Below, piece by piece: positions 1 to 64,000 of a DNA stretch of 64,000 nucleotides. Positions within the stretch are counted from its first letter, which is position 1, and the number at the start of each line of letters is the position of its first letter. The notes beneath the pieces are model-generated. The model was not told where the DNA came from and searched no databases. It saw only the letters and a list, made by a program, of their open reading frames with translations. The stretch covers positions 1 through 64,000 of the forward strand of contig NZ_JAERTY010000001.1 in NCBI RefSeq assembly GCF_016746095.1, in the 5' to 3' direction. A program made the position numbers and the translations under genes. Origin of the DNA: Sphingobacterium faecale. Its GTDB lineage: Bacteria > Bacteroidota > Bacteroidia > Sphingobacteriales > Sphingobacteriaceae.

Positions 1-87
1 GGTTCTTACTGAACCGTGACCTTGAACGATCCGATCGACAATACTAAGTTTGAATTCCAAACTATGTTTTTTGTTTTTTCTCATAAA
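1..87. other. Window edge, no supported gene
   Basis: The first 87 bases contain no complete gene. One forward frame is open from the window edge to a stop at base 45 and could be the tail of an upstream gene converging on the arginine decarboxylase, but it is too short to recognise. Confidence 0.3.
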
Positions 88-124
88 AATGCCCCCAGAA
101 AGTGTCTAACTTTTTGGGGGCATT
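88..124 (-). terminator. Hairpin terminator after arginine decarboxylase
   Basis: Arms at 88-103 and 109-124 (AATGCCCCC pairing with GGGGGCATT, then a mismatch and further pairs) enclose a 5-base loop. On the minus strand the stem is followed by a run containing several T. It lies 27 bases beyond the stop of the minus-strand decarboxylase and may also serve a gene converging from the left. Confidence 0.7.
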
Positions 125-150
125 GCATCGCATGCCCCTTTTTATGTTGA

Positions 151-1542
151 TTATTGATAACCTAAAAGTTTCATGACTTGTTTGGAGTTTTGCTCCTCGC
201 CAAATACTTCGTAGTTGAATGTCTCGTCTCTATTGCGACGTATCAATACATGCTTGGGGGATGGAAGCAAGCAATGATGAATACCTCCATAACCGCTCAA
301 TACATCCTGGTAAGCTCCCGTATGGAAGAAACCTAAATATTGTACTTTACGTGTTTTGGGCATGAACACCGAGTTCATATGTGCCTCTTGGTTGTAATAA
401 TCCTGGCCATCGCATGTAATCCCTCCAAGGTTGACGCGTTCGTATTCTGAATCCCAGTTATTGATCGGCAATAGGATATATTTTTGATTCAATGCCCATA
501 CATCCGGTAGATTGGTGATAAATGAACCATCGATCATAAACCATTTTTCGCGGTCATTCTGTTGTTTACGGCCCAATACTTTGTACAGGATGCCGGAAGC
601 TTCTGCTACAGTATATTTGCCAAACTCGGTAATGATATCCGGTTCCATGACTTCGTGGTGCGCACAGATCTGTTTGATGCGGTTTACGATCTCGTTGACC
701 ATATATTCATAGTCGAAGTCGTGTACCAAAGAATCTTTGAAAGGCATACCACCGCCGATATCTAGCGTGTCCAGTTCGGGATTTACCTTCTTGAACTTAC
801 AGTATAAAGTCACATACTTCTCTAACTCATTCCAGTAGTAAGGGGTATCCGATATACCGGAGTTGATGAAGAAGTGTAATAATTTTACTTTAAAATGGGG
901 GTTGTCTGCGATCTTATTGTTGTAGAAGTCGATCACATCCTCTATACGCACCCCTAGACGCGATGTATAAAACTGCGAATCGGGCTGCTCTTCTGAGGCG
1001 ATACGTATACCGAGTGCACAGGGTTCGTCCAGTTCGATCTCGTCATCATATAGATTGAACTCTTCCTTATTGTCGAGTACGGGAATGATATTCTTATACC
1101 CATCGTGTATCATGTCGATGATGTACTGTTTGTACTGGTAGGTTTTAAAACCATTACAGATGACCGTAATGTCCTTGGTAACCGTTCCTGCTCGTTCAAG
1201 GGAGTCAATCATAGGCATGTCAAAGGCCGATGAAGTCTCCAGGTGGATATCGTTTTTAAGGGCTTCCTCTACGATATGTTTGAAGTGCGAAGATTTGGTA
1301 CAATAACAATACTTGTACGACCCCCTGTAGTCGTGTTTAAGGATAGCGGTTTGAAAAAGAATCTTCGCCTGTTGAATTTTTTTGCTGACAATAGGTAGAT
1401 AGGTAAACCGCAAGGGAGTTCCATACGTCTCTATCATTTCCATCAAATTCAAATCATGGAAGTACAATTCGTCGTCGATTATTTCGAATCCGTCTTGCGG
1501 AAAACCAACACTTAAGTCAAGAAATTCCTGATAGCTCTGCAT
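151..1542 (-). CDS. speA: Arginine decarboxylase, PLP fold type III
   Basis: A 463-residue PLP enzyme expected to convert arginine to agmatine, the entry to polyamine synthesis, in the cytoplasm. The N-terminal TIM-barrel half carries the YCTKSS segment with K83 as probable Schiff-base lysine, and DIGGGMPF at 261-268 is the phosphate-binding glycine loop. TCDG at 376-379 matches the conserved Cys-Asp substrate motif of the C-terminal beta domain. It belongs to the short Bacteroidota clade, about 460 residues, rather than the 630-residue E. coli SpeA type. Arginine specificity is assigned from family resemblance; a related diamino-acid decarboxylase cannot be excluded. It is transcribed divergently from argS, with 109 bases between start codons. 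Confidence 0.85.
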   Translation of the reverse strand: MQSYQEFLDLSVGFPQDGFEIIDDELYFHDLNLMEMIETYGTPLRFTYLPIVSKKIQQAKILFQTAILKHDYRGSYKYCYCTKSSHFKHIVEEALKNDIHLETSSAFDMPMIDSLERAGTVTKDITVICNGFKTYQYKQYIIDMIHDGYKNIIPVLDNKEEFNLYDDEIELDEPCALGIRIASEEQPDSQFYTSRLGVRIEDVIDFYNNKIADNPHFKVKLLHFFINSGISDTPYYWNELEKYVTLYCKFKKVNPELDTLDIGGGMPFKDSLVHDFDYEYMVNEIVNRIKQICAHHEVMEPDIITEFGKYTVAEASGILYKVLGRKQQNDREKWFMIDGSFITNLPDVWALNQKYILLPINNWDSEYERVNLGGITCDGQDYYNQEAHMNSVFMPKTRKVQYLGFFHTGAYQDVLSGYGGIHHCLLPSPKHVLIRRNRDETFNYEVFGEEQNSKQVMKLLGYQ

Positions 1543-1558
1543 TTTTTATTATTTTTGG

Positions 1559-1589
1559 CAAAGATATACTTTCATAATGAATACCTAAA
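1559..1589 (-). promoter_or_regulatory. Candidate Bacteroidota promoter for speA
   Basis: Read on the minus strand, TATCTTTG (1559-1566) is an exact match to the Bacteroidota -7 consensus TAnnTTTG. Nineteen bases upstream is TTTA, three of four bases of the -33 TTTG box. It sits about 17 bases before the speA start codon. Confidence 0.5.
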
Positions 1590-1651
1590 CACTTTGGGTG
1601 TTATTTTTTCTGTTCATTATCAAGGAGATACAGATATTACACAATATTTAC

Positions 1652-3436
1652 ATGGCTAACTCTATACAACTTACGCTCGTCCAAGAGACGGTAGCGGCGG
1701 TAAAGTCACTTTATGACGCCGATATTCCAGATTCTCAGATTACTTTGCAGGAAACCCGCAAAGAATTTGAAGGGCAAATTACTATTGTGACTTTTCCTGT
1801 CACACGATTCTCAAAAAAATCACCGGAGCAGACCGGAATGGAGATAGGTGCTTATTTGCAGGAACGTATTCCGGAGATAGCGGCTTATAATGTGATCAAA
1901 GGGTTCTTGAACGTAAGCTTGTCGGATGCGTACTGGATAGCGATGTTGAATGATACAATATTGCAGGATGGCTTTGGTCAGTTTGCGAAAAATGGAAAGA
2001 AGCTCATGGTCGAATATTCTTCGCCCAATACCAACAAACCATTGCACCTGGGACACATCCGTAACAACCTTTTAGGCTATTCGGTGGCAGAGATCCTGAA
2101 GGCATACGGTTATGAGGTGGTCAAAGCCAACCTGGTAAATGATAGGGGTATTCATATCTGTAAGTCGATGTTGGCCTGGCAGCGTTGGGGCAATGGAGAG
2201 ACTCCACAATCGGCTGGCATAAAAGGGGACCATCTGGTCGGTAAGTACTATGTGGTATTTGATAAAGAATACAAGAAGGAAATCGAAGCTTTAAAGGCAG
2301 AAGGGCAGTCGGAAGACGAGGCAAAAAAGAACGCCCCGTTGATGAAGGCTGCGCAAACTATGCTGCAGCAGTGGGAGGCAGGTGATGAAAGCGTGATCAC
2401 GCTGTGGAAGACGATGAACGGATGGGTGTATGAAGGTTTTGCTAAGACGTATAAACAACTGGGGGTGGACTTTGATAAGTACTATTACGAATCAGATACC
2501 TATCTCCTGGGAAAAGATATTATTCAGGAAGGGCTGGAAAAAGGTGTGTTTTTCAAAAAGGAAGACAATTCGGTATGGATTGACCTGACAGATGAAGGCC
2601 TTGATCAAAAGCTGGTGCTCCGTGGGGACGGGACGTCGGTGTATATTACACAGGATCTGGGAACTGCTCAGCTTAAATATGATGAATTCCACATGGATGA
2701 ATCGATCTATGTCGTCGGGAATGAGCAGGATTATCACTTCAAGGTATTATTTATGATCTTGAAGAAATTAGGGAAGACATGGGCCGATGGTCTGTTCCAT
2801 CTTTCTTATGGGATGGTCGATCTGCCATCGGGCAAGATGAAGTCTAGGGAAGGGACTGTCGTAGATGCGGATGACCTGATGGATGAGATGATTGAGACAG
2901 CCAAAGAACGTACCGAAGAGCTGGGTAAGACAGAAGGATTTGAGGAAGAGGAAAAGGATACGCTGTATAATACTATTGGTATGGGAGCTCTTAAATACTT
3001 CTTACTTAAAGTGGATCCAAAAAAGAGGTTACTGTTTGATCCCAAAGAGTCTGTAGATTTTCAGGGACATACGGGTCCTTTTATTCAATATACACATGCC
3101 CGTATCAAGTCGGTGCTGCGCAAAGCGGCATTTGACAATGCGACTCCCCGGTTAATACCTCCCTCGTTCTCTTCTTATGAGAGGGATCTGATCCAGGTGC
3201 TGGCGAACTACCCTGCCGTGGTGGAGATGGCAGCAAATGAGTTTAGCCCCGCACAAATAGCGAACTATACCTATGAAGTGGCCAAATTGTACAATAAATT
3301 CTATCACGAGGAGAGTATTCTTAAGGCCGAAAAGGAGGACGTAAAGACCTTCCGCCTGCATTTATCGGTAGCAGCAGCTCGTACCATCGCCGAGGGGATG
3401 CGTCTCTTAGGAATCGAGGTACCGGAGCGGATGTAA
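1652..3436 (+). CDS. argS: Arginyl-tRNA synthetase
   Basis: A 594-residue class I aminoacyl-tRNA synthetase that charges tRNA-Arg. An N-terminal Arg-S additional domain precedes the Rossmann catalytic core, with the HIGH signature as LHLGH at 131-135 and the KMSKS-type loop as KMKS at 395-398. A C-terminal DALR anticodon-binding domain follows (HTGPFIQYTHAR near its beginning). The frame extends 18 codons further upstream to 1598, but that stretch is hydrophobic and unlike the family. The ATG at 1652 (MANSIQLTL) gives the usual length. Confidence 0.97.
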   Translation: MANSIQLTLVQETVAAVKSLYDADIPDSQITLQETRKEFEGQITIVTFPVTRFSKKSPEQTGMEIGAYLQERIPEIAAYNVIKGFLNVSLSDAYWIAMLNDTILQDGFGQFAKNGKKLMVEYSSPNTNKPLHLGHIRNNLLGYSVAEILKAYGYEVVKANLVNDRGIHICKSMLAWQRWGNGETPQSAGIKGDHLVGKYYVVFDKEYKKEIEALKAEGQSEDEAKKNAPLMKAAQTMLQQWEAGDESVITLWKTMNGWVYEGFAKTYKQLGVDFDKYYYESDTYLLGKDIIQEGLEKGVFFKKEDNSVWIDLTDEGLDQKLVLRGDGTSVYITQDLGTAQLKYDEFHMDESIYVVGNEQDYHFKVLFMILKKLGKTWADGLFHLSYGMVDLPSGKMKSREGTVVDADDLMDEMIETAKERTEELGKTEGFEEEEKDTLYNTIGMGALKYFLLKVDPKKRLLFDPKESVDFQGHTGPFIQYTHARIKSVLRKAAFDNATPRLIPPSFSSYERDLIQVLANYPAVVEMAANEFSPAQIANYTYEVAKLYNKFYHEESILKAEKEDVKTFRLHLSVAAARTIAEGMRLLGIEVPERM

Positions 3437-3545
3437 TTTAGAAAGTTATCGAGTTAACAAGTGATGAAGTTAACAAGACAACTGGACAAGCCAGACTATG
3501 TCGGGCCAAGCAAGATAACTGGATAACATGTTAACAAGATAACAA
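3437..3545. repeat. Degenerate GTTAACAAG intergenic repeats
   Basis: The 109-base gap between argS and the oxidoreductase holds three copies of GTTAACAAG (3453, 3469, 3530) interspersed with variants such as GATAAC and GTTATC. A similar string follows the flavoprotein gene at 5914-5985. Confidence 0.55.
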
Positions 3546-4622
3546 ATGGAGAAATTTAAAGTTGGTTTGATTGGATTTTCGATAGGTGGACATGTGTTTC
3601 ATGCCCCTTTTATCGCTAGTAATCCAAATCTTGAATTATATAAAGTGACTGCTCGCAAGGAAGAGCAGCAAAAAATGCTAGCCGAACGCTATCCCGAAGC
3701 CATAGGGGTATTGTCGTCAGATGATATTATCCAGGATCCTGAAGTGGATATCGTGGTAGTAGCGACTTCTAATGATGTACATTACAGCCTCACCAAGGCG
3801 GCATTGGAGGCAGGGAAGCATGTGATTGTTGAAAAGCCTTTTACCAATACATCGGCAGAAGCAGATGCTCTGATTGCTTTGGCAAAAGATAAAGGATTGT
3901 TGCTCTCGGTACATCATAATGCGCGTTTTCACTCGGACTTTAAAACTGTACAGAAAGTACTGGCCTCGGGAAGACTGGGACGTGTAGTACATTATGAAGC
4001 GCGTTTTGACCGCTTCCGTAACTTCTTGCGGGAGGGGGCGTGGCGTGAGGCCGCACTTCCCGGATCGGGAATACACTATGACCTTGGTGCTCATTTGATT
4101 GATCAGGCTATGCAGCTGTTTGGACATCCCGACGCTGTTTTTGCTGACTTAAGGGCGCAGCGTGATGGGGCTAAGGCAATCGATGATTTTGAATTTATTT
4201 TGTCCTACCCAGGTCTTAAAGTGTCTCTGAAAGGGCAGATGCTGGCAAAAGAACCTACGCCTAGATTTGCAATTTATGGTATGAACGGGTGTTTTGTAAA
4301 ACGCGGCGTAGATCCGCAGGAGAATCTGTTGCGCGCAGGAGCCCGTCCTGAAGGTGACCCCAATTGGGGGGTAGAGCCTGCTTCGATACAGGGAAAGCTA
4401 TCTTTATTGGAAGATGGACAGGATGTGGAAGAGTATGTGTTGAGTGAAATCGGTACCGGCCAGGATTTCTATAAAAATATTGTCGCTACGCTATTGGGAG
4501 TGGAGGAACTCTTTGTTAAGCCCGAACAAGCGCGGGATGTAATCCGTGTCCTGGAACTGGCAGAACAGTCATGGGCAGAACAACGAACGATGAAAACTGA
4601 AGGCGAGTTGATATCTGGCTAG
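3546..4622 (+). CDS. Gfo/Idh/MocA family oxidoreductase
   Basis: A 358-residue NAD(P)-dependent dehydrogenase of the glucose-fructose oxidoreductase/inositol dehydrogenase family. The N-terminal Rossmann fold starts KVGLIGFSIGGHVFHAPF, and the EKPFTNT motif near residue 96 supplies the conserved lysine. The second half is the GFO-type alpha/beta domain, including a GSGIHYDLGAHLIDQA segment with the typical catalytic-region histidine. It resembles the YdgJ/YhhX subgroup acting on sugars or cyclitols, but the substrate is not determinable. It is flanked by repeat-rich gaps on both sides, so it is probably monocistronic. Confidence 0.88.
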   Translation: MEKFKVGLIGFSIGGHVFHAPFIASNPNLELYKVTARKEEQQKMLAERYPEAIGVLSSDDIIQDPEVDIVVVATSNDVHYSLTKAALEAGKHVIVEKPFTNTSAEADALIALAKDKGLLLSVHHNARFHSDFKTVQKVLASGRLGRVVHYEARFDRFRNFLREGAWREAALPGSGIHYDLGAHLIDQAMQLFGHPDAVFADLRAQRDGAKAIDDFEFILSYPGLKVSLKGQMLAKEPTPRFAIYGMNGCFVKRGVDPQENLLRAGARPEGDPNWGVEPASIQGKLSLLEDGQDVEEYVLSEIGTGQDFYKNIVATLLGVEELFVKPEQARDVIRVLELAEQSWAEQRTMKTEGELISG

Positions 4623-4623
4623 A

Positions 4624-4702
4624 AAAGGTGATAATAGTGAAGTAGGTGAATGTGGTGATGTATCTATTAACCTTCTTCACCGTCATAACTTCCCTCACCT
4701 TT
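4624..4702 (+). repeat. Imperfect inverted repeat before flavoprotein gene
   Basis: AAGGTGA at 4625-4631 faces TCACCTT at 4695-4701. The arms also share GTGAAG/CTTCAC-like pairings inside, giving a long imperfect hairpin. It ends only 17 bases before the TTG start of the next gene. It may terminate the oxidoreductase transcript or limit translation of the next gene. Confidence 0.45.
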
Positions 4703-4718
4703 ATAACAAATAAAAAAA

Positions 4719-5915
4719 TTGAACAACTACGACGCTATTATAATAGGTGCTGGTGCCTGTGGATTGATGTGTGCGGTGCAGGCGGGCCTGCTGGGGAAGA
4801 AGACATTAGTGTTGGAACGGAATGATAAACCCGGTGCCAAAATACTGATCTCAGGTGGAGGACGCTGTAATTATACCAACTTATACACTTCTACGGACAA
4901 TTTTGTGTCGGACAATCCGAAATTCCTGAATGCGGTATTCGCACAGTGGACCGTGGAGGATACCATTGCTTTTTTTGAAAACTTCGGGCATATTAAAGGA
5001 CAGGAGAAGACTCTTGGGCAGCTTTTTCCTATATCTAATAAGGCTAAAGATGTTGTTGCTACGTTTACACAGCTGCTATATGATACCGGACAGGATATCT
5101 GGTTAAATACTTTGGTAAAAGAGCTGAAACAAGGTGATGCTGGTTATGTATTGACCGTAGAGCGTGAAGGGCGGGTGGAATCTCTTGCTGCTGCGAAAAT
5201 AGTTTTTGCTTCAGGGGGCTTGCCGGTTGCTAAACTGGGGGCTTCTGATTTTGCATTACGTACGGCGCGGACACTGGGCATGGAAGTGGTCTCGACAGCT
5301 CCGGCTCTCGTGCCGCTGACTATCACTGGCAAAGATGCCGAATGGTATGCCTCATTATCGGGCAACTCTGTATACGCTAGGGTATATAACGATAAAATTT
5401 CATTCGAAGAAAATATTCTATTTACCCATTGGGGCTTGAGTGGGCCTGCAATTTTACAGATATCTTCCTACTGGAAGGCGGGAGAGATTTTTACGATGGA
5501 CTTGCTGCCGATGTTTAAACTGAGCGAACTGATTGCGCAGGAACGGAGTGCCGGCGGTAAACGTACCGTGGGGCAGTTGCTGCAAGGTTATTTTACGAAG
5601 AAGATGGTCGATGCCTTGGGAAAGTTTCTGCCCGTCGATGTGAAAATAGCCTCATTGGGCAAAGCTGACGCTAAACTGGTCGTTGATACTATTCACCAAT
5701 TTAAGGTTAAGCCTGCTGGTGATAAGGGGTACGATAAGGCAGAAGTTATGCGTGGAGGAATCTCTACGGCTGAGCTTCACCCTAAGACCCTGGAGGCTAA
5801 AAAGTACCCCGGACTATATTTCGGAGGAGAGGCTGTGGATGTCACGGGCTGGCTCGGAGGGTATAACTTCCAATGGGCATGGGCAGCAGGTTATGCTATA
5901 GCGCAGGATATATGA
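4719..5915 (+). CDS. HI0933/BaiN-family flavoprotein
   Basis: A 398-residue FAD-dependent oxidoreductase of the HI0933/YhiN/BaiN group. The N-terminal dinucleotide-binding motif is GAGACGLMCA. ISGGGRCNYTN follows at about residue 44, a hallmark of this family. The C-terminal stretch GGEAVDVTGWLGGYNFQWAW closes the FAD site. The start is TTG at 4719, because the flavin-binding strand begins five codons later and no ATG lies upstream in frame. Physiological substrates of most family members are unknown, so the reaction is not assigned. Confidence 0.88.
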   Translation: MNNYDAIIIGAGACGLMCAVQAGLLGKKTLVLERNDKPGAKILISGGGRCNYTNLYTSTDNFVSDNPKFLNAVFAQWTVEDTIAFFENFGHIKGQEKTLGQLFPISNKAKDVVATFTQLLYDTGQDIWLNTLVKELKQGDAGYVLTVEREGRVESLAAAKIVFASGGLPVAKLGASDFALRTARTLGMEVVSTAPALVPLTITGKDAEWYASLSGNSVYARVYNDKISFEENILFTHWGLSGPAILQISSYWKAGEIFTMDLLPMFKLSELIAQERSAGGKRTVGQLLQGYFTKKMVDALGKFLPVDVKIASLGKADAKLVVDTIHQFKVKPAGDKGYDKAEVMRGGISTAELHPKTLEAKKYPGLYFGGEAVDVTGWLGGYNFQWAWAAGYAIAQDI

Positions 5916-5985
5916 TGGAGTTAACAAGTTATCAGGTGAACAAGTTAAGTAGATAACTAGATAACACATTCACTCGATAACAAGA
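5914..5985. repeat. Second block of GTTAACAAG-type repeats
   Basis: The short gap between convergent genes carries one exact GTTAACAAG (5920-5928) and variants (GTTATC, GATAAC, GTGAACAAG). It resembles the block at 3437-3545. Confidence 0.5.
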
Positions 5986-7149
5986 CTACATCCTCCGCTT
6001 ATAAATACGATCTACAATCACCGCTATCGCGCCATCTCCGGTGACATTACAGGCGGTACCAAAACTATCCATAGCGATGTAGAGGGAAATCATCAGTGCT
6101 TGGCTCGGTGCATCGAATCCTAGCATAGAAGCGATTACTCCTATAGCGGCCATGATGGCCCCACCGGGTACTCCAGGAGCGGCAATCATGGTGACACCGA
6201 GCATGCAGATGAAACCGGCCATTTGGAAGGTATCGATAGGCATACCCTGCATCAGCATCAAAGCAACAACGCAGGCGACAATCTTGAGCATACTCCCTGC
6301 GAGATGGATAGTTGCACAGAGGGGTACCGTAAAATTGGCAATATCTTCCGCTACACCGGCTTTCTTGGCTTGTGCTAAGGTGACCGGAATGGTGGCTGCA
6401 GATGACTGCGTCCCCAGAGCGGTGAAATAAGCAGGCATCATGGTCATCAGTAGACGAAAGGGATTCTTTCGGCTGATAAACCCAGCTATGGTAAACTGTA
6501 TAATCAAGAGAAGAATATGCATGGCAAAAATAACACCGATGATCTTGATGAATACATCCAATATCATTCCGACTTTGCCTGAATAGGTCATATCCAGAAA
6601 TATACCGAAAATGAAGATCGGAAGAATAGGAATGATCAGCTTCTCGATCAAGAAAGAGATTATCTTTTCAAAATCAATGGCTACCCGTTCTAACGTAGAA
6701 TTTTCTAAACGTGCTAAGCCGATACCGATAAGAAAGGCGAAAACCAGTGCGCTCATCACATCAAACAGAGGAGGGAAGCTAAGCGTGAAATAAGGGGAGA
6801 GTGTTTTTGTTGATTCTTCAATGGTACCAGCAGCCTGTCCATTGATCAATGAAGGAAATACGGCCATACTACCAAAATAGGAAGAGAAACCGGCAAATAG
6901 AGTAGATCCATAAGCTATTCCAACGGTGATCAGCAGGAGGCTACCAGCTGTCTTGCCTAGTTTAGCAATAGCAGGGATAATTAATCCCACTATGATCAGT
7001 GGGATCAAAAATTTAAGCAGTTGGTCGAATAGAGAATTGAAGGTCGTAAAAATACGACCTAATGATTCCGGTATGATATAGCCTGCACCTATACCTAATG
7101 CAATAGCAACGACAATGCGAAAGAGGAGGTTGTTTGTAATCTGCTTCAT
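5986..7149 (-). CDS. Dicarboxylate/amino acid:cation symporter
   Basis: A 387-residue polytopic inner-membrane carrier of the DAACS (glutamate transporter homologue) family. Multiple hydrophobic segments run through the protein. The re-entrant loop region is represented by TALGTQSSAATIPVTL (the serine-rich hairpin), and the substrate/cation region by the late AMDSFGTACNVTGDGAIAV, where the family has NMDG..NV..D. It probably imports a C4-dicarboxylate or an acidic or small amino acid with sodium or protons. It begins 12 bases after the stop of the M3 peptidase gene, so the two are probably co-transcribed. A role in taking up released amino acids is a reasonable inference only. Confidence 0.88.
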   Translation of the reverse strand: MKQITNNLLFRIVVAIALGIGAGYIIPESLGRIFTTFNSLFDQLLKFLIPLIIVGLIIPAIAKLGKTAGSLLLITVGIAYGSTLFAGFSSYFGSMAVFPSLINGQAAGTIEESTKTLSPYFTLSFPPLFDVMSALVFAFLIGIGLARLENSTLERVAIDFEKIISFLIEKLIIPILPIFIFGIFLDMTYSGKVGMILDVFIKIIGVIFAMHILLLIIQFTIAGFISRKNPFRLLMTMMPAYFTALGTQSSAATIPVTLAQAKKAGVAEDIANFTVPLCATIHLAGSMLKIVACVVALMLMQGMPIDTFQMAGFICMLGVTMIAAPGVPGGAIMAAIGVIASMLGFDAPSQALMISLYIAMDSFGTACNVTGDGAIAVIVDRIYKRRM

Positions 7150-7161
7150 CGGTTTATGCTG

Positions 7162-9192
7162 TTATTTTAGTAAGCCTGCTCTTCTTAATAACGGCTCTAC
7201 CTGCGGTGCCTGACCTCTAAAACGTAGATAGAGGTCCATAGGATGCTCTGTGCCTCCTTTGGAAAGAACGGTATCCTTGAATTTTGTAGCGACTTCTCTG
7301 TTGAATATCCCATGCTCTTTAAAGTAGGCAAATGCATCGGCATCGAGTACCTCAGCCCACTTATAGCTGTAGTATCCGGACGAATAACCTCCGTTGAAGA
7401 TATGGGAAAAACTTGGGCTCATGGCATTCTCGGCGACATCGGGATAAAGCTTTGTGGAGGCAAACTCTTGGTTTTCGAAAGCCTTAAGTGATGTGATGGT
7501 GGTCGGATCGGCTCCATGCCAACCCATGTCTAATAGACCGAAACTAATCTGTCTTAAGGTAGCCATTCCTTCTAGGAAGGACGCGGATTCTTTGATCTTC
7601 TCGACCAGTTCCATAGGGATATTCTCGCCGTTCTGGTAATGTTTGGCAAATAAAGCCAAGGCTTCCTCTTCATAGCACCAGTTTTCCATGATCTGGCTCG
7701 GCAGCTCCACAAAATCCCAATATACCGATGTCCCTGATAATCCAGGATACGTGGTGTCGGCCAGCATGCCGTGTAGGGCATGACCAAATTCGTGGAATAG
7801 GGTGGTGACCTCCTGGAAAGTGAGTAATGAAGGTTTGGAGACAGTAGGGCGTGTAAAATTGCATACGATAGATACATGCGGACGTTCTTCAGTATCTTGA
7901 TAACGGTACTGGGGTTTGAAAGAAGTCATCCAAGCGCCATTACGTTTGCCTCTGCGTGGGAAAAAGTCGGTATAAAAAACAGCGACTAGCTCACCGGCTT
8001 CATTGCTGACTTCAAAGGTCCGGACTTCTTCGTGGTACTTATCGATGTTGTATATTTCTTTGAAATGTAGACCATATAGACGCTTTGCTATTTCGTAGGC
8101 TCCGGCCAAAACTTTTTCTAATTGAAAGTAGGGTTTTAACTTCTCGTCGTCCAGATTAAAGCGTTCTTGCTTTAGTTTTTCGGAATAGTAGGCTCCGTCC
8201 CATTTTTCAAGTTGGGTAATGCCATCGCGTTTTTTTGCAAAATCAGAAAGCTCTTGGAACTCGCGCTGTGCTGCTGGTTTGGCTTTTTCTAATAAGTCAG
8301 CTAAAAATTCGTTGACTTTGTCCGGAGACTGTGCCATGCGTTCTTCTAGCACAAAATGGGCATGGGTCTTGTATCCCAGTAGTTGCGCTCTTCTGAATCG
8401 GAGCTGAGCGATCTGGATTACATGCTCTTCATTGTTGTAATCATTGTCCTGAAATGCTTTACGTCCTGCCGCTAATGCCATCTCACGGCGTAGTTCGCGA
8501 TTGTCGGCATAAGTGACAAAGGGAATATAGCTCGGGTAGTCTAATGTAAATAACCATCCTTGTTTATCTTGACTCGCAGCTAATGCTGCTGCGGCTTCGA
8601 TTACACCTTCGGGCAGTCCGGAGAGATCAGCCTCGTTCTCGATCAATAGTTGGTATGCATTGGTTTCGGCTAGTACATTTTCACCAAATTTTAACTTTAG
8701 AATAGCGAGTTCTGTATCAATTTTACGGAGTTCGTCCTTGTCCTGCCCTTCCAATAGTGCACCATTACGTGCAAAGTCTTTATACGATTTCTCTAGTAAG
8801 GTATACTGTTCTGCTGTGAGGTCTAGATTTGCACGTTGGTCATATACCTGCTGTATGCGTTTGAAAAGGTCAAAGTTGAGCGTGATATCATTGCTCAGTT
8901 CGGAGAGTTTTGGAGCTATTTCCTGTGCGATCTTTTCGAGTTCGTCATTTGTCTCGGCCGAATGCAGGTTGAAGAATATGCTGGATAAACGGTCTAAAGT
9001 CATGCCCGAAAAGGCCATGGCTTCTATCGTATTTTCAAATGTAGCCGAAGCGGGATTGTGTACGATGGCGTCTACCTCATCTTTTGTTTTTTGGATGGCT
9101 TCTTCAAAAGCTGGGATATAATCTTCGTTCTTTATGTGTGAAAATGGCGCTGTATTGTGCAGCGTGTCAAATTTGTTCGTTAGTATTGCCAT
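7162..9192 (-). CDS. M3 family oligopeptidase (Dcp/PrlC-like)
   Basis: A 676-residue zinc metallopeptidase of family M3 (thimet oligopeptidase/peptidyl-dipeptidase Dcp/oligopeptidase A). The catalytic motif HEFGH is at 467-471, and the third zinc ligand is expected in the downstream ELPSQIMENW stretch. The helical N-terminal half and length fit the family. There is no signal peptide, so it is a cytoplasmic enzyme trimming short peptides. Dcp and PrlC types cannot be told apart by reading. The downstream symporter gene follows by 12 bases. Confidence 0.93.
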   Translation of the reverse strand: MAILTNKFDTLHNTAPFSHIKNEDYIPAFEEAIQKTKDEVDAIVHNPASATFENTIEAMAFSGMTLDRLSSIFFNLHSAETNDELEKIAQEIAPKLSELSNDITLNFDLFKRIQQVYDQRANLDLTAEQYTLLEKSYKDFARNGALLEGQDKDELRKIDTELAILKLKFGENVLAETNAYQLLIENEADLSGLPEGVIEAAAALAASQDKQGWLFTLDYPSYIPFVTYADNRELRREMALAAGRKAFQDNDYNNEEHVIQIAQLRFRRAQLLGYKTHAHFVLEERMAQSPDKVNEFLADLLEKAKPAAQREFQELSDFAKKRDGITQLEKWDGAYYSEKLKQERFNLDDEKLKPYFQLEKVLAGAYEIAKRLYGLHFKEIYNIDKYHEEVRTFEVSNEAGELVAVFYTDFFPRRGKRNGAWMTSFKPQYRYQDTEERPHVSIVCNFTRPTVSKPSLLTFQEVTTLFHEFGHALHGMLADTTYPGLSGTSVYWDFVELPSQIMENWCYEEEALALFAKHYQNGENIPMELVEKIKESASFLEGMATLRQISFGLLDMGWHGADPTTITSLKAFENQEFASTKLYPDVAENAMSPSFSHIFNGGYSSGYYSYKWAEVLDADAFAYFKEHGIFNREVATKFKDTVLSKGGTEHPMDLYLRFRGQAPQVEPLLRRAGLLK

Positions 9193-9250
9193 GGGGTAAA
9201 GTTAATAAATATTTGTGCGGATTTGGAACCGCACAAATATTCAAAAACAT

Positions 9251-10426
9251 TTACATCTCGCGCTCGACATCTTTATCTCCTCTGCCGGAAACATTGACAA
9301 TGGCCAACTCGTTTTTATCTTTCAATAACTTAATAGCTAAAGCAACGGCATGAGCACTCTCGATAGCTGTTGTTATTCCCTCTAGACGGGATAATAATTT
9401 GTAAGCATCGATGGCCTCTTGGTCCGTAACCGGGTAGTAGTGTGCACGGTTGGTATCTTTGAGATAGGCGTGCTGTGGGGATATCCCAGGATAGTCGAGT
9501 CCGGCAGCAATTGATTTGGATGGGATAGGCTCGCCATGGTCATCCACTAAGCAGTAAGAACGTGTCCCCTGAAATACGGTAGGTTTTCCAAATGATAGGG
9601 TAGCAGCGGTATTTGGGTAAGTACCATCACCTCCCCCCTCGGCTCCATGGATAGTTACGTCAGTATCTTCTAAAAATCCGGAAAAGAGGCCGATTGCGTT
9701 GGAACCACCACCTACGGAAGCAAAGATGCTGTCGGGTAAGCGGCCTTCAAATTCTAGAATCTGCTGACGCGCCTCCTGTCCGATGACGGATTGAAAGTAA
9801 CCGACCATCTTGGGGTAGGGGTGCGGCCCTACGTGCGATCCCAATAAATAAAACGAAGTAGGGTTTTCAATATAATAACCCAGTGCAGCATCGACGGCGT
9901 CTTTGAGTGTTTTGCTGCCTAGCTCTGTTGGAATGACTTCGGCTCCCAATAAACGCATACGTCTCACATTCAGGGCTTGACGTTCGACATCGATAGCTCC
10001 CATAAATACTTTACAGGGAATATTCAATAAAGCAGCAGCGGTGGCGGCTGCAACGCCATGCTGACCTGCACCGGTCTCGGCAATGATCTCTTGGGCTCCC
10101 ATTCTTTTGGCCAGCAAGATCTGACCGATACAGTTATTGATCTTGTGTGATCCCGTATGGTTCAGGTCTTCACGCTTGAGGTATATCTTGGAACCGACAT
10201 GTGCGCTCAGATTTTTTGCATGAAATAATGCCGAAGGTCTGCCTACATAGTTTTTTAGTAACTGTATGAATTCGGCGTTGAAATCTGCTTTTTGGGTTTC
10301 ACTGTCAAAAAAGTCAGCAAGTTGTTGCAGTTGTTTTTCTAATACAGGAGGGATATAGGCTCCTCCATATTCACCATAACTGCCTTGATGGGCGAGCATG
10401 GATGGGTTCGGTCTGACTTCTATCAT
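9251..10426 (-). CDS. trpB: Tryptophan synthase beta subunit, solitary
   Basis: A 391-residue PLP enzyme (fold type II) that condenses indole with serine. HTGSHKINN holds the PLP lysine, AETGAGQHGVA the catalytic glutamate, GGGSNAIG the PLP phosphate loop, and SGRGDKD lies near the C-terminus. The beta-replacement machinery looks intact. No trpA, trpC or other trp gene lies within the flanking 10 kb, so it is detached from a trp operon or is a second copy. The neighbour upstream on the same strand is flavohaemoglobin, with a 192-base gap containing a hairpin. Confidence 0.93.
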   Translation of the reverse strand: MIEVRPNPSMLAHQGSYGEYGGAYIPPVLEKQLQQLADFFDSETQKADFNAEFIQLLKNYVGRPSALFHAKNLSAHVGSKIYLKREDLNHTGSHKINNCIGQILLAKRMGAQEIIAETGAGQHGVAAATAAALLNIPCKVFMGAIDVERQALNVRRMRLLGAEVIPTELGSKTLKDAVDAALGYYIENPTSFYLLGSHVGPHPYPKMVGYFQSVIGQEARQQILEFEGRLPDSIFASVGGGSNAIGLFSGFLEDTDVTIHGAEGGGDGTYPNTAATLSFGKPTVFQGTRSYCLVDDHGEPIPSKSIAAGLDYPGISPQHAYLKDTNRAHYYPVTDQEAIDAYKLLSRLEGITTAIESAHAVALAIKLLKDKNELAIVNVSGRGDKDVEREM

Positions 10427-10513
10427 CGTAAGTTTGATATAATTTATTGTGGGCTAAACTTAGAGAAAATCCACAGAATAAACAAGACGGAAATAGCAGG
10501 TGAATTGCAATAT

Positions 10514-10577
10514 AAAGGGGTTCTACAGGATATTGTACTCGGGGAGGAGTGTATGTCATACCTTGCAGAAACCCCTT
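10514..10577 (-). promoter_or_regulatory. Hairpin between hmp and trpB
   Basis: AAGGGGTT at about 10515-10522 pairs with AACCCCTT at 10570-10577. About four more pairs continue past a bulged base. The loop contains a small GTATG/CATAC palindrome. No U-run follows on either strand, so a simple terminator is not clear. It could be a trpB leader structure or the hmp transcript end. Confidence 0.4.
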
Positions 10578-10618
10578 CTATAGTTAGTGGTTCGGTTCAA
10601 AAATTTTACAAATATACA

Positions 10619-11827
10619 CTAATTTAATTGTAGTGAGGCTGGTCCAAACTCTTCAAAATGAATAGCATGTTGAGGTATGCCTTTTTCGATCAGAAATTCG
10701 TAATGTTTAGTAATGAAAGGGGCGGGACCACAGATGTAGTAGTCTGCTTGAGAGCTGATAATCTCTTCCTTTAATAGGGATAATTCGACACGCCCCTGGT
10801 AAAAGTTTTCCCTTTCGGATGGTATGTTCTCATAGAAAATATGCTGATCTAAGCGGCTATAAGAAACACTGATCTCAGCGATTTTATCTTTGAAAGCATG
10901 AACCTGTTCACTGCGGCAGCCATGGATCCAGGTAATGGGGATCTGTTGTTCCTTGGGGTTGTCAACGATATCTTCGAGCATAGACAATAAAGGGGTCTGA
11001 CCGACACCGCCACTGATAAAAATTTTGCGGGATAAAGTCTTTCTATTGAGTACAAAGGAGCCGGCTGGAGCAGTAAGTTCGACTATATCACCGGGATTGA
11101 TAGCGTCGTGCAGACGGTTGCTGATCATACCGTCTGGATGTTGGCTGCCGGCCTCACGTTTGACAGAAATACGGTAGTACTGACCATTTGGTGCGCAGGA
11201 AATACTGTATTGGCGGGGCTGTAATAGGTTGAGCTCGGGCAGGAATAGACGCAGGCTTATAAACTGTCCCGGTAGATAGTCCGCTACAGCACCACCATCC
11301 GAGGGATAAAGATAAAATGAAGTGATTTCGGCCGATTCTTTGATTTTATCCTTGATGATGAAGGGGCGCCATCCCGTCCAGCCTCCTTTTTTGGCCGTTT
11401 GTGTATCGTAGAGCTGCTGTTCGTGACCACTCATGATCGCTGCAAGTTGATTGTAAGCGAGTGTCCAGGCATCGAGTAGTTCGGGACTGGCAGCATCACC
11501 TAGGACTTCAGAAATTGAAGCAATCAGATGTTGACCAACAATAGCATAATGTTCTGGGCGGATATCAAGACTCGTGTGTTTTTGTCCGATATGATCTACC
11601 GCGTGCATCAGTACAGAAGGGTTTTCGATGTGTTCGGCATACGCTAATACGGCCATGGCCAAAGCAGTCTGTTGCTTGCTATTCTGTTGATTGCCCATAT
11701 TGAATACATGTTTGAGCTCGGGGTTGTGCTCAAACATACGCTTGTAAAAGTGGGTAGTCAATAAGACACCATGTTCTCTTAATACTGGAACTGTACCTTT
11801 GACGAGTTGTATTTGTTCTGTTGTCAT
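10619..11827 (-). CDS. hmp: Flavohaemoglobin, nitric oxide dioxygenase
   Basis: A 402-residue cytoplasmic enzyme that oxidises NO to nitrate with O2 and NAD(P)H. The globin domain spans about 1-138 and has H84 in GQKHTSLDIRPEHY as proximal haem ligand and Y28 in HFYKRMF as the B10 tyrosine. The FAD domain includes RQYSIS, and the NAD domain includes the GGVGQTPLLSML segment and CGPAPF. All expected functional residues are present. The next gene upstream encodes an Rrf2/NsrR-like regulator, and two copies of a shared motif lie in the 114-base gap, pointing to NO-responsive control. Confidence 0.96.
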   Translation of the reverse strand: MTTEQIQLVKGTVPVLREHGVLLTTHFYKRMFEHNPELKHVFNMGNQQNSKQQTALAMAVLAYAEHIENPSVLMHAVDHIGQKHTSLDIRPEHYAIVGQHLIASISEVLGDAASPELLDAWTLAYNQLAAIMSGHEQQLYDTQTAKKGGWTGWRPFIIKDKIKESAEITSFYLYPSDGGAVADYLPGQFISLRLFLPELNLLQPRQYSISCAPNGQYYRISVKREAGSQHPDGMISNRLHDAINPGDIVELTAPAGSFVLNRKTLSRKIFISGGVGQTPLLSMLEDIVDNPKEQQIPITWIHGCRSEQVHAFKDKIAEISVSYSRLDQHIFYENIPSERENFYQGRVELSLLKEEIISSQADYYICGPAPFITKHYEFLIEKGIPQHAIHFEEFGPASLQLN

Positions 11828-11846
11828 GATATATTAAATTATTAAA

Positions 11847-11866
11847 GGATATTTTTGTCTTTTATT
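11847..11866 (-). promoter_or_regulatory. NO-regulator operator candidate 1 (hmp)
   Basis: GGATATTTTTGTCTTTTATT, identical over all 20 bases to the copy at 11908. It lies about 20 bases upstream of the hmp start codon. The 14-base core GATATTTTTGTCTT also occurs, in reverse orientation, upstream of the cupin-regulator pair. Repressor binding is inferred from location. Confidence 0.6.
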
Positions 11867-11907
11867 TGGGTGCTTGATTTTTGTTATTATCAGGGTGTTG
11901 TTATAGT

Positions 11908-11927
11908 GGATATTTTTGTCTTTTATT
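11908..11927 (-). promoter_or_regulatory. NO-regulator operator candidate 2 (hmp)
   Basis: A second exact 20-base copy of the motif at 11847, placed 61 bases further from hmp, which is roughly six helical turns. It is 15 bases beyond the stop codon of the Rrf2-type gene. Confidence 0.6.
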
Positions 11928-11941
11928 GGCTTAAAAAAATA

Positions 11942-12379
11942 CTACTTGTTCAATGTAAGCGCGCCAGCGCGCAATTCGCCATTGAATTCGCCGATGGTTG
12001 TCTGATAGAGCATGTGTGTGAGTTGATTTCTTACTTTCTTAAATTCGTGATGCAGGGGACAGGGATTGCTTTCGGAGCAGTAGCTTAATCCCATACCACA
12101 GCCTGTAAATATCTGGTCGCCCTCTAAACAGGTGATAATATCAGCTAAGGGACGGTTGAGTCCTTGGGGTTCAATGAAAAAACCACCATTGGGACCTTTG
12201 ATAGAAGAGACAATTCCTCCTTTGCTAAGTTTTTGAAGTATTTTGGCCAAAAAATGTTCCGGTGAATTGATGTTCTCGGCTATCTCTTTAATACCCGGAC
12301 GGCTTCCATCAAGAGAATGACTCGCGATATAGAAGACTGCCCGCATGGCATACTCGCATGTTTTTGAAAATAGTCCCAT
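11942..12379 (-). CDS. Rrf2 family Fe-S regulator, NsrR-like
   Basis: A 145-residue winged-helix regulator. The N-terminal MGLFSKTCEYAMRAVFYIA and the KGPNGGFFI wing are typical of Rrf2 proteins. Cysteines at 84, 94, 101 and 107 supply the three expected cluster ligands plus one. Spacing around C94-C101-C107 resembles NsrR/IscR-type [2Fe-2S] sites. Being immediately upstream of hmp suggests a nitric-oxide sensor, but that is inference; IscR- or RsrR-like sensing remains possible. It starts 3 bases after the cupin stop codon, so the two form one operon. Confidence 0.85.
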   Translation of the reverse strand: MGLFSKTCEYAMRAVFYIASHSLDGSRPGIKEIAENINSPEHFLAKILQKLSKGGIVSSIKGPNGGFFIEPQGLNRPLADIITCLEGDQIFTGCGMGLSYCSESNPCPLHHEFKKVRNQLTHMLYQTTIGEFNGELRAGALTLNK

Positions 12380-12382
12380 GGA

Positions 12383-12727
12383 TTAGCTGCCTTTTGCTAC
12401 TTGTTGAACGCGTTCAATCTGGTCTCCCTTGTAAAGGGAAAGGCGTACGATACTGTCGGCGGTGGCTTTAAGATCATGTACGATGTTGCCCTCCAGGGTG
12501 ATGAGGGAACCTTTGGGAAGTGGGTAACGCAGATCCTCTACTCCAAAATCTATATATCCTTCTACAACCTCGATAACAATAGGATAAGGCGCTTTGTGGG
12601 CTTTCATCTCCTGACCTTCCCGAAATGTAATCCGGATTTCTTTGCTATACGCATTGTTGATCAGAACCTGAGCTGCAGGATGGTTTTCTGCATAGGTCAC
12701 ATTTTCTAAAAGAGATATTATTTCCAT
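12383..12727 (-). CDS. Small cupin-domain protein
   Basis: A 114-residue single-domain cupin. The centre has a beta-barrel pattern (EMKAHKAPYPIVIEVVEGYIDF, with the GSLITLEGNIVHDLKA turn) carrying histidines at the usual metal positions. No enzyme function can be assigned. It heads the operon with the Rrf2-type regulator (3-base gap), and its promoter carries a copy of the shared motif, so a role in NO or redox stress is likely. Confidence 0.78.
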   Translation of the reverse strand: MEIISLLENVTYAENHPAAQVLINNAYSKEIRITFREGQEMKAHKAPYPIVIEVVEGYIDFGVEDLRYPLPKGSLITLEGNIVHDLKATADSIVRLSLYKGDQIERVQQVAKGS

Positions 12728-12762
12728 GGTACTCTTATTGATCCTTATGATGATTTATACAC

Positions 12763-12793
12763 CAAAGGTAAGTATTCTTTTATAGAAGACAAA
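12763..12793 (-). promoter_or_regulatory. Bacteroidota promoter of cupin-regulator operon
   Basis: On the minus strand the sequence reads TTTG, nineteen bases, then TACCTTTG, an exact match to the consensus TTTG-N19-TAnnTTTG. The -7 box is 12763-12770 and the -33 box 12790-12793. The -33 box lies inside the operator candidate at 12786-12801. The start codon is 36 bases downstream of the -7 box. Confidence 0.75.
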
Positions 12794-12801
12794 AATATCT
12801 T
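12786..12801 (-). promoter_or_regulatory. NO-regulator operator candidate 3
   Basis: AAGACAAAAATATCTT, a 16-base imperfect inverted repeat (AAGA-Y-A facing T-R-TCTT). It is the reverse complement of the core found twice upstream of hmp. It covers the -33 box of the cupin-regulator promoter, as expected for an autorepressor. Confidence 0.68.
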
Positions 12802-12900
12802 TTATTATACTGGAACTATTCTTCGAAAGATAATCAATGGAAATGTAGGGATGTATACGGAAAATTTTGTATACTAGCGTATATAGAAAAGGATCTAATT

Positions 12901-13743
12901 ATGGAAAATATAGGATTTATAGGGTTGGGTAATATGGGATATCCCATGGCAAAAAATCTGGAAAAAGCAGGGTTTCCACTGACGGTATATAATAGAACCA
13001 CTAGTAGAACAGCCGGGTTTGCAGAGCAATCGGCGATCTCTCCCGATATAGAAGGTCTGGTGGCGACGAATGATATTGTATTTACAATGCTGACCAACGA
13101 TGCAGCAGTGTCGGCGGTATACGAGGTTGTTATGAAGCAAGATATCAAAGGAAAGCTGTTCGTGGATATGAGTACCATTTCTCAAAAGTTGAGCCAACAA
13201 TTGGCCATGAGGATACGAGAGAATGGAGGGGCATTTGTGGATGCTCCTGTAGCAGGCAGTACAATGCCAGCTAAAGAAGGGACATTGATTATTATGGCTG
13301 GAGGTGAGGATGCTGATGTGGTACGTGCTATGCCTTATTTTGAAAGAATGGGTAAGCTTACGAAGCATGTGGGTGCAAATGGACAGGGGATAGCGGCAAA
13401 GTTGTCCATCAATTATTTTTTGTCAATACTATATCAAGGACTGGCCGAAACGGTTCTTTTTTCTGGTAGCCTAGGGGTATCACGGGAGGATATGTTAGAA
13501 ATTATCAATGAAAGTGCAAGTGGTAGTGGTGCTACAAAAGTGAAGACACCGTTGTTATTGAAAGATGATTACAGCCCAGCATTTGCATTGGATCTGATGC
13601 TCAAAGATGTACTGCTGGCGCAGGAGGCTGGCGCGGATTATCCATTGACCAGACCATTGTTAGATACGTATAATGCTGCCCAACAGGCGGGATTGGGCGA
13701 GAAGGATGTAATAGCGGTGATTGATTATATTAAAGCAAAATAG
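12901..13743 (+). CDS. NAD(P)-dependent beta-hydroxyacid dehydrogenase
   Basis: A 280-residue member of the 3-hydroxyisobutyrate dehydrogenase/glyoxylate reductase (GLYR, MmsB) family. GFIGLGNMGYPMAKNL is the N-terminal cofactor site, DAPVAGS (115-120) the substrate loop, and K167 in GQGIAAKLSINYF the catalytic lysine. A C-terminal all-helical domain completes the fold. The substrate may be a semialdehyde such as succinic semialdehyde, or hydroxyisobutyrate; sequence reading does not decide it. The NAD(P)HX repair gene follows after 18 bases, so the two are probably co-transcribed. Confidence 0.9.
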   Translation: MENIGFIGLGNMGYPMAKNLEKAGFPLTVYNRTTSRTAGFAEQSAISPDIEGLVATNDIVFTMLTNDAAVSAVYEVVMKQDIKGKLFVDMSTISQKLSQQLAMRIRENGGAFVDAPVAGSTMPAKEGTLIIMAGGEDADVVRAMPYFERMGKLTKHVGANGQGIAAKLSINYFLSILYQGLAETVLFSGSLGVSREDMLEIINESASGSGATKVKTPLLLKDDYSPAFALDLMLKDVLLAQEAGADYPLTRPLLDTYNAAQQAGLGEKDVIAVIDYIKAK

Positions 13744-13761
13744 AATAATAATAGATTGGCG

Positions 13762-15267
13762 ATGACAAAAATCTTTACAGCAGAGCAGATGGCTTGGGTG
13801 GATGGGGAGACGGCTAAACAGCAGTGTGTTTCCAGTTTTCAGCTGATGGAGCGTGCAGCAGGTGTGCTCTTATCGGCATTGGAAAGCAGGTATGTTTTGT
13901 CGAAGGAGCGTTTTGTGGTTGTTTGCGGAAAAGGGAACAATGGTGGAGATGGGCTGGTGCTGGCGCAATATCTAAGGCAGCGACAGGCCAAGGTAAGCCT
14001 GTATCTTCTAGACGCTACATCCTATTCGCAAGATAATAAAGATGCCCAAAAGCGAAATCCTGTTTCATTGATACAAAAGTTTGCGCCTGAAGATCAGCTA
14101 GACATACCAGACGATGCCATAATCCTGGACTGTCTATTTGGTTATGGAATGCAACGTGGACTGGATGATTCCTGGCATAATATCGTTGGGCAAATAAATA
14201 ACTCGGGCTGTAAGGTCATCGCGGTAGATATGCCTTCTGGACTGTCGTCCGACGGTCCTACACCGATAGGTTGCCCGGTGGTGTATGCGCATGAGGTATT
14301 GACTTTTCAGAGTCCAAAGCTGGCGCTACTGATGCCGGATAACCAATCTTTTTTTGAGGGATTTGAGGTATTGGATATCGGTCTGACCGAGGAGGCAATG
14401 GCTCGCGTGACATCGGATAGTATCTATGTGACGAAGGAGGATATACAGCCATTCTATAAAAGGCGTAAGAAATTTGGACATAAAGGGGTGTTTGGTCATG
14501 TGCTGCTTATGGGGGGGAGCTATGGTAAAATCGGAGCTGTACAGCTGGCGTCGAAAGCAGCGCTACGCTCGGGGTGCGGATTATTGTCATCGTATGTGCC
14601 GCGCTGTGGGTACAGCATACTGCAGACGGCTGTGCCGGAGGCCATGTTGATTACAGATGAGCAGGAGAACCTGATATCTTCTTTTCCCGATATAGCTCCT
14701 TACCAAGCTATGGGATTGGGTGTAGGTATGGGGACGGAGGAAAAGACAAAAACGGCTTTCCGTGAATTTCTGACTGCCGCGCCGTCGATTCCAATGGTAC
14801 TGGATGCTGATGCGCTGAATGTATTGGCACAAGAATCCGACCTGTTGGCATCGATTCCCCTGCGGAGTATCCTGACACCGCATCCCAAGGAATTGAAACG
14901 GATTATAGGAGATTGGAATGATGATTGGCATAAGATAGAAAAAACAAGGTTGTTGGCCAGTCAATATAACCTGTGCGTCTTGATTAAAGGGGCTAATAGT
15001 GCGATTGTCTTACCGGATGGACGGGTTTATTTTAACAGTACAGGTAATGTGGGGATGGCGACGGGAGGGAGTGGTGATGCACTGACGGGTATTTTGACGG
15101 CCTTGCTGGGGCAGGGATATTCGACAAAGGAAGCTGCGGTCATGGGGGTATACCTACATGGAAGGGCTGCGGATATAGCGGTAGCAGAAACAGGTGTTTA
15201 TAGTCTTTTACCTTCGGATATAATTCGGTCTCTACCTCAGGCATTTTTGGAGTTAGAAAAGGAATAA
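13762..15267 (+). CDS. nnr: Bifunctional NAD(P)HX epimerase/dehydratase
   Basis: A 501-residue metabolite-repair enzyme that restores hydrated NADH and NADPH. The N-terminal YjeF_N epimerase domain covers about 1-210, with GKGNNGGDGLVLAQYL and DCLFGYG. The C-terminal ADP-dependent dehydratase (YjeF_C, ribokinase-like) covers about 220-500, with KFGHKGVFGHVLLMGGSYG and the nucleotide-binding GNVGMATGGSGDALTGIL. A TTG start two codons upstream is possible, but the ATG at 13762 (MTKIFTAEQM) fits better. Confidence 0.94.
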   Translation: MTKIFTAEQMAWVDGETAKQQCVSSFQLMERAAGVLLSALESRYVLSKERFVVVCGKGNNGGDGLVLAQYLRQRQAKVSLYLLDATSYSQDNKDAQKRNPVSLIQKFAPEDQLDIPDDAIILDCLFGYGMQRGLDDSWHNIVGQINNSGCKVIAVDMPSGLSSDGPTPIGCPVVYAHEVLTFQSPKLALLMPDNQSFFEGFEVLDIGLTEEAMARVTSDSIYVTKEDIQPFYKRRKKFGHKGVFGHVLLMGGSYGKIGAVQLASKAALRSGCGLLSSYVPRCGYSILQTAVPEAMLITDEQENLISSFPDIAPYQAMGLGVGMGTEEKTKTAFREFLTAAPSIPMVLDADALNVLAQESDLLASIPLRSILTPHPKELKRIIGDWNDDWHKIEKTRLLASQYNLCVLIKGANSAIVLPDGRVYFNSTGNVGMATGGSGDALTGILTALLGQGYSTKEAAVMGVYLHGRAADIAVAETGVYSLLPSDIIRSLPQAFLELEKE

Positions 15268-15271
15268 TAGA

Positions 15272-15799
15272 TTATCCCATAAATTCTTTTGGATAGATGA
15301 CCTGACCACTATGTCCCCTCAGTGCATCTTCCTGTAGTTCTAGGATCATGCAGTTCTTCTCGGGCACATCAAAAGGTAAACTGACATTGTAGTCTTTGGC
15401 CATTTTATAGCCTAGCCTTGGGTAATAGTCTTCATGGCCTAATACTACTACGGAACCAAATCCTAGATTTCGGGCTGTCTCGTGAGCATAATTTATCAAA
15501 CGACTACCTATTCCTTTTCGCTGATGGGATGGGCTTACGGCTACCGGTGCTAATGCTAGAGCGGAGACCCCTTCAGCTAATGGGGTTACAATGCGGATTC
15601 TGGTCAATAGAATATAGCCGACAATCTGATGGTTAAGTTCGGCAACTAAGGAAAGCTCAGGGATAAATGCAGTTGAGCCTTGGAGTCGTTGTACGAGAAG
15701 ATGTTCTCTATGGTCACTATGAGTTTCTTCTTTAAATGCCTCCTGCAGAAGAATGGATATGGCCTGATAATCGTTGTTGTTTGCCTGTCTGATATGCAT
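15272..15799 (-). CDS. GNAT N-acetyltransferase
   Basis: A 175-residue acetyltransferase of the YhbS-like GNAT subgroup. The acetyl-CoA pyrophosphate loop is visible as VSPSHQRKGIGSRL at about 92-105, followed by GFGSVVVLGHEDYYPRLGY, a pattern typical of YhbS-type proteins. The acceptor substrate is unknown. It converges on nnr with a 4-base gap and is divergent from the DUF5916 gene. Confidence 0.85.
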   Translation of the reverse strand: MHIRQANNNDYQAISILLQEAFKEETHSDHREHLLVQRLQGSTAFIPELSLVAELNHQIVGYILLTRIRIVTPLAEGVSALALAPVAVSPSHQRKGIGSRLINYAHETARNLGFGSVVVLGHEDYYPRLGYKMAKDYNVSLPFDVPEKNCMILELQEDALRGHSGQVIYPKEFMG

Positions 15800-15956
15800 A
15801 GGAGCTAAGATAGGATATAATATTTGGAGATGGCCGAAAAATCAGTGTAGTAGTAATAATAATCAAAATTAATTGCATATCATTCTCCGGATGCAAAGTA
15901 TTTTAGTTAAGTTTGGTGTATCGTAATCTCAACCTAATCAAAACGATAAACCATTC

Positions 15957-18611
15957 ATGAAGTATTATTGTTCCTTGCTCTGCTGTCTCTTATGCTCTTT
16001 TTTAAGTCGCGCACAACATAATGAAAGAAAGGAGGTGGTCTCTTTTGAAGATGCCTACAAACGCGTTTATACCATTACTAAGCTAGGTGAAGGCGAGCGC
16101 CCACGTATCGATGGTAAGTTGGAAGAAAGCTTATGGCAGGAAAAAGGAGAATGGTCTGAGAAATTCTCGCAGGTCATTCCGTTTGAGCGTGCATATACCG
16201 GTTCATGGACCAAAGTAAAGCTTTTTTATGATGACGTGAATATCTATATCGGTGTGTATTGTAAGGATGTACATCCAGAGACGATGAATGCTTTTATTGG
16301 AAATAGAGATGATAATAGCAATGGCGATCTGATCAGTATTGCTTTTGACACGTATCACGACTATAGGGTAGCATCGGAGTTTAATCTTAATCTAGGAGGA
16401 AATAAGACGGATCTAACGGTAACGGATAAGCTGTCGGTAAACCTGAGCTGGAATGCGGTGTGGGAAGGGCAGACCCATATCAATAAGACGGACTCGTGCT
16501 GGACGGCCGAATTGCGTATTCCTTTTAGCCAACTGCGTTATAACCAGGAGAATGAAGATGGAAAATGGGGACTACATGTACGCCGCATCATCCGTCGCAA
16601 TAATGAGGTACAGAACTGGAGTCTAATACCGATAAAAAACAATGGGCATGTTTTTTCCTTTGGTGAGATGCATGGTATGACCGATCTGCCAAAACCTAAA
16701 GGGATCGAATTTTTGCCTTATGCTATGGCAAAATTTAGTAAAGAACCTAAAATTTCGGGTAGCCCATTCCAGAACGGGAGTAGCTGGGGGCGTAATGTGG
16801 GGTTGGATGCTAAAATTGCTTTGAGTGATTTTACGATGGATCTGACTGTCAATCCGGATTATGGGCAGGTGGAATTGGACCCATCAGTGATGAATCTGTC
16901 TGCTTATGAAATTTTCTATGATGAGAAGCGCCCCTTTTTTTTAGAAGGTAAGCATATTCTTGAGTTTGATAATAATGAGGGGGGGATGATGTTTTACTCC
17001 AGACGGGTCGGGGCGATGCCTTCTTATCAGCCGAAAGGAATCGATAATGTAGATCATTATGCGAGTACAGCGAATCCTATTCCTATTCTTGGGGCGCTAA
17101 AACTGACCGGGACCAATAAAAATGGTGTGACGGTGGGACTCTTGGAGAGTATTACAGCACAGACCTCGTCTCAGGTCATGCGGAATGGTGTGCAAGACCG
17201 TGAGATCACCGAGCCATTGACCAATTATACCGTGGCGCGTGTACAGAAAAACTGGGAAGGAAATACCTTATTAGGAGGTATGCTGACCTCGGTCAATCGA
17301 AATCTTAGGGCGGATCACCTAAAAGACGCATTGATCGAGAATGCTTTTGCTGCAGGTATTGATTTTACGCAGTATTTTGCCAATCGACTCTATTATATCG
17401 ATGCAAAGGGGATGTTCAGTACCTTGCACGGCTCCTCATCGGCAATTTTGAATACCAAACAGAATGCTGCACATTATTATCAGCGGGAGTCTGGACAGTC
17501 TTATCTGGATCTCCGTCCGGAACAGACCACACTACAAGGAAGTAGCGGTTATGTCAAAGCAGGTAAGAAGGGGAATGCACAATGGAATTTTTCCCAAACA
17601 TTCAGTTGGGCTTCGCCAGGATTTGACCTGAATGACGTCGGTTATATGAAACAGGCCGATTATAAGTCCAATGAATCGGAGGTGGTGTTTCGTAAGACTG
17701 ATCCATGGGGTCCTTTCCGTTTTGCGGGGATCAACCTGACGCAAAAAAACGTGTGGAACTATGGAGGAAAGGCTGTCAATAATGATTTTGCAGTCCGCTG
17801 GCGTAGCTTGAGTATCAAGCGCCGCGTGGAGATGGATATTAAAGAAACTTTTAACTGGAACACCATAGATAGCAGGAGGCTCCGAGGGGGACCGGATATG
17901 CGCTATAACACGAATCTGGAAACTAATGCGATGGTCAGTACAGATAGGGCAAAGCCTATCATGTTTAAAATGGAGTATAACGGACGTTATTATTGGGATG
18001 AATCTACGGCGTATAACACCGTACATCCGAGTATGGTGGTTCGTCTTGGGAATCATCTCCGTATGGCAGGACAATTTAATTATGCTTGGAATAAGGATAA
18101 TCTGCAATATGTCAGTACGGTGAAAACTGATGGTGCTAATGCCTATATTCTGGGACGTATGGATCAGAAAACATACGGAGTGACACTTAATCTGCAGCTT
18201 AATGTAACGCCGGATATTTCGATTCAATATTACGGTTCGCCATTTACCTCGACGGCGGTGTACGATAGATTTAAACTAGGGAAAGATATGGATGCCAGAA
18301 AATATGGAGATCGGTTCACGAGGTTTGCATCGGATGGAATACAATTGGTCGATGGAAACTATATTGCGAAAGAGGGAAAACAAGATTATGCCTTCAAAAA
18401 TCCAGATTTCAGCTTTAATGAGTTTCGTTCAAACCTGGTGGCACGTTGGGAATATCTGCCGGGCTCTACCATATATATCGTATGGGAACACAATCAATCC
18501 CGGAATGATATGATATACCAGCCAGGCTGGGGAAATAACCTGGACCGGATGTTTGGATTGCCCGCGACCAATACTTTTATGATGAAAGTCAATTATTGGT
18601 TCTCGCTATAG
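15957..18611 (+). CDS. DUF5916 outer-membrane protein with CBM9-like domain
   Basis: An 884-residue exported protein with a short Sec signal peptide (MKYYCSLLCCLLCSFLSRAQ). Residues about 40-240 form a carbohydrate-binding family 9-like sandwich (PRIDGKLEESLW, VKLFYDDVNIYIGVYCKD). The remainder resembles DUF5916, including NPDYGQVELDPSVMNLS and FYDEKRPFFLEG, then a beta-strand-rich C-terminal half ending in an aromatic strand (MKVNYWFSL), as in outer-membrane barrels. Its function is not established. It stands alone between a GNAT gene and map. Confidence 0.85.
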   Translation: MKYYCSLLCCLLCSFLSRAQHNERKEVVSFEDAYKRVYTITKLGEGERPRIDGKLEESLWQEKGEWSEKFSQVIPFERAYTGSWTKVKLFYDDVNIYIGVYCKDVHPETMNAFIGNRDDNSNGDLISIAFDTYHDYRVASEFNLNLGGNKTDLTVTDKLSVNLSWNAVWEGQTHINKTDSCWTAELRIPFSQLRYNQENEDGKWGLHVRRIIRRNNEVQNWSLIPIKNNGHVFSFGEMHGMTDLPKPKGIEFLPYAMAKFSKEPKISGSPFQNGSSWGRNVGLDAKIALSDFTMDLTVNPDYGQVELDPSVMNLSAYEIFYDEKRPFFLEGKHILEFDNNEGGMMFYSRRVGAMPSYQPKGIDNVDHYASTANPIPILGALKLTGTNKNGVTVGLLESITAQTSSQVMRNGVQDREITEPLTNYTVARVQKNWEGNTLLGGMLTSVNRNLRADHLKDALIENAFAAGIDFTQYFANRLYYIDAKGMFSTLHGSSSAILNTKQNAAHYYQRESGQSYLDLRPEQTTLQGSSGYVKAGKKGNAQWNFSQTFSWASPGFDLNDVGYMKQADYKSNESEVVFRKTDPWGPFRFAGINLTQKNVWNYGGKAVNNDFAVRWRSLSIKRRVEMDIKETFNWNTIDSRRLRGGPDMRYNTNLETNAMVSTDRAKPIMFKMEYNGRYYWDESTAYNTVHPSMVVRLGNHLRMAGQFNYAWNKDNLQYVSTVKTDGANAYILGRMDQKTYGVTLNLQLNVTPDISIQYYGSPFTSTAVYDRFKLGKDMDARKYGDRFTRFASDGIQLVDGNYIAKEGKQDYAFKNPDFSFNEFRSNLVARWEYLPGSTIYIVWEHNQSRNDMIYQPGWGNNLDRMFGLPATNTFMMKVNYWFSL

Positions 18612-18623
18612 CCAGGTCTGTAT

Positions 18624-19388
18624 TTAGTTAAGTACTTCGTTGGCTGCTGTAAGGATCATGGGTTTTGTATCTGTCACCACGATAGTATGTTCGTGCTGTG
18701 CCATAAATCCTCCTTTGTTGCCGACCATTGTCCATCCATCGCTCAGTTCTACTGCATAGGTAGAGTCTGTCGCGATAAATGTCTCGATCGCTACTACGCT
18801 GTTTTTGCGGAACCGTCTTTGATCATATTTGTTGCGGTGGTTGAGCAGTTCGTCCGGTTCTTCGTGAAGGCTTTTGCCGATACCGTGGCCTCCAAGATTT
18901 TTGATAACTTTGAAACCGCGCTTTTTGGCTTCAGTTTCCATCAGATGCCCAATGTCTGCGATCTTGATACCTCCTTTGATGTTGTCGATAGTCTTGCGCA
19001 GGATTTCTTTGGATGCTTCCACCAATTTTTGATGCTGGTGGATATCGTTACCTAATATGAAAGAACCTCCATTGTCAGCCCAGTAACCGTTGAGCTCGGC
19101 AGATACATCAATATTGATCAAATCACCTTCTTGTAGAATGCGTGCTTCGGACGGGATACCATGACAGAATTCATTGCCTACACTGATACAGGTCCAGCCC
19201 GGAAAACCATAGGTAAGATGTGGAGCTGAATGCGCTCCCAAATCTGTTAGTAGTTTAGCGCCATAGTCATCCAGTTCTTTGGTGCTCATTCCTGGCTGTG
19301 CATATTTTGTCATTTCGCGTAAGGCATAAGCTACGGCTTCGCCCACTTGCTGCATACCTATTAAGTCGGATTCTGTACCTATTGACAT
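18624..19388 (-). CDS. map: Methionine aminopeptidase type I
   Basis: A 254-residue metalloprotease that removes initiator methionine. The pita-bread motifs are present: HGIPSEARILQEGDLINIDV and GYWADN with the metal aspartates, GGHGIGKSLHEEP with the catalytic histidine, VAIETFI and AQHEHTIVV with the glutamates. It is not beside secY or infA, where the Bacteroidota ribosomal-operon copy usually lies, so it may be a second map. An exact TAnnTTTG -7 element (TAATTTTG, 19412-19419 on the minus strand) precedes it. Confidence 0.95.
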   Translation of the reverse strand: MSIGTESDLIGMQQVGEAVAYALREMTKYAQPGMSTKELDDYGAKLLTDLGAHSAPHLTYGFPGWTCISVGNEFCHGIPSEARILQEGDLINIDVSAELNGYWADNGGSFILGNDIHQHQKLVEASKEILRKTIDNIKGGIKIADIGHLMETEAKKRGFKVIKNLGGHGIGKSLHEEPDELLNHRNKYDQRRFRKNSVVAIETFIATDSTYAVELSDGWTMVGNKGGFMAQHEHTIVVTDTKPMILTAANEVLN

Positions 19389-19421
19389 AACGTATCGAAT
19401 TGATGTATATGCAAAATTACA

Positions 19422-19457
19422 AAAAAAGGTCGCTATTCTATGCTTAGCGACCTTTTT
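19422..19457 (-). terminator. Terminator after the PLP decarboxylase
   Basis: AAAAAGGTCGCT and AGCGACCTTTTT enclose an 11-base loop. It follows the minus-strand decarboxylase stop codon at once and lies just upstream of map, so it separates the two transcripts. A/T runs on both sides could make it bidirectional. Confidence 0.8.
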
Positions 19458-19474
19458 GTATCATTTGTTGTTTA

Positions 19475-20716
19475 TTAATCGGAACTTTTGACCGCTGCGA
19501 GCCTTTCTGTAAATTGTTTTAAGACATCGATCTGTACGTGATCCATTACAACAATCTTGTACCATTGGCAACTGTCGCCGTGGGAATCGGGTACGAGTCC
19601 AAACTCTTGTGCTAGTTCTCCCGGCATGTCTGATGCACGGATGGTAATAATATTCATCTGTGGATGCCTGAAATATCGAACCCCCAGTTGATCAAGATCA
19701 GCGCAGCATACACTTGTCCGGTATAGTAGGGTGTTTAATTTTTCTAACCAACCATGAGGACCATAGGTCTGGAGGATCATCCATACGGCGATAGCATTGG
19801 CACCGGACCGGCTACCACTGAGGGTAATATCCATACCGTTGACATATTTAGCTTCTTTGGTAAGGACATGTTGTATTAATCCTTTTCTGGATAAAAACAC
19901 ACCGGTTCCATAAGGAGCCTGTAGCATCTTATGGGCATCAAGGGTAACGGATGAAACGTTAGGGTTGTCAAAGCCTATATTGTTGTGACGCTGTACGATA
20001 GGATAGATAAATCCACCAAAAGCTGCGTCCATGTGTATTTTGAAAATAAAGCCGTGTTTGGTCAGCACGTTCGCATATTCATCCGGGTTGTCTACGCTAC
20101 CAAACATGGTTGTACCTACATTGGAAATGACAATCGCGTATTTTTTGCCATATTGTTTGGCTTGGTCAATAAGGTTTTCGAGTTCGTCAGCAATAATGAC
20201 CCTGTTATCCATGTGGACGGGGATAGGCAGATAATCGATCTGAAGTAAATTAGAAGCTTTGTGTACCGAATAATGGGTATCTTCGGAAGCTATTATTATT
20301 ATCTCCTCCAGACGGGCATCATACTCCTGAATAAAAAGATTACGGTACATCCAGCAGGCTTGGATATTAGCCTCGGTGCCACCGGTCGCAATATAACCGT
20401 CGCAGGCGTTGCTTTTTGCTTTCAATATATCTTCACCCAGTATTTTGATAACTTCGCGCTCTATCTCTTGCGTTCCTGCAAAATAGGGTTCAGAATCTCC
20501 CAATGTATGACACCCGATATGGTTGGGGTTCTGAACGATAGATTGAAGAAAGGGAGCTTCTTTCAAAAAGGTGGCCTGGTCGTAGAATACCTGGCTATCT
20601 AATTTGGATCCCGGTACACCTAAGGTAATTATTTTTTGATAGTCTATGTTCTTGGAGAGCGCATCGCTAATGTGCTGTCTTTGTTCTTCAAAATTAATCT
20701 TTTTCCAGTATTGCAT
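19475..20716 (-). CDS. Group II PLP-dependent decarboxylase
   Basis: A 413-residue aspartate-aminotransferase-fold decarboxylase of the histidine/tyrosine/glutamate/aromatic amino acid group. TGGTEANIQA (111-120) forms the phosphate cradle, HMDAAFGG (228-235) has the aspartate that pairs with the pyridine nitrogen, and DAHKML carries the PLP lysine K263. Its length is closest to the short histidine/tyrosine decarboxylase-like class. The substrate cannot be fixed; aromatic or histidine amines are likely. No amino acid/amine antiporter is adjacent; the divergent neighbour is an MFS carrier. Confidence 0.85.
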   Translation of the reverse strand: MQYWKKINFEEQRQHISDALSKNIDYQKIITLGVPGSKLDSQVFYDQATFLKEAPFLQSIVQNPNHIGCHTLGDSEPYFAGTQEIEREVIKILGEDILKAKSNACDGYIATGGTEANIQACWMYRNLFIQEYDARLEEIIIIASEDTHYSVHKASNLLQIDYLPIPVHMDNRVIIADELENLIDQAKQYGKKYAIVISNVGTTMFGSVDNPDEYANVLTKHGFIFKIHMDAAFGGFIYPIVQRHNNIGFDNPNVSSVTLDAHKMLQAPYGTGVFLSRKGLIQHVLTKEAKYVNGMDITLSGSRSGANAIAVWMILQTYGPHGWLEKLNTLLYRTSVCCADLDQLGVRYFRHPQMNIITIRASDMPGELAQEFGLVPDSHGDSCQWYKIVVMDHVQIDVLKQFTERLAAVKSSD

Positions 20717-21033
20717 GTTGTTGTTTAGCTTTATCTTCCATTCCTAAGGCTATAACTTTTAATCCCAATGGAAGGTACATGGTCAGGGGTATAACCCTAA
20801 GGACAAAAATAGGATATCTGTTTGATTTTGTTGGCTATGGGCTATGGTTTCCGAATATTTTGTAGAAAAAAGGATATTCTGGTACGATGTTCTGATATTA
20901 TTTCGGTATTTACATTTAAAGATCTGTTTTTTCATTTTCTGTCATAATATTGGGTAAATACACCGCTGTACGGAGATTTTCGTACTTTTGGGCAGATAAG
21001 CGATTTTTTTGAAGTATTAATTAGAAATAGCCA
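20717..21033. other. Divergent intergenic region, decarboxylase/MFS
   Basis: This 317-base gap lies between divergent genes. It contains exact -7 elements TAnnTTTG for both sides: CAAAAATA at 20804-20811 (read on the minus strand toward the decarboxylase) and TACTTTTG at 20983-20990 toward the MFS gene. I did not find -33 boxes at nineteen bases. GTACG (20968-20972) faces CGTAC (20981-20985) across 8 bases, overlapping the MFS -7 element, and may be a regulator site. Confidence 0.4.
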
Positions 21034-22299
21034 ATGAATATATTACGCGTATATACCGATTCTTTTAAAGGATTATCTAAAGAAGCGTGGATGCTCTCTA
21101 TTGTGATGTTGATCAATCGGACAGGATCTATGGTAATACCTTTTTTAGGTGTATATATGACAGGGCATCTAAACTTTAATATTACACATACTGGTATCGT
21201 GTTGAGCTTTTATGGCATTGGTTCTGTGATCGGCTCTTGGTTAGGTGGATTTTTTACGGATCGATTTGGAGAGTACAGGGTGCAGAGTCTTAGCTTGTTT
21301 TTGAGTGCTCCGCTGTTTATTATGATTCCCCTATTCCCGACGGTAGAAGGGATGGCGGGGATTATCTTGCTGCAGAGTATTATCAGTGAAACTTTTAGAC
21401 CGGCCAACTCGGTGGCAATTACTAAGTATGCGAAACCTCAGAACCTGACAAGAGCATTTTCGCTGAATAGGATGGCGGTTAATCTGGGGTTTTCGATAGG
21501 CCCTGCTTTAGGAGGGATTCTATCGGCCATTTCTTATGAGTTCCTGTTTGCGATCAATACAACCGGAGCGCTGATAGCTGGGATTGTATATGTTAAATTC
21601 TTTAGAAAAAGACATAAATTGTTTCAGGCTAAGGTACAGGAACGACAGAAGCATCTTGAAGAACTTACTGCAAACACGAAAGAAAAAGGGAAGTCTCCTT
21701 ATCGGGATGTACCGTTTCTTATCTTCTGTTTTTTCTGTACGATCTTTTCGATCTGTTTTTTTCAGTTTTTCAATACTATTCCTATTTTCTACAAAGAGGT
21801 AGCCAAAATGGATCAGGCAACAATCGGGTATGTGCTGGGCTATAGTGGGTTTATTATTGTGTTGTTGGAGATGCTAGTCGTTAATTTTGCAGACAAGTAT
21901 CTATCCATAGCAAAGACGATACTGTATGGTGCTTTGTTGTGTGCCGTGGCTTACGCAATTCTAGCATTGGATCACCATTTCTCGATCTTGATATTGTCGA
22001 TTACTTTGTTAAGTGTCAGTGAGATACTGGTGCTTCCATTTATGTCTACTATCACGGCACTTCGTTCAGGAAAACAAAACCAAGGTGCTTACATGGGATT
22101 GAACGGAATGAGTTTTTCGTTTTCCTTTATAATTACCCCATTATTAGGAACGCAGATTGTTTATCAGCTGGGGTTTGATATGTTGTGGCTGGGGACGGGG
22201 AGTATATTGGCTTTTTCGGCAATAGCGTTGTATTTTGTCATTCGTTGGATGTTACCACAGGATAAACACACACAGGCCGAAGGAGTGGGTGGACATTAA
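21034..22299 (+). CDS. MFS transporter, MdtH-like
   Basis: A 421-residue major facilitator with about twelve hydrophobic segments. The loop 2-3 signature GSWLGGFFTDRFGEYR (about 67-82) is the MFS G-x-x-x-D-R-x-G-R motif. A charged cytoplasmic linker rich in K, E and Q (about 188-222) separates the halves. It most resembles drug exporters of the MdtH/YfcJ type, but the cargo is unknown. Confidence 0.85.
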   Translation: MNILRVYTDSFKGLSKEAWMLSIVMLINRTGSMVIPFLGVYMTGHLNFNITHTGIVLSFYGIGSVIGSWLGGFFTDRFGEYRVQSLSLFLSAPLFIMIPLFPTVEGMAGIILLQSIISETFRPANSVAITKYAKPQNLTRAFSLNRMAVNLGFSIGPALGGILSAISYEFLFAINTTGALIAGIVYVKFFRKRHKLFQAKVQERQKHLEELTANTKEKGKSPYRDVPFLIFCFFCTIFSICFFQFFNTIPIFYKEVAKMDQATIGYVLGYSGFIIVLLEMLVVNFADKYLSIAKTILYGALLCAVAYAILALDHHFSILILSITLLSVSEILVLPFMSTITALRSGKQNQGAYMGLNGMSFSFSFIITPLLGTQIVYQLGFDMLWLGTGSILAFSAIALYFVIRWMLPQDKHTQAEGVGGH

Positions 22300-22303
22300 A
22301 AAA

Positions 22304-22334
22304 AAGGTTGCCTGTTTTTATCTCGGGCAACCTT
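22304..22334 (+). terminator. Terminator after MFS gene
   Basis: AAGGTTGCC and GGGCAACCTT form the stem around a 12-base loop, directly after an A-run and a few bases past the MFS stop codon. It sits between convergent genes, but the T-run on the forward side is weak. Confidence 0.65.
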
Positions 22335-22363
22335 CCTAAATATGAATAAATTATGAACAAAAA

Positions 22364-22792
22364 TTAGATCAGTTCTACTTCTGAAATCTGATTGCCTTGT
22401 TTGGTTCTGATGTATTTGTATTTAACCTGTTGATTCAACGATAAGGTTTTACCTGCTAGTTTGTCATTAAAATAGACTGTGTCGCGGGATTGATTATCCC
22501 GGATAAAACCATAGTTTCCGGTATCGTTGTAATAGGATACCTTACCGTAAAGAAACTCGTCCTCATCCTCAACAGGACGATGAAGATCTTCTTCTTTGAA
22601 CTTGTAAACCTGTGTAGGAGGGGTATCCGAAATGTTACCGAATTCATCCACATAAGCAAACATTTCTTCCAACGACTTACCTTTGTTGTTGTTGGATTTA
22701 TTGATTTCTCTTCTTTCTTGCTTTTCTTGTTTCTTCTGTTGTTTTTTCTTAGCGCGTTCTTTTTTGTTGAATGTAAGTTGACTTTTAGCCAT
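22364..22792 (-). CDS. Cold-shock-domain protein with basic N-terminus
   Basis: A 142-residue protein. Residues about 1-40 are extremely lysine-rich (KKERAKKKQQKKQEKQERR), a likely disordered RNA-binding tail. The C-terminal 65 residues form an OB-fold cold-shock domain: GKVSYYNDTGNYGFIRD resembles the RNP1 motif (KGYGFI) and DTVYFND the RNP2 motif (VFVH) with substitutions. A role as RNA chaperone or translation modulator is likely. It is larger and more divergent than classic 66-70-residue Csp proteins. Confidence 0.82.
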   Translation of the reverse strand: MAKSQLTFNKKERAKKKQQKKQEKQERREINKSNNNKGKSLEEMFAYVDEFGNISDTPPTQVYKFKEEDLHRPVEDEDEFLYGKVSYYNDTGNYGFIRDNQSRDTVYFNDKLAGKTLSLNQQVKYKYIRTKQGNQISEVELI

Positions 22793-23255
22793 TTAATAGA
22801 ATTAAAGATTAAATATAATAATGAAAGGTGTATGTTCTTAAGTAGCAGCGGACTTGGCTCAAGGATAAGAAATAGAGGCCTTTTGTGATAATGCCCAAAT
22901 ATACGAATATTTTTTGATAATAACGAATGTGCGTAGTCCCCTGAATATGGTATGTCTGTCATTTGTAAATGCATGGTATGCTGCCTGTTGTCTCTTTGGT
23001 AGTCCTAAGGGATAGCTATAAATCAACTGCATTCATCTAAAATGGTTTAACGGAACATCCTTATATTATCTTATTTTTTTTTATTTTAGAAATAATTTTT
23101 ATCGTAATCCTCTGTTTATGAAATATCCATGTAGCAGAACTGCACAAACACCAATGACCGTGAAGCAGCATGCTCACTAATTGCAACTAATCGTGCATAA
23201 TATACTTTGGATCCGCCAGTTGGCGGATGGCAGATGAAAATCAAATTAAATACAT
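22793..23255. other. 463-base intergenic region
   Basis: This gap separates the divergent cold-shock-domain gene and DUF1343 gene. A TAnnTTTG match on the minus strand (CAAATATA at 22896-22903) may serve the cold-shock-domain gene, giving a leader of about 100 bases. The region ends with the palindrome at 23211-23228. I see no further gene. Confidence 0.4.
23211..23228. repeat. REP-like palindrome
   Basis: ATCCGCCAGTTGGCGGAT is a perfect 8-bp inverted repeat around GT, much richer in GC than its surroundings and ending 27 bases before the DUF1343 start codon. The form is that of a dispersed intergenic palindrome, but only one copy is in this window. Confidence 0.55.
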
Positions 23256-24479
23256 ATGAATATTGGAATAAAGTTTTTTTTTAGCTTTCTGGTGTTGTTA
23301 TCAAGTGTGTGGATCTTGAAAGCACAGCCGGCATTGGACTATTGTAATGACCGGATTAGGACCGGCGCCGAACAAACTGAGCGCTATGTACCCTATCTTA
23401 AAGGAAAGCGGGTCGCTATTTTGGGGAATCCCTCTACGATTGTGGGAAATAAACATTTGGTGGATAGTTTATTAACCTTAGGGGTGAACATTGTTAAGAT
23501 ATTTGGACCTGAACATGGTTTTAGAGGTAATGCGAGTAATGGCACTGAGGTGCATGATGAGGTGGATGCCCAAACCAACATCCCGATTATTTCACTGTAT
23601 GGAAATAGAAAAAAACCTTCTGCAAAGGATCTGTCTGATGTGGATATTTTTATTTTCGATGTGCAGGATATGGGGGTTCGGTTTTATACTAATATCAATA
23701 CATTACGCGATATTATGGAGGCCTGTGCCGAACAGGGAAAGGAAATGTTGATTCTGGATCGGCCCAATCCTAATGCGTATCTTATCGATGGACCGATATT
23801 GGATATGAAACATAAGTCGGGTATAGGACAGTTCCCGGTGCCTATAGCACACGGTATGACGACAGCCGAATTTGCACAGATGATCAACGGTGAAGGATGG
23901 ATGACATCGACGACGAAGTGTAAACTCAAAATTATACCTGTAGAAAACTATGCTCATCACATGCTGTATAAGTTGCCGGTAAGCCCTTCTCCAAATCTAA
24001 ATACGGAACAAAGTATATTGCTCTATCCAAGTACCTGTCTGTTTGAAGGTGTCAAGGTCAATCACGGTCGAGGGACGGATTATCCTTTCACTATCATCGG
24101 AAGTCCTGCCTACAAAGGGATTTACGATTTTTCTTTTACGCCAGTAAGTAAAAAGGGAATGAGCGAGAGACCGCTTTTTATGAATGAGGTATGTTATGGA
24201 CTGGATTTAAGAACTTATGATGTAGGGGAGTTAGTAAGGAGCAAAAAGCTGAATCTTTCGTGGATTATAGAGCTGTACCAAAAATCTCCTGAAAAAGATA
24301 AGTTTTTTGACCGGAGTTTTTCGGACCAGATCGGCAAGTTTGAGAATCTGTCGGGTGTCGATGATCTTCGCCAACAGATTGAGAGAGGTGCTAGCGAAAG
24401 GGAAATACGAGCTAGCTGGGCAAAAGGACTGACCGACTATAAGAAGATGCGCGCCAAATATGTCATCTACGAAGACTAG
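23256..24479 (+). CDS. DUF1343, NamZ-type exo-muramidase
   Basis: A 407-residue exported protein with a signal peptide (hydrophobic core FFFSFLVLLSSVWILKA). It matches DUF1343, whose Bacillus member NamZ is an exo-beta-N-acetylmuramidase of peptidoglycan turnover. Visible conserved stretches are RVAILGNPSTIVG, FGPEHGFRG, SLYGNRKKPSAKDL, FDVQDMGVRFYT, LDRPNPN and GRGTDYPFTIIGSPA. The glutamate in GPEHGF lies in a conserved block and is a candidate catalytic residue. It probably acts on muropeptides in the periplasm. The photolyase gene starts 16 bases downstream, so the two may be co-transcribed. Confidence 0.88.
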   Translation: MNIGIKFFFSFLVLLSSVWILKAQPALDYCNDRIRTGAEQTERYVPYLKGKRVAILGNPSTIVGNKHLVDSLLTLGVNIVKIFGPEHGFRGNASNGTEVHDEVDAQTNIPIISLYGNRKKPSAKDLSDVDIFIFDVQDMGVRFYTNINTLRDIMEACAEQGKEMLILDRPNPNAYLIDGPILDMKHKSGIGQFPVPIAHGMTTAEFAQMINGEGWMTSTTKCKLKIIPVENYAHHMLYKLPVSPSPNLNTEQSILLYPSTCLFEGVKVNHGRGTDYPFTIIGSPAYKGIYDFSFTPVSKKGMSERPLFMNEVCYGLDLRTYDVGELVRSKKLNLSWIIELYQKSPEKDKFFDRSFSDQIGKFENLSGVDDLRQQIERGASEREIRASWAKGLTDYKKMRAKYVIYED

Positions 24480-24495
24480 GTAGCGAGGTATTAAT

Positions 24496-25800
24496 ATGGA
24501 TGTAAATAAAGCAAGGGTAAGTATCTTTTGGTTTCGTCGGGATCTGAGGTTGAATGATAATCACGCTCTATCTCAGGCCTTAAAAAGTGGGGAGGAGGTA
24601 CTTCCTGTTTTTATATTTGATACCGATATTCTGAAGAAGCTACCCGATTCTTATGATCGACGCGTAGATTATATCCATCGGGCATTGATCAGGCTGAAAC
24701 AGGAACTGCTGGTGTTTGGTACGGATCTAAGGATTTATGTCGGAAAGCCGTTGGCTGTATTTGAGAAGCTTCAATCGGATTATCAGGTTACGACCGTTTT
24801 TTGTAATACGGATTATGAACCCGATGCGATAAAACGGGATGAACTTATTAAGAATTGGGCCGATGGCGCAGGAATAGGCTTTCGATCGTTCAAGGATCAG
24901 GTCATATTCGAAAAGTCGGATGTGCTGAAAAAAGATGGATCACCTTATACCGTCTTTACGCCCTACAGTAGGGTATGGAAAGCTAAGCTGACGACGGAGA
25001 GTCTGCTTCCTTTTGAAATGGATGCCGAAAGGTTCAAAAAACTTCCATTCGAAGAAATACCAACTTTGGAAGATATCGGTTTTCAGCAGACGGATCTGAC
25101 CTTTGTAAAACCAGTTTTGGACGAAGGTGCTGTTAGGGAGTATGATAAGTTTAGGGATTTTCCTGCCTTGGATAGTACAACGAGGTTAGGCGTAGCCCTT
25201 CGTTTTGGAACGATATCTATACGGGAGTGTGTTTCCTTAGCGCTAAAGTGTAATGAAACATGGTTGAATGAGTTGATCTGGCGAGAGTTTTTTATGCAGA
25301 TTTTATTTCACTTTCCTGATTCTCAAACAAAATGTTTTAAATCGGCTTATGAAGGAATAGCCTGGCGTAATAACGAAAAGGAGTTTGAGGCTTGGTGTAA
25401 TGGAGAGACGGGATACGCGTTGGTGGATGCAGGGATGCGTGAGCTCAATGAAACGGGATTTATGCATAACCGGGTACGGATGGTTGTAGCGAGTTTTCTC
25501 ACTAAACACCTATTGATTGACTGGAGATGGGGAGAGGCCTATTTTGCTGAAAAATTATTGGATTATGATTGCAGCGCTAACGTGGGTAACTGGCAATGGG
25601 CTGCGGGCTGTGGTTGTGATGCAGCTCTTTATTTCCGTGTTTTTAATCCCGAAGAGCAATTACGCAAATTTGATAAAGAATTGATCTATGTGAAACGCTG
25701 GAATCCGGAGTTTGAATCGAAAGCAATGAATCGGATTGTAGAACATGCTTTCGCAAGGGACAGGGCACTACATACGTATAAAAATGGATTAGGGAAATAG
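24496..25800 (+). CDS. phr: Deoxyribodipyrimidine photolyase (cryptochrome family)
   Basis: A 434-residue light-dependent DNA repair enzyme. The N-terminal alpha/beta antenna domain begins VSIFWFRRDLRLNDNHAL. The C-terminal helical FAD domain has the family signatures ELIWREFFMQILFHFP, GYALVDAGMRELNETGFMHNRVRM and DYDCSANVGNWQWAAGCG, with the electron-transfer tryptophan region intact. It looks like a class I CPD photolyase. Conversion to a signalling cryptochrome cannot be excluded. Confidence 0.93.
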   Translation: MDVNKARVSIFWFRRDLRLNDNHALSQALKSGEEVLPVFIFDTDILKKLPDSYDRRVDYIHRALIRLKQELLVFGTDLRIYVGKPLAVFEKLQSDYQVTTVFCNTDYEPDAIKRDELIKNWADGAGIGFRSFKDQVIFEKSDVLKKDGSPYTVFTPYSRVWKAKLTTESLLPFEMDAERFKKLPFEEIPTLEDIGFQQTDLTFVKPVLDEGAVREYDKFRDFPALDSTTRLGVALRFGTISIRECVSLALKCNETWLNELIWREFFMQILFHFPDSQTKCFKSAYEGIAWRNNEKEFEAWCNGETGYALVDAGMRELNETGFMHNRVRMVVASFLTKHLLIDWRWGEAYFAEKLLDYDCSANVGNWQWAAGCGCDAALYFRVFNPEEQLRKFDKELIYVKRWNPEFESKAMNRIVEHAFARDRALHTYKNGLGK

Positions 25801-25829
25801 GTTGCAAGATAACGGTTTTGACCAAAAGA

Positions 25830-25864
25830 AAAAGGTTTTCAAACGGGGAGAATGAAAACCTTTT
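25830..25864 (+). terminator. Terminator after photolyase
   Basis: AAAAGGTTTTCA (25830-25841) pairs perfectly with TGAAAACCTTTT (25853-25864) around an 11-base loop, ending in T-rich sequence 30 bases past the photolyase stop. Confidence 0.8.
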
Positions 25865-26073
25865 ATAACCAATTATAAACCTAAATTATGATACTACAAA
25901 GGTAGTGTATTGTTTACACATATGCAAATATATTTTACAATAACGTTTTAGCAGTAGTTGTAAATATGCTATTTGCGGTGTATATAGTCGGGTGAAATAT
26001 GGTGTCGCGTACAAACTTTTTTGCCTTTTCGTATGTTTTTTAAGGGCAAATAGCTTAATTATATTTTTATTGA

Positions 26074-27372
26074 ATGAATAAGGTTTACGAATTTTTTAAT
26101 CTACACCAAGGTGAAGATTCCAAAGAAAAGGTGTTAGATAATGTATTGTCCAATATCTCCTTCCGTGGGGCCAATCTATGGATTCTGGCCTGTGCTATAG
26201 TGGTGGCCTCTGTAGGACTTAATGTCAATTCTACTGCGGTGATTATCGGTGCTATGTTAATTTCGCCATTGATGGGTCCGATTGTGGGGGCGGGGTTTGC
26301 CTTAGGTACCTATGATTTTGACCTGTTGAAAAAGTCGCTGAAGAACTTGCTGATCGCTACTTTGGTCAGTTTGTTGGTGTCTTTTATCTATTTTCTTTTG
26401 AGTCCCTTTAAAGAGACACAGTCAGAGCTTTTGGCAAGAACCTCCCCTAATATATACGATGTGCTGATCGCTTTTTTTGGAGGCTTGGTCGGCGTGATAG
26501 CCATTACGAGGGTCGAAAAAGGAAATCCTATTCCTGGGGTAGCGATCGCTACAGCGTTGATGCCTCCCTTATGTACGGCAGGATACGGTTTAGCAATCGG
26601 CAATATAAGTTATTTTGCAGGAGCGTTGTATCTCTATACCATCAATTGTTTCTTTATCTGCATCTCGACATTTTTGATTGTCAAGCTGTTGAAGTATCCT
26701 AAGGTTAAATTTGTCGATGCCGATAAAGAAAAAAGGATTACGCGTACAGTATCTTTCCTGATCGTGGTGATGTTGGTACCCAGCTCTTATCTGGCTTATG
26801 CCTTATTGCAGGAGAAAAAATACTCGCAGAATGTAGAATTATTTGTCAAAAATGAGTTTGTAGACAAGGGGTATACGCTGATTTATGAGAAGATCAGTTT
26901 TAATAGCCGACCCAAGAAAGTAGAACTGGCATTTTTGGATAAGCGGTTTTCAAATGTCGAGCTCGCCCAGATAAATGACCGATTGGAAGCCTACAGAATA
27001 AACGATACGGAGCTGCACATACGGCAGGACAGTACAGACCTGAAGCAAGATATCCTGCAGGAGATCAATAGACAATCTTATAATGTGTCCGAGAAGGATT
27101 TTACTATTCAGAATTTGAGAAAGCAGCTATCCGGATATACATTTGAGGATAAGCAATTGATAAAGGAGATTACTATTCTATTTCCTGATCTGGTACCTTT
27201 TTCGATTGGGAAGCAATTGGTAGTGGTCGATCAAGATAGTAGTTATCATGAAAATGTATTGCTTTACAGTGCAAATAAGGACCTGGAAACTGCTTCTTTG
27301 ACAACGTTAGAGAATTGGTTGAAAACAAAACTGGGATCGGATAAGGTGAAAGTGGCACGTGTCAATAGGTAA
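26074..27372 (+). CDS. DUF389 integral membrane protein
   Basis: A 432-residue membrane protein of the DUF389 (TIGR00341) family of unknown function. The N-terminal 240 residues hold about six hydrophobic segments with the family's conserved stretch NSTAVIIGAMLISPLMGPIVGAG, and GVAIATALMPPLCTAGYGLAIG further on. The C-terminal half is soluble and looks extracytoplasmic or peripheral. No partner gene is linked; the gene is flanked by terminators on both sides. Confidence 0.88.
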   Translation: MNKVYEFFNLHQGEDSKEKVLDNVLSNISFRGANLWILACAIVVASVGLNVNSTAVIIGAMLISPLMGPIVGAGFALGTYDFDLLKKSLKNLLIATLVSLLVSFIYFLLSPFKETQSELLARTSPNIYDVLIAFFGGLVGVIAITRVEKGNPIPGVAIATALMPPLCTAGYGLAIGNISYFAGALYLYTINCFFICISTFLIVKLLKYPKVKFVDADKEKRITRTVSFLIVVMLVPSSYLAYALLQEKKYSQNVELFVKNEFVDKGYTLIYEKISFNSRPKKVELAFLDKRFSNVELAQINDRLEAYRINDTELHIRQDSTDLKQDILQEINRQSYNVSEKDFTIQNLRKQLSGYTFEDKQLIKEITILFPDLVPFSIGKQLVVVDQDSSYHENVLLYSANKDLETASLTTLENWLKTKLGSDKVKVARVNR

Positions 27373-27383
27373 TGGAGTATATA

Positions 27384-27430
27384 ATCAGAGCGGGGTTTTC
27401 TAAAAAGCTTTTAGAAAACCCCGCTCTGAT
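27384..27430. terminator. Perfect 22-bp bidirectional terminator hairpin
   Basis: Arms at 27384-27405 and 27409-27430 match perfectly with a 3-base loop (AGC). The GC-rich base (CAGAGCGGGG) passes into an A/T-rich tip. It lies between the convergent DUF389 and nhaA genes. T-runs sit within the arms rather than after them. Confidence 0.8.
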
Positions 27431-27444
27431 ATAATCCCCATAGA

Positions 27445-28617
27445 TTAGTTGGGGTATGTTTTGTTAGAACGCAAGGCTAGGTATCCAATGATTCCGGCTA
27501 ATAGAGACGTAACCAAGATGGAAAGTTTTGCCTCGGATATATGTAAGGGGTCTCCAAAAGAAAGAATGGCTATGAAAATAGACATCGTAAATCCGATACC
27601 TGCCAAAAGCCCCACTCCTAATATATGACGCCAGGTTGCGCTTTCGGGAAGGCTGCTTATTTTTAACTTGGTACATAAAAACGATGTTAATAGTATACCG
27701 ACCGGCTTACCTAACAATAAGCCTAGGGAAATTCCTAATCCTAAAGAGGAGGTGAGCCCAGCAACCATTTCATGCTCTAGCGTGATGTTGGTGTTGGCAA
27801 AGGCAAATAGTGGAATGATGAGAAAATTGACTGGCTTTGTAAGTGCGTGTTCAAGTCGTTCTAATGGTGATTCTACATCAGTATCATTGGTCGGGATAGT
27901 CATTGCAACCAATACACCTGCAATCGTAGCATGGATGCCGGAGTGGTGTACAAAATACCAAATAAATACTCCAGGAATGAGGTAAAGGTAGGGGTTGAGC
28001 ACATTCATTCTATTCATGATTAGGAGGATAACCAAGCCTATGGCCGCATATAGCAAATAGGTGGTCTCGATACCGGAAGAATAGAAAAACGCAATCACTA
28101 AAATTGCAATGAGGTCATCAACAATGGCGAGGGCGGCTAGAAAGATCTTAAGGCTACTGGGGATACGATTTCCTAATAAGTTGATAACAGCTAGAGCGAA
28201 TGCTATATCGGTAGCCATAGGTATACCCCAACCGGATGCCGTCTCTTGACCCGCATTAAAACTAAGGTATACAAGGGCAGGAACAATAGCTCCTCCTATG
28301 GCACATAGGATAGGTAAAGAAGCTTTCTGTGGTGATGATAGCTCTCCTTCGACGATCTCACGCTTGATCTCTAAGCCTACCAAAAGAAAGAATATGGCCA
28401 TCAAACCATCATTGACCCAGAGTAGAACAGGATACCGTAGGTGGATACTTTCATTTTCAAACCCCAAAGGGTGATCGAGTATATTTTGCAGTGGGACGGC
28501 AAAATCGGTGTTGGCTAAAACCATGGACAGGATCACACAGATAAACAGGAGGATACCGCCCGCATTGCTCGATTGAAAAAAATCTTTGAAAACATTTAAA
28601 TTGATAAGTTTTGTCAT
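27445..28617 (-). CDS. nhaA: Na+/H+ antiporter NhaA
   Basis: A 390-residue inner-membrane antiporter exchanging sodium for protons. About twelve hydrophobic segments are visible. The ion-binding pair of adjacent aspartates is seen in ALAIVDDLIAILVIAFF, preceded by the unwound-helix stretch GIPMATDIAFALAVI. C-terminal GIGFTMSIFI is also typical. Length and topology are normal for the family. Confidence 0.94.
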   Translation of the reverse strand: MTKLINLNVFKDFFQSSNAGGILLFICVILSMVLANTDFAVPLQNILDHPLGFENESIHLRYPVLLWVNDGLMAIFFLLVGLEIKREIVEGELSSPQKASLPILCAIGGAIVPALVYLSFNAGQETASGWGIPMATDIAFALAVINLLGNRIPSSLKIFLAALAIVDDLIAILVIAFFYSSGIETTYLLYAAIGLVILLIMNRMNVLNPYLYLIPGVFIWYFVHHSGIHATIAGVLVAMTIPTNDTDVESPLERLEHALTKPVNFLIIPLFAFANTNITLEHEMVAGLTSSLGLGISLGLLLGKPVGILLTSFLCTKLKISSLPESATWRHILGVGLLAGIGFTMSIFIAILSFGDPLHISEAKLSILVTSLLAGIIGYLALRSNKTYPN

Positions 28618-28918
28618 CGCTTACTATAAAATTAAAATATGAATCCCTCCCGGGGTTTTAAATTATGTTTGGCAATGGCATATTTTTATACACGTATCTA
28701 AATCTACACTTTAAAATAGCCGTTGAAAAAGGCTTATCCAGTTTGAAAAAATACATAAAGTACCCGCTCCTTTTTAGTAGCTGATAACAGCTTTTGTGTG
28801 TGATTGCTGGATATGCACGGCTAAAATAGGGAAAACAGAAAGGTGGGAATAGAATTATTGCATAGATTGTATCTATTAAAGTTGTGAGTAGTTATTTGTT
28901 TTTCTTTTTTTTATGGGT
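28618..28918. other. 301-base intergenic region
   Basis: This gap lies upstream of nhaA and downstream of the DUF417 gene, both minus strand. A short CTCCCGGGG-containing GC-rich patch near 28646 stands out in AT-rich sequence. I found no exact TAnnTTTG element, clear terminator or gene. Confidence 0.3.
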
Positions 28919-29506
28919 TTAACTATTGTTAAGGGGGGGTACTAGGCGTTGTGCGGCATCTGATGCGACAATCAGACCGGCAGCAAGCATGATAATATCT
29001 TTAAGTACTAAACGTCCTGCTCCGGAGAGGTAGGGAAAACCGTAGTGGGGGGTAGCAAAGTCTCCGCCGAGATTGGGCACATAGACCTCGGGCGTAGTGA
29101 TAAGAAAGGATAAAGTGACTAAAGACATTCCGAAGGTCAGTAAACCTCCGATAAGACCGAGCCTGGCAGACCATATACCTGCAAGGGTGAGAATGCCGAT
29201 CAATACAATGACCGTCCCTAATCCATATGAAAATAGATAAGTACCATTAGAGATATGCCAATCTATGTTTTTTTGTACGGTCTTGCCTTCTGGATTCTTA
29301 TAGCTTTGGTATTCTGGCGCTGGATGTTTATAAAAGAAACTCATGAAGGGACTGTTGGCTACGAAAGGGACGATACCGTCGGCTTCATAAGGAAAAGCTT
29401 TAAGTCCGCCTATCCAGGCCATCACGATGAATATGCTGATGCGGATAAAGTGGATAAAGTTTCGTTGTGCATTTGCCAAGAACTGTAAAAGAGGTTGTCT
29501 TTCCAT
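28919..29506 (-). CDS. DUF417 membrane protein, RclC-like
   Basis: A 195-residue integral membrane protein of DUF417 (YkgB/RclC family), several members of which belong to reactive-chlorine or oxidative stress operons. The family pattern is visible in FIVMAWIGGLKAFPYEADGI and VANSPFMSFFY, then three further hydrophobic segments. The longer frame to 29596 adds 30 residues that overlap the AraC gene and look untranslated, so the ATG at 29506 (MERQPLLQF) is preferred. It follows the AraC-type gene after 76 bases on the same strand. Confidence 0.82.
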   Translation of the reverse strand: MERQPLLQFLANAQRNFIHFIRISIFIVMAWIGGLKAFPYEADGIVPFVANSPFMSFFYKHPAPEYQSYKNPEGKTVQKNIDWHISNGTYLFSYGLGTVIVLIGILTLAGIWSARLGLIGGLLTFGMSLVTLSFLITTPEVYVPNLGGDFATPHYGFPYLSGAGRLVLKDIIMLAAGLIVASDAAQRLVPPLNNS

Positions 29507-29582
29507 TGTAATATCTTTTGTATACACAAAAGTACAAGGAGGGAATATGCTGTAAAATGGACAAAAGCGGTTATTCCGTAGA

Positions 29583-30428
29583 CTATTTTGCCACAATGGA
29601 GATCCCTACCTGCTCGCGGTATTGTGAGGGTGATATTCCGACATGTTTTTTGAAATACCGACTGAAATAGTGCTCATCGTGAAAGTGAAGTTGTTCTGCA
29701 ATCTCTTTGATAGGTAGGTAAGTGAGATGTAGCATTTTTTTTGCTTCTAATATAGTGCGTTCCTGGATTAGGGTAGAAGGCGGTTTTCCAAGTTGTTGTT
29801 TAATTTTTTTACTAAATCTATCGACACTTAAATGGGCTTGATCAGCATAATAAACGACGGTCTTTTGCTGACGGAATGCGCGCTCGAGCTCTCGTTGGAA
29901 CTGATATGCTAGGGTATTATCCTGAAGTTCGAGTGGTAGAAAATCTTTCATGATCGATTTCTTCTCCTTGCTACAGAGTGCGAGAATGAGCTGAAGATAA
30001 GCTTTGATAATAGCGTCCGAATGTTGGTATATAGGTTTAATCTCGTTCTCTATCTTAAGAAAAATTTCTTCGATCTGATGGAATAGAGGGAGCGGGACAG
30101 TAACATAGGGCTGTACGTAGATGTTGTTGAATAATATCCCGTTGCAGGCGACTTCTTTTTTGTGGTATTCGATACAGTAGTAATCGCCATGGAAGCGGAG
30201 TCGTTGTGTCTGAACAGTAATATCTCCTGTAAACGATAGGTGCTGGTAGGGAGAGAGAAAGAGGATGGACTGCGGTGGAATCACGTAGGGTATGAAGTCT
30301 ATCTGCACGATAGCCTCTTGATCGAAAAGGAGGATCTGATAAAGAGAGGACTGATACACAAAGGGTGCGGCTTTGGTATGGAGTGTGCCCACTGTTATAC
30401 TCTTTTGTAAGTTATCTATATCTTGCAT
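29583..30428 (-). CDS. AraC family regulator
   Basis: A 281-residue regulator with an N-terminal cupin-like sensing domain (residues about 15-160) and a C-terminal double helix-turn-helix (PIKEIAEQLHFHDEHYFSRYFKKHVGISPSQYR) near the end. The frame opens upstream to 30581, but those 51 residues are not family-like, so ATG 30428 (MQDIDNLQKSI) is taken as start. Adjacency to the DUF417 gene recalls the E. coli RclR-RclC pairing. Few cysteines are present and no oxidation-sensing pair is obvious, so that parallel is only suggestive. Confidence 0.85.
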   Translation of the reverse strand: MQDIDNLQKSITVGTLHTKAAPFVYQSSLYQILLFDQEAIVQIDFIPYVIPPQSILFLSPYQHLSFTGDITVQTQRLRFHGDYYCIEYHKKEVACNGILFNNIYVQPYVTVPLPLFHQIEEIFLKIENEIKPIYQHSDAIIKAYLQLILALCSKEKKSIMKDFLPLELQDNTLAYQFQRELERAFRQQKTVVYYADQAHLSVDRFSKKIKQQLGKPPSTLIQERTILEAKKMLHLTYLPIKEIAEQLHFHDEHYFSRYFKKHVGISPSQYREQVGISIVAK

Positions 30429-30518
30429 ATGGGTGAGGGGTATCGGTTGAAAGTGGAAAAATAAGAATAATCTGTGAATAATGTGCCGTTCCGTAAATAT
30501 GTGTGGATAGGGAGCTTG

Positions 30519-30549
30519 ATTGTATTTTGAGAATAAATATATACTTTTG
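30519..30549 (+). promoter_or_regulatory. Candidate promoter of the ECF sigma gene
   Basis: TACTTTTG (30542-30549) matches TAnnTTTG exactly. ATTG lies nineteen bases upstream, three of four bases of the -33 TTTG. It sits 54 bases before the sigma-factor start codon. Confidence 0.6.
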
Positions 30550-30603
30550 TTGCTCCATTTTAATTTTTTTGAATCTTTCAAAATAATAAAATGTCAGTTT
30601 GGT

Positions 30604-31167
30604 ATGGATAGGATACTTTCGGATTTAGAGCTGGTCAATGGTCTCCGCAACGGAGATACATCGTCTTACACTGAGATTTATGAGCGATATAGTGGTCCAT
30701 TATATTTGTTTGTGCTCAAAAGATGGGAAGATAGGGATGGTGCCAAGGATCTGGTACATGACTTCTTCCTGAAGCTGTGGGAAAAAAGGGAAGTACTCGA
30801 AATATCCAGTAATCTTACTGCATACTTATATACGGCGATTCGTCATGCGATGCTCAATCAGATCAGTCGTGAAAAGGTGAAGACGAGATATATTGATTCT
30901 TTTTTGTCCTTCTTAGATACTGTGGAACCCAAAGGGACAGATTATCTGATGCGTGAAAGGGAAATGCAAAAAATCATTGAGCGGGAGATAGATGGACTTC
31001 ATCCAAGAATGCGCGAAGTGTTCGAGCTCAGCCGTAAGGAAAATCTATCCCGTAAGGAAATAGCGGAAACATTGGGCATCTCGGAAGAGACTGTAAAGAA
31101 TCATATGCATAAGGCTTTAAAAACTCTAAAGCGGAATCTAGGTGTACTTTTCATCTATTTATTTTAA
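30604..31167 (+). CDS. ECF sigma-70 factor, FecI-like
   Basis: A 187-residue extracytoplasmic-function sigma factor. Region 2 includes AKDLVHDFFLKLWEKRE, and region 4 is the helix-turn-helix LSRKEIAETLGISEETVKNHMHKALKTLK near the C-terminus. The upstream 28 codons of the open frame are phenylalanine- and isoleucine-rich and overlap the promoter, so ATG 30604 (MDRILSDLEL) is chosen. With the FecR gene 74 bases downstream and an STN-bearing SusC beyond it, it should drive this locus in response to the extracellular ligand. Confidence 0.92.
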   Translation: MDRILSDLELVNGLRNGDTSSYTEIYERYSGPLYLFVLKRWEDRDGAKDLVHDFFLKLWEKREVLEISSNLTAYLYTAIRHAMLNQISREKVKTRYIDSFLSFLDTVEPKGTDYLMREREMQKIIEREIDGLHPRMREVFELSRKENLSRKEIAETLGISEETVKNHMHKALKTLKRNLGVLFIYLF

Positions 31168-31241
31168 AAGAAATAAAAAAGTAAAGATTTCAATAACCCT
31201 TTGGTTCGGGTAAACTGTCCTTAGTATGATTGAACCAAAAT

Positions 31242-32438
31242 ATGAAGTTGGATAATAATAATCTAGAAGAATTACTACAGAAATACCAGAACGGAAGTAT
31301 TAGCAAAGAAGAATTGCTATTGCTCGAGGAATGGTTAGTCCTAGGGCCTGTTCAAAAGCATGCCATTACGGAACTGGAGGTGCTTGATGATCTCCGTGAG
31401 ATCCGTTCTCGATTGAGTGAAAAAGGACTGTTACAAGTGAGAAAACGTCGTTATGTCGGTCTCCAAAGCTTTTATAGAACAGTCGCTGCTGCAGCTGTTT
31501 TAGTCTGTGTCTTGGGTAGTCTGTATCTATGGCAGCGTGACAATAACACTGCTAATCCTGTGCAGGATGTTGCAAATATTACTGTTGTTCAGGAAGGGGA
31601 GGAAAAAGCAGTATTGGTTTTGGGTAACGGTGACCAAATCGTACTGGATGGCAATATGAATATAAAGGGGGGACAGGAAATTGGAAAAGGTATTAGAAAG
31701 ACTGGAGAAGGGTGGGTGAGTTATTCTTCTATGGCAGAAACCTTTTTGGCAGAACAGGCTCCTACCTATCACACATTGATCGTTCCTAAGCGGAGCAAAT
31801 ATGGGGTGGTGTTAGAAGATGGAACGAAGGTTTGGCTTAATGCAGGCTCTTCCCTACGTTTCCCCGATCGATTCGTGGGAGGAAAACGAGAGGTCGAACT
31901 GGATGGTGAAGCTTATTTTGAGGTACAGTCCCGACAGTTGACCAGTATGCATGGGGGAGGCTACGAACCTTTTCTGGTAAAGACCAAATCACAGCAAATA
32001 CAGGTATTGGGTACGCAATTTAATGTCTCTGCGTATAAAGAAGATGCGGATGTACTATCGACGCTAATAGAAGGAAAAGTCGAAGTTATGGCAACACTAA
32101 CCGGAATCAAACAGCTTTTGAAACCAAACCAACAGAGTGCTGTCGGGCCTGACGGGAAGATAAAGATTAAGGAAGTGGATGCTTCCGAAATAAAGGCTTG
32201 GATGGATGGCTCGTTTGTCTTTGCCAATGAAAACCTAGAGACGATACTAAGACGGATATCCCGCTGGTATGATGTGGAGATAGAGGTGGCTCCGGAATTA
32301 GATACGAAGCGTATTCATTTGAATGGCTCAGTTGACAAATTTGCTAAGCTCAAAGACCTCTTGGATGTACTCGAAATGACGAGGGCTGTACGGTTTGAGA
32401 TTAAAGGGTCACGCCTTTTGGTCAAGAAAGCGGGGTAA
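31242..32438 (+). CDS. FecR-family anti-sigma factor
   Basis: A 398-residue single-pass inner-membrane protein. The cytoplasmic N-terminus (about 1-80) binds the sigma factor. A transmembrane helix runs at about AAAAVLVCVLGSLYLW. The FecR domain includes VPKRSKYGVVLEDGTKVWLNAGSSLRFP broken by the usual turns, followed by a C-terminal DUF4974 (ETILRRISRWYDVEIEV). A TTG start four codons upstream is possible; ATG 31242 is preferred. It should relay substrate binding from the STN domain of the SusC protein to the ECF sigma. Confidence 0.92.
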   Translation: MKLDNNNLEELLQKYQNGSISKEELLLLEEWLVLGPVQKHAITELEVLDDLREIRSRLSEKGLLQVRKRRYVGLQSFYRTVAAAAVLVCVLGSLYLWQRDNNTANPVQDVANITVVQEGEEKAVLVLGNGDQIVLDGNMNIKGGQEIGKGIRKTGEGWVSYSSMAETFLAEQAPTYHTLIVPKRSKYGVVLEDGTKVWLNAGSSLRFPDRFVGGKREVELDGEAYFEVQSRQLTSMHGGGYEPFLVKTKSQQIQVLGTQFNVSAYKEDADVLSTLIEGKVEVMATLTGIKQLLKPNQQSAVGPDGKIKIKEVDASEIKAWMDGSFVFANENLETILRRISRWYDVEIEVAPELDTKRIHLNGSVDKFAKLKDLLDVLEMTRAVRFEIKGSRLLVKKAG

Positions 32439-32497
32439 TATAGATATGTAATCACAATAATAACTATACAATTATCAATCACTAAATTTTACTTTTT

Positions 32498-35400
32498 ATG
32501 AAGAGACTTTACCTGGCCTTGTCGGTAGGGCTGGCTTGTTCTGTGGCGCACGCGCAGCAAGTCAAGCTGTCAAAAAGCGAAATCACCGTCAGTCAGTTTT
32601 TTAAGGATGTTAAGAAACAGACGGGAATGAATGTGCTCTGGCAGTCGGAGCAGATGAATGAAAATCAGCTACTACAGTTCAAAAACACAAGTGGAGATCT
32701 TGCTGTATTTTTGAAACAATTGGGGGCTTCGGCTAATCTGGGATACAGCATTAATAATAATACGATCGTTATCCATCCCCATGATGTTGTAAAAACAGAA
32801 CCAAAACAAGAGCGGTACGCACTTGTGGGAATAGTAAGAGACAAAGACTCTGGTCTGCCATTGGATAAAGCATCGGTTACGATAGGAAAAGAGACCGTAA
32901 CCAGCGATGAAAGGGGGCGCTTTCATTTTAAAAGTCTGAAGCATGGTATGTACGATTTACTGGCGAAACATATTGCAATGAAGCCCTATGTGAGATCGAT
33001 TAGTTACACGGGAAACCCATTGGATATGTCGATCGATATGGAAGGGACAAATCAATATATCGATGAGGTGGTGATGACGGGATATCAGTCGGTAAAAAGA
33101 GAGAATATGTCGGGGGCAGCCGTGACATTAACAGAGAAGGATTTTGCGGAAAAAGGTTTTACATCGATGGATCAGGCTTTGAAAGGTACCGTTGCAGGGC
33201 TTTCAGCGATGAACATCTCCGGTAAGCCAGGGGCAGCAGCACAATTGCGCATCCGTGGATTGAACTCGCTAACAGGTGATATGAATCCTATTTGGATTGT
33301 GGATGGTATGCCGATGCAGGGGGATATGCCCAATTTAGGATTGGGAGGGGCCGATTTGCAGAATTCTATCGCCACTTCAGGTATTGGTAATATTCCTATC
33401 GATGATATCGAAAGTATTACGATCTTAAAAGATGCTGCTGCGACAGCGATATATGGTTCGCGCGCCGCCAATGGGGTGATTGTCGTTAAAACAAAAAGGG
33501 GAAGATCGGGCAGCAGTTATCTGAATGTGAGCTCATCTATCAGTATCGACGAAGCGCCGAAGAGTAAATTGCATATGATGACAGGGGCGCAAAAAGTAGA
33601 TTTTGAGATCGGACTCTATAATGACTTTCCTCATCTCAAGAATGATGGAAGGGTATTCCGTTATCTAGACGCTATCGAAAGAGGGAAAATGACGTCCGCA
33701 GAAGGTTTGGCGCGTATCGAAGAGTTGCGTCAGATCAATACCAATTGGTATGATGAGGTATTTAGAACCGGATTTACACAGAATAATAGTGTAAGCCTAT
33801 CGTCAGGTACTGATAAAACACAGTTCTATACCTCGCTGAATTATCTGACACAACAGGGGGTCTTAGAGAATAATGTCTACAAACGTTACGGAGCCTCAAT
33901 CAAAATAACACATGACTTTAACAGTAAATTACGTGTCTTTTTTGATTTGATAAACGCGAATAAAAATGACCGCAATACAGCTTCTATAGTGGATCCTCTA
34001 AAGTATGCCACATTTGCCAATCCTTATGAACGTCCTTATAATGCCGATGGCAGTTATGCCTATGACTATTCGTATTTTCCTGATCTAAGTGTTATCAAGG
34101 AAGGGTATCGCTATGACTTCAATATATTGGAGGAGATGCGGAATAATACCTCACATAGTAAGTATAACAGCACGCAGGCCAATGTCAAACTGGAATACCG
34201 CATGCTTGATTACCTAACTTTCTACACACAGGGGACCTATGCGGTGAATAATAATGTAGGAGATCGTATGTATGCTGCAGGATCTTATACCTCTAAAGCA
34301 GAGGCATGGCTCAACTCGCTGTACCAAGAGAAGGAGATTGCTGATTATCTGAATAACGGATCACTACGGGAGAACTCCGCACGATCACTGGCTTATACCT
34401 GGCGTAATCAATTTGATTTTGCAAATACCTGGAATCAAAAGCACTTTGTAACGGCGGCATTGGGGCAAGAGATTTCGGATGATCGCAGTAACTCATTTTA
34501 TTACTACTCACCTGAGTTTGACGAACAGTATGGTTTAGTGGGCTTTCCTGACCTCCAAGGCGCAGGTGCGGATAAATTACGCCTTATATCTTTATTCGGG
34601 CGTAGTGAACAGCAGAAAAGATCGGCTTCATTTTATGGAACGGCTACCTATACCTATGATAGGAAATATGTCCTGAGCGGTAGTTACAGAATGGATGGTG
34701 TCGATATCATCGGAACAGGCAATAGGTTTACACCCTTGTGGAATGCCAGTTTTAGGTACAATATGTCTCGAGAAGATTTTATGAAACGGTTCGATTTTAT
34801 CAGTTCGCTTTCTTTTAGAGGTTCTTACGGTTTTACGGGAAGTATAGACCGCAATGCCTATCCGTTTATTATCTTAAAGAATAATAGTACATCGTATCGT
34901 TACGAAGGGGAGAAGGTGCCTAATTCTATCACTCCCGCTAATCCCACGATAAAATGGCAACGTAAGCAGGACCGTAGTCTGGGAATGGAATTTGCCTTGT
35001 TTGATCACCGTATCAACGGAGAGGTCAACTATTATAATAATGTGACCTCGGATCTGTTGGATAATATGAAAGTAGCTATTTCTTCAGGTAGGGATTATGT
35101 ACGCGCTAATGTGGCCAGTCTACGAAATAGTGGTTGGGAATTCTCTATAAACAGTGTTAATATTGATCAGGGGAGATTCAGATGGTCAACAAATTTCAAT
35201 CTGGCTATTAACAAAAATAAGATTATTGATACGTATAATAAGTCAATCACAGACCTGCCTATCATGTCAAATAATGATTCTCAGAAAACATTCTTGCAGG
35301 GATATAGTGCTGGCTCTTGGTATGGTTATGAATTCGCAGGGGTAGATCCTGCAACAGGTAACGCATTGGCCTATATCAGTGCGAGAGATGCGAATGGACA

Positions 35401-35968
35401 ACCTGTAGGACATCCGGATGGGAAAGGAAATTATTACATTGACATGGACACCGAGTTTACGAATAGTGCGCTTCAATATCTGGGTCTGTCGTATCCTCCG
35501 ACGAGTGGCGGATTCGGAACTTCCTTTTCCTATGGTCGATTGAGTTTGTCTACGCACTTCACTTTTATGAGTGGGCATCTTATACGTTCCTTTGCATCTA
35601 ACATGGGGACACCATTTGGTGCGGCGCGTTATAATCTTCCTGCTGATGAGCAATTCCGTTGGAGACAGGTGGGGGATGTGACTCACGTGCCTTCGTACAA
35701 CCTAAGGTCAAGGTCGGCCATTAGCAGTTATCTGTTTTCTTCGAAGCTGGAAAAAGGAGCCTATCTAAAAATGAATAATGTCTCGTTGAGCTATGCGCTA
35801 GATCCGAAACTGGCCTCGCGCATGGGGATGCGTAGTCTTAAGTTTGTAGGCAATATCCAAAATTTATTTACGGCAACGAAGTACCGTGGTATCGATCCGG
35901 AGACGATGGGTGCATTTGGTTATCCAAGTGCTAAGCAATTTAACCTTAATATAAATGTTGGTTTTTAA
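32498..35968 (+). CDS. SusC/RagA TonB-dependent transporter with STN domain
   Basis: A 1156-residue outer-membrane importer. A signal peptide (LYLALSVGLACSVAHAQ) is followed by an STN signalling domain (about 25-95), a carboxypeptidase-regulatory-like domain (about 108-175), the plug with the TonB-box-proximal EVVMTGYQ and the SusC-type motif ALKGTVAGLSAMNISGKPGA, and a large beta barrel ending in FNLNINVGF. ILKDAAATAIYGSRAANGVI is typical of the plug. It forms the pore of a lidded complex with the adjacent SusD. The STN domain implies transmembrane signalling to the FecR protein. Confidence 0.95.
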   Translation: MKRLYLALSVGLACSVAHAQQVKLSKSEITVSQFFKDVKKQTGMNVLWQSEQMNENQLLQFKNTSGDLAVFLKQLGASANLGYSINNNTIVIHPHDVVKTEPKQERYALVGIVRDKDSGLPLDKASVTIGKETVTSDERGRFHFKSLKHGMYDLLAKHIAMKPYVRSISYTGNPLDMSIDMEGTNQYIDEVVMTGYQSVKRENMSGAAVTLTEKDFAEKGFTSMDQALKGTVAGLSAMNISGKPGAAAQLRIRGLNSLTGDMNPIWIVDGMPMQGDMPNLGLGGADLQNSIATSGIGNIPIDDIESITILKDAAATAIYGSRAANGVIVVKTKRGRSGSSYLNVSSSISIDEAPKSKLHMMTGAQKVDFEIGLYNDFPHLKNDGRVFRYLDAIERGKMTSAEGLARIEELRQINTNWYDEVFRTGFTQNNSVSLSSGTDKTQFYTSLNYLTQQGVLENNVYKRYGASIKITHDFNSKLRVFFDLINANKNDRNTASIVDPLKYATFANPYERPYNADGSYAYDYSYFPDLSVIKEGYRYDFNILEEMRNNTSHSKYNSTQANVKLEYRMLDYLTFYTQGTYAVNNNVGDRMYAAGSYTSKAEAWLNSLYQEKEIADYLNNGSLRENSARSLAYTWRNQFDFANTWNQKHFVTAALGQEISDDRSNSFYYYSPEFDEQYGLVGFPDLQGAGADKLRLISLFGRSEQQKRSASFYGTATYTYDRKYVLSGSYRMDGVDIIGTGNRFTPLWNASFRYNMSREDFMKRFDFISSLSFRGSYGFTGSIDRNAYPFIILKNNSTSYRYEGEKVPNSITPANPTIKWQRKQDRSLGMEFALFDHRINGEVNYYNNVTSDLLDNMKVAISSGRDYVRANVASLRNSGWEFSINSVNIDQGRFRWSTNFNLAINKNKIIDTYNKSITDLPIMSNNDSQKTFLQGYSAGSWYGYEFAGVDPATGNALAYISARDANGQPVGHPDGKGNYYIDMDTEFTNSALQYLGLSYPPTSGGFGTSFSYGRLSLSTHFTFMSGHLIRSFASNMGTPFGAARYNLPADEQFRWRQVGDVTHVPSYNLRSRSAISSYLFSSKLEKGAYLKMNNVSLSYALDPKLASRMGMRSLKFVGNIQNLFTATKYRGIDPETMGAFGYPSAKQFNLNINVGF

Positions 35969-35981
35969 ATAGTTGAGAACA

Positions 35982-37415
35982 ATGAAGATTATATATATAC
36001 TCGTCGCGGCCGTGTTGACACTTTTTGCCTCCTGCGACAAATATTTAGAATTACAGCCCAAAGATACACTCGTAGTGAATGGTATGCCAGAGGTTAAAAT
36101 GATGATGTCATCTTACCTCAGCTCGATGACGGTGAAAGAGAATTTTCAGATAAGCTACAATGGTAGGAAGATTTCCTGGCCCTATAATCGGGATTTAATG
36201 GCTGGTTTCTTATTTTATTCGGATGATGCAGATATGATGACGGTATTGAGCAATAGCTATTCGAAGAAGTATGAACCTGAGTATTTTGAGAATAAAGATT
36301 GGAAGGGATTTAGTACTGCAAATAGGGCTTGGTATCAACTTTATTCACATATCGGTTATCTGACCTCGGTTATTACAGAAGCAGAGCGTTTTAAAGGTGA
36401 AGCGGAATATGCCACAGTAATCGGAGAGGCATTGGTGCTGCGCGCTTATTTTGCGTTAAAGTTACAGCAGTATTTTGCACCCTTAGATCAAGAAAATCTA
36501 GGTATTCCGCTGAATCTTGATCTTAATGAGTTTAGAGGTATTCCACGGCGTAATCAGAAAGACGTGTATCGGATTATTATTGGCGATCTGCACAAGGCTT
36601 TGACTTTGGGAGGTTACAAATCCAATTGGAATGTTTTTCATAATCCTAATATTATACATCATATCCTAGCTCAGGTGCATATGTACAAATCTGCGACTAT
36701 TGCAAAGGAGGAGTCGGATTGGCAAGAAGTAGAAAAGTATAGCAATGAAATCACTTTAAGATATCCCTTGGAAGCTACTGTCGCGGAGATTAATGCTACG
36801 ATGAAGCCCGCTACCATTGGTTATTTTAAAGAGAATCCATTCAATTTTTTGACTATTGCTTGGTCGATTCCTCCAAGGAATAATACGTCATCTCTCTGGG
36901 GCGTAGGATCTACACGAATGATGCCGAGTCCTGAATTGTTGAGTTTATATGCTCCAAGTGATATCCGTAAAGAAGCTTTTTTCGATGCCAAAAATAACTT
37001 CAATAAGTATGTGTTTAAAATATTGTCTGTAGAGGATTATCAAGTGCTGTTTCGGGTTGCTGATGTACACTTGATGCAGATCGAGGCGGAGTGGATGAAT
37101 GGAAAAAAAGCGGAAGCAAAGCAAAGGTTAGTTGCTTTTATCAAAAATAGATCATCTGTTGATGCAGCAATCAATGATCAGGATTTTTTGGAGATTTTAC
37201 GTAAAGAACGTCGTAAAGAGTTGGTCGCTGAGATAGATATGCGGTGGATTGACATGAAAAGGAATCGGATGTCAATAAAAAGAGATGCAGCAGGGGATAA
37301 GGGAATTGGTAGGGAGACGTATATGTTGGAAGCAAATGATTATCGCTATACGATGCCAATACCAGAGGCCTCTGAGTTGAATTATAATAAGATCGAACAA
37401 AATCCAGGGTGGTAA
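35982..37415 (+). CDS. SusD/RagB surface lipoprotein
   Basis: A 477-residue substrate-binding lipoprotein pairing with the upstream SusC. The lipobox is at LFASC, about residue 17, after a hydrophobic signal. The SusD N-terminal motif DKYLELQPKD follows. TPR-like helical regions include GEALVLRAYFALKLQQYFAP, and the C-terminus holds LRKERRKELVAEIDMRWIDMKR and the RYTMPIPEASEL ending. Start is ATG 35982, three codons after an in-frame TTG. It is separated from SusC by 13 bases. Confidence 0.94.
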   Translation: MKIIYILVAAVLTLFASCDKYLELQPKDTLVVNGMPEVKMMMSSYLSSMTVKENFQISYNGRKISWPYNRDLMAGFLFYSDDADMMTVLSNSYSKKYEPEYFENKDWKGFSTANRAWYQLYSHIGYLTSVITEAERFKGEAEYATVIGEALVLRAYFALKLQQYFAPLDQENLGIPLNLDLNEFRGIPRRNQKDVYRIIIGDLHKALTLGGYKSNWNVFHNPNIIHHILAQVHMYKSATIAKEESDWQEVEKYSNEITLRYPLEATVAEINATMKPATIGYFKENPFNFLTIAWSIPPRNNTSSLWGVGSTRMMPSPELLSLYAPSDIRKEAFFDAKNNFNKYVFKILSVEDYQVLFRVADVHLMQIEAEWMNGKKAEAKQRLVAFIKNRSSVDAAINDQDFLEILRKERRKELVAEIDMRWIDMKRNRMSIKRDAAGDKGIGRETYMLEANDYRYTMPIPEASELNYNKIEQNPGW

Positions 37416-37429
37416 TACATTTAGATATC

Positions 37430-38785
37430 ATGAAACAGAGTTTTAAAAATATAGTATACTTAATAGGGGTGGTCTCTTTGTTTGCGCAATCGTGTAAGCC
37501 TGATGAATTTGCAACATTTGAGAATCCTATACAGGATGAGGAAATAAAAATTATAGAATTGGTGTCCGACCATAAGACTGTCCTTGCTGATGGTACGGCT
37601 GAAATGGAGTTTCGCTATTTGGCTTATGGGATTAAGGAGGTTTTGAAGTTAAAAAAGGAGACGATTGGAAAAGAAATAGTGTATTCGGAGGAAAGCGTGT
37701 TGGATACTTTTTTGATCCCCAAGGATCGGATATCACCGGATTTTGTGAAAGTATATTTTGCAGACGGTAGATTGTTAGCGAACAATCGGTATAAACCAGA
37801 AGCAGGAGAGGCGGTGACACAACAGTTTTATGCAAAAGGGGGGGCGATAACTTCGGATAAACTGACCATAACAATACGTAAAGACGAAGTCTCTGCAGGT
37901 TGGGAGGAACTGGAGATTCCATTGATGTTCCATCTGATGATCCCTCCAGCGACCGTACGTCCTACCTATGAGGCATCCTCAACTATATTACAAGAGAAAG
38001 TGGATTACCTCAATCGGGTATATAATAAAATAGCATCTAAGGATCCTAACGGTGGCCACGCAAAAATCAAGTTTGTATTGGCCAAATATGACCCTAAAGG
38101 GAATCTCTTACAGGAGCGTGGATTACGCCGGGTCAATGTGGCAGAAAATATGAACTTAGCAGGATATAAGACAGCGATTGCTAAAGAGCTTTGGAACCCA
38201 GCACAATATCTAAACATCTATCTCTGTAAGTTTGCAGACAATTGGTCCCAAACCGGTAGCTCTTCTTACATAGCGCCTATGCCTACCATGATATTGAAAG
38301 GGCAGAAAGCTATACCTGGAATACCTGCGAGAGAGGTGCCTGCATGGGACGAAAAAGAAATAAAGGATGTAACGGATGTGAGTATCATATTCAGTGTGAG
38401 TGAGTTTTTTAACCCCTCGCAATGGGATAGCAACAATGCAAACAATTCATTTGATTTGTCCACAGTGATAGGCTATCATTTAGGACTGTTTCAAATGGAA
38501 GCCAAACTTAAATATAATTCGAGCACAGGAAAGAGTGAATATGAGCTTTTTGACGGAGATACCGATTATTGCCCGGATACGGATGTATATACAGGTATGG
38601 AATTTGGTATTTACAAGAGAGAATATTTTGAAGAGCGCATGTTTACCACATTTAATGTTATGGCTGGGTCGAGCCGTAAAAATTCGATAACGCTGGATCA
38701 GGCTGCTAGAATAAGAGAAGTGTTGGAAAAATGCCCGTCACGTTGGTATTATAAGTCGAAGTGGGCAGTAACAGGTAAAAAGTAA
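37430..38785 (+). CDS. Degenerate metzincin-like lipoprotein (BF0631-type)
   Basis: A 451-residue lipoprotein (lipobox LFAQSC). An Ig-like N-terminal region (about 35-155) is followed by a region whose plan resembles the SusCD-linked zinc metalloproteinase lipoproteins of the BF0631/pappalysin type. At 345-355 the sequence TVIGYHLGLFQ occupies the HExxHxxGxxH position, with every zinc ligand and the catalytic glutamate replaced. The Met-turn equivalent FNVMAGSS (M411) and the ending QAARIREVLEKCPSRW remain family-like. I infer a catalytically dead binding protein. Alternatively it is a DUF4843-like surface protein and the resemblance is fortuitous. It starts 14 bases after susD and ends 4 bases before tlpA. 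Confidence 0.6.
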   Translation: MKQSFKNIVYLIGVVSLFAQSCKPDEFATFENPIQDEEIKIIELVSDHKTVLADGTAEMEFRYLAYGIKEVLKLKKETIGKEIVYSEESVLDTFLIPKDRISPDFVKVYFADGRLLANNRYKPEAGEAVTQQFYAKGGAITSDKLTITIRKDEVSAGWEELEIPLMFHLMIPPATVRPTYEASSTILQEKVDYLNRVYNKIASKDPNGGHAKIKFVLAKYDPKGNLLQERGLRRVNVAENMNLAGYKTAIAKELWNPAQYLNIYLCKFADNWSQTGSSSYIAPMPTMILKGQKAIPGIPAREVPAWDEKEIKDVTDVSIIFSVSEFFNPSQWDSNNANNSFDLSTVIGYHLGLFQMEAKLKYNSSTGKSEYELFDGDTDYCPDTDVYTGMEFGIYKREYFEERMFTTFNVMAGSSRKNSITLDQAARIREVLEKCPSRWYYKSKWAVTGKK

Positions 38786-38789
38786 ATCG

Positions 38790-39941
38790 ATGAAAAAGAA
38801 TAATGTAAAGAAAGCTGTGGGATTGGGCTGTTCTTTTTTTCTTGGACTGTCTGCGGTTATGGCGCAGTCGGGGTACACGATAAAGGGACAACTGAAGAAA
38901 GGTACGGCGTATGAGAAGGTTTATAAAGTATATAAGCAGGGAGGGCAGGAACAGCTCGATTCGTCCTTAGTTAAGCATAGAAAATTTAGTTTTAAAGGGA
39001 GTGTGGATGAACCTACATTGGTCACACTTTATTTGGTACGGAAGGGTCAGTCCTATGCCCCACGTATGCAAGAGGCTAAACGAACTGCTTTTTATGTGGA
39101 TGGCGGAACAACACGCATCACGAATGGGCTGTCCTTGGAAGATTTTATCGTAGAGGGGACGGCTATTCAGCAAGAATACCTGAAATACCGTGCGAGTACA
39201 GCGGATCTCGATCGGCAAATTGATAGTCTCAATCGAGCTTATTCACAGGTGAGTAAGAGTGAAGGGCGAAATGGAGAAGATCTTATCCGTATCCGTAAAG
39301 CAGGGATGGATGCCTCTTATCAGCGTATAGATCAGTTAGCTCGTTTTGTTGCCGAGAATAATGGTTCCTATTTCAGTCTGATAGCGCTACAGGAACTGGT
39401 GAAAGCGAATAGAGATAGTGAAGAGCTTCTGCAGCTCCTTTCTCGTCTAGAGGCTAAAATAGGAGAGTCTACAAAGGGAGAGCAGGTTGCAAAGCAGATT
39501 CAGGTATTGCATGCCACCCGCATAGGAGCACAGGCTCCCGATTTTACGCAGAATGACGTCAATGATAAGCCAGTAAGTTTGTCGGACTTTCGTGGTCAAT
39601 ATGTTCTTCTGGATTTTTGGGCATCGTGGTGCGGTCCATGTAGAGGAGAGAATCCACATGTGGTGGCCGCTTATGAGAAGTTTAAGAACAAGAACTTTAC
39701 GGTGCTCGGGGTCTCTTTGGATCAAAACGGAAAAAAGGAAAATTGGTTGAAAGCCATAGAGGAAGATAAACTCACTTGGACCAATGTGAGCGATTTGAAG
39801 TTTTGGAAAAATGAAGCAGCACTACTATATGGTGTGCGTGCAGTTCCTCAGAATTTTCTTATAGGTCCGGATGGTAAGATATTGGGTAAAAATCTACGGG
39901 GAAAGGAATTGTCTACGAAGTTGGAGCAATTACTAAACTAA
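38790..39941 (+). CDS. TlpA-like thioredoxin family protein
   Basis: A 383-residue periplasmic thiol-disulphide protein. After the signal peptide, an N-terminal DUF4369-like domain (about 25-120) is followed by a helical linker and an AhpC/TSA-redoxin domain (about 245-383) with the CGPC motif (C281, C284) in FWASWCGPCRGENPH. The cis-proline equivalent is in GVRAVPQNFLIGPDGKI. It starts 4 bases after the metzincin-like gene and ends the SusCD operon. Such thioredoxins often accompany SusCD loci for peptide or redox-active substrates. Confidence 0.9.
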   Translation: MKKNNVKKAVGLGCSFFLGLSAVMAQSGYTIKGQLKKGTAYEKVYKVYKQGGQEQLDSSLVKHRKFSFKGSVDEPTLVTLYLVRKGQSYAPRMQEAKRTAFYVDGGTTRITNGLSLEDFIVEGTAIQQEYLKYRASTADLDRQIDSLNRAYSQVSKSEGRNGEDLIRIRKAGMDASYQRIDQLARFVAENNGSYFSLIALQELVKANRDSEELLQLLSRLEAKIGESTKGEQVAKQIQVLHATRIGAQAPDFTQNDVNDKPVSLSDFRGQYVLLDFWASWCGPCRGENPHVVAAYEKFKNKNFTVLGVSLDQNGKKENWLKAIEEDKLTWTNVSDLKFWKNEAALLYGVRAVPQNFLIGPDGKILGKNLRGKELSTKLEQLLN

Positions 39942-39963
39942 TACATTAATCTTTTGAAGCTAA

Positions 39964-40006
39964 GAAAGCCATTATAGGAGTATTCGTGCTCTTATAATGG
40001 CTTTTT
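39964..40006 (+). terminator. Terminator of the SusCD operon
   Basis: AAAGCCATTATA and TATAATGGCTTT pair, with a short extension (GAG/CTC) across one mismatch, followed by TTTTT. It lies 22 bases past the TlpA gene and may also serve the convergent TetR gene. Confidence 0.85.
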
Positions 40007-40020
40007 GATTTTTCTTTTCC

Positions 40021-40602
40021 TTAGTTTAAATACGGAACGAAGATAGAAAGAACATCTTCTCGATACACAGCAAGTGCTTCTTCGCCACGTAGCTGATCGG
40101 TGAGTTCGTTGGCGGATATCCAAAAGTCGGAAATCAAGAAGAGCTGGCGTACAAGTCTATTTTGTAGGGTACTAGAAATATCTGTGCGGAATACGCCGTT
40201 GTGCGCTAGATTGTTAAAGAGGTGTGAAAACTCCTTCTCGCGTTTAGAAATCAACTGTTGATAGGCCTCGCGTATACTGGGAATCCAGCTGGCTAATTCC
40301 ACAAAATTTATAAATATAAACCGATAAGTCTCGATTAAATGAAATGATGAATCGATATACTGATGCAGTTCTTCAATAGTTTGTATGCTGTGCTGTGCAA
40401 TATCTTGTACAATCTGATCGTAGGATGCAGTAAGCTGCCCGAAAAGAGCCTGTATAATATCTTCGGTATGCTTAAAATGGTAATGAAGATTACCCGGACT
40501 GATTCCCATTGCAGTAGCGATATGACGGGTTGTTACGCTCCGTATACCTTCCTGATTATAGAGGGCTAGAGCAGCTTGTAAGATTCTATCTTTGGTATTC
40601 AT
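40021..40602 (-). CDS. TetR family repressor
   Basis: A 193-residue regulator. The N-terminal helix-turn-helix is SVTTRHIATAMGISPGNLHYHFK (residues about 19-41, the typical TetR pattern). The C-terminal helical part has an ASWIPSIREAY stretch and should bind a small hydrophobic ligand. It is divergent from two small membrane-protein genes, and the 71-base gap contains a perfect palindrome expected to be its operator. Confidence 0.87.
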   Translation of the reverse strand: MNTKDRILQAALALYNQEGIRSVTTRHIATAMGISPGNLHYHFKHTEDIIQALFGQLTASYDQIVQDIAQHSIQTIEELHQYIDSSFHLIETYRFIFINFVELASWIPSIREAYQQLISKREKEFSHLFNNLAHNGVFRTDISSTLQNRLVRQLFLISDFWISANELTDQLRGEEALAVYREDVLSIFVPYLN

Positions 40603-40610
40603 TATTCAAA

Positions 40611-40630
40611 TTTAGAACAATTGTTCTAAA
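40611..40630. promoter_or_regulatory. TetR operator candidate, 20-bp palindrome
   Basis: TTTAGAACAATTGTTCTAAA is a perfect 20-bp palindrome 8 bases upstream of the tetR start codon and 43 bases upstream of the divergent gene. An exact TAnnTTTG element (TACATTTG, 40646-40653) for the divergent gene follows, so a bound repressor would cover its -33 region and tetR itself. Confidence 0.8.
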
Positions 40631-40673
40631 ATCAAAAACTTTAAGTACATTTGTAGAAAATAAGCAAAAAGCT

Positions 40674-40859
40674 ATGAGTGGTAAAAAAGAAGGCTGGATT
40701 AAGTCAACTTACCAGGAGATTAAACAAACAATAATGGATATCAAACCCGATGACTCACCGACAAAGAAGTTTGGTAAGCGTTTGGGATTTGTAATGTTTA
40801 TGACATTAATGGTATGCGGAGCTATCGCTATGTTAATAGCCATCTCTTTTGCTCATTAG
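40674..40859 (+). CDS. Small membrane protein, 61 residues
   Basis: A 61-residue protein with a charged N-terminal half (KKEGWIKSTYQEIKQTIMD) and one hydrophobic helix near the C-terminus (LGFVMFMTLMVCGAIAMLIA). The start ATG 40674 lies 20 bases after the -7 element. I do not recognise the family. It overlaps the next gene by one base (stop TAG, start GTG in TAGTG) and is probably repressed by the divergent TetR protein. Confidence 0.65.
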   Translation: MSGKKEGWIKSTYQEIKQTIMDIKPDDSPTKKFGKRLGFVMFMTLMVCGAIAMLIAISFAH

Positions 40860-41227
40860 TGCGGGAGCTGGCCGACCCGCTTTATATTTTATATTGGGGT
40901 TGTTGGTTTTTGGTCCGGTTCTCGAGACAGGCAGGAACTCCGATTCCTTTTGTAAATAGCTGGTTGACCGATTTTGTTTTTGTGCCTGTAGTTGTACATT
41001 TTGCTTTGGTCTTGGGTTGCACGCTTTTCAATCATGGTAAACCTTTCGCTTTTCCTTTATTGCATATACTTTGTTATTCCTTGTTGACAGCTGTTGTTTT
41101 TGAAGGTGTAATGCCTCATCTCACGGATTATAATACGGCAGATTGGGGCGATGTACTGGCTTATTTTGCAGGTGGACTTTTTTATTATGTTGTACACCAG
41201 CCCTGGTTTGTACGCCGGAATCTTTAA
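40859..41227 (+). CDS. Small polytopic membrane protein
   Basis: A 122-residue protein with about four hydrophobic segments (DPLYILYWGCWFLV, FVPVVVHFALVLGC, FPLLHILCYSLLTAVVF, VLAYFAGGLFYYVV). GTG 40859 is chosen as start because it overlaps the preceding stop codon by one base and gives a protein beginning at the first membrane segment. An ATG 15 codons upstream would overlap the neighbour by 46 bases. No function is recognised. Confidence 0.65.
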   Translation: MRELADPLYILYWGCWFLVRFSRQAGTPIPFVNSWLTDFVFVPVVVHFALVLGCTLFNHGKPFAFPLLHILCYSLLTAVVFEGVMPHLTDYNTADWGDVLAYFAGGLFYYVVHQPWFVRRNL

Positions 41228-41274
41228 AAGCTAGCAAGAATTTTATAGCTTCGCATATACTATAGCTATAAAAC

Positions 41275-42609
41275 GTGAATAGAGTACTCATAATTGACGA
41301 TGAAGATAAGCTGAGACAGCTGATGGCCAAAATCATTGGTCTGGAAGGTTTTGAAGTTTTTCAGGCCGATGATATCAAATCGGGATTAAAACGGTTGGAC
41401 TTGACTGATATCGATGTCGTAATCTGCGATGTAAAGCTACCTGATGGAAGCGGTGTCGATACCGTAAAACTCATAAAAGATAAGCATCCCTATGTAGAAG
41501 TTATACTATTGACCGCTTATGGTAATATACCGGATGGTGTACAGGCTATAAAGAACGGTGCGTTTGACTATATCACTAAAGGTGATGATAATAATAAAAT
41601 AATTCCACTTCTATACAAAGCTTATGATAAGGCTTCTCTAGCTAAGAAGGTCAATCAACTGGAAAATCGGTTAGTGAAAAAGTATGCCTTTGAAAAAATC
41701 GTTGGTAAATCAAAAGTATTACAACGGACTATTGAATTGGCTAAAAAAGTTGCGAGAACAGACACGACGGTGTTGTTGACTGGAGAGACGGGTACGGGAA
41801 AAGAGGTTTTTGCGCAATCTATACATCAGGAAAGTAACCGTTCGAAAGCGAGTTTTGTAGCGATCAATTGTTCTGCCTTCAGTAGGGAACTATTGGAGAA
41901 CGAACTCTTTGGACATCGGGCAGGTGCTTTTACGGGAGCAAATAAAGATCAGAAGGGCTTATTTGAGGAGGCACATAAAGGCACTATATTCCTGGACGAG
42001 GTAGGAGAAATGGCGCTCGAATTACAGGCCAAAATACTCCGTGTGCTGGAGACAGGTGAATTTCTTAAAGTTGGAGATTCTAAGCCTACTAAAGTAGATG
42101 TCCGTATTATTGCGGCGACGAATAGGAATCTCGAAGAAGAAATAGCGAAGGAAACTTTTCGTAGTGATCTTTTTTATCGGCTGTCTGTCTTTGCTATTCA
42201 TCTGCCAGCGTTGAGGGAGCGAAAGGAAGATATCAAAGACTTAGCACTTCACTATACGCAGGATTTTTCATTAAAAGCTGGGAAGAAGCCACTGTACATA
42301 ACGGATGAATACCTTTCCGCATTACAGCATAGCGAGTGGAAAGGTAATATCAGGGAGTTGAAGAATGTAATCGAACGTAGTGTTATTTTGTCTGATGGGC
42401 ATACCCTGGAAGTGGGAACATTACCTTCGGACATGCAAGGTGAAGGAATAAAGGTAACGACGACATCTGCTATGTCGCTGTCCGAAATGGAACGCGTACA
42501 TATACACAAAGTATTACAACATACCGGTGGTAATAAAGCAGAAGCAGCACGTTTGCTGGAAATCGGTGCAGCAACGCTGTACCGAAAAATAGAAGAGTAC
42601 AAACTATAG
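41275..42609 (+). CDS. NtrC-type sigma-54 response regulator of kdp
   Basis: A 444-residue response regulator beginning at GTG. The receiver domain holds phospho-acceptor D52 in VVICDVKLPDGSG. The AAA+ domain has Walker A GETGTGKE (170-177) and the sigma-54 contact motif GAFTGA (217-222). The C-terminal Fis-type helix-turn-helix is about 410-444 (NKAEAARLLEIGAATLYRKIEEY). It lies immediately before the kdp genes, where E. coli has an OmpR-type KdpE, so it is expected to take over the KdpE role with sigma-54. A terminator separates it from the structural genes, so the latter have their own promoter. Confidence 0.93.
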   Translation: MNRVLIIDDEDKLRQLMAKIIGLEGFEVFQADDIKSGLKRLDLTDIDVVICDVKLPDGSGVDTVKLIKDKHPYVEVILLTAYGNIPDGVQAIKNGAFDYITKGDDNNKIIPLLYKAYDKASLAKKVNQLENRLVKKYAFEKIVGKSKVLQRTIELAKKVARTDTTVLLTGETGTGKEVFAQSIHQESNRSKASFVAINCSAFSRELLENELFGHRAGAFTGANKDQKGLFEEAHKGTIFLDEVGEMALELQAKILRVLETGEFLKVGDSKPTKVDVRIIAATNRNLEEEIAKETFRSDLFYRLSVFAIHLPALRERKEDIKDLALHYTQDFSLKAGKKPLYITDEYLSALQHSEWKGNIRELKNVIERSVILSDGHTLEVGTLPSDMQGEGIKVTTTSAMSLSEMERVHIHKVLQHTGGNKAEAARLLEIGAATLYRKIEEYKL

Positions 42610-42645
42610 TACCGATCAAGAACAAATTGACTCATTTTGAGAAAG

Positions 42646-42672
42646 AGCCTATCATTTTGATAGGCTTTTTTT
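42646..42672 (+). terminator. Terminator after the response regulator
   Basis: AGCCTATCA and TGATAGGCT pair perfectly around TTT, followed by TTTTTT. It lies 36 bases past the regulator stop and isolates it from the kdp genes. Confidence 0.88.
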
Positions 42673-42740
42673 GTGCCTTTATTATTTCTAGATATTGTTT
42701 TTTGTTGTATTACAGTTGTTTGTGTGTTTTTGTTCGTCCT

Positions 42741-42757
42741 TGGAATGAGCTTTGGCA
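42741..42757 (+). promoter_or_regulatory. Possible sigma-54 promoter of kdp, imperfect
   Basis: TTGGAATGAGCTTTGGCA resembles the sigma-54 consensus TTGGCAC-N5-TTGCA, but GG and GC are separated by 11 bases rather than 10. It lies about 27 bases upstream of the first kdp-cluster start codon. Support comes mainly from the sigma-54 activator next door. Confidence 0.35.
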
Positions 42758-42783
42758 TTAGGCTATAAAAACAAATAGAAAAT

Positions 42784-42867
42784 ATGATGTCAATTATTTT
42801 ATTAGTACTGGGACTTATCTGTTTTGCACTGCTATTTAAATCAGTCTCTTTTTTTGATAAAATCTAA
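42784..42867 (+). CDS. 27-residue membrane peptide, KdpF-like position
   Basis: A very short frame encoding one hydrophobic helix (IILLVLGLICFALLF) with a charged tail (FFDKI). It starts just after the terminator and candidate promoter and precedes the two unknown genes by 15 bases. Size and shape are KdpF-like, but a better kdpF lies directly before kdpA, so this may be a second small subunit or a leader peptide. Confidence 0.5.
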   Translation: MMSIILLVLGLICFALLFKSVSFFDKI

Positions 42868-42882
42868 TAACAGAAACTAGAA

Positions 42883-43221
42883 ATGGAAACCAAAATCAAA
42901 AACACTTTGCAACAGTGGATTCCAGGAATCCAGGGGTGCATAGAGACCGTATCTGATTATGAGTTACTGCATCAATTGGCCAGTTCTTGTATCCATAGAA
43001 TTCATCTGGGGACGGAGGAAGATCTTATTTGGGTGGAAGATATCGCTAAAGTGGTTAATGTCTTGTATCAGAGTGGTAATAGGTATACTAAAAATGCGAT
43101 TGAAAACGAGTTTTTATGTGAGCTGGTACAAGAAGAATGTCCTGCAAGTCTTAAGCTGCATATGAACCTACTTCCCAAAGAGCTTAGAAAGGAATATTTG
43201 AAAGTCATTTTAGAAAACTAA
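42883..43221 (+). CDS. Unknown kdp-cluster protein X
   Basis: A 112-residue soluble protein, predicted largely helical, with no signal peptide or membrane segment. The stretch SGNRYTKNAIENEFLCEL (about 64-81) is shared with the next gene (SGNRYIRYLIENLVVRSF), and the following LLPKELRKEYLKVILE aligns with its GIPVQLQHIYQRQTAE. The two are therefore paralogues over about 65 residues. The stop codon overlaps the next start by one base (TAATG). Embedding in the kdp operon suggests a role in potassium uptake, its control or its assembly. I do not recognise a family. Confidence 0.75.
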   Translation: METKIKNTLQQWIPGIQGCIETVSDYELLHQLASSCIHRIHLGTEEDLIWVEDIAKVVNVLYQSGNRYTKNAIENEFLCELVQEECPASLKLHMNLLPKELRKEYLKVILEN

Positions 43222-43610
43222 TGGCAATGAAAAAGATCGACGAAGAAAATATCGCACATTATTTGGCCGGTGATTGTAAAGAAATAGAAGAAGAGATACA
43301 GCAGTTGTTACGTAAACGGAATCTCGCAGGTGTGTTGCAGGCTGTAGTTAACTTTTTAAGAAACCTATTGCATCATAATAGGCTTCCAGAGGTATTAGCC
43401 CACCTTCAATTTTTGGCCCGTTTACACCGTAGCGGAAATCGGTACATACGCTACCTGATTGAGAATCTAGTCGTTCGCTCCTTTGAAGGATTAAAAAGAC
43501 AGTGTCAGCAAGGACAATGGGAGTCTCTCTATGCAGGTATTCCTGTACAGTTGCAGCATATTTATCAACGGCAGACTGCCGAGAACTTAATTCAAAAATT
43601 AAAACGATGA
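43221..43610 (+). CDS. Unknown kdp-cluster protein Y, paralogue of X
   Basis: A 129-residue basic, helical, apparently cytoplasmic protein. Its C-terminal half is homologous to protein X (SGNRYIRYLIEN). The N-terminal half (ENIAHYLAGDCKEIEEEIQQ) has no counterpart I recognise. It is translationally coupled at both ends: one base overlap with X, and ATGA overlap with kdpF. That placement points to co-expression with the transporter at matched stoichiometry. No function can be named. Confidence 0.75.
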   Translation: MAMKKIDEENIAHYLAGDCKEIEEEIQQLLRKRNLAGVLQAVVNFLRNLLHHNRLPEVLAHLQFLARLHRSGNRYIRYLIENLVVRSFEGLKRQCQQGQWESLYAGIPVQLQHIYQRQTAENLIQKLKR

Positions 43611-43684
43611 TCATCCTATTTATTGCAGCGATTGCAGTGTTTGCTTATATCGCCTACGTATTACTCAATCCCGAAAAATTTTAA
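43607..43684 (+). CDS. kdpF: KdpF small subunit
   Basis: A 25-residue single-helix peptide ending in YVLLNPEKF, the pattern (Y-x-L-x-x-P-E-x-F) typical of KdpF, which stabilises the KdpABC complex in the inner membrane. It begins in the ATGA overlap with protein Y and lies 22 bases before kdpA. Confidence 0.85.
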   Translation: MIILFIAAIAVFAYIAYVLLNPEKF

Positions 43685-43706
43685 CGATTTAAATACTGAT
43701 TTATAT

Positions 43707-45395
43707 ATGAACACCGAAATTTTAAGTGTCGTCATTCTATTTCTGCTAACAGTCATTCTTGCAATTCCCTTGGGAAAGTATATTGCTAGCGTATATAGTG
43801 GCGAAAGAACCTTGTTGGATAAGGTATTGGGGCCGTTGGAAAAGCTCTTTTTTAAGTTCAGTGGCATTGATTCCTCCAAAGAGATGGGATGGAAGCAACA
43901 AATGATCGCTATGCTGACCATTAATATGGTTTGGTTTATCATAGGGATGCTCTTGCTGATGACGCAAGGCTTTTTACCGCTCAATCCGGATGGTAATCCG
44001 AGTATGTCTGCGGATTTAGCTTTTAATACGACTATATCTTTTGTGGTTAATTGTAATCTACAACACTATTCTGGAGAGACTGGAGTGAGTTATCTCGCAC
44101 AGTTGTGGTTGATGTTTTTGCAATTTGTCAGTGCAGCAACTGGATTGGCGTCGGCAGTGATTGTATTCAGGGCTTTTCGCGAGAAGACTGTAACGGCATT
44201 GGGTAATTTTTACAACTATTTTGTGTTGTCCTGTACACGCATACTATTGCCGACATCACTTCTGGTAGCGGTGGTGCTTATTTTTCAAGGTACACCGATG
44301 ACTTTTGAAGGAAAGGATACGATACGGACATTGGAAGGGCAGACCGTTGAGGTTTCCCGTGGACCCGTAGCTGGATTTGTCGCGATAAAACACGTTGGGA
44401 CCAATGGTGGAGGTTTCTTTGGCACAAATGGGGCACACCCGTTTGAAAATCCGACATACCTAACCAATATGCTGGAGATGATGGCACAGATGATTATTCC
44501 GCTGGCTATGTTGTTTGCCTTTGGATATTTTACCAAGAGAGTACGCTTCTCATGGATGATGTTTTCGGTGATGACCTTTGGTTTTCTGATGCTGGTCATT
44601 CCTAATATATATATGGAGATGAAGGGAAATCCAGCGATATCAGAAATGGGAGTCAATACTGATCTAGGGGCTACGGAAGGAAAAGAAATACGTATTGGAG
44701 CAGCAGCGTCAGGTTTTTGGAGCATAGCTACTACGGTGATTTCCACTGGATCGGTCAATAGTATGCATGATAGTACCATGCCTTTGTCCGGTATGAATGA
44801 GCTGTTGGCGATGATGATTAATAGTTTTTATGGCGGCGTAGGTGTTGGTATTTTAAACTTCTTCATTTTCGTCATATTGGCGGTATTTATCAGTGGTTTG
44901 ATGGTGGGGCGTACGCCGGAGCTTTTTGGTAAAAAAGTAGAGGCCCGTGAAATGAAGATTGCGATGGTCATAGCGTTGATACACCCTTTCCTTATCCTGG
45001 TCGGCACGTCTTTATCTGCAGCGTTTCCAGCGTTGACCGCAGATACATTGAATAATACCGGATTCCATGGTTTTAGCGAGATGCTGTATGAATATACTTC
45101 TGCCTCGGCTAATAATGGGAGTGGTTTTGAAGGTTTAGGAGATAATACGCTGTGGTGGAATATCAGTACAGGAATTGTTCTGATCCTGAGCCGGTTCTTA
45201 CCTATTATTGGACCTGTGGCTATTGCCGGATTGATGGCCGAAAAGAAATTTATCCCCGAAGGAGAAGGGACTTTAAAAACCGATACAGCCACATTTGGTG
45301 TGATGATTTTTACAGTTATCATGATTGTTGCAGCATTGGCGTTCTTCCCTGCTTTGACTTTAGGACCGCTTGCTGAATACTTTTCAATGCGTTAA
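43707..45395 (+). CDS. kdpA: Potassium-transporting ATPase subunit A
   Basis: A 562-residue channel-like subunit, homologous to SKT-type potassium transporters, with about ten membrane segments. Filter-region stretches are visible as [39 protein letters not shown] and [18 protein letters not shown]. The frame extends 28 codons upstream through kdpF, but ATG 43707 (MNTEILSVV) matches the family start. Length is normal for KdpA. Confidence 0.96.
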
Positions 45396-45412
45396 TTATA
45401 AATACTATTCTC

Positions 45413-47482
45413 ATGGAAACTAATAAATCCTTGTTTCAAGGAACTATGATAAAAGATGCGGTTAAGCAATCTTTCATAAAGCTAAGCCCTGCGCATATGT
45501 ACCGTAATCCTATTATGTTTACGGTCGAAGTGGGGACACTTATTATGTTGTTGGTCTGTATCTGGATTGCTTTTGGCAAACAGGGGCAAGGCAGTCTGGT
45601 ATATAACTTTGTCGTATTTGTCGTACTGTTGCTGACCTTGCTGTTTGCAAATTTTGCAGAAGCAATAGCGGAGGCACGAGGTAAGGCTCAGGCGGATAGT
45701 TTGCGGAAGACGCGTGAAGATACACCAGCAAAGTTAGCTGATGGGAGCGAGGTTTCGTCTTCGACATTACGTAGAGGAGATCTGTTCTACTGCGTGGCGG
45801 GTGATGTGATTCCATCCGATGGAGAGATTGTCGAAGGGCTGGCTACCATTGACGAAAGTGCTATTACTGGGGAGTCGGCTCCTGTAATCCGGGAGGCCGG
45901 TGGAGATAAAAGCTCCGTGACGGGAGGTACCAAGGTGTTATCGGACCGTATCGTAGTGCGGGTAACAGCTCAGCCTGGGGAGAGCTTTCTGGATAAAATG
46001 ATTGCCTTGGTAGAAGGTGCGAGTCGTCAAAAGACACCGAATGAAATAGCGTTGACTATTCTGTTAGCTGGATTTACGCTTGTGTTTATTTTGGTGACAG
46101 TTACATTAAAACCTTTTGCAGACTATGCGAATGTACCTATTACTATTGCATCGTTTATTGCGCTTTTTGTGTGTCTAATTCCTACTACGATTGGAGGATT
46201 ACTGTCAGCGATCGGTATTGCCGGAATGGATCGGGCATTGAAAGCTAATGTAATTACGAAGAGTGGTAGGGCGGTAGAGACCGCAGGTGATATCGATGTG
46301 TTATTATTGGATAAAACAGGGACAATAACTATCGGCAATAGGAAAGCAACTCATTTTTATCCTGTCGACGGCGGCAGTAGTGCTGCTTTGATAGAAGCAG
46401 CCTTGTTGAGTTCAGTAAATGATGAAACTCCGGAAGGAAAATCCATCGTGGAATTGGCTGCGGCTACGGAACATGCCAAGATCTTGACGGATAAGGAGCG
46501 TGTTGCCTATCTGAAAGGTGATGTGCCTGTGTTTGAATATCGCTTGTCCCAACTGAATTTTATTCAATTTACAGCAGAAACCCGCAGCTCGGGGGTGGAT
46601 GTCGACAGCAGAAAAATACGTAAAGGTGCAACAGACGCAATGCGGGCTCAGGTGGAAGCCGCTGGTCATGTATTTCCTTTGGATGTGCTGGAGCGTGTAA
46701 AAACAATTGCGGAAAATGGTGGAACTCCACTGGTAGTTACGGAAAATAGTACTCCCCTCGGCGTGATCGAGTTACAGGATATTATTAAGACGGGGATACA
46801 AGAACGATTTGAGCGGCTGCGTAAAATGGGCATCAAGACGGTGATGGTCACAGGGGATAACCCGCTGACAGCCCGGTATATCGCTGAAAAGGCCGGTGTA
46901 GATGATTTTATAGCGGAGGCGAAGCCTGAGGATAAGATGAACTATATAAAAAATGAACAGATGGCGGGTCGATTGGTCGCGATGATGGGGGATGGTACAA
47001 ACGATGCTCCAGCGCTGGCACAGGCTGATGTGGGGGTAGCGATGAACAGTGGTACTCAAGCTGCCAAAGAAGCTGGTAATATGGTTGATCTGGATAACGA
47101 CCCGACCAAACTTATCGAGGTCGTAGAGATTGGAAAACAGTTGTTGATGACTCGAGGTACCCTGACTACGTTTAGTATTGCTAATGATGTGGCTAAATAT
47201 TTTGCTATTATCCCCGCTTTGTTTGTTGCAGCGATTCCTGCTTTGCAGGGACTCAATATTATGCGTCTGCATAGTCCAGAGAGTGCTATACTCGCAGCTG
47301 TTATTTTTAATGCGTTAGTGATTCCTATTCTGATTCCATTGGCTTTAAAAGGAGTCGCCTATAAGCCTATCGGAGCGAGTGCATTGTTGCGGAGAAATCT
47401 ATTGATATATGGACTTGGAGGAGTATTGGTTCCTTTTATTGGGATTAAGCTTATTGATATAGTTCTTTCGCTATTCTTTTAA
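45413..47482 (+). CDS. kdpB: Potassium-transporting ATPase subunit B
   Basis: A 689-residue P-type ATPase catalytic subunit. The phosphorylation motif DKTGT is at D300, in [18 protein letters not shown] in ITGESAPV lies in the actuator domain. The hinge motif is [19 protein letters not shown]. Three groups of membrane segments are in place. It starts 17 bases after kdpA. All catalytic motifs are intact. Confidence 0.97.
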
Positions 47483-47618
47483 CTTTTACGGTGTAAAGAT
47501 TTAAACAAATAATACATATATGAGATACTCATGTTTAGCAAAGCACGAACCCCATGGGTATTCTATTCCGATAGATCGGAACAAGTTAATGACAGATAAA
47601 AGACAGATATATACACAT

Positions 47619-48188
47619 ATGAAAACAAATATATTACCCGCTATAAAACTGACGCTCGCTCTGCTCGTCTTGTTTGTTGTAGCCTATCCAGTATTACTAT
47701 GGGGGATAGGTCAATTGTCTAATGGTAAAGGAAAAGGAGTTGTCGTTGTGCAGGATGGAAAAACCTATTATAAAAATATCGGACAGTCTTTCAAGGAGGC
47801 GAAGTATTTCTGGTCTAGACCCTCGGCTGTAGATTACAATGCAGCTGGATCAGGAGCTAGCAATAAAGGTCCCAATGAAGAAGCATATCTTGCTACCGTA
47901 GAGCAACGGATTGCTGATTTTTTACAACAGAATCCTGGTGTGAGCGTTTCAGATATCCCTGTAGATTTAGTCACTGCCAGTGGTAGCGGTCTCGATCCTC
48001 ATATTTCTGTAGCAGCAGCGCGTGTACAGGTAGCGAGAATAGCGCAACAGCGCAATTTGAAGGAGACGCAGCTCATGACACTCATTGGTGATCATGTCGA
48101 GCAGCCTCTTTTAGGCTTATTAGGACCAGAAAAAGTAAACGTACTGATGCTTAATTTGGCTTTAGATAGTTTGGATAGCTCATTTTAA
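47619..48188 (+). CDS. kdpC: Potassium-transporting ATPase subunit C
   Basis: A 189-residue subunit with one N-terminal membrane helix (LALLVLFVVAYPVLLWGIGQL) and a periplasmic domain including FKEAKYFWSRPSAVDYNA and SGSGLDPHISVAAARVQVARIA, a KdpC hallmark. The frame is open 33 codons upstream to 47520, but the family start is ATG 47619 (MKTNILPA). A 136-base gap from kdpB remains, longer than elsewhere in the cluster. Confidence 0.95.
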   Translation: MKTNILPAIKLTLALLVLFVVAYPVLLWGIGQLSNGKGKGVVVVQDGKTYYKNIGQSFKEAKYFWSRPSAVDYNAAGSGASNKGPNEEAYLATVEQRIADFLQQNPGVSVSDIPVDLVTASGSGLDPHISVAAARVQVARIAQQRNLKETQLMTLIGDHVEQPLLGLLGPEKVNVLMLNLALDSLDSSF

Positions 48189-48200
48189 GGAATATAGAAG

Positions 48201-49241
48201 ATGAAGAGTATTGCTGTTTTGATGGGAACAATGTTTTGCTGTAGCCTGTCTATGGCTCAGGATAATAGGGAGATACGGATCGGAGGGTATGCTGAAATCT
48301 ATTATCAGCATGATTTTGATGCTGCTAAATCGAATCAAAGGCCTAACTTTATATATAGCCATAATAGGAATAATGAGGTGAGTTTAAATCTGGGAATGGT
48401 GAAGGTATCTTATAGGTCGGAAGGTGTGCGGGCTGATTTAGCGCTCGGAGTGGGGTCTTATATGAATGCCAATTATGCGGCAGAACCGGATGTGCTGAAA
48501 AATATCTATGAAGGTCATATTGGTGTTCGCCTTTCCAAAGCACACGAACTGTGGCTAGATGTAGGGGTGCTCCCCTCTCATATCGGAGCCGAAAGTGCGG
48601 AAGGGGTGAATTGTCCAACATTGACGAGGAGTATAATGGCTGAAAATTCTCCTTATTTTGAAACGGGAGCTAAGCTGTCTTATCAAACACGGAATGAAAA
48701 ATGGCAGATGGCATTATTGGCACTCAATGGCTGGCAACGGATACAGCGAATAGATGGAAATACAACACCTGCATTTGGGCATCAATTGACCTATCTACCA
48801 TCCGATCGTTTGATACTGAATAGCAGTTCTTTTGTCGGCAATGACCAACCGGACAGTACCCGACAGATACGTTATTTTCATAATCTGTATGGGCAATATC
48901 AATGGAGTGAAAAAATTAATTTTACGGCAGGCTTCGATGTGGGTACACAGCAGAAAAGCAAAGGGAGCAATAGGTATTATCAATGGTATACAGCAGCTTT
49001 GATTGTGCAGTATAAATTCCATGACAAAATGGCGATGGCTGGGCGGACGGAGTATTATAAAGACCGTCATGGAGTAATCCTTTCGACAGAGGATCCTAAA
49101 GGCATGGAGTCTTTTGGGGCATCGGTCAATGTGGATTATCAAATATTGCCCAATCTGGTCTGGAGGACAGAGGTTAAAGATCTGGTGCTGCGGGGCAGGC
49201 AGCACTGGAGTGCGCTGAGTGCCTTGGCTGTCAGGTTTTAA
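48201..49241 (+). CDS. Outer-membrane porin of the kdp cluster
   Basis: A 346-residue beta-barrel protein with a signal peptide (MKSIAVLMGTMFCCSLSMAQ). Alternating strands such as EIRIGGYAEIYYQHDF near the N-terminus and the LPNLVWRTEVKDLVLRG ending resemble the OmpL-like beta-barrel porin-2 family. Its place between kdpC and the sensor suggests a dedicated outer-membrane entry route for potassium. That is inference from position. Confidence 0.82.
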   Translation: MKSIAVLMGTMFCCSLSMAQDNREIRIGGYAEIYYQHDFDAAKSNQRPNFIYSHNRNNEVSLNLGMVKVSYRSEGVRADLALGVGSYMNANYAAEPDVLKNIYEGHIGVRLSKAHELWLDVGVLPSHIGAESAEGVNCPTLTRSIMAENSPYFETGAKLSYQTRNEKWQMALLALNGWQRIQRIDGNTTPAFGHQLTYLPSDRLILNSSSFVGNDQPDSTRQIRYFHNLYGQYQWSEKINFTAGFDVGTQQKSKGSNRYYQWYTAALIVQYKFHDKMAMAGRTEYYKDRHGVILSTEDPKGMESFGASVNVDYQILPNLVWRTEVKDLVLRGRQHWSALSALAVRF

Positions 49242-49266
49242 TGCATTCTTTTAATCTTGTAGCGAT

Positions 49267-50388
49267 ATGGAAGAAAATAAACGGGCTGAACATTTTTTAG
49301 AGCTGATTAAAAAATCGAGAAGAGGCAAATTTAAACTCTATATAGGAATGAGTGCTGGTGTAGGCAAAACCTATAGAATGCTACAGGAAGCTCATGGTCT
49401 GCTGAAGAATGGGATCGATATCAAAATCGGATATATAGAAACGCACTTTCGTAAAGAGACTCATGCGCTTCTGGAGGAACTGCCTGTCATCCCACGTAAG
49501 CGTATGTTTTACAAAGGCAAGGAGTTGGAAGAAATGGATCTGCAAGCGATCTTGTCGGTACGCCCTGAGGTGGTGATCGTTGATGAACTGGCGCATACTA
49601 ATATGGAGGGAAGCGCCAATGAAAAGAGATGGCAGGATGTAATGGACATCCTTACTGCAGGAATCAATGTGATCAGTGCGGTGAATATTCAGCATATCGA
49701 GAGTCTTAATGATGAAGTGCGTGCTATTACAGGTGTAGAAGTCAGAGAGCGCATACCGGATAGTGTCGTAGCTTTGGCCGATGAAGTGGTTAATATCGAC
49801 CTTACTGCGGAGGAGTTAATTGATCGGCTGAAAGCAGGAAAAATCTATGATCAAAATAAGGTAAATACGGCCTTAATCAATTTTTTTAAAAGTGGTCATA
49901 TCCTGCAGTTGCGGGAGCTGGCGCTCAAAGAGGTCGCTTCACAGGTACAACGTAAAGTCGAAACGGAAGTCGCTCCGTTGCGTACGTTAAGAAAAGAACG
50001 TCTTCTGGCCTGTATCAGTTCGAACGAAAAAATAGCTCGGACCATCATCCGTAAAACGGCGCGATTGGCAAATTATTATAATGCGGTATGGTATGTGCTA
50101 TATGTACAGACTGCAAAAGAAGGGGTGGACAAGATAGCGCTGGATAAGCAGCGCTATCTTATCAATAATTTTAAGTTGGCGACGGAACTGGGGGCGGAAA
50201 TCATAAAAATAAAAAGTAACGGTATCACACAGGCTATTCTTTCTCAATGCGAAGAGAGGAAGATAACGACGGTATGTATCGGAAAACCTCGTATAAGTCT
50301 GTTCCGGATTATTCTGGCGACAGATACGTTCAATACCTTATTAAACAAACTGTCTAAAGAGCATATAGATTTGGTGGTGTTGAGCTAG
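49267..50388 (+). CDS. KdpD N-terminal sensor protein (stand-alone)
   Basis: A 373-residue protein corresponding only to the cytoplasmic N-terminal part of E. coli KdpD. The KdpD domain (about 18-230) has Walker A-like GMSAGVGKT (27-35) and VDELAHTN. A universal-stress-protein-like domain (about 245-373) follows, ending in VLS, with no membrane segments or kinase core. It must act through another protein, most simply the adjacent HAMP-PAS kinase 29 bases downstream. Confidence 0.9.
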   Translation: MEENKRAEHFLELIKKSRRGKFKLYIGMSAGVGKTYRMLQEAHGLLKNGIDIKIGYIETHFRKETHALLEELPVIPRKRMFYKGKELEEMDLQAILSVRPEVVIVDELAHTNMEGSANEKRWQDVMDILTAGINVISAVNIQHIESLNDEVRAITGVEVRERIPDSVVALADEVVNIDLTAEELIDRLKAGKIYDQNKVNTALINFFKSGHILQLRELALKEVASQVQRKVETEVAPLRTLRKERLLACISSNEKIARTIIRKTARLANYYNAVWYVLYVQTAKEGVDKIALDKQRYLINNFKLATELGAEIIKIKSNGITQAILSQCEERKITTVCIGKPRISLFRIILATDTFNTLLNKLSKEHIDLVVLS

Positions 50389-50417
50389 AGAGGGGCGTAG
50401 ATTGAATAACGAATGGT

Positions 50418-52151
50418 ATGAAGATGAACATAAAAGCAAAAATTACCTTTGGGGTAGGGTTGTTGTTCTTCCTTATTGTATTGCTTGCTGCGGTTAGCGG
50501 TTGGTATGTCAATCAGTTGAAAAGAGATACGAACAATATATTGGTGGCTAATTATAATACCCTGCTGTATGCCAATAACATGTTGGCTGTGCTGGATGAG
50601 CTGGACACAGATCCGGTCGCCGTGAGCCTTTTTAAAGAAAATCTGGATAAGCAGCTGCTTAATATGACGGAGGTGGGAGAGAAAGAAGCGACCCAATTAA
50701 TTTTGGAACACCTACAGGCGTTGGAGAAAAAACCGGATGACATTCTGTTGGTTGCGGCTATTCGTACTGATATTACCGGTTTAATGCGTCTTAATATGGA
50801 AGCTATACAACGGAAAAGTGATGTAGCGGGTGATACTGCCCATCACGCTATCGTTATTATATCCATTACAGGAGGACTGTGTTTTCTGATTGCTTTTGTT
50901 TTATTGGTCAATCTTCCTTCTTCTATCGCTAACCCGATTACGGAGCTCTCTGAAAGTATCAAGGAGATAGCTAATCAAAACTATAAGAAACGTGTATTCT
51001 TTTCAGGACATCGTGAGTTTGGTGAGCTGGCTGATTCCTTTAATACGATGGCTGAGAAACTGGAAGAGTATGCCGACAGTAAGCTGGATAAGTTACTGAA
51101 AAGTAAGAAGCGTATAGAAACGCTGATCGAACGCATGCATGATCCGGTTATCGGGACAGACGAACAAGAATACGTTTTGTTCGCGAATGAGCAGGCCTGT
51201 AAAGTAACAGGTATGAAAAAGGAGGAGCTGCTCGGAGCATCGATCCGGGATCTGGCATTGCATAATGATTTATTGCGTGATGTCTATCGTGATTGGAACA
51301 AAGAGCAAGAGCGCTCGGGGAATAATAAAGTGCTAAAGATATATGCGGATAGTAAGGAAAGCTACTTTGAGCAAGAGTTGGTCGATATAGGTATTGTTCC
51401 AACGGGAGAAAGTCAGGAACAGTTTATAGGGCGGGTGATTCTGTTGAAGAATGTTACGGCCTTTAAAGAGATGGATCTGGCGAAGACTAATTTTATCGGA
51501 ACAGTATCCCATGAATTTAAAACTCCGATTGCTTCTATAAAATTAGGGGTCCAATTATTGGAGAATAGACAGGTCGGTGAATTGAATGACGAACAGACAA
51601 ACCTGGTGTCGGGTATTAAGGACGATTTACAGCGTTTATTGGATATCACGGGTGAGCTGTTGAATATGGCGCAGGTCGAAAGTGGCGCTATACAGATGAA
51701 TGTTGCTTTGGCTGAGGTTAGGCCTATTGTCGAATATGCGGTTGAAGCCAATCGGGTAGTGATGGAGCAACGACATATAAAGATGGATGTGGCCATTGAT
51801 CCGGTAGTTACCACAGTGAGGGCAGACTCAGAGAAAACGGCTTGGGTGTTGACAAATTTGTTGTCCAACGCGTTGCGCTATTCGCACGATGAGTCGATTG
51901 TCTATATTCATGTCTATAGCAAAGAGGGAAAAGTCTGGTTTTCGGTAAGGGACACCGGACAGGGGATACTACCAGAGTATATGGATAAAATTTTTCACCG
52001 CTATTTCAGAGTACCCGGCTCTAAAAAAGAAGGAACTGGATTGGGGCTGAGTATAAGCAAAGAGTTTATCGAAGCACAAGGCGGAGAGATTATTGTGGCG
52101 AGTGAGTATGGGGTAGGGAGTGTATTCTCTTTTTGTCTTAAGATGAGTTGA
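50418..52151 (+). CDS. HAMP-PAS sensor histidine kinase of kdp
   Basis: A 577-residue membrane kinase. Two membrane helices (about 9-29 and 144-166) frame a short periplasmic segment. A HAMP domain follows (about 165-220; NPITELSESIKEIANQNYK), then PAS (about 235-350), HisKA with phosphorylated H365 in TVSHEFKTPIASIK, and HATPase with GTGLGLSISKEFIEAQGG. It probably phosphorylates the NtrC-type regulator upstream of kdp, replacing the kinase half of a classical KdpD. Confidence 0.92.
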   Translation: MKMNIKAKITFGVGLLFFLIVLLAAVSGWYVNQLKRDTNNILVANYNTLLYANNMLAVLDELDTDPVAVSLFKENLDKQLLNMTEVGEKEATQLILEHLQALEKKPDDILLVAAIRTDITGLMRLNMEAIQRKSDVAGDTAHHAIVIISITGGLCFLIAFVLLVNLPSSIANPITELSESIKEIANQNYKKRVFFSGHREFGELADSFNTMAEKLEEYADSKLDKLLKSKKRIETLIERMHDPVIGTDEQEYVLFANEQACKVTGMKKEELLGASIRDLALHNDLLRDVYRDWNKEQERSGNNKVLKIYADSKESYFEQELVDIGIVPTGESQEQFIGRVILLKNVTAFKEMDLAKTNFIGTVSHEFKTPIASIKLGVQLLENRQVGELNDEQTNLVSGIKDDLQRLLDITGELLNMAQVESGAIQMNVALAEVRPIVEYAVEANRVVMEQRHIKMDVAIDPVVTTVRADSEKTAWVLTNLLSNALRYSHDESIVYIHVYSKEGKVWFSVRDTGQGILPEYMDKIFHRYFRVPGSKKEGTGLGLSISKEFIEAQGGEIIVASEYGVGSVFSFCLKMS

Positions 52152-52175
52152 TCATTTATTGTTTCATTTGATTTG

Positions 52176-52205
52176 AACCTCAGCCTAAAATCTGAGGTTT
52201 TTTTG
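52176..52205 (+). terminator. Terminator of the kdp cluster
   Basis: AACCTCAG and CTGAGGTT pair around an 8-base loop, followed by TTTTTT, 25 bases past the histidine kinase stop. Confidence 0.9.
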
Positions 52206-52319
52206 TTGATCAGTTTTTTTTTAAAAATTGTTGTAACAACTATTGTTTTTGATATACATCATGTTTTGTAGCTGAAAGTTTACAAAAATATATTACAATA
52301 TTCTCCTGAGTTAATATTG

Positions 52320-52375
52320 TAACATTGGTCACTAAAAAAAGTGATATATATCACTTTTTTTAGTGACCAATGTTA
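52320..52375. repeat. Perfect 56-bp palindrome
   Basis: Two 28-base arms with no spacer and no mismatch. The centre reads GTGATATATATCAC, a GTGA-N6-TCAC core like CRP/FNR-family sites. Each arm is itself an inverted repeat (TCACT, A-run, AGTGA), so the element could fold as one cruciform or as two smaller hairpins. It lies about 169 bases upstream of the candidate -33 box of the giant gene. Confidence 0.85.
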
Positions 52376-52543
52376 ACTGTTCAGTGAAAGTATTTAATGA
52401 CTTTAGTTTTTTTTAGTCGTTTAGGGAAAAAAAACACTGGTGTTGAGTTTTTTTTAGTGCCTTGCTATTGCTATTGCTTATTTAATTATTGTTTTGGTTA
52501 AATAAAATTCTGAAAATAATATTAAAACTTTCGTTTGAATAAT

Positions 52544-52574
52544 TTTTTTAAACAAAAAGTAACATTTAGTTTTG
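52544..52574 (+). promoter_or_regulatory. Candidate promoter of the giant adhesin gene
   Basis: TAGTTTTG (52567-52574) matches TAnnTTTG exactly, with TTTT nineteen bases upstream (three of four bases of the -33 box). It would give a leader of about 100 bases before ATG 52684. Confidence 0.5.
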
Positions 52575-52683
52575 TAATGTATTTATCATGTTACACATGT
52601 TGGATACTACCTATTAGAAATTGAATGATGTATTCGGGTTTGCGTATTCGCGAACTCTAGTCCATACCAAGTTGTTGATATAT

Positions 52684-55600
52684 ATGAAAAATGCAAGTCA
52701 AGCCCCTGGATTATTGCGAAGCCGTTCGTTAAGCTTCCTGTTTATGCTGGTTACTTATGGTATGTTATTGCTGATGCCCGGCTGGGCTAGGGGGCAGACC
52801 TATGCGACCTGGGCGCCGAGCAGTGGTAGTATTCGAGTTGATGATGGGATCAATATTGGTGGATCGGGAGGGGTTACAGACGCAAGTAATGCATCGACTA
52901 TTTCAGAGACAACGTTTGCTAAAATGTTATCGGATAGAATTGAAGTGAATCTTGTTGTCACCAAGATTACCGTTGGAAAGGATGCTTATTTACAGTTGAA
53001 GTTTCCTACGGATCGTTCTGCGGGAGCCACGACCTATGTCAAAATATCAAAACCTGAGTTGGTAGGCTTGAATCTAAGCTTATCTCAGTTGCTTGGTTTG
53101 GCAGGAACTAATATAGTAGGAGAGGTGTATGCTGGTGCAGGAAATGCTGCCAATCAAGAGGGTACAAAGGTCAATACAAACGTGGAAACGCGGATGATTG
53201 TCGATGCCTCTGGTAACTATTATCTAGCAATAACGCCAGAAGCGGGCGTTGTTTATAATTCAGTTAGGATAACCACAAAGTACCCAAGTGGGATCGTGAA
53301 CTTAGGACAGTTTAAAATGAATGTATATCATGCGTTCACTTTCGATAGTCCTAATTGTGGAATTGCTAATTACGCGGATTTAGGAAAAACCACAGGGATA
53401 GATATTAAATTACTTAGTGGACCTCCTGTGAGTAATCCAGAACGAGCTATAGATGGAAATGACAATACTTTTTCTACTATATCTACAGGAACTCTAAGCG
53501 TATTTGGATCTGTATTTCAGACGTTTTATTTTAATAAACTCTCTGCTTCACAGGATTATTTCAAAGTCAAGTTTAAAATCGGAGGTGGAAGCTTATTAGA
53601 TTTGAATTTGTTGGGTAATTTTGAAGTCCGGGCTTATGATGGTAATAATTTGGTTTATACTAAAAAACTACAGGGAGCATTGGTTAATGGCCTTGATCTT
53701 CTGACTTTATTACAGTCTGGGGATCCTGTAGAAATACCTTTTGGACCAGGTGTTCCCTTTGACCGTGTAGCTATAGGTATTAATACCACAGCCTCTATTA
53801 GTTTGGCTTCTTCTCCATTGCAGGTCTATAGTGTAAAACGCTATGGGCTTGGAAATTCAACACTTTGTAAAGAAACAACTCCTCCATTGTTAGATGAAGG
53901 CGGAATCCATATGCTAGGGAATAAGAAAACCTGTGCTACGGAATTGTTAGGACAGGCATACGCTAATTTTCCTTATAACGCTTTAGATGGTGCTCCTGGT
54001 ACATATACGGTTTTAGAGGCTTCGTCTGGAAAAGTTGTAGGATTAGGAGCTTATTCTGGATTTGTTCATTTAGGATATTCAAACGCCAATAAGCCAAGCG
54101 CAGGCAAGACATCATATGTTCGGATTGATATGGGAGATGATGGTTTGTTATCATCGCTATTAGATGGAAGTCTTGGTGGACTCCTTGGTAATACAGTCGA
54201 TAATGTGCTATTTGGAAATCATTATTTTACGGTCGATGTTTACGATGATCCAAATGCTTCTCCAATTTTATCAGGTTCTAGTGCTAATGGTTTTAATGGG
54301 AAGCCAATTCGGGTAGTTCAAGATAAATATGGTAAATATTATGTAGCGATTACGCCAACAGTTGGATATAAAAGTATAAAAATCACAGAGCATTTTCGTT
54401 CGTTGGTTGGCGCAGAAGCTAGCCGTACGATGAAAGTATATAGCATGTGCTATTCTACTGGCGGTGAGGATTGTGAACAGGCATTCAAAACATATTCGGA
54501 ATCTGTTGGCTTGTCTCTCGCATTGTTGGGAGGAGGTGATCGTGGTGTGATAAATGGTCATTTGGCTATTGATGATAATTCGGTAAGTGTGGAGGACGAT
54601 AATACTTTCTCCGAAGTGAAATTAGGAGGTTTAGCTGTTGGAGTTGCAGCAAGCTCTTTTCAATATGTTGATTTTCATACACTATCTGCGCCATCTGATT
54701 ATTTCAAAGTAAAAATTGGAATTGATAATCAAAGTACGCTAGATATAAATCTTATTTCAAATGTGGAGATCAGGGCATACGATGGTGATGAACTGGTTTA
54801 TTCCCAAAGACTGCAAAATGGTTTGGTTGCAGGTCTTGACGTATTAGGTCTGTTACAAACTAATGGTAGCGTGACTATCCCTATAGGACCAGGTAAAGCG
54901 TTTGATCGGGTTGCGGTAGGTGTTAATAAACTAGTAAATGTAGGTCTGTTTAACAACCCGCTGAAAATTTATAGTATTAAGCGATTTGGTGCGGATTGTC
55001 CAGATCCAAATCCTATAATTCCACTACCCGATACGGATACACCATTTAATACACCAGAGTGTGCCGAAGATACAGGTGGATTAGTTGACTTTACCGGGGT
55101 AAACTTTCCGTACAATGCGGTAGACGGACATAATAATACTTTTGCCCTATTAACAAGTGAATCAGGTATTCTATTGGGAGCTGGAGCCAAGGAAGGAAGT
55201 ATTCAATTAGGATTTGATAGTAAAGTTGATCCTAATGTATATTCTTATGTAAAAATTGGTTTTGAAGAAGCAGGCTTGCTTAAAGGTCTACTGGCGGGAA
55301 GTCTTGGAAAGTTCGTTGGTAGTGTAGCCGATATTGCACTATTTGGGAAGAAATATTTCGATATCGAAGTTTATAGACCAGACGGTACATCTATATATAC
55401 GGAATCGGGACTCAATGGATTCACTTCGGATAGGGCTCGTATCGTTCAAGATAGATTCGGACATTATTATCTCGCATTTACCGCTAATGATGATTACCAG
55501 TCTATTAAAATAACATTAAAGTATCCAGCGTTAGCGGGGCTGGCATCCTCCACATCTATGCAGGTATATGGAATGTGTAGAGAGACGCAGTTTGATGAGT

Positions 55601-58600
55601 GTGAACAAGCTGCTTTTACAATGTATGATGGTAGTGGACTGACTCTGAATTTATTTGAAGGGGCTAATCCTGCAGGGGTTGTCAATGGACCATACAGTAT
55701 AGATGATAATTCTTCGAATTATTCGGAACTGAGTTTAGGAACAGCTGCTGTCGGAGCAACTATCCACCAAGATATCTTATTCAAAACTAAGTCTGATGCA
55801 AAAGTAAGAATGCGCCTACAGATTCCTCAAACGTTGGTTAATGTAGATTTATTGGGAGCATATAAGGTGTATCTTTATAATGGGGCCGACGAAGTTTATA
55901 GCACGGTTCTTCAGAATAGTCTAGTGAATAATCTTGATTTATTAGGGTTGTTTAAGTCCGGAGGGGTTGTCGGTGTAGAGATTGATGCTGGTGTAATTTA
56001 TGATCGCATTCGTTTGGAGCTAGGAAGTGTTGTCAATCTGGGAGTTGGCAGTCCAATAAGACTATATAGTGCCAAACGTATCTCAGCTAATTGTCCGGAT
56101 CCTGATTTTGAAGAGTCACCATTTACAAGTTGTGACGCTGAAATTGTTTCGGCTGAGCATGTTGATGATGTTCAAAATCTATTGGATGCTAACTTTAATA
56201 GTTACGCTACGCTACGCTCAGATGCTGGAATTATTTTAGGATTAGGCTCTAGTAAAGCTCATTTAGAACTTGCCTATCCTTCAGTTCTAAATGGGAATGA
56301 AACATCATACATTAGAATCGACTATGACCAAACCATCCTAGCTAATTTGTTAAAAGGGTCTTTGGGCGGTTTTGTAACAGGTATACTAGATAATCTCTTA
56401 TTAGGGGATCACTATTTTGATGTCGAAATCAAAGACGATAATAATGGTATAATAGCGACAAGAAGTAGTAGAAATGGTTTTGTAAATGCACAGAATCAGG
56501 TTGACGATGTAATTCGTATCATACAGGATACGAAGGGACGTTACTATCTTGCTATTAAACCAGGAATGGATTATAAGTCCGTAAAAATTTCCGATCATAC
56601 TAATGCTATTATTGGATTGACGTCTAATGATAAGCATTTGAATGTTTATGGAATGTGTCATGGAATAGTTGCTACTAATTGTCCTCAGGCATTCAGTACT
56701 TCGCAGAAGGGGAGCGGTATCACATTAGATGCCTTGAACTTGGGCGGAGCAGGAGTTCAAAACGCATCTTGGGCTATTGATAATAATTTACAAAATCATT
56801 CTACTTTAAGTTTAGGAACAGCAGCTATTGAGGGAACATTACAGCAGAATATCCAGTTTAACAAAGTAGTGACGGGTGGACAACCCATACGGATTAAATT
56901 GGCAGCAAATGGTGGTGATGTAAGTGTAGACGTTTCTAATAATATCACATTGGTGTCTTATAAAAACGGAGTTATAGTAGATAATTTACCGATTGAGCAG
57001 GCGTTAGTTGGATTGAACGTAGTAGATTTAGTTAATAATGGTGTTGCTCAGGAATTTATTTATAAACCTAGTGCGGATATTGATGAAGTGGCTTTGACAC
57101 TTAAATCTCTTGTTAGCATAGGAGTTACGCCAAGTGTGCATTTGTATTACGTGTTGCCAGACTGTAACACACCGATGTTTACCACTTGGAAATCATTTGA
57201 AGTAGATGGCGATCCTGCTGTCACTACCGTAAAAGGTGGTGAAGAAATCGAATATACGATCCACATACGTAATACGGGATCTGTTGATCTGACTGATTAT
57301 ATCATTACAGATGCTGTACCTCACAATACCTCTTACATAGCAGGTTCTGGAGGTACATTTGCAGATGGCAAAGTGACGTTTACGGGTATCGATGTAGCCG
57401 CAGGCGCTCCGGCGACAGTGAGTTTCAAAGTTAGTGTCGACGCAGACCTAACAGGTGTTACAAAAATTAGTAACGTCGCATTGGTTAAGAAGGATGCGGC
57501 AGATCCAGGTACGCAGACCTGGCCGCCATCACCGACAAATCCAGGCGAACCAAAGACAGATGGCGATAAAGGAACGGATATACCAGTTGAACAGATATCG
57601 TCGATATCTACTTGGAAATCTGCGGTGGCCACACTGGCAGGTGCAACAGTTGCTTCTGTGTCCGGTGGCGAGACTATTGATTATACGATATATATTAAAA
57701 ATACAGGTAACCAGGCTTTGACAGGAGTGCAGGTCACCGAAGCGCTTCCCGTTGGTACAACATTGGCTTCAGGTAGCTCGCTGACATTCGCTCCATTGGA
57801 TATTGCAGTAGGAGGTGAAAAATCTGTTACTTTCCAAGTGACTGTGAATAATGATTTGACTGGAATTACGAATATAAGCAACGTAGCTACAGTTACAATA
57901 CCTGGAAAAACACCGGTAAAGACTACGCCGGCAGATCCTACAGATCCTAAAACTGGTCCTGATCCAACTAAGGTTCCTGGTGATGAGACAGAGGTTCCAG
58001 TAGGTGATAATTATTCTTTAGTATCGTGGAAAACGGCGGTTGTAGATGGTGATGCTGCTATCACTTCGGTGAAGGGTGGAGAAACAATCGAGTATACCAT
58101 CTTTGTTCGTAACACGGGTAATAAGGATTTGACCAATGTGGTTATTAACGATCCGTTGCCAGCAGGTACTACTTTGCTGTCAGGTACACTCCCATTTACA
58201 ATTACAGAATTAAAGGTAGGAGATAATTCGATAGGTCATAAATTCAAGGTTAGAATAGATGAAAACCTTACAGGTATAAACGAAATTAGAAATATTGCCA
58301 AGGTAACTAGTGCCGAAATCACAACAGAGCAGGAAAGTTTCCCTCCAGCGACTGGAGGCGCCAATGATCCGGACACAAGCGGTCCTAGAGGGACAGTGAC
58401 TCCTGTAGATCCTGTGCATAGTATATTGTTTACTAAATCTGGAGTAAATCAAAATGATATTAAGAAAGCAGCTGTAGGAGATATTATTACCTATACGCTT
58501 ACTATCGAGAATAATGGTAATAAAGACTTGACGTCTGTAAACTTGAAAGATCTATTAAGTGCAGATGTAGAGCTCTTAGAGATTGATGGAACGACTGCAA

Positions 58601-61600
58601 GTGGAAATATTGATCGTACAATTCCGTTATTGAATGTTGGTGAAGCTAATAAAGTGGAGTTGACCTTCAAAGTGAAGGTCTTGACTTTACCTACTGCCCC
58701 TGCGCCATTGGTTAATACAGCTGAGGCAAAATTTAAAGATTCTAAAAATTTAGATGTTACAGTGCCTGCATCTGCAAGCTTGCCTACGAGCTGTATAACG
58801 GTTAAGAAAGACAATATTAATCTAACTACAGATCTGAGCATTTGTGCAGGTGGACAAGTCACGCTTGAAGCTTCATTTGCCTCGGCCAATGGAGTTAGTA
58901 ATATACCTGCGGGATCAGGTTTTGTATGGAGAAGAGGCAGTGTTACAGGGCCTGTGGTTCACAATGACCCTATTTATACACCTACATTAAATTCAACAAC
59001 AACTTACTATGTGAGCATAGAAGGTGGAGACGCATGTTTCGAAGGAGCTGGGGAATCTGTGAAGGTGACAGTAGGTGTCGCACCGAATACACCTACCATT
59101 ACGCCAAACTCAGCAAATACTTGTGAAGGCGAAGTTGTTAAGTTGACAGCTACTGCTGGGGCGGATAGTTATGAGTGGTATAAAAATGGTGTTTTATTAA
59201 CAGGTATAGATAAGACTGGTTCTCAACTTACGTTAGACGGAGATCTTACAGACGCAGGGCAGTATACCGTAAAAGCAGTAAATGTAGAGGGCTGTGCGAG
59301 TGGAGCATCTGCAGCGGTTGGGGTTGTTGTTACTGCAAAACCTGCTAAGCCGGTATTGAGTTCCTCAGTTACAGGCCCTGTCTGTGAAGGAGAGAGTGTT
59401 ACATTAACCTCTAACGCAACAGGTACACATACATGGTACAAAAATGGTGTACCACTTAATGGAGTAGGAAGTGGATCAACAATTACCGTAACTGAGAATG
59501 GAGAATACGCTGCTACGGTGATAAACGGCTCTATAGGTTGTGATAGTGATATGTCAGATGCCCTTATTGTTACATTCAATCCTGCGCCTCGAATAGAATT
59601 TGTAGGTGGCAATGCGTCTGTAACCGGTATGATGAATACACCAGTAGCATTGCCAACGATTACTCCAGAAAGCGGGGTAAACTATACTTGGTATGATAAT
59701 ACTGGTAATGCAACAACAAATATGTCGCCTACGTTTGCGGAAGCAGGAATCTATGCTTATACTGTAGTGGCGAAAAATGCAAGCGACTGTGCAACTATAG
59801 CTACTGTAGTAATAAATATTTACAATGCAGATAGTTGTCCAACGTTATTCAAGCCTTATTACGCAACAAAGGCTAAATGGCAGTCTTTAGGTGGTTTTAT
59901 AGATCATAAAGATGATGCCGTCGATCGAAACCCCAAAACTTCAGCAACTGTGGGGATGGTTGTTGGCCTTGTAGGTCTTGGAGGCGGATATTTAGATCTT
60001 GAGTTTGATAAAACCTATGTAGCAGGTACACCAGTTACAGTGAAATTAGGCAAAGAGTATAGCGGCCTAAGTGCGGTTTCTGGAATTTTGGCCTACGGAT
60101 TAAATAGTAGTGGCAACTCTATTGGTGCTGGAGAGTCTGTATCCGCAGGTTTGGTTAAGCTATTAGCTGCTGATGCGGCTTACGAATTTACTTTTGTGCC
60201 AAGTACAGTAACGGGGCCTAAAGAATATAAAGGAGTAAGACTTTACTTTGGATCACTCCTTTCCCTAGCAGAAAACTTTAAGGTATACGGCGCATACGTA
60301 AAAGAAACGGTAACAACTAATGATTGTGCGCCAGTGGCTCCAGGTGTAAACAAAGATGTTAGAGATGTTCTGTATGGTCTAGAAACTTTCTTAGGATTAG
60401 ATGTTGTGAGTGCAACGGCATCGGTAGTTGATCCTTGGAATGCGGTTGATGACGATTTGACTACGGCAGCTCAGATTGTGAGAGGCGCCGCTGTTCTAAA
60501 TGTTGCTACCATAACACCTGTCTTTAAAAATCAGGTGATGCCTAGTGATTCTCTACAGATTATTATGGCGGATCCTAATAGTAGCATTTTAAACTTAAGT
60601 TTATTGACAGGATTTTCTATTCAGCGATACAATGGCTCGAGCCAGGTAGGACAACCTCTTGATAATGGAGCGAATATATTAGATCTTAGATTACTAAGCT
60701 TTGGCACAGATAAGAAAAAATTAATTGTGTCTCCATTTGCAGAAGCATATGATCGCGTTAAAATTTCTTATGGAGGTATTGCAAATGTGAATCTTGGAGA
60801 ACAGGTGAAAATATATGATGTATCTATCAAACCTGCTATAAGTATCGGCGTCGATCCAGGTGAGTCATTAGAGGTTTGTCCAGGAGAAGATGTTTCGATT
60901 GATAAGCAAGACGATTGTACTTTTTATGAAGTTTACGATGTCGCAAGTGGTGGTAGTCCGTTGAATGCATCGGGAGCTAGTCTCTCATTCAAGCCGAATA
61001 CAACAACGGCTGGAACATATACCTACTATGTTCAGGCGGTAAGACTGGGCTGTCCTATTGGACCAAGACAGGAGATAAAAGTAACTATTAAGACAGCTGG
61101 GAAAGCTACCGATATCGCTGATATCCTAGTTAACGGTGTAGCTCCTAGTGCTCCGTTATGTATAGCACCGGATGACGATGTTATCCTGACGACAGCGCTA
61201 ACATCGGGCAGTACGATTACGAATCCGGTATTCCACTGGTATGACCATGCAGGTGTTGCGATTACAGGTGGATCGGATGGTACATTGAACCTCGGTCAAT
61301 TAACTGCGGGTACTTATACCTACAGTGTCGGTGTGAGCGGAGACGGTATCTGTGAGAGCCTTGCTTCGGACCGCAAGACGGTTACATTCACTATCCAGCC
61401 TACCGGACAGTCTACCGATATCGCTGATATCCTGGTTAACGGTATGGATCCAGGTGCTCCGTTATGTATTGCACCGGGTGTCGATGTTATCCTGACGGCA
61501 GCGCTAACATCGGGCAGTACGATTACCAATCCGGTATTCCACTGGTATGACCATGCAGGTGTTGCGATTACAGGTGGATCTGATGGTACATTGAACGTTG

Positions 61601-64000
61601 GTCAATTGACTGCGGGTACTTATACCTACAGTGTCGGTGTGAGCGGAGACGGTGTCTGTGAGAGCCTTGCTTCGGACCGCAAGACGGTTACATTCACTAT
61701 CCAGCCTACCGGACAGTCTACCGATATCGCTGATATCCTGGTTAACGGTATGGATCCAGGTGCTCCGTTATGTATAGCACCGGATGTCGATGTTATCCTG
61801 ACGACAGCGCTAACATCGGGCAGTACGATTACGAATCCGGTATTCCACTGGTATGACCATGCAGGTGTTGTGATTACAGGTGGATCTGATGGTACATTGA
61901 ACGTTGGTCAATTGACTGCGGGTACTTATACCTACAGTGTCGGTGTGAGCGGAGACGGTATCTGTGAGAGCCTTGCTTCGGACCGCAAGACGGTTACATT
62001 CACTATCCAGCCTACCGGACAGTCTACCGATATCGCTGATATCCTGGTTAACGGTATGGATACCTCGACCCCGATCTGTATTGAACCTACGGATGCGACA
62101 GTTCTTACAGCAGAGCTTACTCCAACTAGTACAATTGTTAACCCAGTGTTCCATTGGTACAATGAACATGGTGTGGCTATCGCTGGAGGAAGTGATGGTA
62201 TATTGAATCTAGGTATAATGGCTCCCGGTACTTATAGCTATAGTGTAGGAGTCAGTGGAGATGGTGTCTGTGAGAGTTTAGCTGCTGATAGAAAAGTCGT
62301 GACATTTACTACTGTATTCTGTAGGTCTGACCTGAGTATTTCAAAAGTAGCTGATCACTCCCGTGTCAAAGCAGGTACAAATACAACATTTACCGTGACA
62401 ATTACGAACAATGGCCCTGCTCAGATTGCAGTAGGCAAGGTTATCAACTTAGGAGAGATTCCAAGTACGGGACTGAGCATTACAGGATATGAAGTTACCT
62501 CTGGAAACGCAGTTGCAGCGGGTACTGGTAACACAGCTACCGTGACTACCAATAGTGTAATTGCAGTAGGAGGTACGATCATTGTAAAAGTAAGCGCGGC
62601 AGTAGGGGCAGATGCACCGTCTACTATCACCAACGGTATCAAAGTATGGGGGCCAGATAAAGACCCTGGAACTGATCCTGAAGATGATAAGGATGAAACG
62701 CCTCCAGTTCCAGTAGACCGTGAGTCCAATCTGAGTATTGTTAAAAAGGCAGATCAGACGCGTGTAAAAGCCGGAGAAAATACTACCTTTACATTGACTA
62801 TTACAAATGATGGTCCATCTACTATCGAGGTAGGCAAGAAAATCCAGTTGACCGAACGTCCTGGTGCTGGCGTGACCATCGATAAATATGAAATAGTAGG
62901 AGCTAATGCAACTATCAGTGGGACAGCTAATAATGCAGTGGTAACTACAACGGCGAAGATTGCAAAAGGACAGACTATAGTCGTAAAAGTAACGGCTAAG
63001 GTGGATGTGGATGCGCCTTCGACAATTACCAATGGTATCACGGTTTGGGGACCAGATAAGGACCCTGGAACAGATCCTGAGGATGATAAAGACGATACAC
63101 CTCCGGTCCCTGTAGATCGTGAATACAAATTGACCATAGAAAAAGTAGCAGACGAGAGTAAGGTAAAAGCAGGTGAGTCTACAACGTTTACAGTAACGAT
63201 TACAAATAATGGACCGGCTGTAATGGAAGTAGATAAAGATATCAAGCTAGTAGAGCGCCCTGGTGCCGGTGTTACGATCGAGAAGTATGAGATCGAGGGC
63301 AATAATGCTACAATATCTGGTACAGGTAATAATGCTACAGTGAAAACGAAGGCTAAGCTAACAGTTGGAGGTACTATTATCGTGAAGATCACGGCGAAGG
63401 TAGATGATGAAGCGCCAGAGAAGATTACCAATGGTATCACCGTATGGGGACCGGGTAAAGATCCGGGTACAGATCCAGAGGACGATAAAGATGATACACC
63501 AGAGGTGCCGGTAGTTTATCCATTGATCCAAGCGGTAGATGATATCGCTGAGACCAAAACTGCAGTACCGGTCGACATTGATGTGTTGGCTAATGACTTG
63601 GTCACCAAATGGGATATTGACCCTACTTCATTAGAAATTGTATCTTCATCAGCCGGAGCGACAACTACGGTAGGAATCGATGGTACGGTCACTTATATCT
63701 CTTCTCGTGACATGGTCGGTGAAGATACCTTTACTTATCGTGTGAAGGATGTGAAAGGAAGATGGAGTAATACAGCGACAGTACGTGTAGCGGTGTCTAG
63801 TAATGATCTGGATATTCCAAATATCATTACGCCGAATGGTGACGGCAAAAATGATGAGTTCCGAATCAAAGGCCTTGAGCTTTATGATAGGGTAGTGCTT
63901 ACCATTGTCAACCGTTGGGGGAATGAGGTGTACAAGAGTAATGCGTACAACAATGATTGGAACGGACTAGGCCTGAGTGAAGGGACATACTTCTATGTGT
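52684..64000 (+). CDS. Giant type IX-secreted repeat adhesin, 3' partial
   Basis: One frame runs without interruption from ATG 52684 past the window end (3772 codons seen). After a signal sequence ending near WARGQT come four alternating domain pairs (residues about 40-1500; cysteine-started units at 225, 597, 973, 1333), then DUF11-like domains with NTG-type strands (about 1500-2036), cysteine-containing Ig-like domains (about 2037-2380) and another unit of the first type (about 2380-2720). Three nearly identical 102-residue repeats plus one diverged follow (2809-3216), then three 133-residue DUF11-like repeats with acidic DPEDDKDD linkers, a Big/cadherin-like domain (VLANDL), and from about 3709 the CHU_C-type sorting domain (IITPNGDGKNDEF) of type B T9SS cargo. 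It is probably a cell-surface or secreted adhesin; the ligand is unknown. Confidence 0.92.
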   Translation, partial: MKNASQAPGLLRSRSLSFLFMLVTYGMLLLMPGWARGQTYATWAPSSGSIRVDDGINIGGSGGVTDASNASTISETTFAKMLSDRIEVNLVVTKITVGKDAYLQLKFPTDRSAGATTYVKISKPELVGLNLSLSQLLGLAGTNIVGEVYAGAGNAANQEGTKVNTNVETRMIVDASGNYYLAITPEAGVVYNSVRITTKYPSGIVNLGQFKMNVYHAFTFDSPNCGIANYADLGKTTGIDIKLLSGPPVSNPERAIDGNDNTFSTISTGTLSVFGSVFQTFYFNKLSASQDYFKVKFKIGGGSLLDLNLLGNFEVRAYDGNNLVYTKKLQGALVNGLDLLTLLQSGDPVEIPFGPGVPFDRVAIGINTTASISLASSPLQVYSVKRYGLGNSTLCKETTPPLLDEGGIHMLGNKKTCATELLGQAYANFPYNALDGAPGTYTVLEASSGKVVGLGAYSGFVHLGYSNANKPSAGKTSYVRIDMGDDGLLSSLLDGSLGGLLGNTVDNVLFGNHYFTVDVYDDPNASPILSGSSANGFNGKPIRVVQDKYGKYYVAITPTVGYKSIKITEHFRSLVGAEASRTMKVYSMCYSTGGEDCEQAFKTYSESVGLSLALLGGGDRGVINGHLAIDDNSVSVEDDNTFSEVKLGGLAVGVAASSFQYVDFHTLSAPSDYFKVKIGIDNQSTLDINLISNVEIRAYDGDELVYSQRLQNGLVAGLDVLGLLQTNGSVTIPIGPGKAFDRVAVGVNKLVNVGLFNNPLKIYSIKRFGADCPDPNPIIPLPDTDTPFNTPECAEDTGGLVDFTGVNFPYNAVDGHNNTFALLTSESGILLGAGAKEGSIQLGFDSKVDPNVYSYVKIGFEEAGLLKGLLAGSLGKFVGSVADIALFGKKYFDIEVYRPDGTSIYTESGLNGFTSDRARIVQDRFGHYYLAFTANDDYQSIKITLKYPALAGLASSTSMQVYGMCRETQFDECEQAAFTMYDGSGLTLNLFEGANPAGVVNGPYSIDDNSSNYSELSLGTAAVGATIHQDILFKTKSDAKVRMRLQIPQTLVNVDLLGAYKVYLYNGADEVYSTVLQNSLVNNLDLLGLFKSGGVVGVEIDAGVIYDRIRLELGSVVNLGVGSPIRLYSAKRISANCPDPDFEESPFTSCDAEIVSAEHVDDVQNLLDANFNSYATLRSDAGIILGLGSSKAHLELAYPSVLNGNETSYIRIDYDQTILANLLKGSLGGFVTGILDNLLLGDHYFDVEIKDDNNGIIATRSSRNGFVNAQNQVDDVIRIIQDTKGRYYLAIKPGMDYKSVKISDHTNAIIGLTSNDKHLNVYGMCHGIVATNCPQAFSTSQKGSGITLDALNLGGAGVQNASWAIDNNLQNHSTLSLGTAAIEGTLQQNIQFNKVVTGGQPIRIKLAANGGDVSVDVSNNITLVSYKNGVIVDNLPIEQALVGLNVVDLVNNGVAQEFIYKPSADIDEVALTLKSLVSIGVTPSVHLYYVLPDCNTPMFTTWKSFEVDGDPAVTTVKGGEEIEYTIHIRNTGSVDLTDYIITDAVPHNTSYIAGSGGTFADGKVTFTGIDVAAGAPATVSFKVSVDADLTGVTKISNVALVKKDAADPGTQTWPPSPTNPGEPKTDGDKGTDIPVEQISSISTWKSAVATLAGATVASVSGGETIDYTIYIKNTGNQALTGVQVTEALPVGTTLASGSSLTFAPLDIAVGGEKSVTFQVTVNNDLTGITNISNVATVTIPGKTPVKTTPADPTDPKTGPDPTKVPGDETEVPVGDNYSLVSWKTAVVDGDAAITSVKGGETIEYTIFVRNTGNKDLTNVVINDPLPAGTTLLSGTLPFTITELKVGDNSIGHKFKVRIDENLTGINEIRNIAKVTSAEITTEQESFPPATGGANDPDTSGPRGTVTPVDPVHSILFTKSGVNQNDIKKAAVGDIITYTLTIENNGNKDLTSVNLKDLLSADVELLEIDGTTASGNIDRTIPLLNVGEANKVELTFKVKVLTLPTAPAPLVNTAEAKFKDSKNLDVTVPASASLPTSCITVKKDNINLTTDLSICAGGQVTLEASFASANGVSNIPAGSGFVWRRGSVTGPVVHNDPIYTPTLNSTTTYYVSIEGGDACFEGAGESVKVTVGVAPNTPTITPNSANTCEGEVVKLTATAGADSYEWYKNGVLLTGIDKTGSQLTLDGDLTDAGQYTVKAVNVEGCASGASAAVGVVVTAKPAKPVLSSSVTGPVCEGESVTLTSNATGTHTWYKNGVPLNGVGSGSTITVTENGEYAATVINGSIGCDSDMSDALIVTFNPAPRIEFVGGNASVTGMMNTPVALPTITPESGVNYTWYDNTGNATTNMSPTFAEAGIYAYTVVAKNASDCATIATVVINIYNADSCPTLFKPYYATKAKWQSLGGFIDHKDDAVDRNPKTSATVGMVVGLVGLGGGYLDLEFDKTYVAGTPVTVKLGKEYSGLSAVSGILAYGLNSSGNSIGAGESVSAGLVKLLAADAAYEFTFVPSTVTGPKEYKGVRLYFGSLLSLAENFKVYGAYVKETVTTNDCAPVAPGVNKDVRDVLYGLETFLGLDVVSATASVVDPWNAVDDDLTTAAQIVRGAAVLNVATITPVFKNQVMPSDSLQIIMADPNSSILNLSLLTGFSIQRYNGSSQVGQPLDNGANILDLRLLSFGTDKKKLIVSPFAEAYDRVKISYGGIANVNLGEQVKIYDVSIKPAISIGVDPGESLEVCPGEDVSIDKQDDCTFYEVYDVASGGSPLNASGASLSFKPNTTTAGTYTYYVQAVRLGCPIGPRQEIKVTIKTAGKATDIADILVNGVAPSAPLCIAPDDDVILTTALTSGSTITNPVFHWYDHAGVAITGGSDGTLNLGQLTAGTYTYSVGVSGDGICESLASDRKTVTFTIQPTGQSTDIADILVNGMDPGAPLCIAPGVDVILTAALTSGSTITNPVFHWYDHAGVAITGGSDGTLNVGQLTAGTYTYSVGVSGDGVCESLASDRKTVTFTIQPTGQSTDIADILVNGMDPGAPLCIAPDVDVILTTALTSGSTITNPVFHWYDHAGVVITGGSDGTLNVGQLTAGTYTYSVGVSGDGICESLASDRKTVTFTIQPTGQSTDIADILVNGMDTSTPICIEPTDATVLTAELTPTSTIVNPVFHWYNEHGVAIAGGSDGILNLGIMAPGTYSYSVGVSGDGVCESLAADRKVVTFTTVFCRSDLSISKVADHSRVKAGTNTTFTVTITNNGPAQIAVGKVINLGEIPSTGLSITGYEVTSGNAVAAGTGNTATVTTNSVIAVGGTIIVKVSAAVGADAPSTITNGIKVWGPDKDPGTDPEDDKDETPPVPVDRESNLSIVKKADQTRVKAGENTTFTLTITNDGPSTIEVGKKIQLTERPGAGVTIDKYEIVGANATISGTANNAVVTTTAKIAKGQTIVVKVTAKVDVDAPSTITNGITVWGPDKDPGTDPEDDKDDTPPVPVDREYKLTIEKVADESKVKAGESTTFTVTITNNGPAVMEVDKDIKLVERPGAGVTIEKYEIEGNNATISGTGNNATVKTKAKLTVGGTIIVKITAKVDDEAPEKITNGITVWGPGKDPGTDPEDDKDDTPEVPVVYPLIQAVDDIAETKTAVPVDIDVLANDLVTKWDIDPTSLEIVSSSAGATTTVGIDGTVTYISSRDMVGEDTFTYRVKDVKGRWSNTATVRVAVSSNDLDIPNIITPNGDGKNDEFRIKGLELYDRVVLTIVNRWGNEVYKSNAYNNDWNGLGLSEGTYFYV
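53356..57180 (+). repeat. About 1.1-kb tandem domain-pair repeats
   Basis: Cysteine-started units begin at 53356, 54472, 55600 and 56680, spacings of 1116, 1128 and 1080 bases. Each contains an acidic DGxxxTF/DDNS-type unit followed by a second related unit starting with another cysteine. Protein similarity is clear (for example VRAYDGNNLVY against IRAYDGDELVY), but the DNA has diverged, so these are old duplications. Confidence 0.8.
61108..62331 (+). repeat. Nearly identical 306-bp in-frame tandem repeats
   Basis: Units begin at 61108, 61414, 61720 and 62026, each 306 bases (102 codons). The first three differ by only a handful of bases (for example at the GATGACGAT/GGTGTCGAT/GATGTCGAT positions). 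The fourth keeps its first 33 or so bases and then diverges. Each encodes ADILVNG...PLCIAP... HWYDHAG... VGVSGDG...CESLASDRK. Confidence 0.92.
62332..63510 (+). repeat. 399-bp in-frame tandem repeats, DUF11-like
   Basis: The landmark GAC/GAT of the DPGTDPEDDKD linker recurs at 62662, 63061 and 63460, a 399-base (133-codon) period. Copies share VKAGxxTTFTxTITNxGP at the start and VWGPxKDPGTDPEDDKD at the end, with moderate DNA divergence. The acidic linkers could bind calcium. Confidence 0.85.

Follow-up and report, generated by a model that had tools for sequence, protein, structure and literature searches.

Two paralogous DUF7674 proteins as candidate accessory factors of a Bacteroidota-type Kdp potassium pump

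Kdp, the emergency potassium pump of bacteria, is a P-type ATPase system familiar from textbooks, and its components, F, A, B, C, D and E, are regarded as fixed. Here, we describe two small genes, X and Y, that precede kdpF in a Sphingobacterium Kdp locus and encode members of DUF7674 (PF24722), a Pfam family without a stated function. In their own genus, X and Y are nearly always found with the pump; therefore, they are probably helper or control components of it that have escaped notice. We tentatively favor a reading in which X and Y assist the Kdp system of the Bacteroidota type as small accessory proteins, soluble and all-alpha, and adjust the pump after translation, while Y-type proteins also act outside Kdp. 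The basis for an accessory role consists of the family, the paralogy, the position of the genes, their co-occurrence with kdp and the identity of the cassette across orders. As far as our literature searches go, the link between DUF7674 and Kdp is new: DUF7674 was not mentioned in the literature searched, no Kdp accessory proteins like X and Y appeared by title among the matches listed (one search was swamped by the sugar acid KDPG), and kdp did not occur in the available parts of PMC12316311 and PMC9723704.

The window, i.e., the whole stretch of 64,000 nucleotides that was analyzed, contains a complete Kdp locus on the plus strand, from the response regulator through the histidine kinase, with the following features:

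41275..42609, plus strand, sigma-54-type response regulator (receiver, AAA+ and Fis helix-turn-helix domains; Pfam)
42647..42672, plus strand, terminator-like hairpin (8-bp stem, 3-base loop, T7) between the response regulator and the kdp operon, found by eye
42740..42757, plus strand, sigma-54-like promoter element TTGGAATGAGCTTTGGCA, with a spacing 1 base longer than the canonical GG-N10-GC
42784..42867, plus strand, mp, a 27-aa single-transmembrane micropeptide with a conserved tail of about K-S-I/V-D-F-F-E/D-K-I
42883..43221, plus strand, X, DUF7674, 112 aa (PF24722, 60.4 bits; stop codon TAA at 43219-43221)
43221..43610, plus strand, Y, DUF7674, 129 aa (PF24722, 62.9 bits; ATG at 43221-43223)
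43607..43684, plus strand, kdpF, 25 aa (PF09604, 28.6 bits; cut-off, 21.2)
43707..45395, plus strand, kdpA (PF03814)
45413..47482, plus strand, kdpB (TGES at residue 152, DKTG at residue 300; named by place and motifs)
47619..48188, plus strand, kdpC (likely start at 47619, open frame from 47520; named by place)
48201..49241, plus strand, outer-membrane porin, BBP2 (PF07642; Pfam)
49267..50388, plus strand, stand-alone KdpD N-terminal (serine-kinase) domain (PF02702, 304 bits)
50418..52151, plus strand, separate HAMP-PAS histidine kinase (Pfam)

The two overlaps pointed out in an earlier, sequence-only reading of this DNA are present: the stop codon of X and the ATG of Y share position 43221, and Y and kdpF overlap by ATGA at 43607-43610. 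X, Y and the kdp genes are presumably carried on a single transcript. The response regulator is probably the stand-in for KdpE, and 24 of 31 sampled kdp loci have a homologue 5' of kdpA in the same orientation. The hairpin between this gene and the operon is absent from the calls of a consensus terminator scan. A sigma-54-like motif occurs in 55 of 105 kdp upstream regions (7.0 expected from mononucleotide shuffles; the loci are partly redundant) and was not found in the other 50. kdpF scores below the cut-off of TIGR02115 (NCBIfam). The genes that we take to be kdpB and kdpC were assigned by their place and by features typical of these proteins; kdpC has homologues at the equivalent place in the six cross-order cassette loci described below. 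Based on Pfam and NCBIfam, KdpD is encoded by two genes in the window, i.e., the N-terminal domain, which keeps Walker A (GMSAGVGKT, residue 27) and Walker B (VIVDE), and the separate histidine kinase.

The sequence-only reading had recognized no family for X and Y; however, both exceed the Pfam cut-off for PF24722 (60.4 and 62.9 bits versus 27 bits), with X matching positions 2-106 and Y positions 2-108 of 111, and they are the only two DUF7674 matches above the cut-off in their genome. The paralogy that it proposed and the shared SGNRY...IEN segment on which it was based both stand. Comparing X with Y by BLASTP gave a match of 15 residues (9/15 identical; E 4e-4 in a single comparison), a second match of 10 residues carrying no weight, and a profile-profile comparison of the X family (20 sequences) with the Y family (18 sequences) gave a probability of 94.5 and an E value of 7.9e-8 over 70 columns. 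In a FastTree phylogeny of 123 relatives, the Sphingobacterium X proteins and the Y proteins, the latter together with Chryseobacterium Y-types, fall on separate branches among the branches listed. From their sequences, X and Y appear to represent two paralogous branches of DUF7674 that separated long ago. Purifying selection acts on both, with a pN/pS of 0.11-0.17 against two close relatives. All 70 scanned relatives match PF24722 at E <= 1, in a set that was gathered with an HMM of such sequences and is, therefore, not independent. Among the PADLOC profiles for anti-phage defense, X and Y match no family, and in PHROGs nothing is better than E 0.35. Two other candidate matches were rejected: baeRF_family7 in Y (E 0.001, below its cut-off and in 2 of 70 members) is noise, and the profile matches to PDB sequences (best E values, 5.5e-4 and 3e-3), mostly designed or other helical proteins by name, reflect composition. 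In one relative (L031, 547-1887), DUF7674 forms the N-terminal part of a 446-aa protein that by eye resembles a metallophosphoesterase.

AlphaFold2 models, based on alignments of 70 and 59 sequences for the single chains, are confident and all-helical for Y (pLDDT 89.8, pTM 0.83) and X (pLDDT 87.5, pTM 0.79), and the helix order is similar in the two; X and Y would be soluble. A Foldseek search with Y against the PDB returned 41 matches at E <= 10, the best at E 4.3, and thus no usable match. VIA returned generic alpha-superhelical domains, near unrelated rows, with Z up to 6.0 for Y and 6.7 for X, values that are within the noise stated for helical models and may mean a common arrangement only. 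A protein-binding scaffold would be the natural, albeit unproven, reading of these models.

The sequence-only reading held that X and Y are strictly coupled to the transporter genes. In Sphingobacterium, this is nearly the case. Among 93 genomes, 64 carry kdpA, 64 carry DUF7674 and 62 carry both, and in all 62 a DUF7674 gene lies no more than 2.5 kb 5' of kdpA on the same strand. The 29 genomes lacking kdpA contain two DUF7674 matches, both below the cut-off. Of 123 DUF7674 matches in the genus, 35 (in 24 genomes) have no such upstream link; judged by coordinates, the one in G479 would be joined to kdpA across the origin, provided that the contig is circular. Similarly, in 150 genomes of genus g8, which is probably Flavobacterium, 56 carry kdpA, 54 carry DUF7674, 51 carry both and 50 have the two linked upstream; among the 56 kdpA genomes, five lack a DUF7674 match and one more (G694) carries DUF7674 elsewhere. 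The association of DUF7674 with kdpA gives Fisher p values of 8e-19 (Sphingobacterium) and 2e-30 (g8), which ignore shared ancestry. As would be expected for subunits of KdpFABC, the DUF7674 genes both co-occur with kdp and lie inside the operon, in 62 of 64 kdpA genomes of Sphingobacterium and 50 of 56 of g8. One of the two Sphingobacterium kdpA genomes lacking an intact DUF7674 gene is G415 (L134); by eye, a Y-like remnant of ~50 aa, internally shortened, is visible there ~400-250 bases before kdpA.

Across the phylum, the picture is mixed. In a sample of 395 Bacteroidota genomes, DUF7674 was present at E <= 1e-3 in 37 (33 over the cut-off) and KdpA in 112; the E <= 1e-3 counts, here and in Sphingobacterium, include sub-cut-off matches in long open frames (e.g., G263 and G267 here, G457 and G475 in Sphingobacterium) that we did not take for family members. 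By coordinates read by eye, DUF7674 lies directly 5' of kdpA in 19 of the 37 genomes, and in a genome of another family (G253) it lies inside the kdp operon between the porin gene and kdpD. Altogether, DUF7674 is part of the kdp operon in 20 of the 112 kdpA genomes (19 upstream and G253 further down); thus, Kdp as such does not require DUF7674.

The tie breaks down in Chryseobacterium (g6), in which DUF7674 occurs in 148 of 148 genomes and kdpA in 144 of 148, so that co-occurrence has no power and is uninformative. Each of the six g6 genomes within the phylum sample carries a pair of an X-type and a Y-type gene away from kdpA; based on coordinates, at least nine g6 genomes have DUF7674 adjoining kdpA (G538, G548, G553, G572, G573, G576, G584, G595 and G618). 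Of 157 Y-family relatives found in named genomes, 80 were kept; the fetched stretch contained kdpA in 28 and no kdpA in 52. The latter comprise 45 loci with X'-Y and seven with Y alone, and by title 46 are from Chryseobacterium (of 51 such loci kept), three from Elizabethkingia, two from Sphingobacterium and one from a member of the Weeksellaceae. Hence, the coupling proposed from the sequence is close in two genera and is not strict, homologues lying mostly outside kdp clusters in some genera, with the pair mostly unlinked in Chryseobacterium and Elizabethkingia, and clearly not so in the genus of the window. Three 99%-complete Chryseobacterium genomes lacking kdpA (G513, G542 and G589) have one DUF7674 copy each, of the Y-type, and none of the X-type; a kdpA-less g6 assembly that is 73% complete (G603) has two copies, and G491 and G527, in which kdpA is present, have the Y-type only. 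From this small sample, we suggest that the X-type goes with Kdp and that the Y-type has a further role. Other DUF7674 proteins are encoded in unrelated gene settings, and DUF7674 genes stand beside GNAT acetyltransferase genes in L117 (6077-7448), L114 (8407-9729) and L071 (9576-10597).

The gene content of single loci bears on the suggestion that X and Y form a heterodimer. Among 65 Sphingobacterium kdp loci, 25 encode X and Y, 23 only Y, 15 only X and two neither, counts in which a strongly diverged partner could be missed. The gene orders are mp-Y-kdpF (23 loci), mp-X-Y-kdpF (16, including two with an apparent X-mp-Y order that arose from mistaking a long open frame for X), mp-X-kdpF (13), Y-mp-X-kdpF (9) and X-kdpF (1), and one locus has a broken X (G412, in which the kdpA frames are also broken). 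The partner of a single-gene locus is encoded elsewhere in the genome in G398, G399 and G478 (Y-type) and in G401 (X-type). With only X or only Y in 38 of 65 loci, an obligate heterodimer is disfavored; rather, these counts suggest that each of the two can work without the other and stand in for it in part, i.e., that they are modulators. Of the proposed accessory pair, the accessory part is plausible from the place in the kdp cluster, the paralogy and the tie to kdpA, and no heterodimer is needed.

A cassette shared across orders also bears on the tie of X and Y to Kdp. Six loci share the response regulator, a block before X, X, Y, kdpABC, the porin gene, the KdpD N-terminal domain and the histidine kinase, namely those of Chryseobacterium koreense (L318), Sphingobacterium alimentarium (L319), Weeksella massiliensis (L320), S. 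composti (L321), Bacteroidetes bacterium 47-18 (L322) and Pedobacter chinensis (L323); mp is present in the shorter loci corresponding to them. C. koreense and Weeksella belong to the Flavobacteriales, and Pedobacter and Sphingobacterium belong to the Sphingobacteriales. The DNA of W. massiliensis and S. alimentarium is 88.2% identical over 18.1 kb; that of C. koreense matches S. alimentarium at 91.8% across 7.7 kb and at 88.8% across 4.9 kb, with the response regulator and the block at 82-84%, and S. composti at 85% across 11.8 kb. Overall, the cross-order pieces span about 77-92%. Within Sphingobacterium, the window aligns with S. alimentarium in pieces only, at about 72-77%. Identity is thus higher between orders than within Sphingobacterium, and this comparison of cassette DNA points to movement of the cassette between orders. 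The block before X in S. alimentarium encodes TrkA, TrkH and an NhaA-type antiporter, so that the cassette holds ion homeostasis genes, in the order response regulator, TrkA, TrkH, antiporter, mp-X-Y-kdpFABC, porin, KdpD N-terminal domain and histidine kinase. In the DNA flanking it (cassette and flanks together, L319 41-19862) are genes for a TraG-type coupling protein, for RteC and for a helicase, which would fit a conjugative transposon, presumably one related to CTnDOT. X, Y and 3 kb of the cassette all lacked a match in a plasmid collection. The retention of X and Y in such a setting is evidence that they serve Kdp.

How might X and Y act? According to PMC11018627, the N-terminal domain of Escherichia coli KdpD is a serine kinase that phosphorylates KdpB at Ser162 and inhibits the pump, and species exist in which KdpD/Usp and the histidine kinase are on separate chains. 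An inhibitory KdpD kinase that is detached would need positioning and gating. We propose that X and Y would dock onto the Kdp machinery from the cytosol, the likeliest partners being KdpB/KdpF, the neighboring mp and the stand-alone KdpD serine-kinase domain. As soluble adaptors made of helices, they would attach either to the pump, through KdpB, KdpF or mp, or to the detached kinase and thereby tune inhibition; the binding, its target and the direction of the effect are steps that we infer. Counting against this model, the KdpD N-terminal domain and the histidine kinase occur at window-like spacing in 27 of 31 sampled loci, including loci without DUF7674.

Alternatively, X and Y could be signaling adaptors that tie the detached KdpD serine-kinase/Usp protein to the HAMP-PAS histidine kinase or the sigma-54 regulator and so control transcription and not the pump, a reading that we regard as unlikely. 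The division of KdpD into two genes in the window fits it, as do histidine kinases 49-60% identical to that of the window in loci of genera that carry X/Y (L051, L053, L054 and L057-L061), compared with mostly 32-46% in loci of genomes without a DUF7674 match. However, this pattern may be mere phylogeny: L041 encodes a histidine kinase of 51% identity but no DUF7674, while the DUF7674 genomes G099, G261, G253, G014 and G283 have histidine kinases of only 24-43%. The 27 of 31 loci mentioned above, compared by the spacing of the homologues, argue against this reading as well, and X and Y adjoin kdpF and not kdpD, except in G253.

The position next to kdpF would also suit proteins that help the tiny hydrophobic subunits KdpF and mp to assemble or to insert into the membrane, i.e., a role in pump biogenesis and not in regulation. 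X or Y immediately precedes kdpF in 63 of the 65 Sphingobacterium loci, and the 4-base overlap of Y and kdpF seen as ATGA in the window is found in 14 of the 65; however, many species have mp and kdpF without DUF7674, and we consider such a role decidedly unlikely.

We find it improbable that X and Y have no functional tie to Kdp, with DUF7674 being a general or immunity-like domain whose genes hitch-hike in the cluster. Divergent DUF7674 genes are found among unrelated small genes (e.g., in L121 and L123), three of 70 members weakly match a PoNi immunity profile (best E 0.0022), and Y-type genes persist without kdpA in Chryseobacterium. Against this stand the co-occurrence with kdpA in two genera, the conserved place and the one cassette across orders. 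Moreover, the neighbors in the window are kdp genes and their regulator: no toxin gene, as might accompany an immunity protein, lies beside X and Y in the window, where the flanking genes are those for the response regulator, mp, kdpF and kdpA.

Finally, it is very improbable that the DUF7674 proteins are partners or targets in a GNAT-centered module in which the acetyltransferase modifies Kdp or its regulators: a DUF7674-GNAT-DUF7674 trio with 4-base overlaps is present in L117, a second GNAT paralogue in ten Sphingobacterium genomes is flanked by DUF7674 genes in seven and lies 8.8-14.9 kb 3' of kdpA on the same contig in nine, and G253, from another family, has DUF7674-GNAT inside its kdp operon, but the trio is found in only seven of 93 genomes, two DUF7674 genes stand without GNAT in L125 (G466), and the match to GNAT in 91 of 93 genomes, kdpA-less ones included, together with the three GNAT genes (G466, G414 and G458) that have no DUF7674 in their 1.5-kb flanks, makes the link suggestive only.

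The micropeptide mp is encoded in 63 of 65 Sphingobacterium kdp loci, in 25 of the 31 sampled loci L033-L063 (24 by pattern, which counts several loci from the same genomes, and one by HMM), many of them without DUF7674, and in one of 20 loci of more distant phylum members. Its tail reads approximately KSIDFFEKI, and its substitutions are mainly synonymous (pS 0.48 and pN 0.09 over 164 pairs), consistent with purifying selection. No Pfam or NCBIfam family, including PF09604 and TIGR02115, matches mp; it may already figure in the work on a small membrane protein finder in PMC10903887. Further small peptides with hydrophobic stretches are encoded within kdp operons, in L319 at about 7047-7190, 7746-7934 and 8456-8647 and in L048 and L038 upstream of mp; their places are before mp, between X and Y, and before kdpA.

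As a bolder model, which we consider possible but doubtful, the Bacteroidota Kdp pump may be larger than KdpFABC, with mp and one or two DUF7674 proteins as regulatory subunits that would replace the tight control by KdpD lost on its splitting and that in some lineages would be tuned by a dedicated GNAT, the cassette moving between orders and at least once on a conjugative element. The Kdp system of the window comprises at least three conserved gene products beyond the usual set (mp, X and Y), together with KdpD in two parts and a regulator of the sigma-54 type, and it seemingly travels as a cassette. DUF7674 thereby gains a first testable role, and the locus lets one ask what governs the serine kinase of KdpD when kinase and sensor are separate.

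Compared with known systems, X and Y are unrelated to KdpF. mp and KdpF (PF09604) are both short single-transmembrane peptides of the same size that are encoded with the pump near the same place; however, mp fits no KdpF profile. The models of X and Y resemble alpha-superhelical adaptor domains of the HEAT, VHS and MIF4G types in a general all-alpha arrangement, with scores in the range of ordinary helical arrangements that support no assignment to a family. KdpE is an OmpR-type regulator, whereas the regulator in the window is a sigma-54 activator of the NtrC/AtoC type; relative to E. coli KdpDE, DUF7674 and mp are additions. By comparison with the E. coli KdpD serine kinase and KdpDE as described in PMC11018627, the window retains Walker A and B in the KdpD N-terminal domain and TGES in KdpB, while the kinase parts are on separate chains, as they are in some species.
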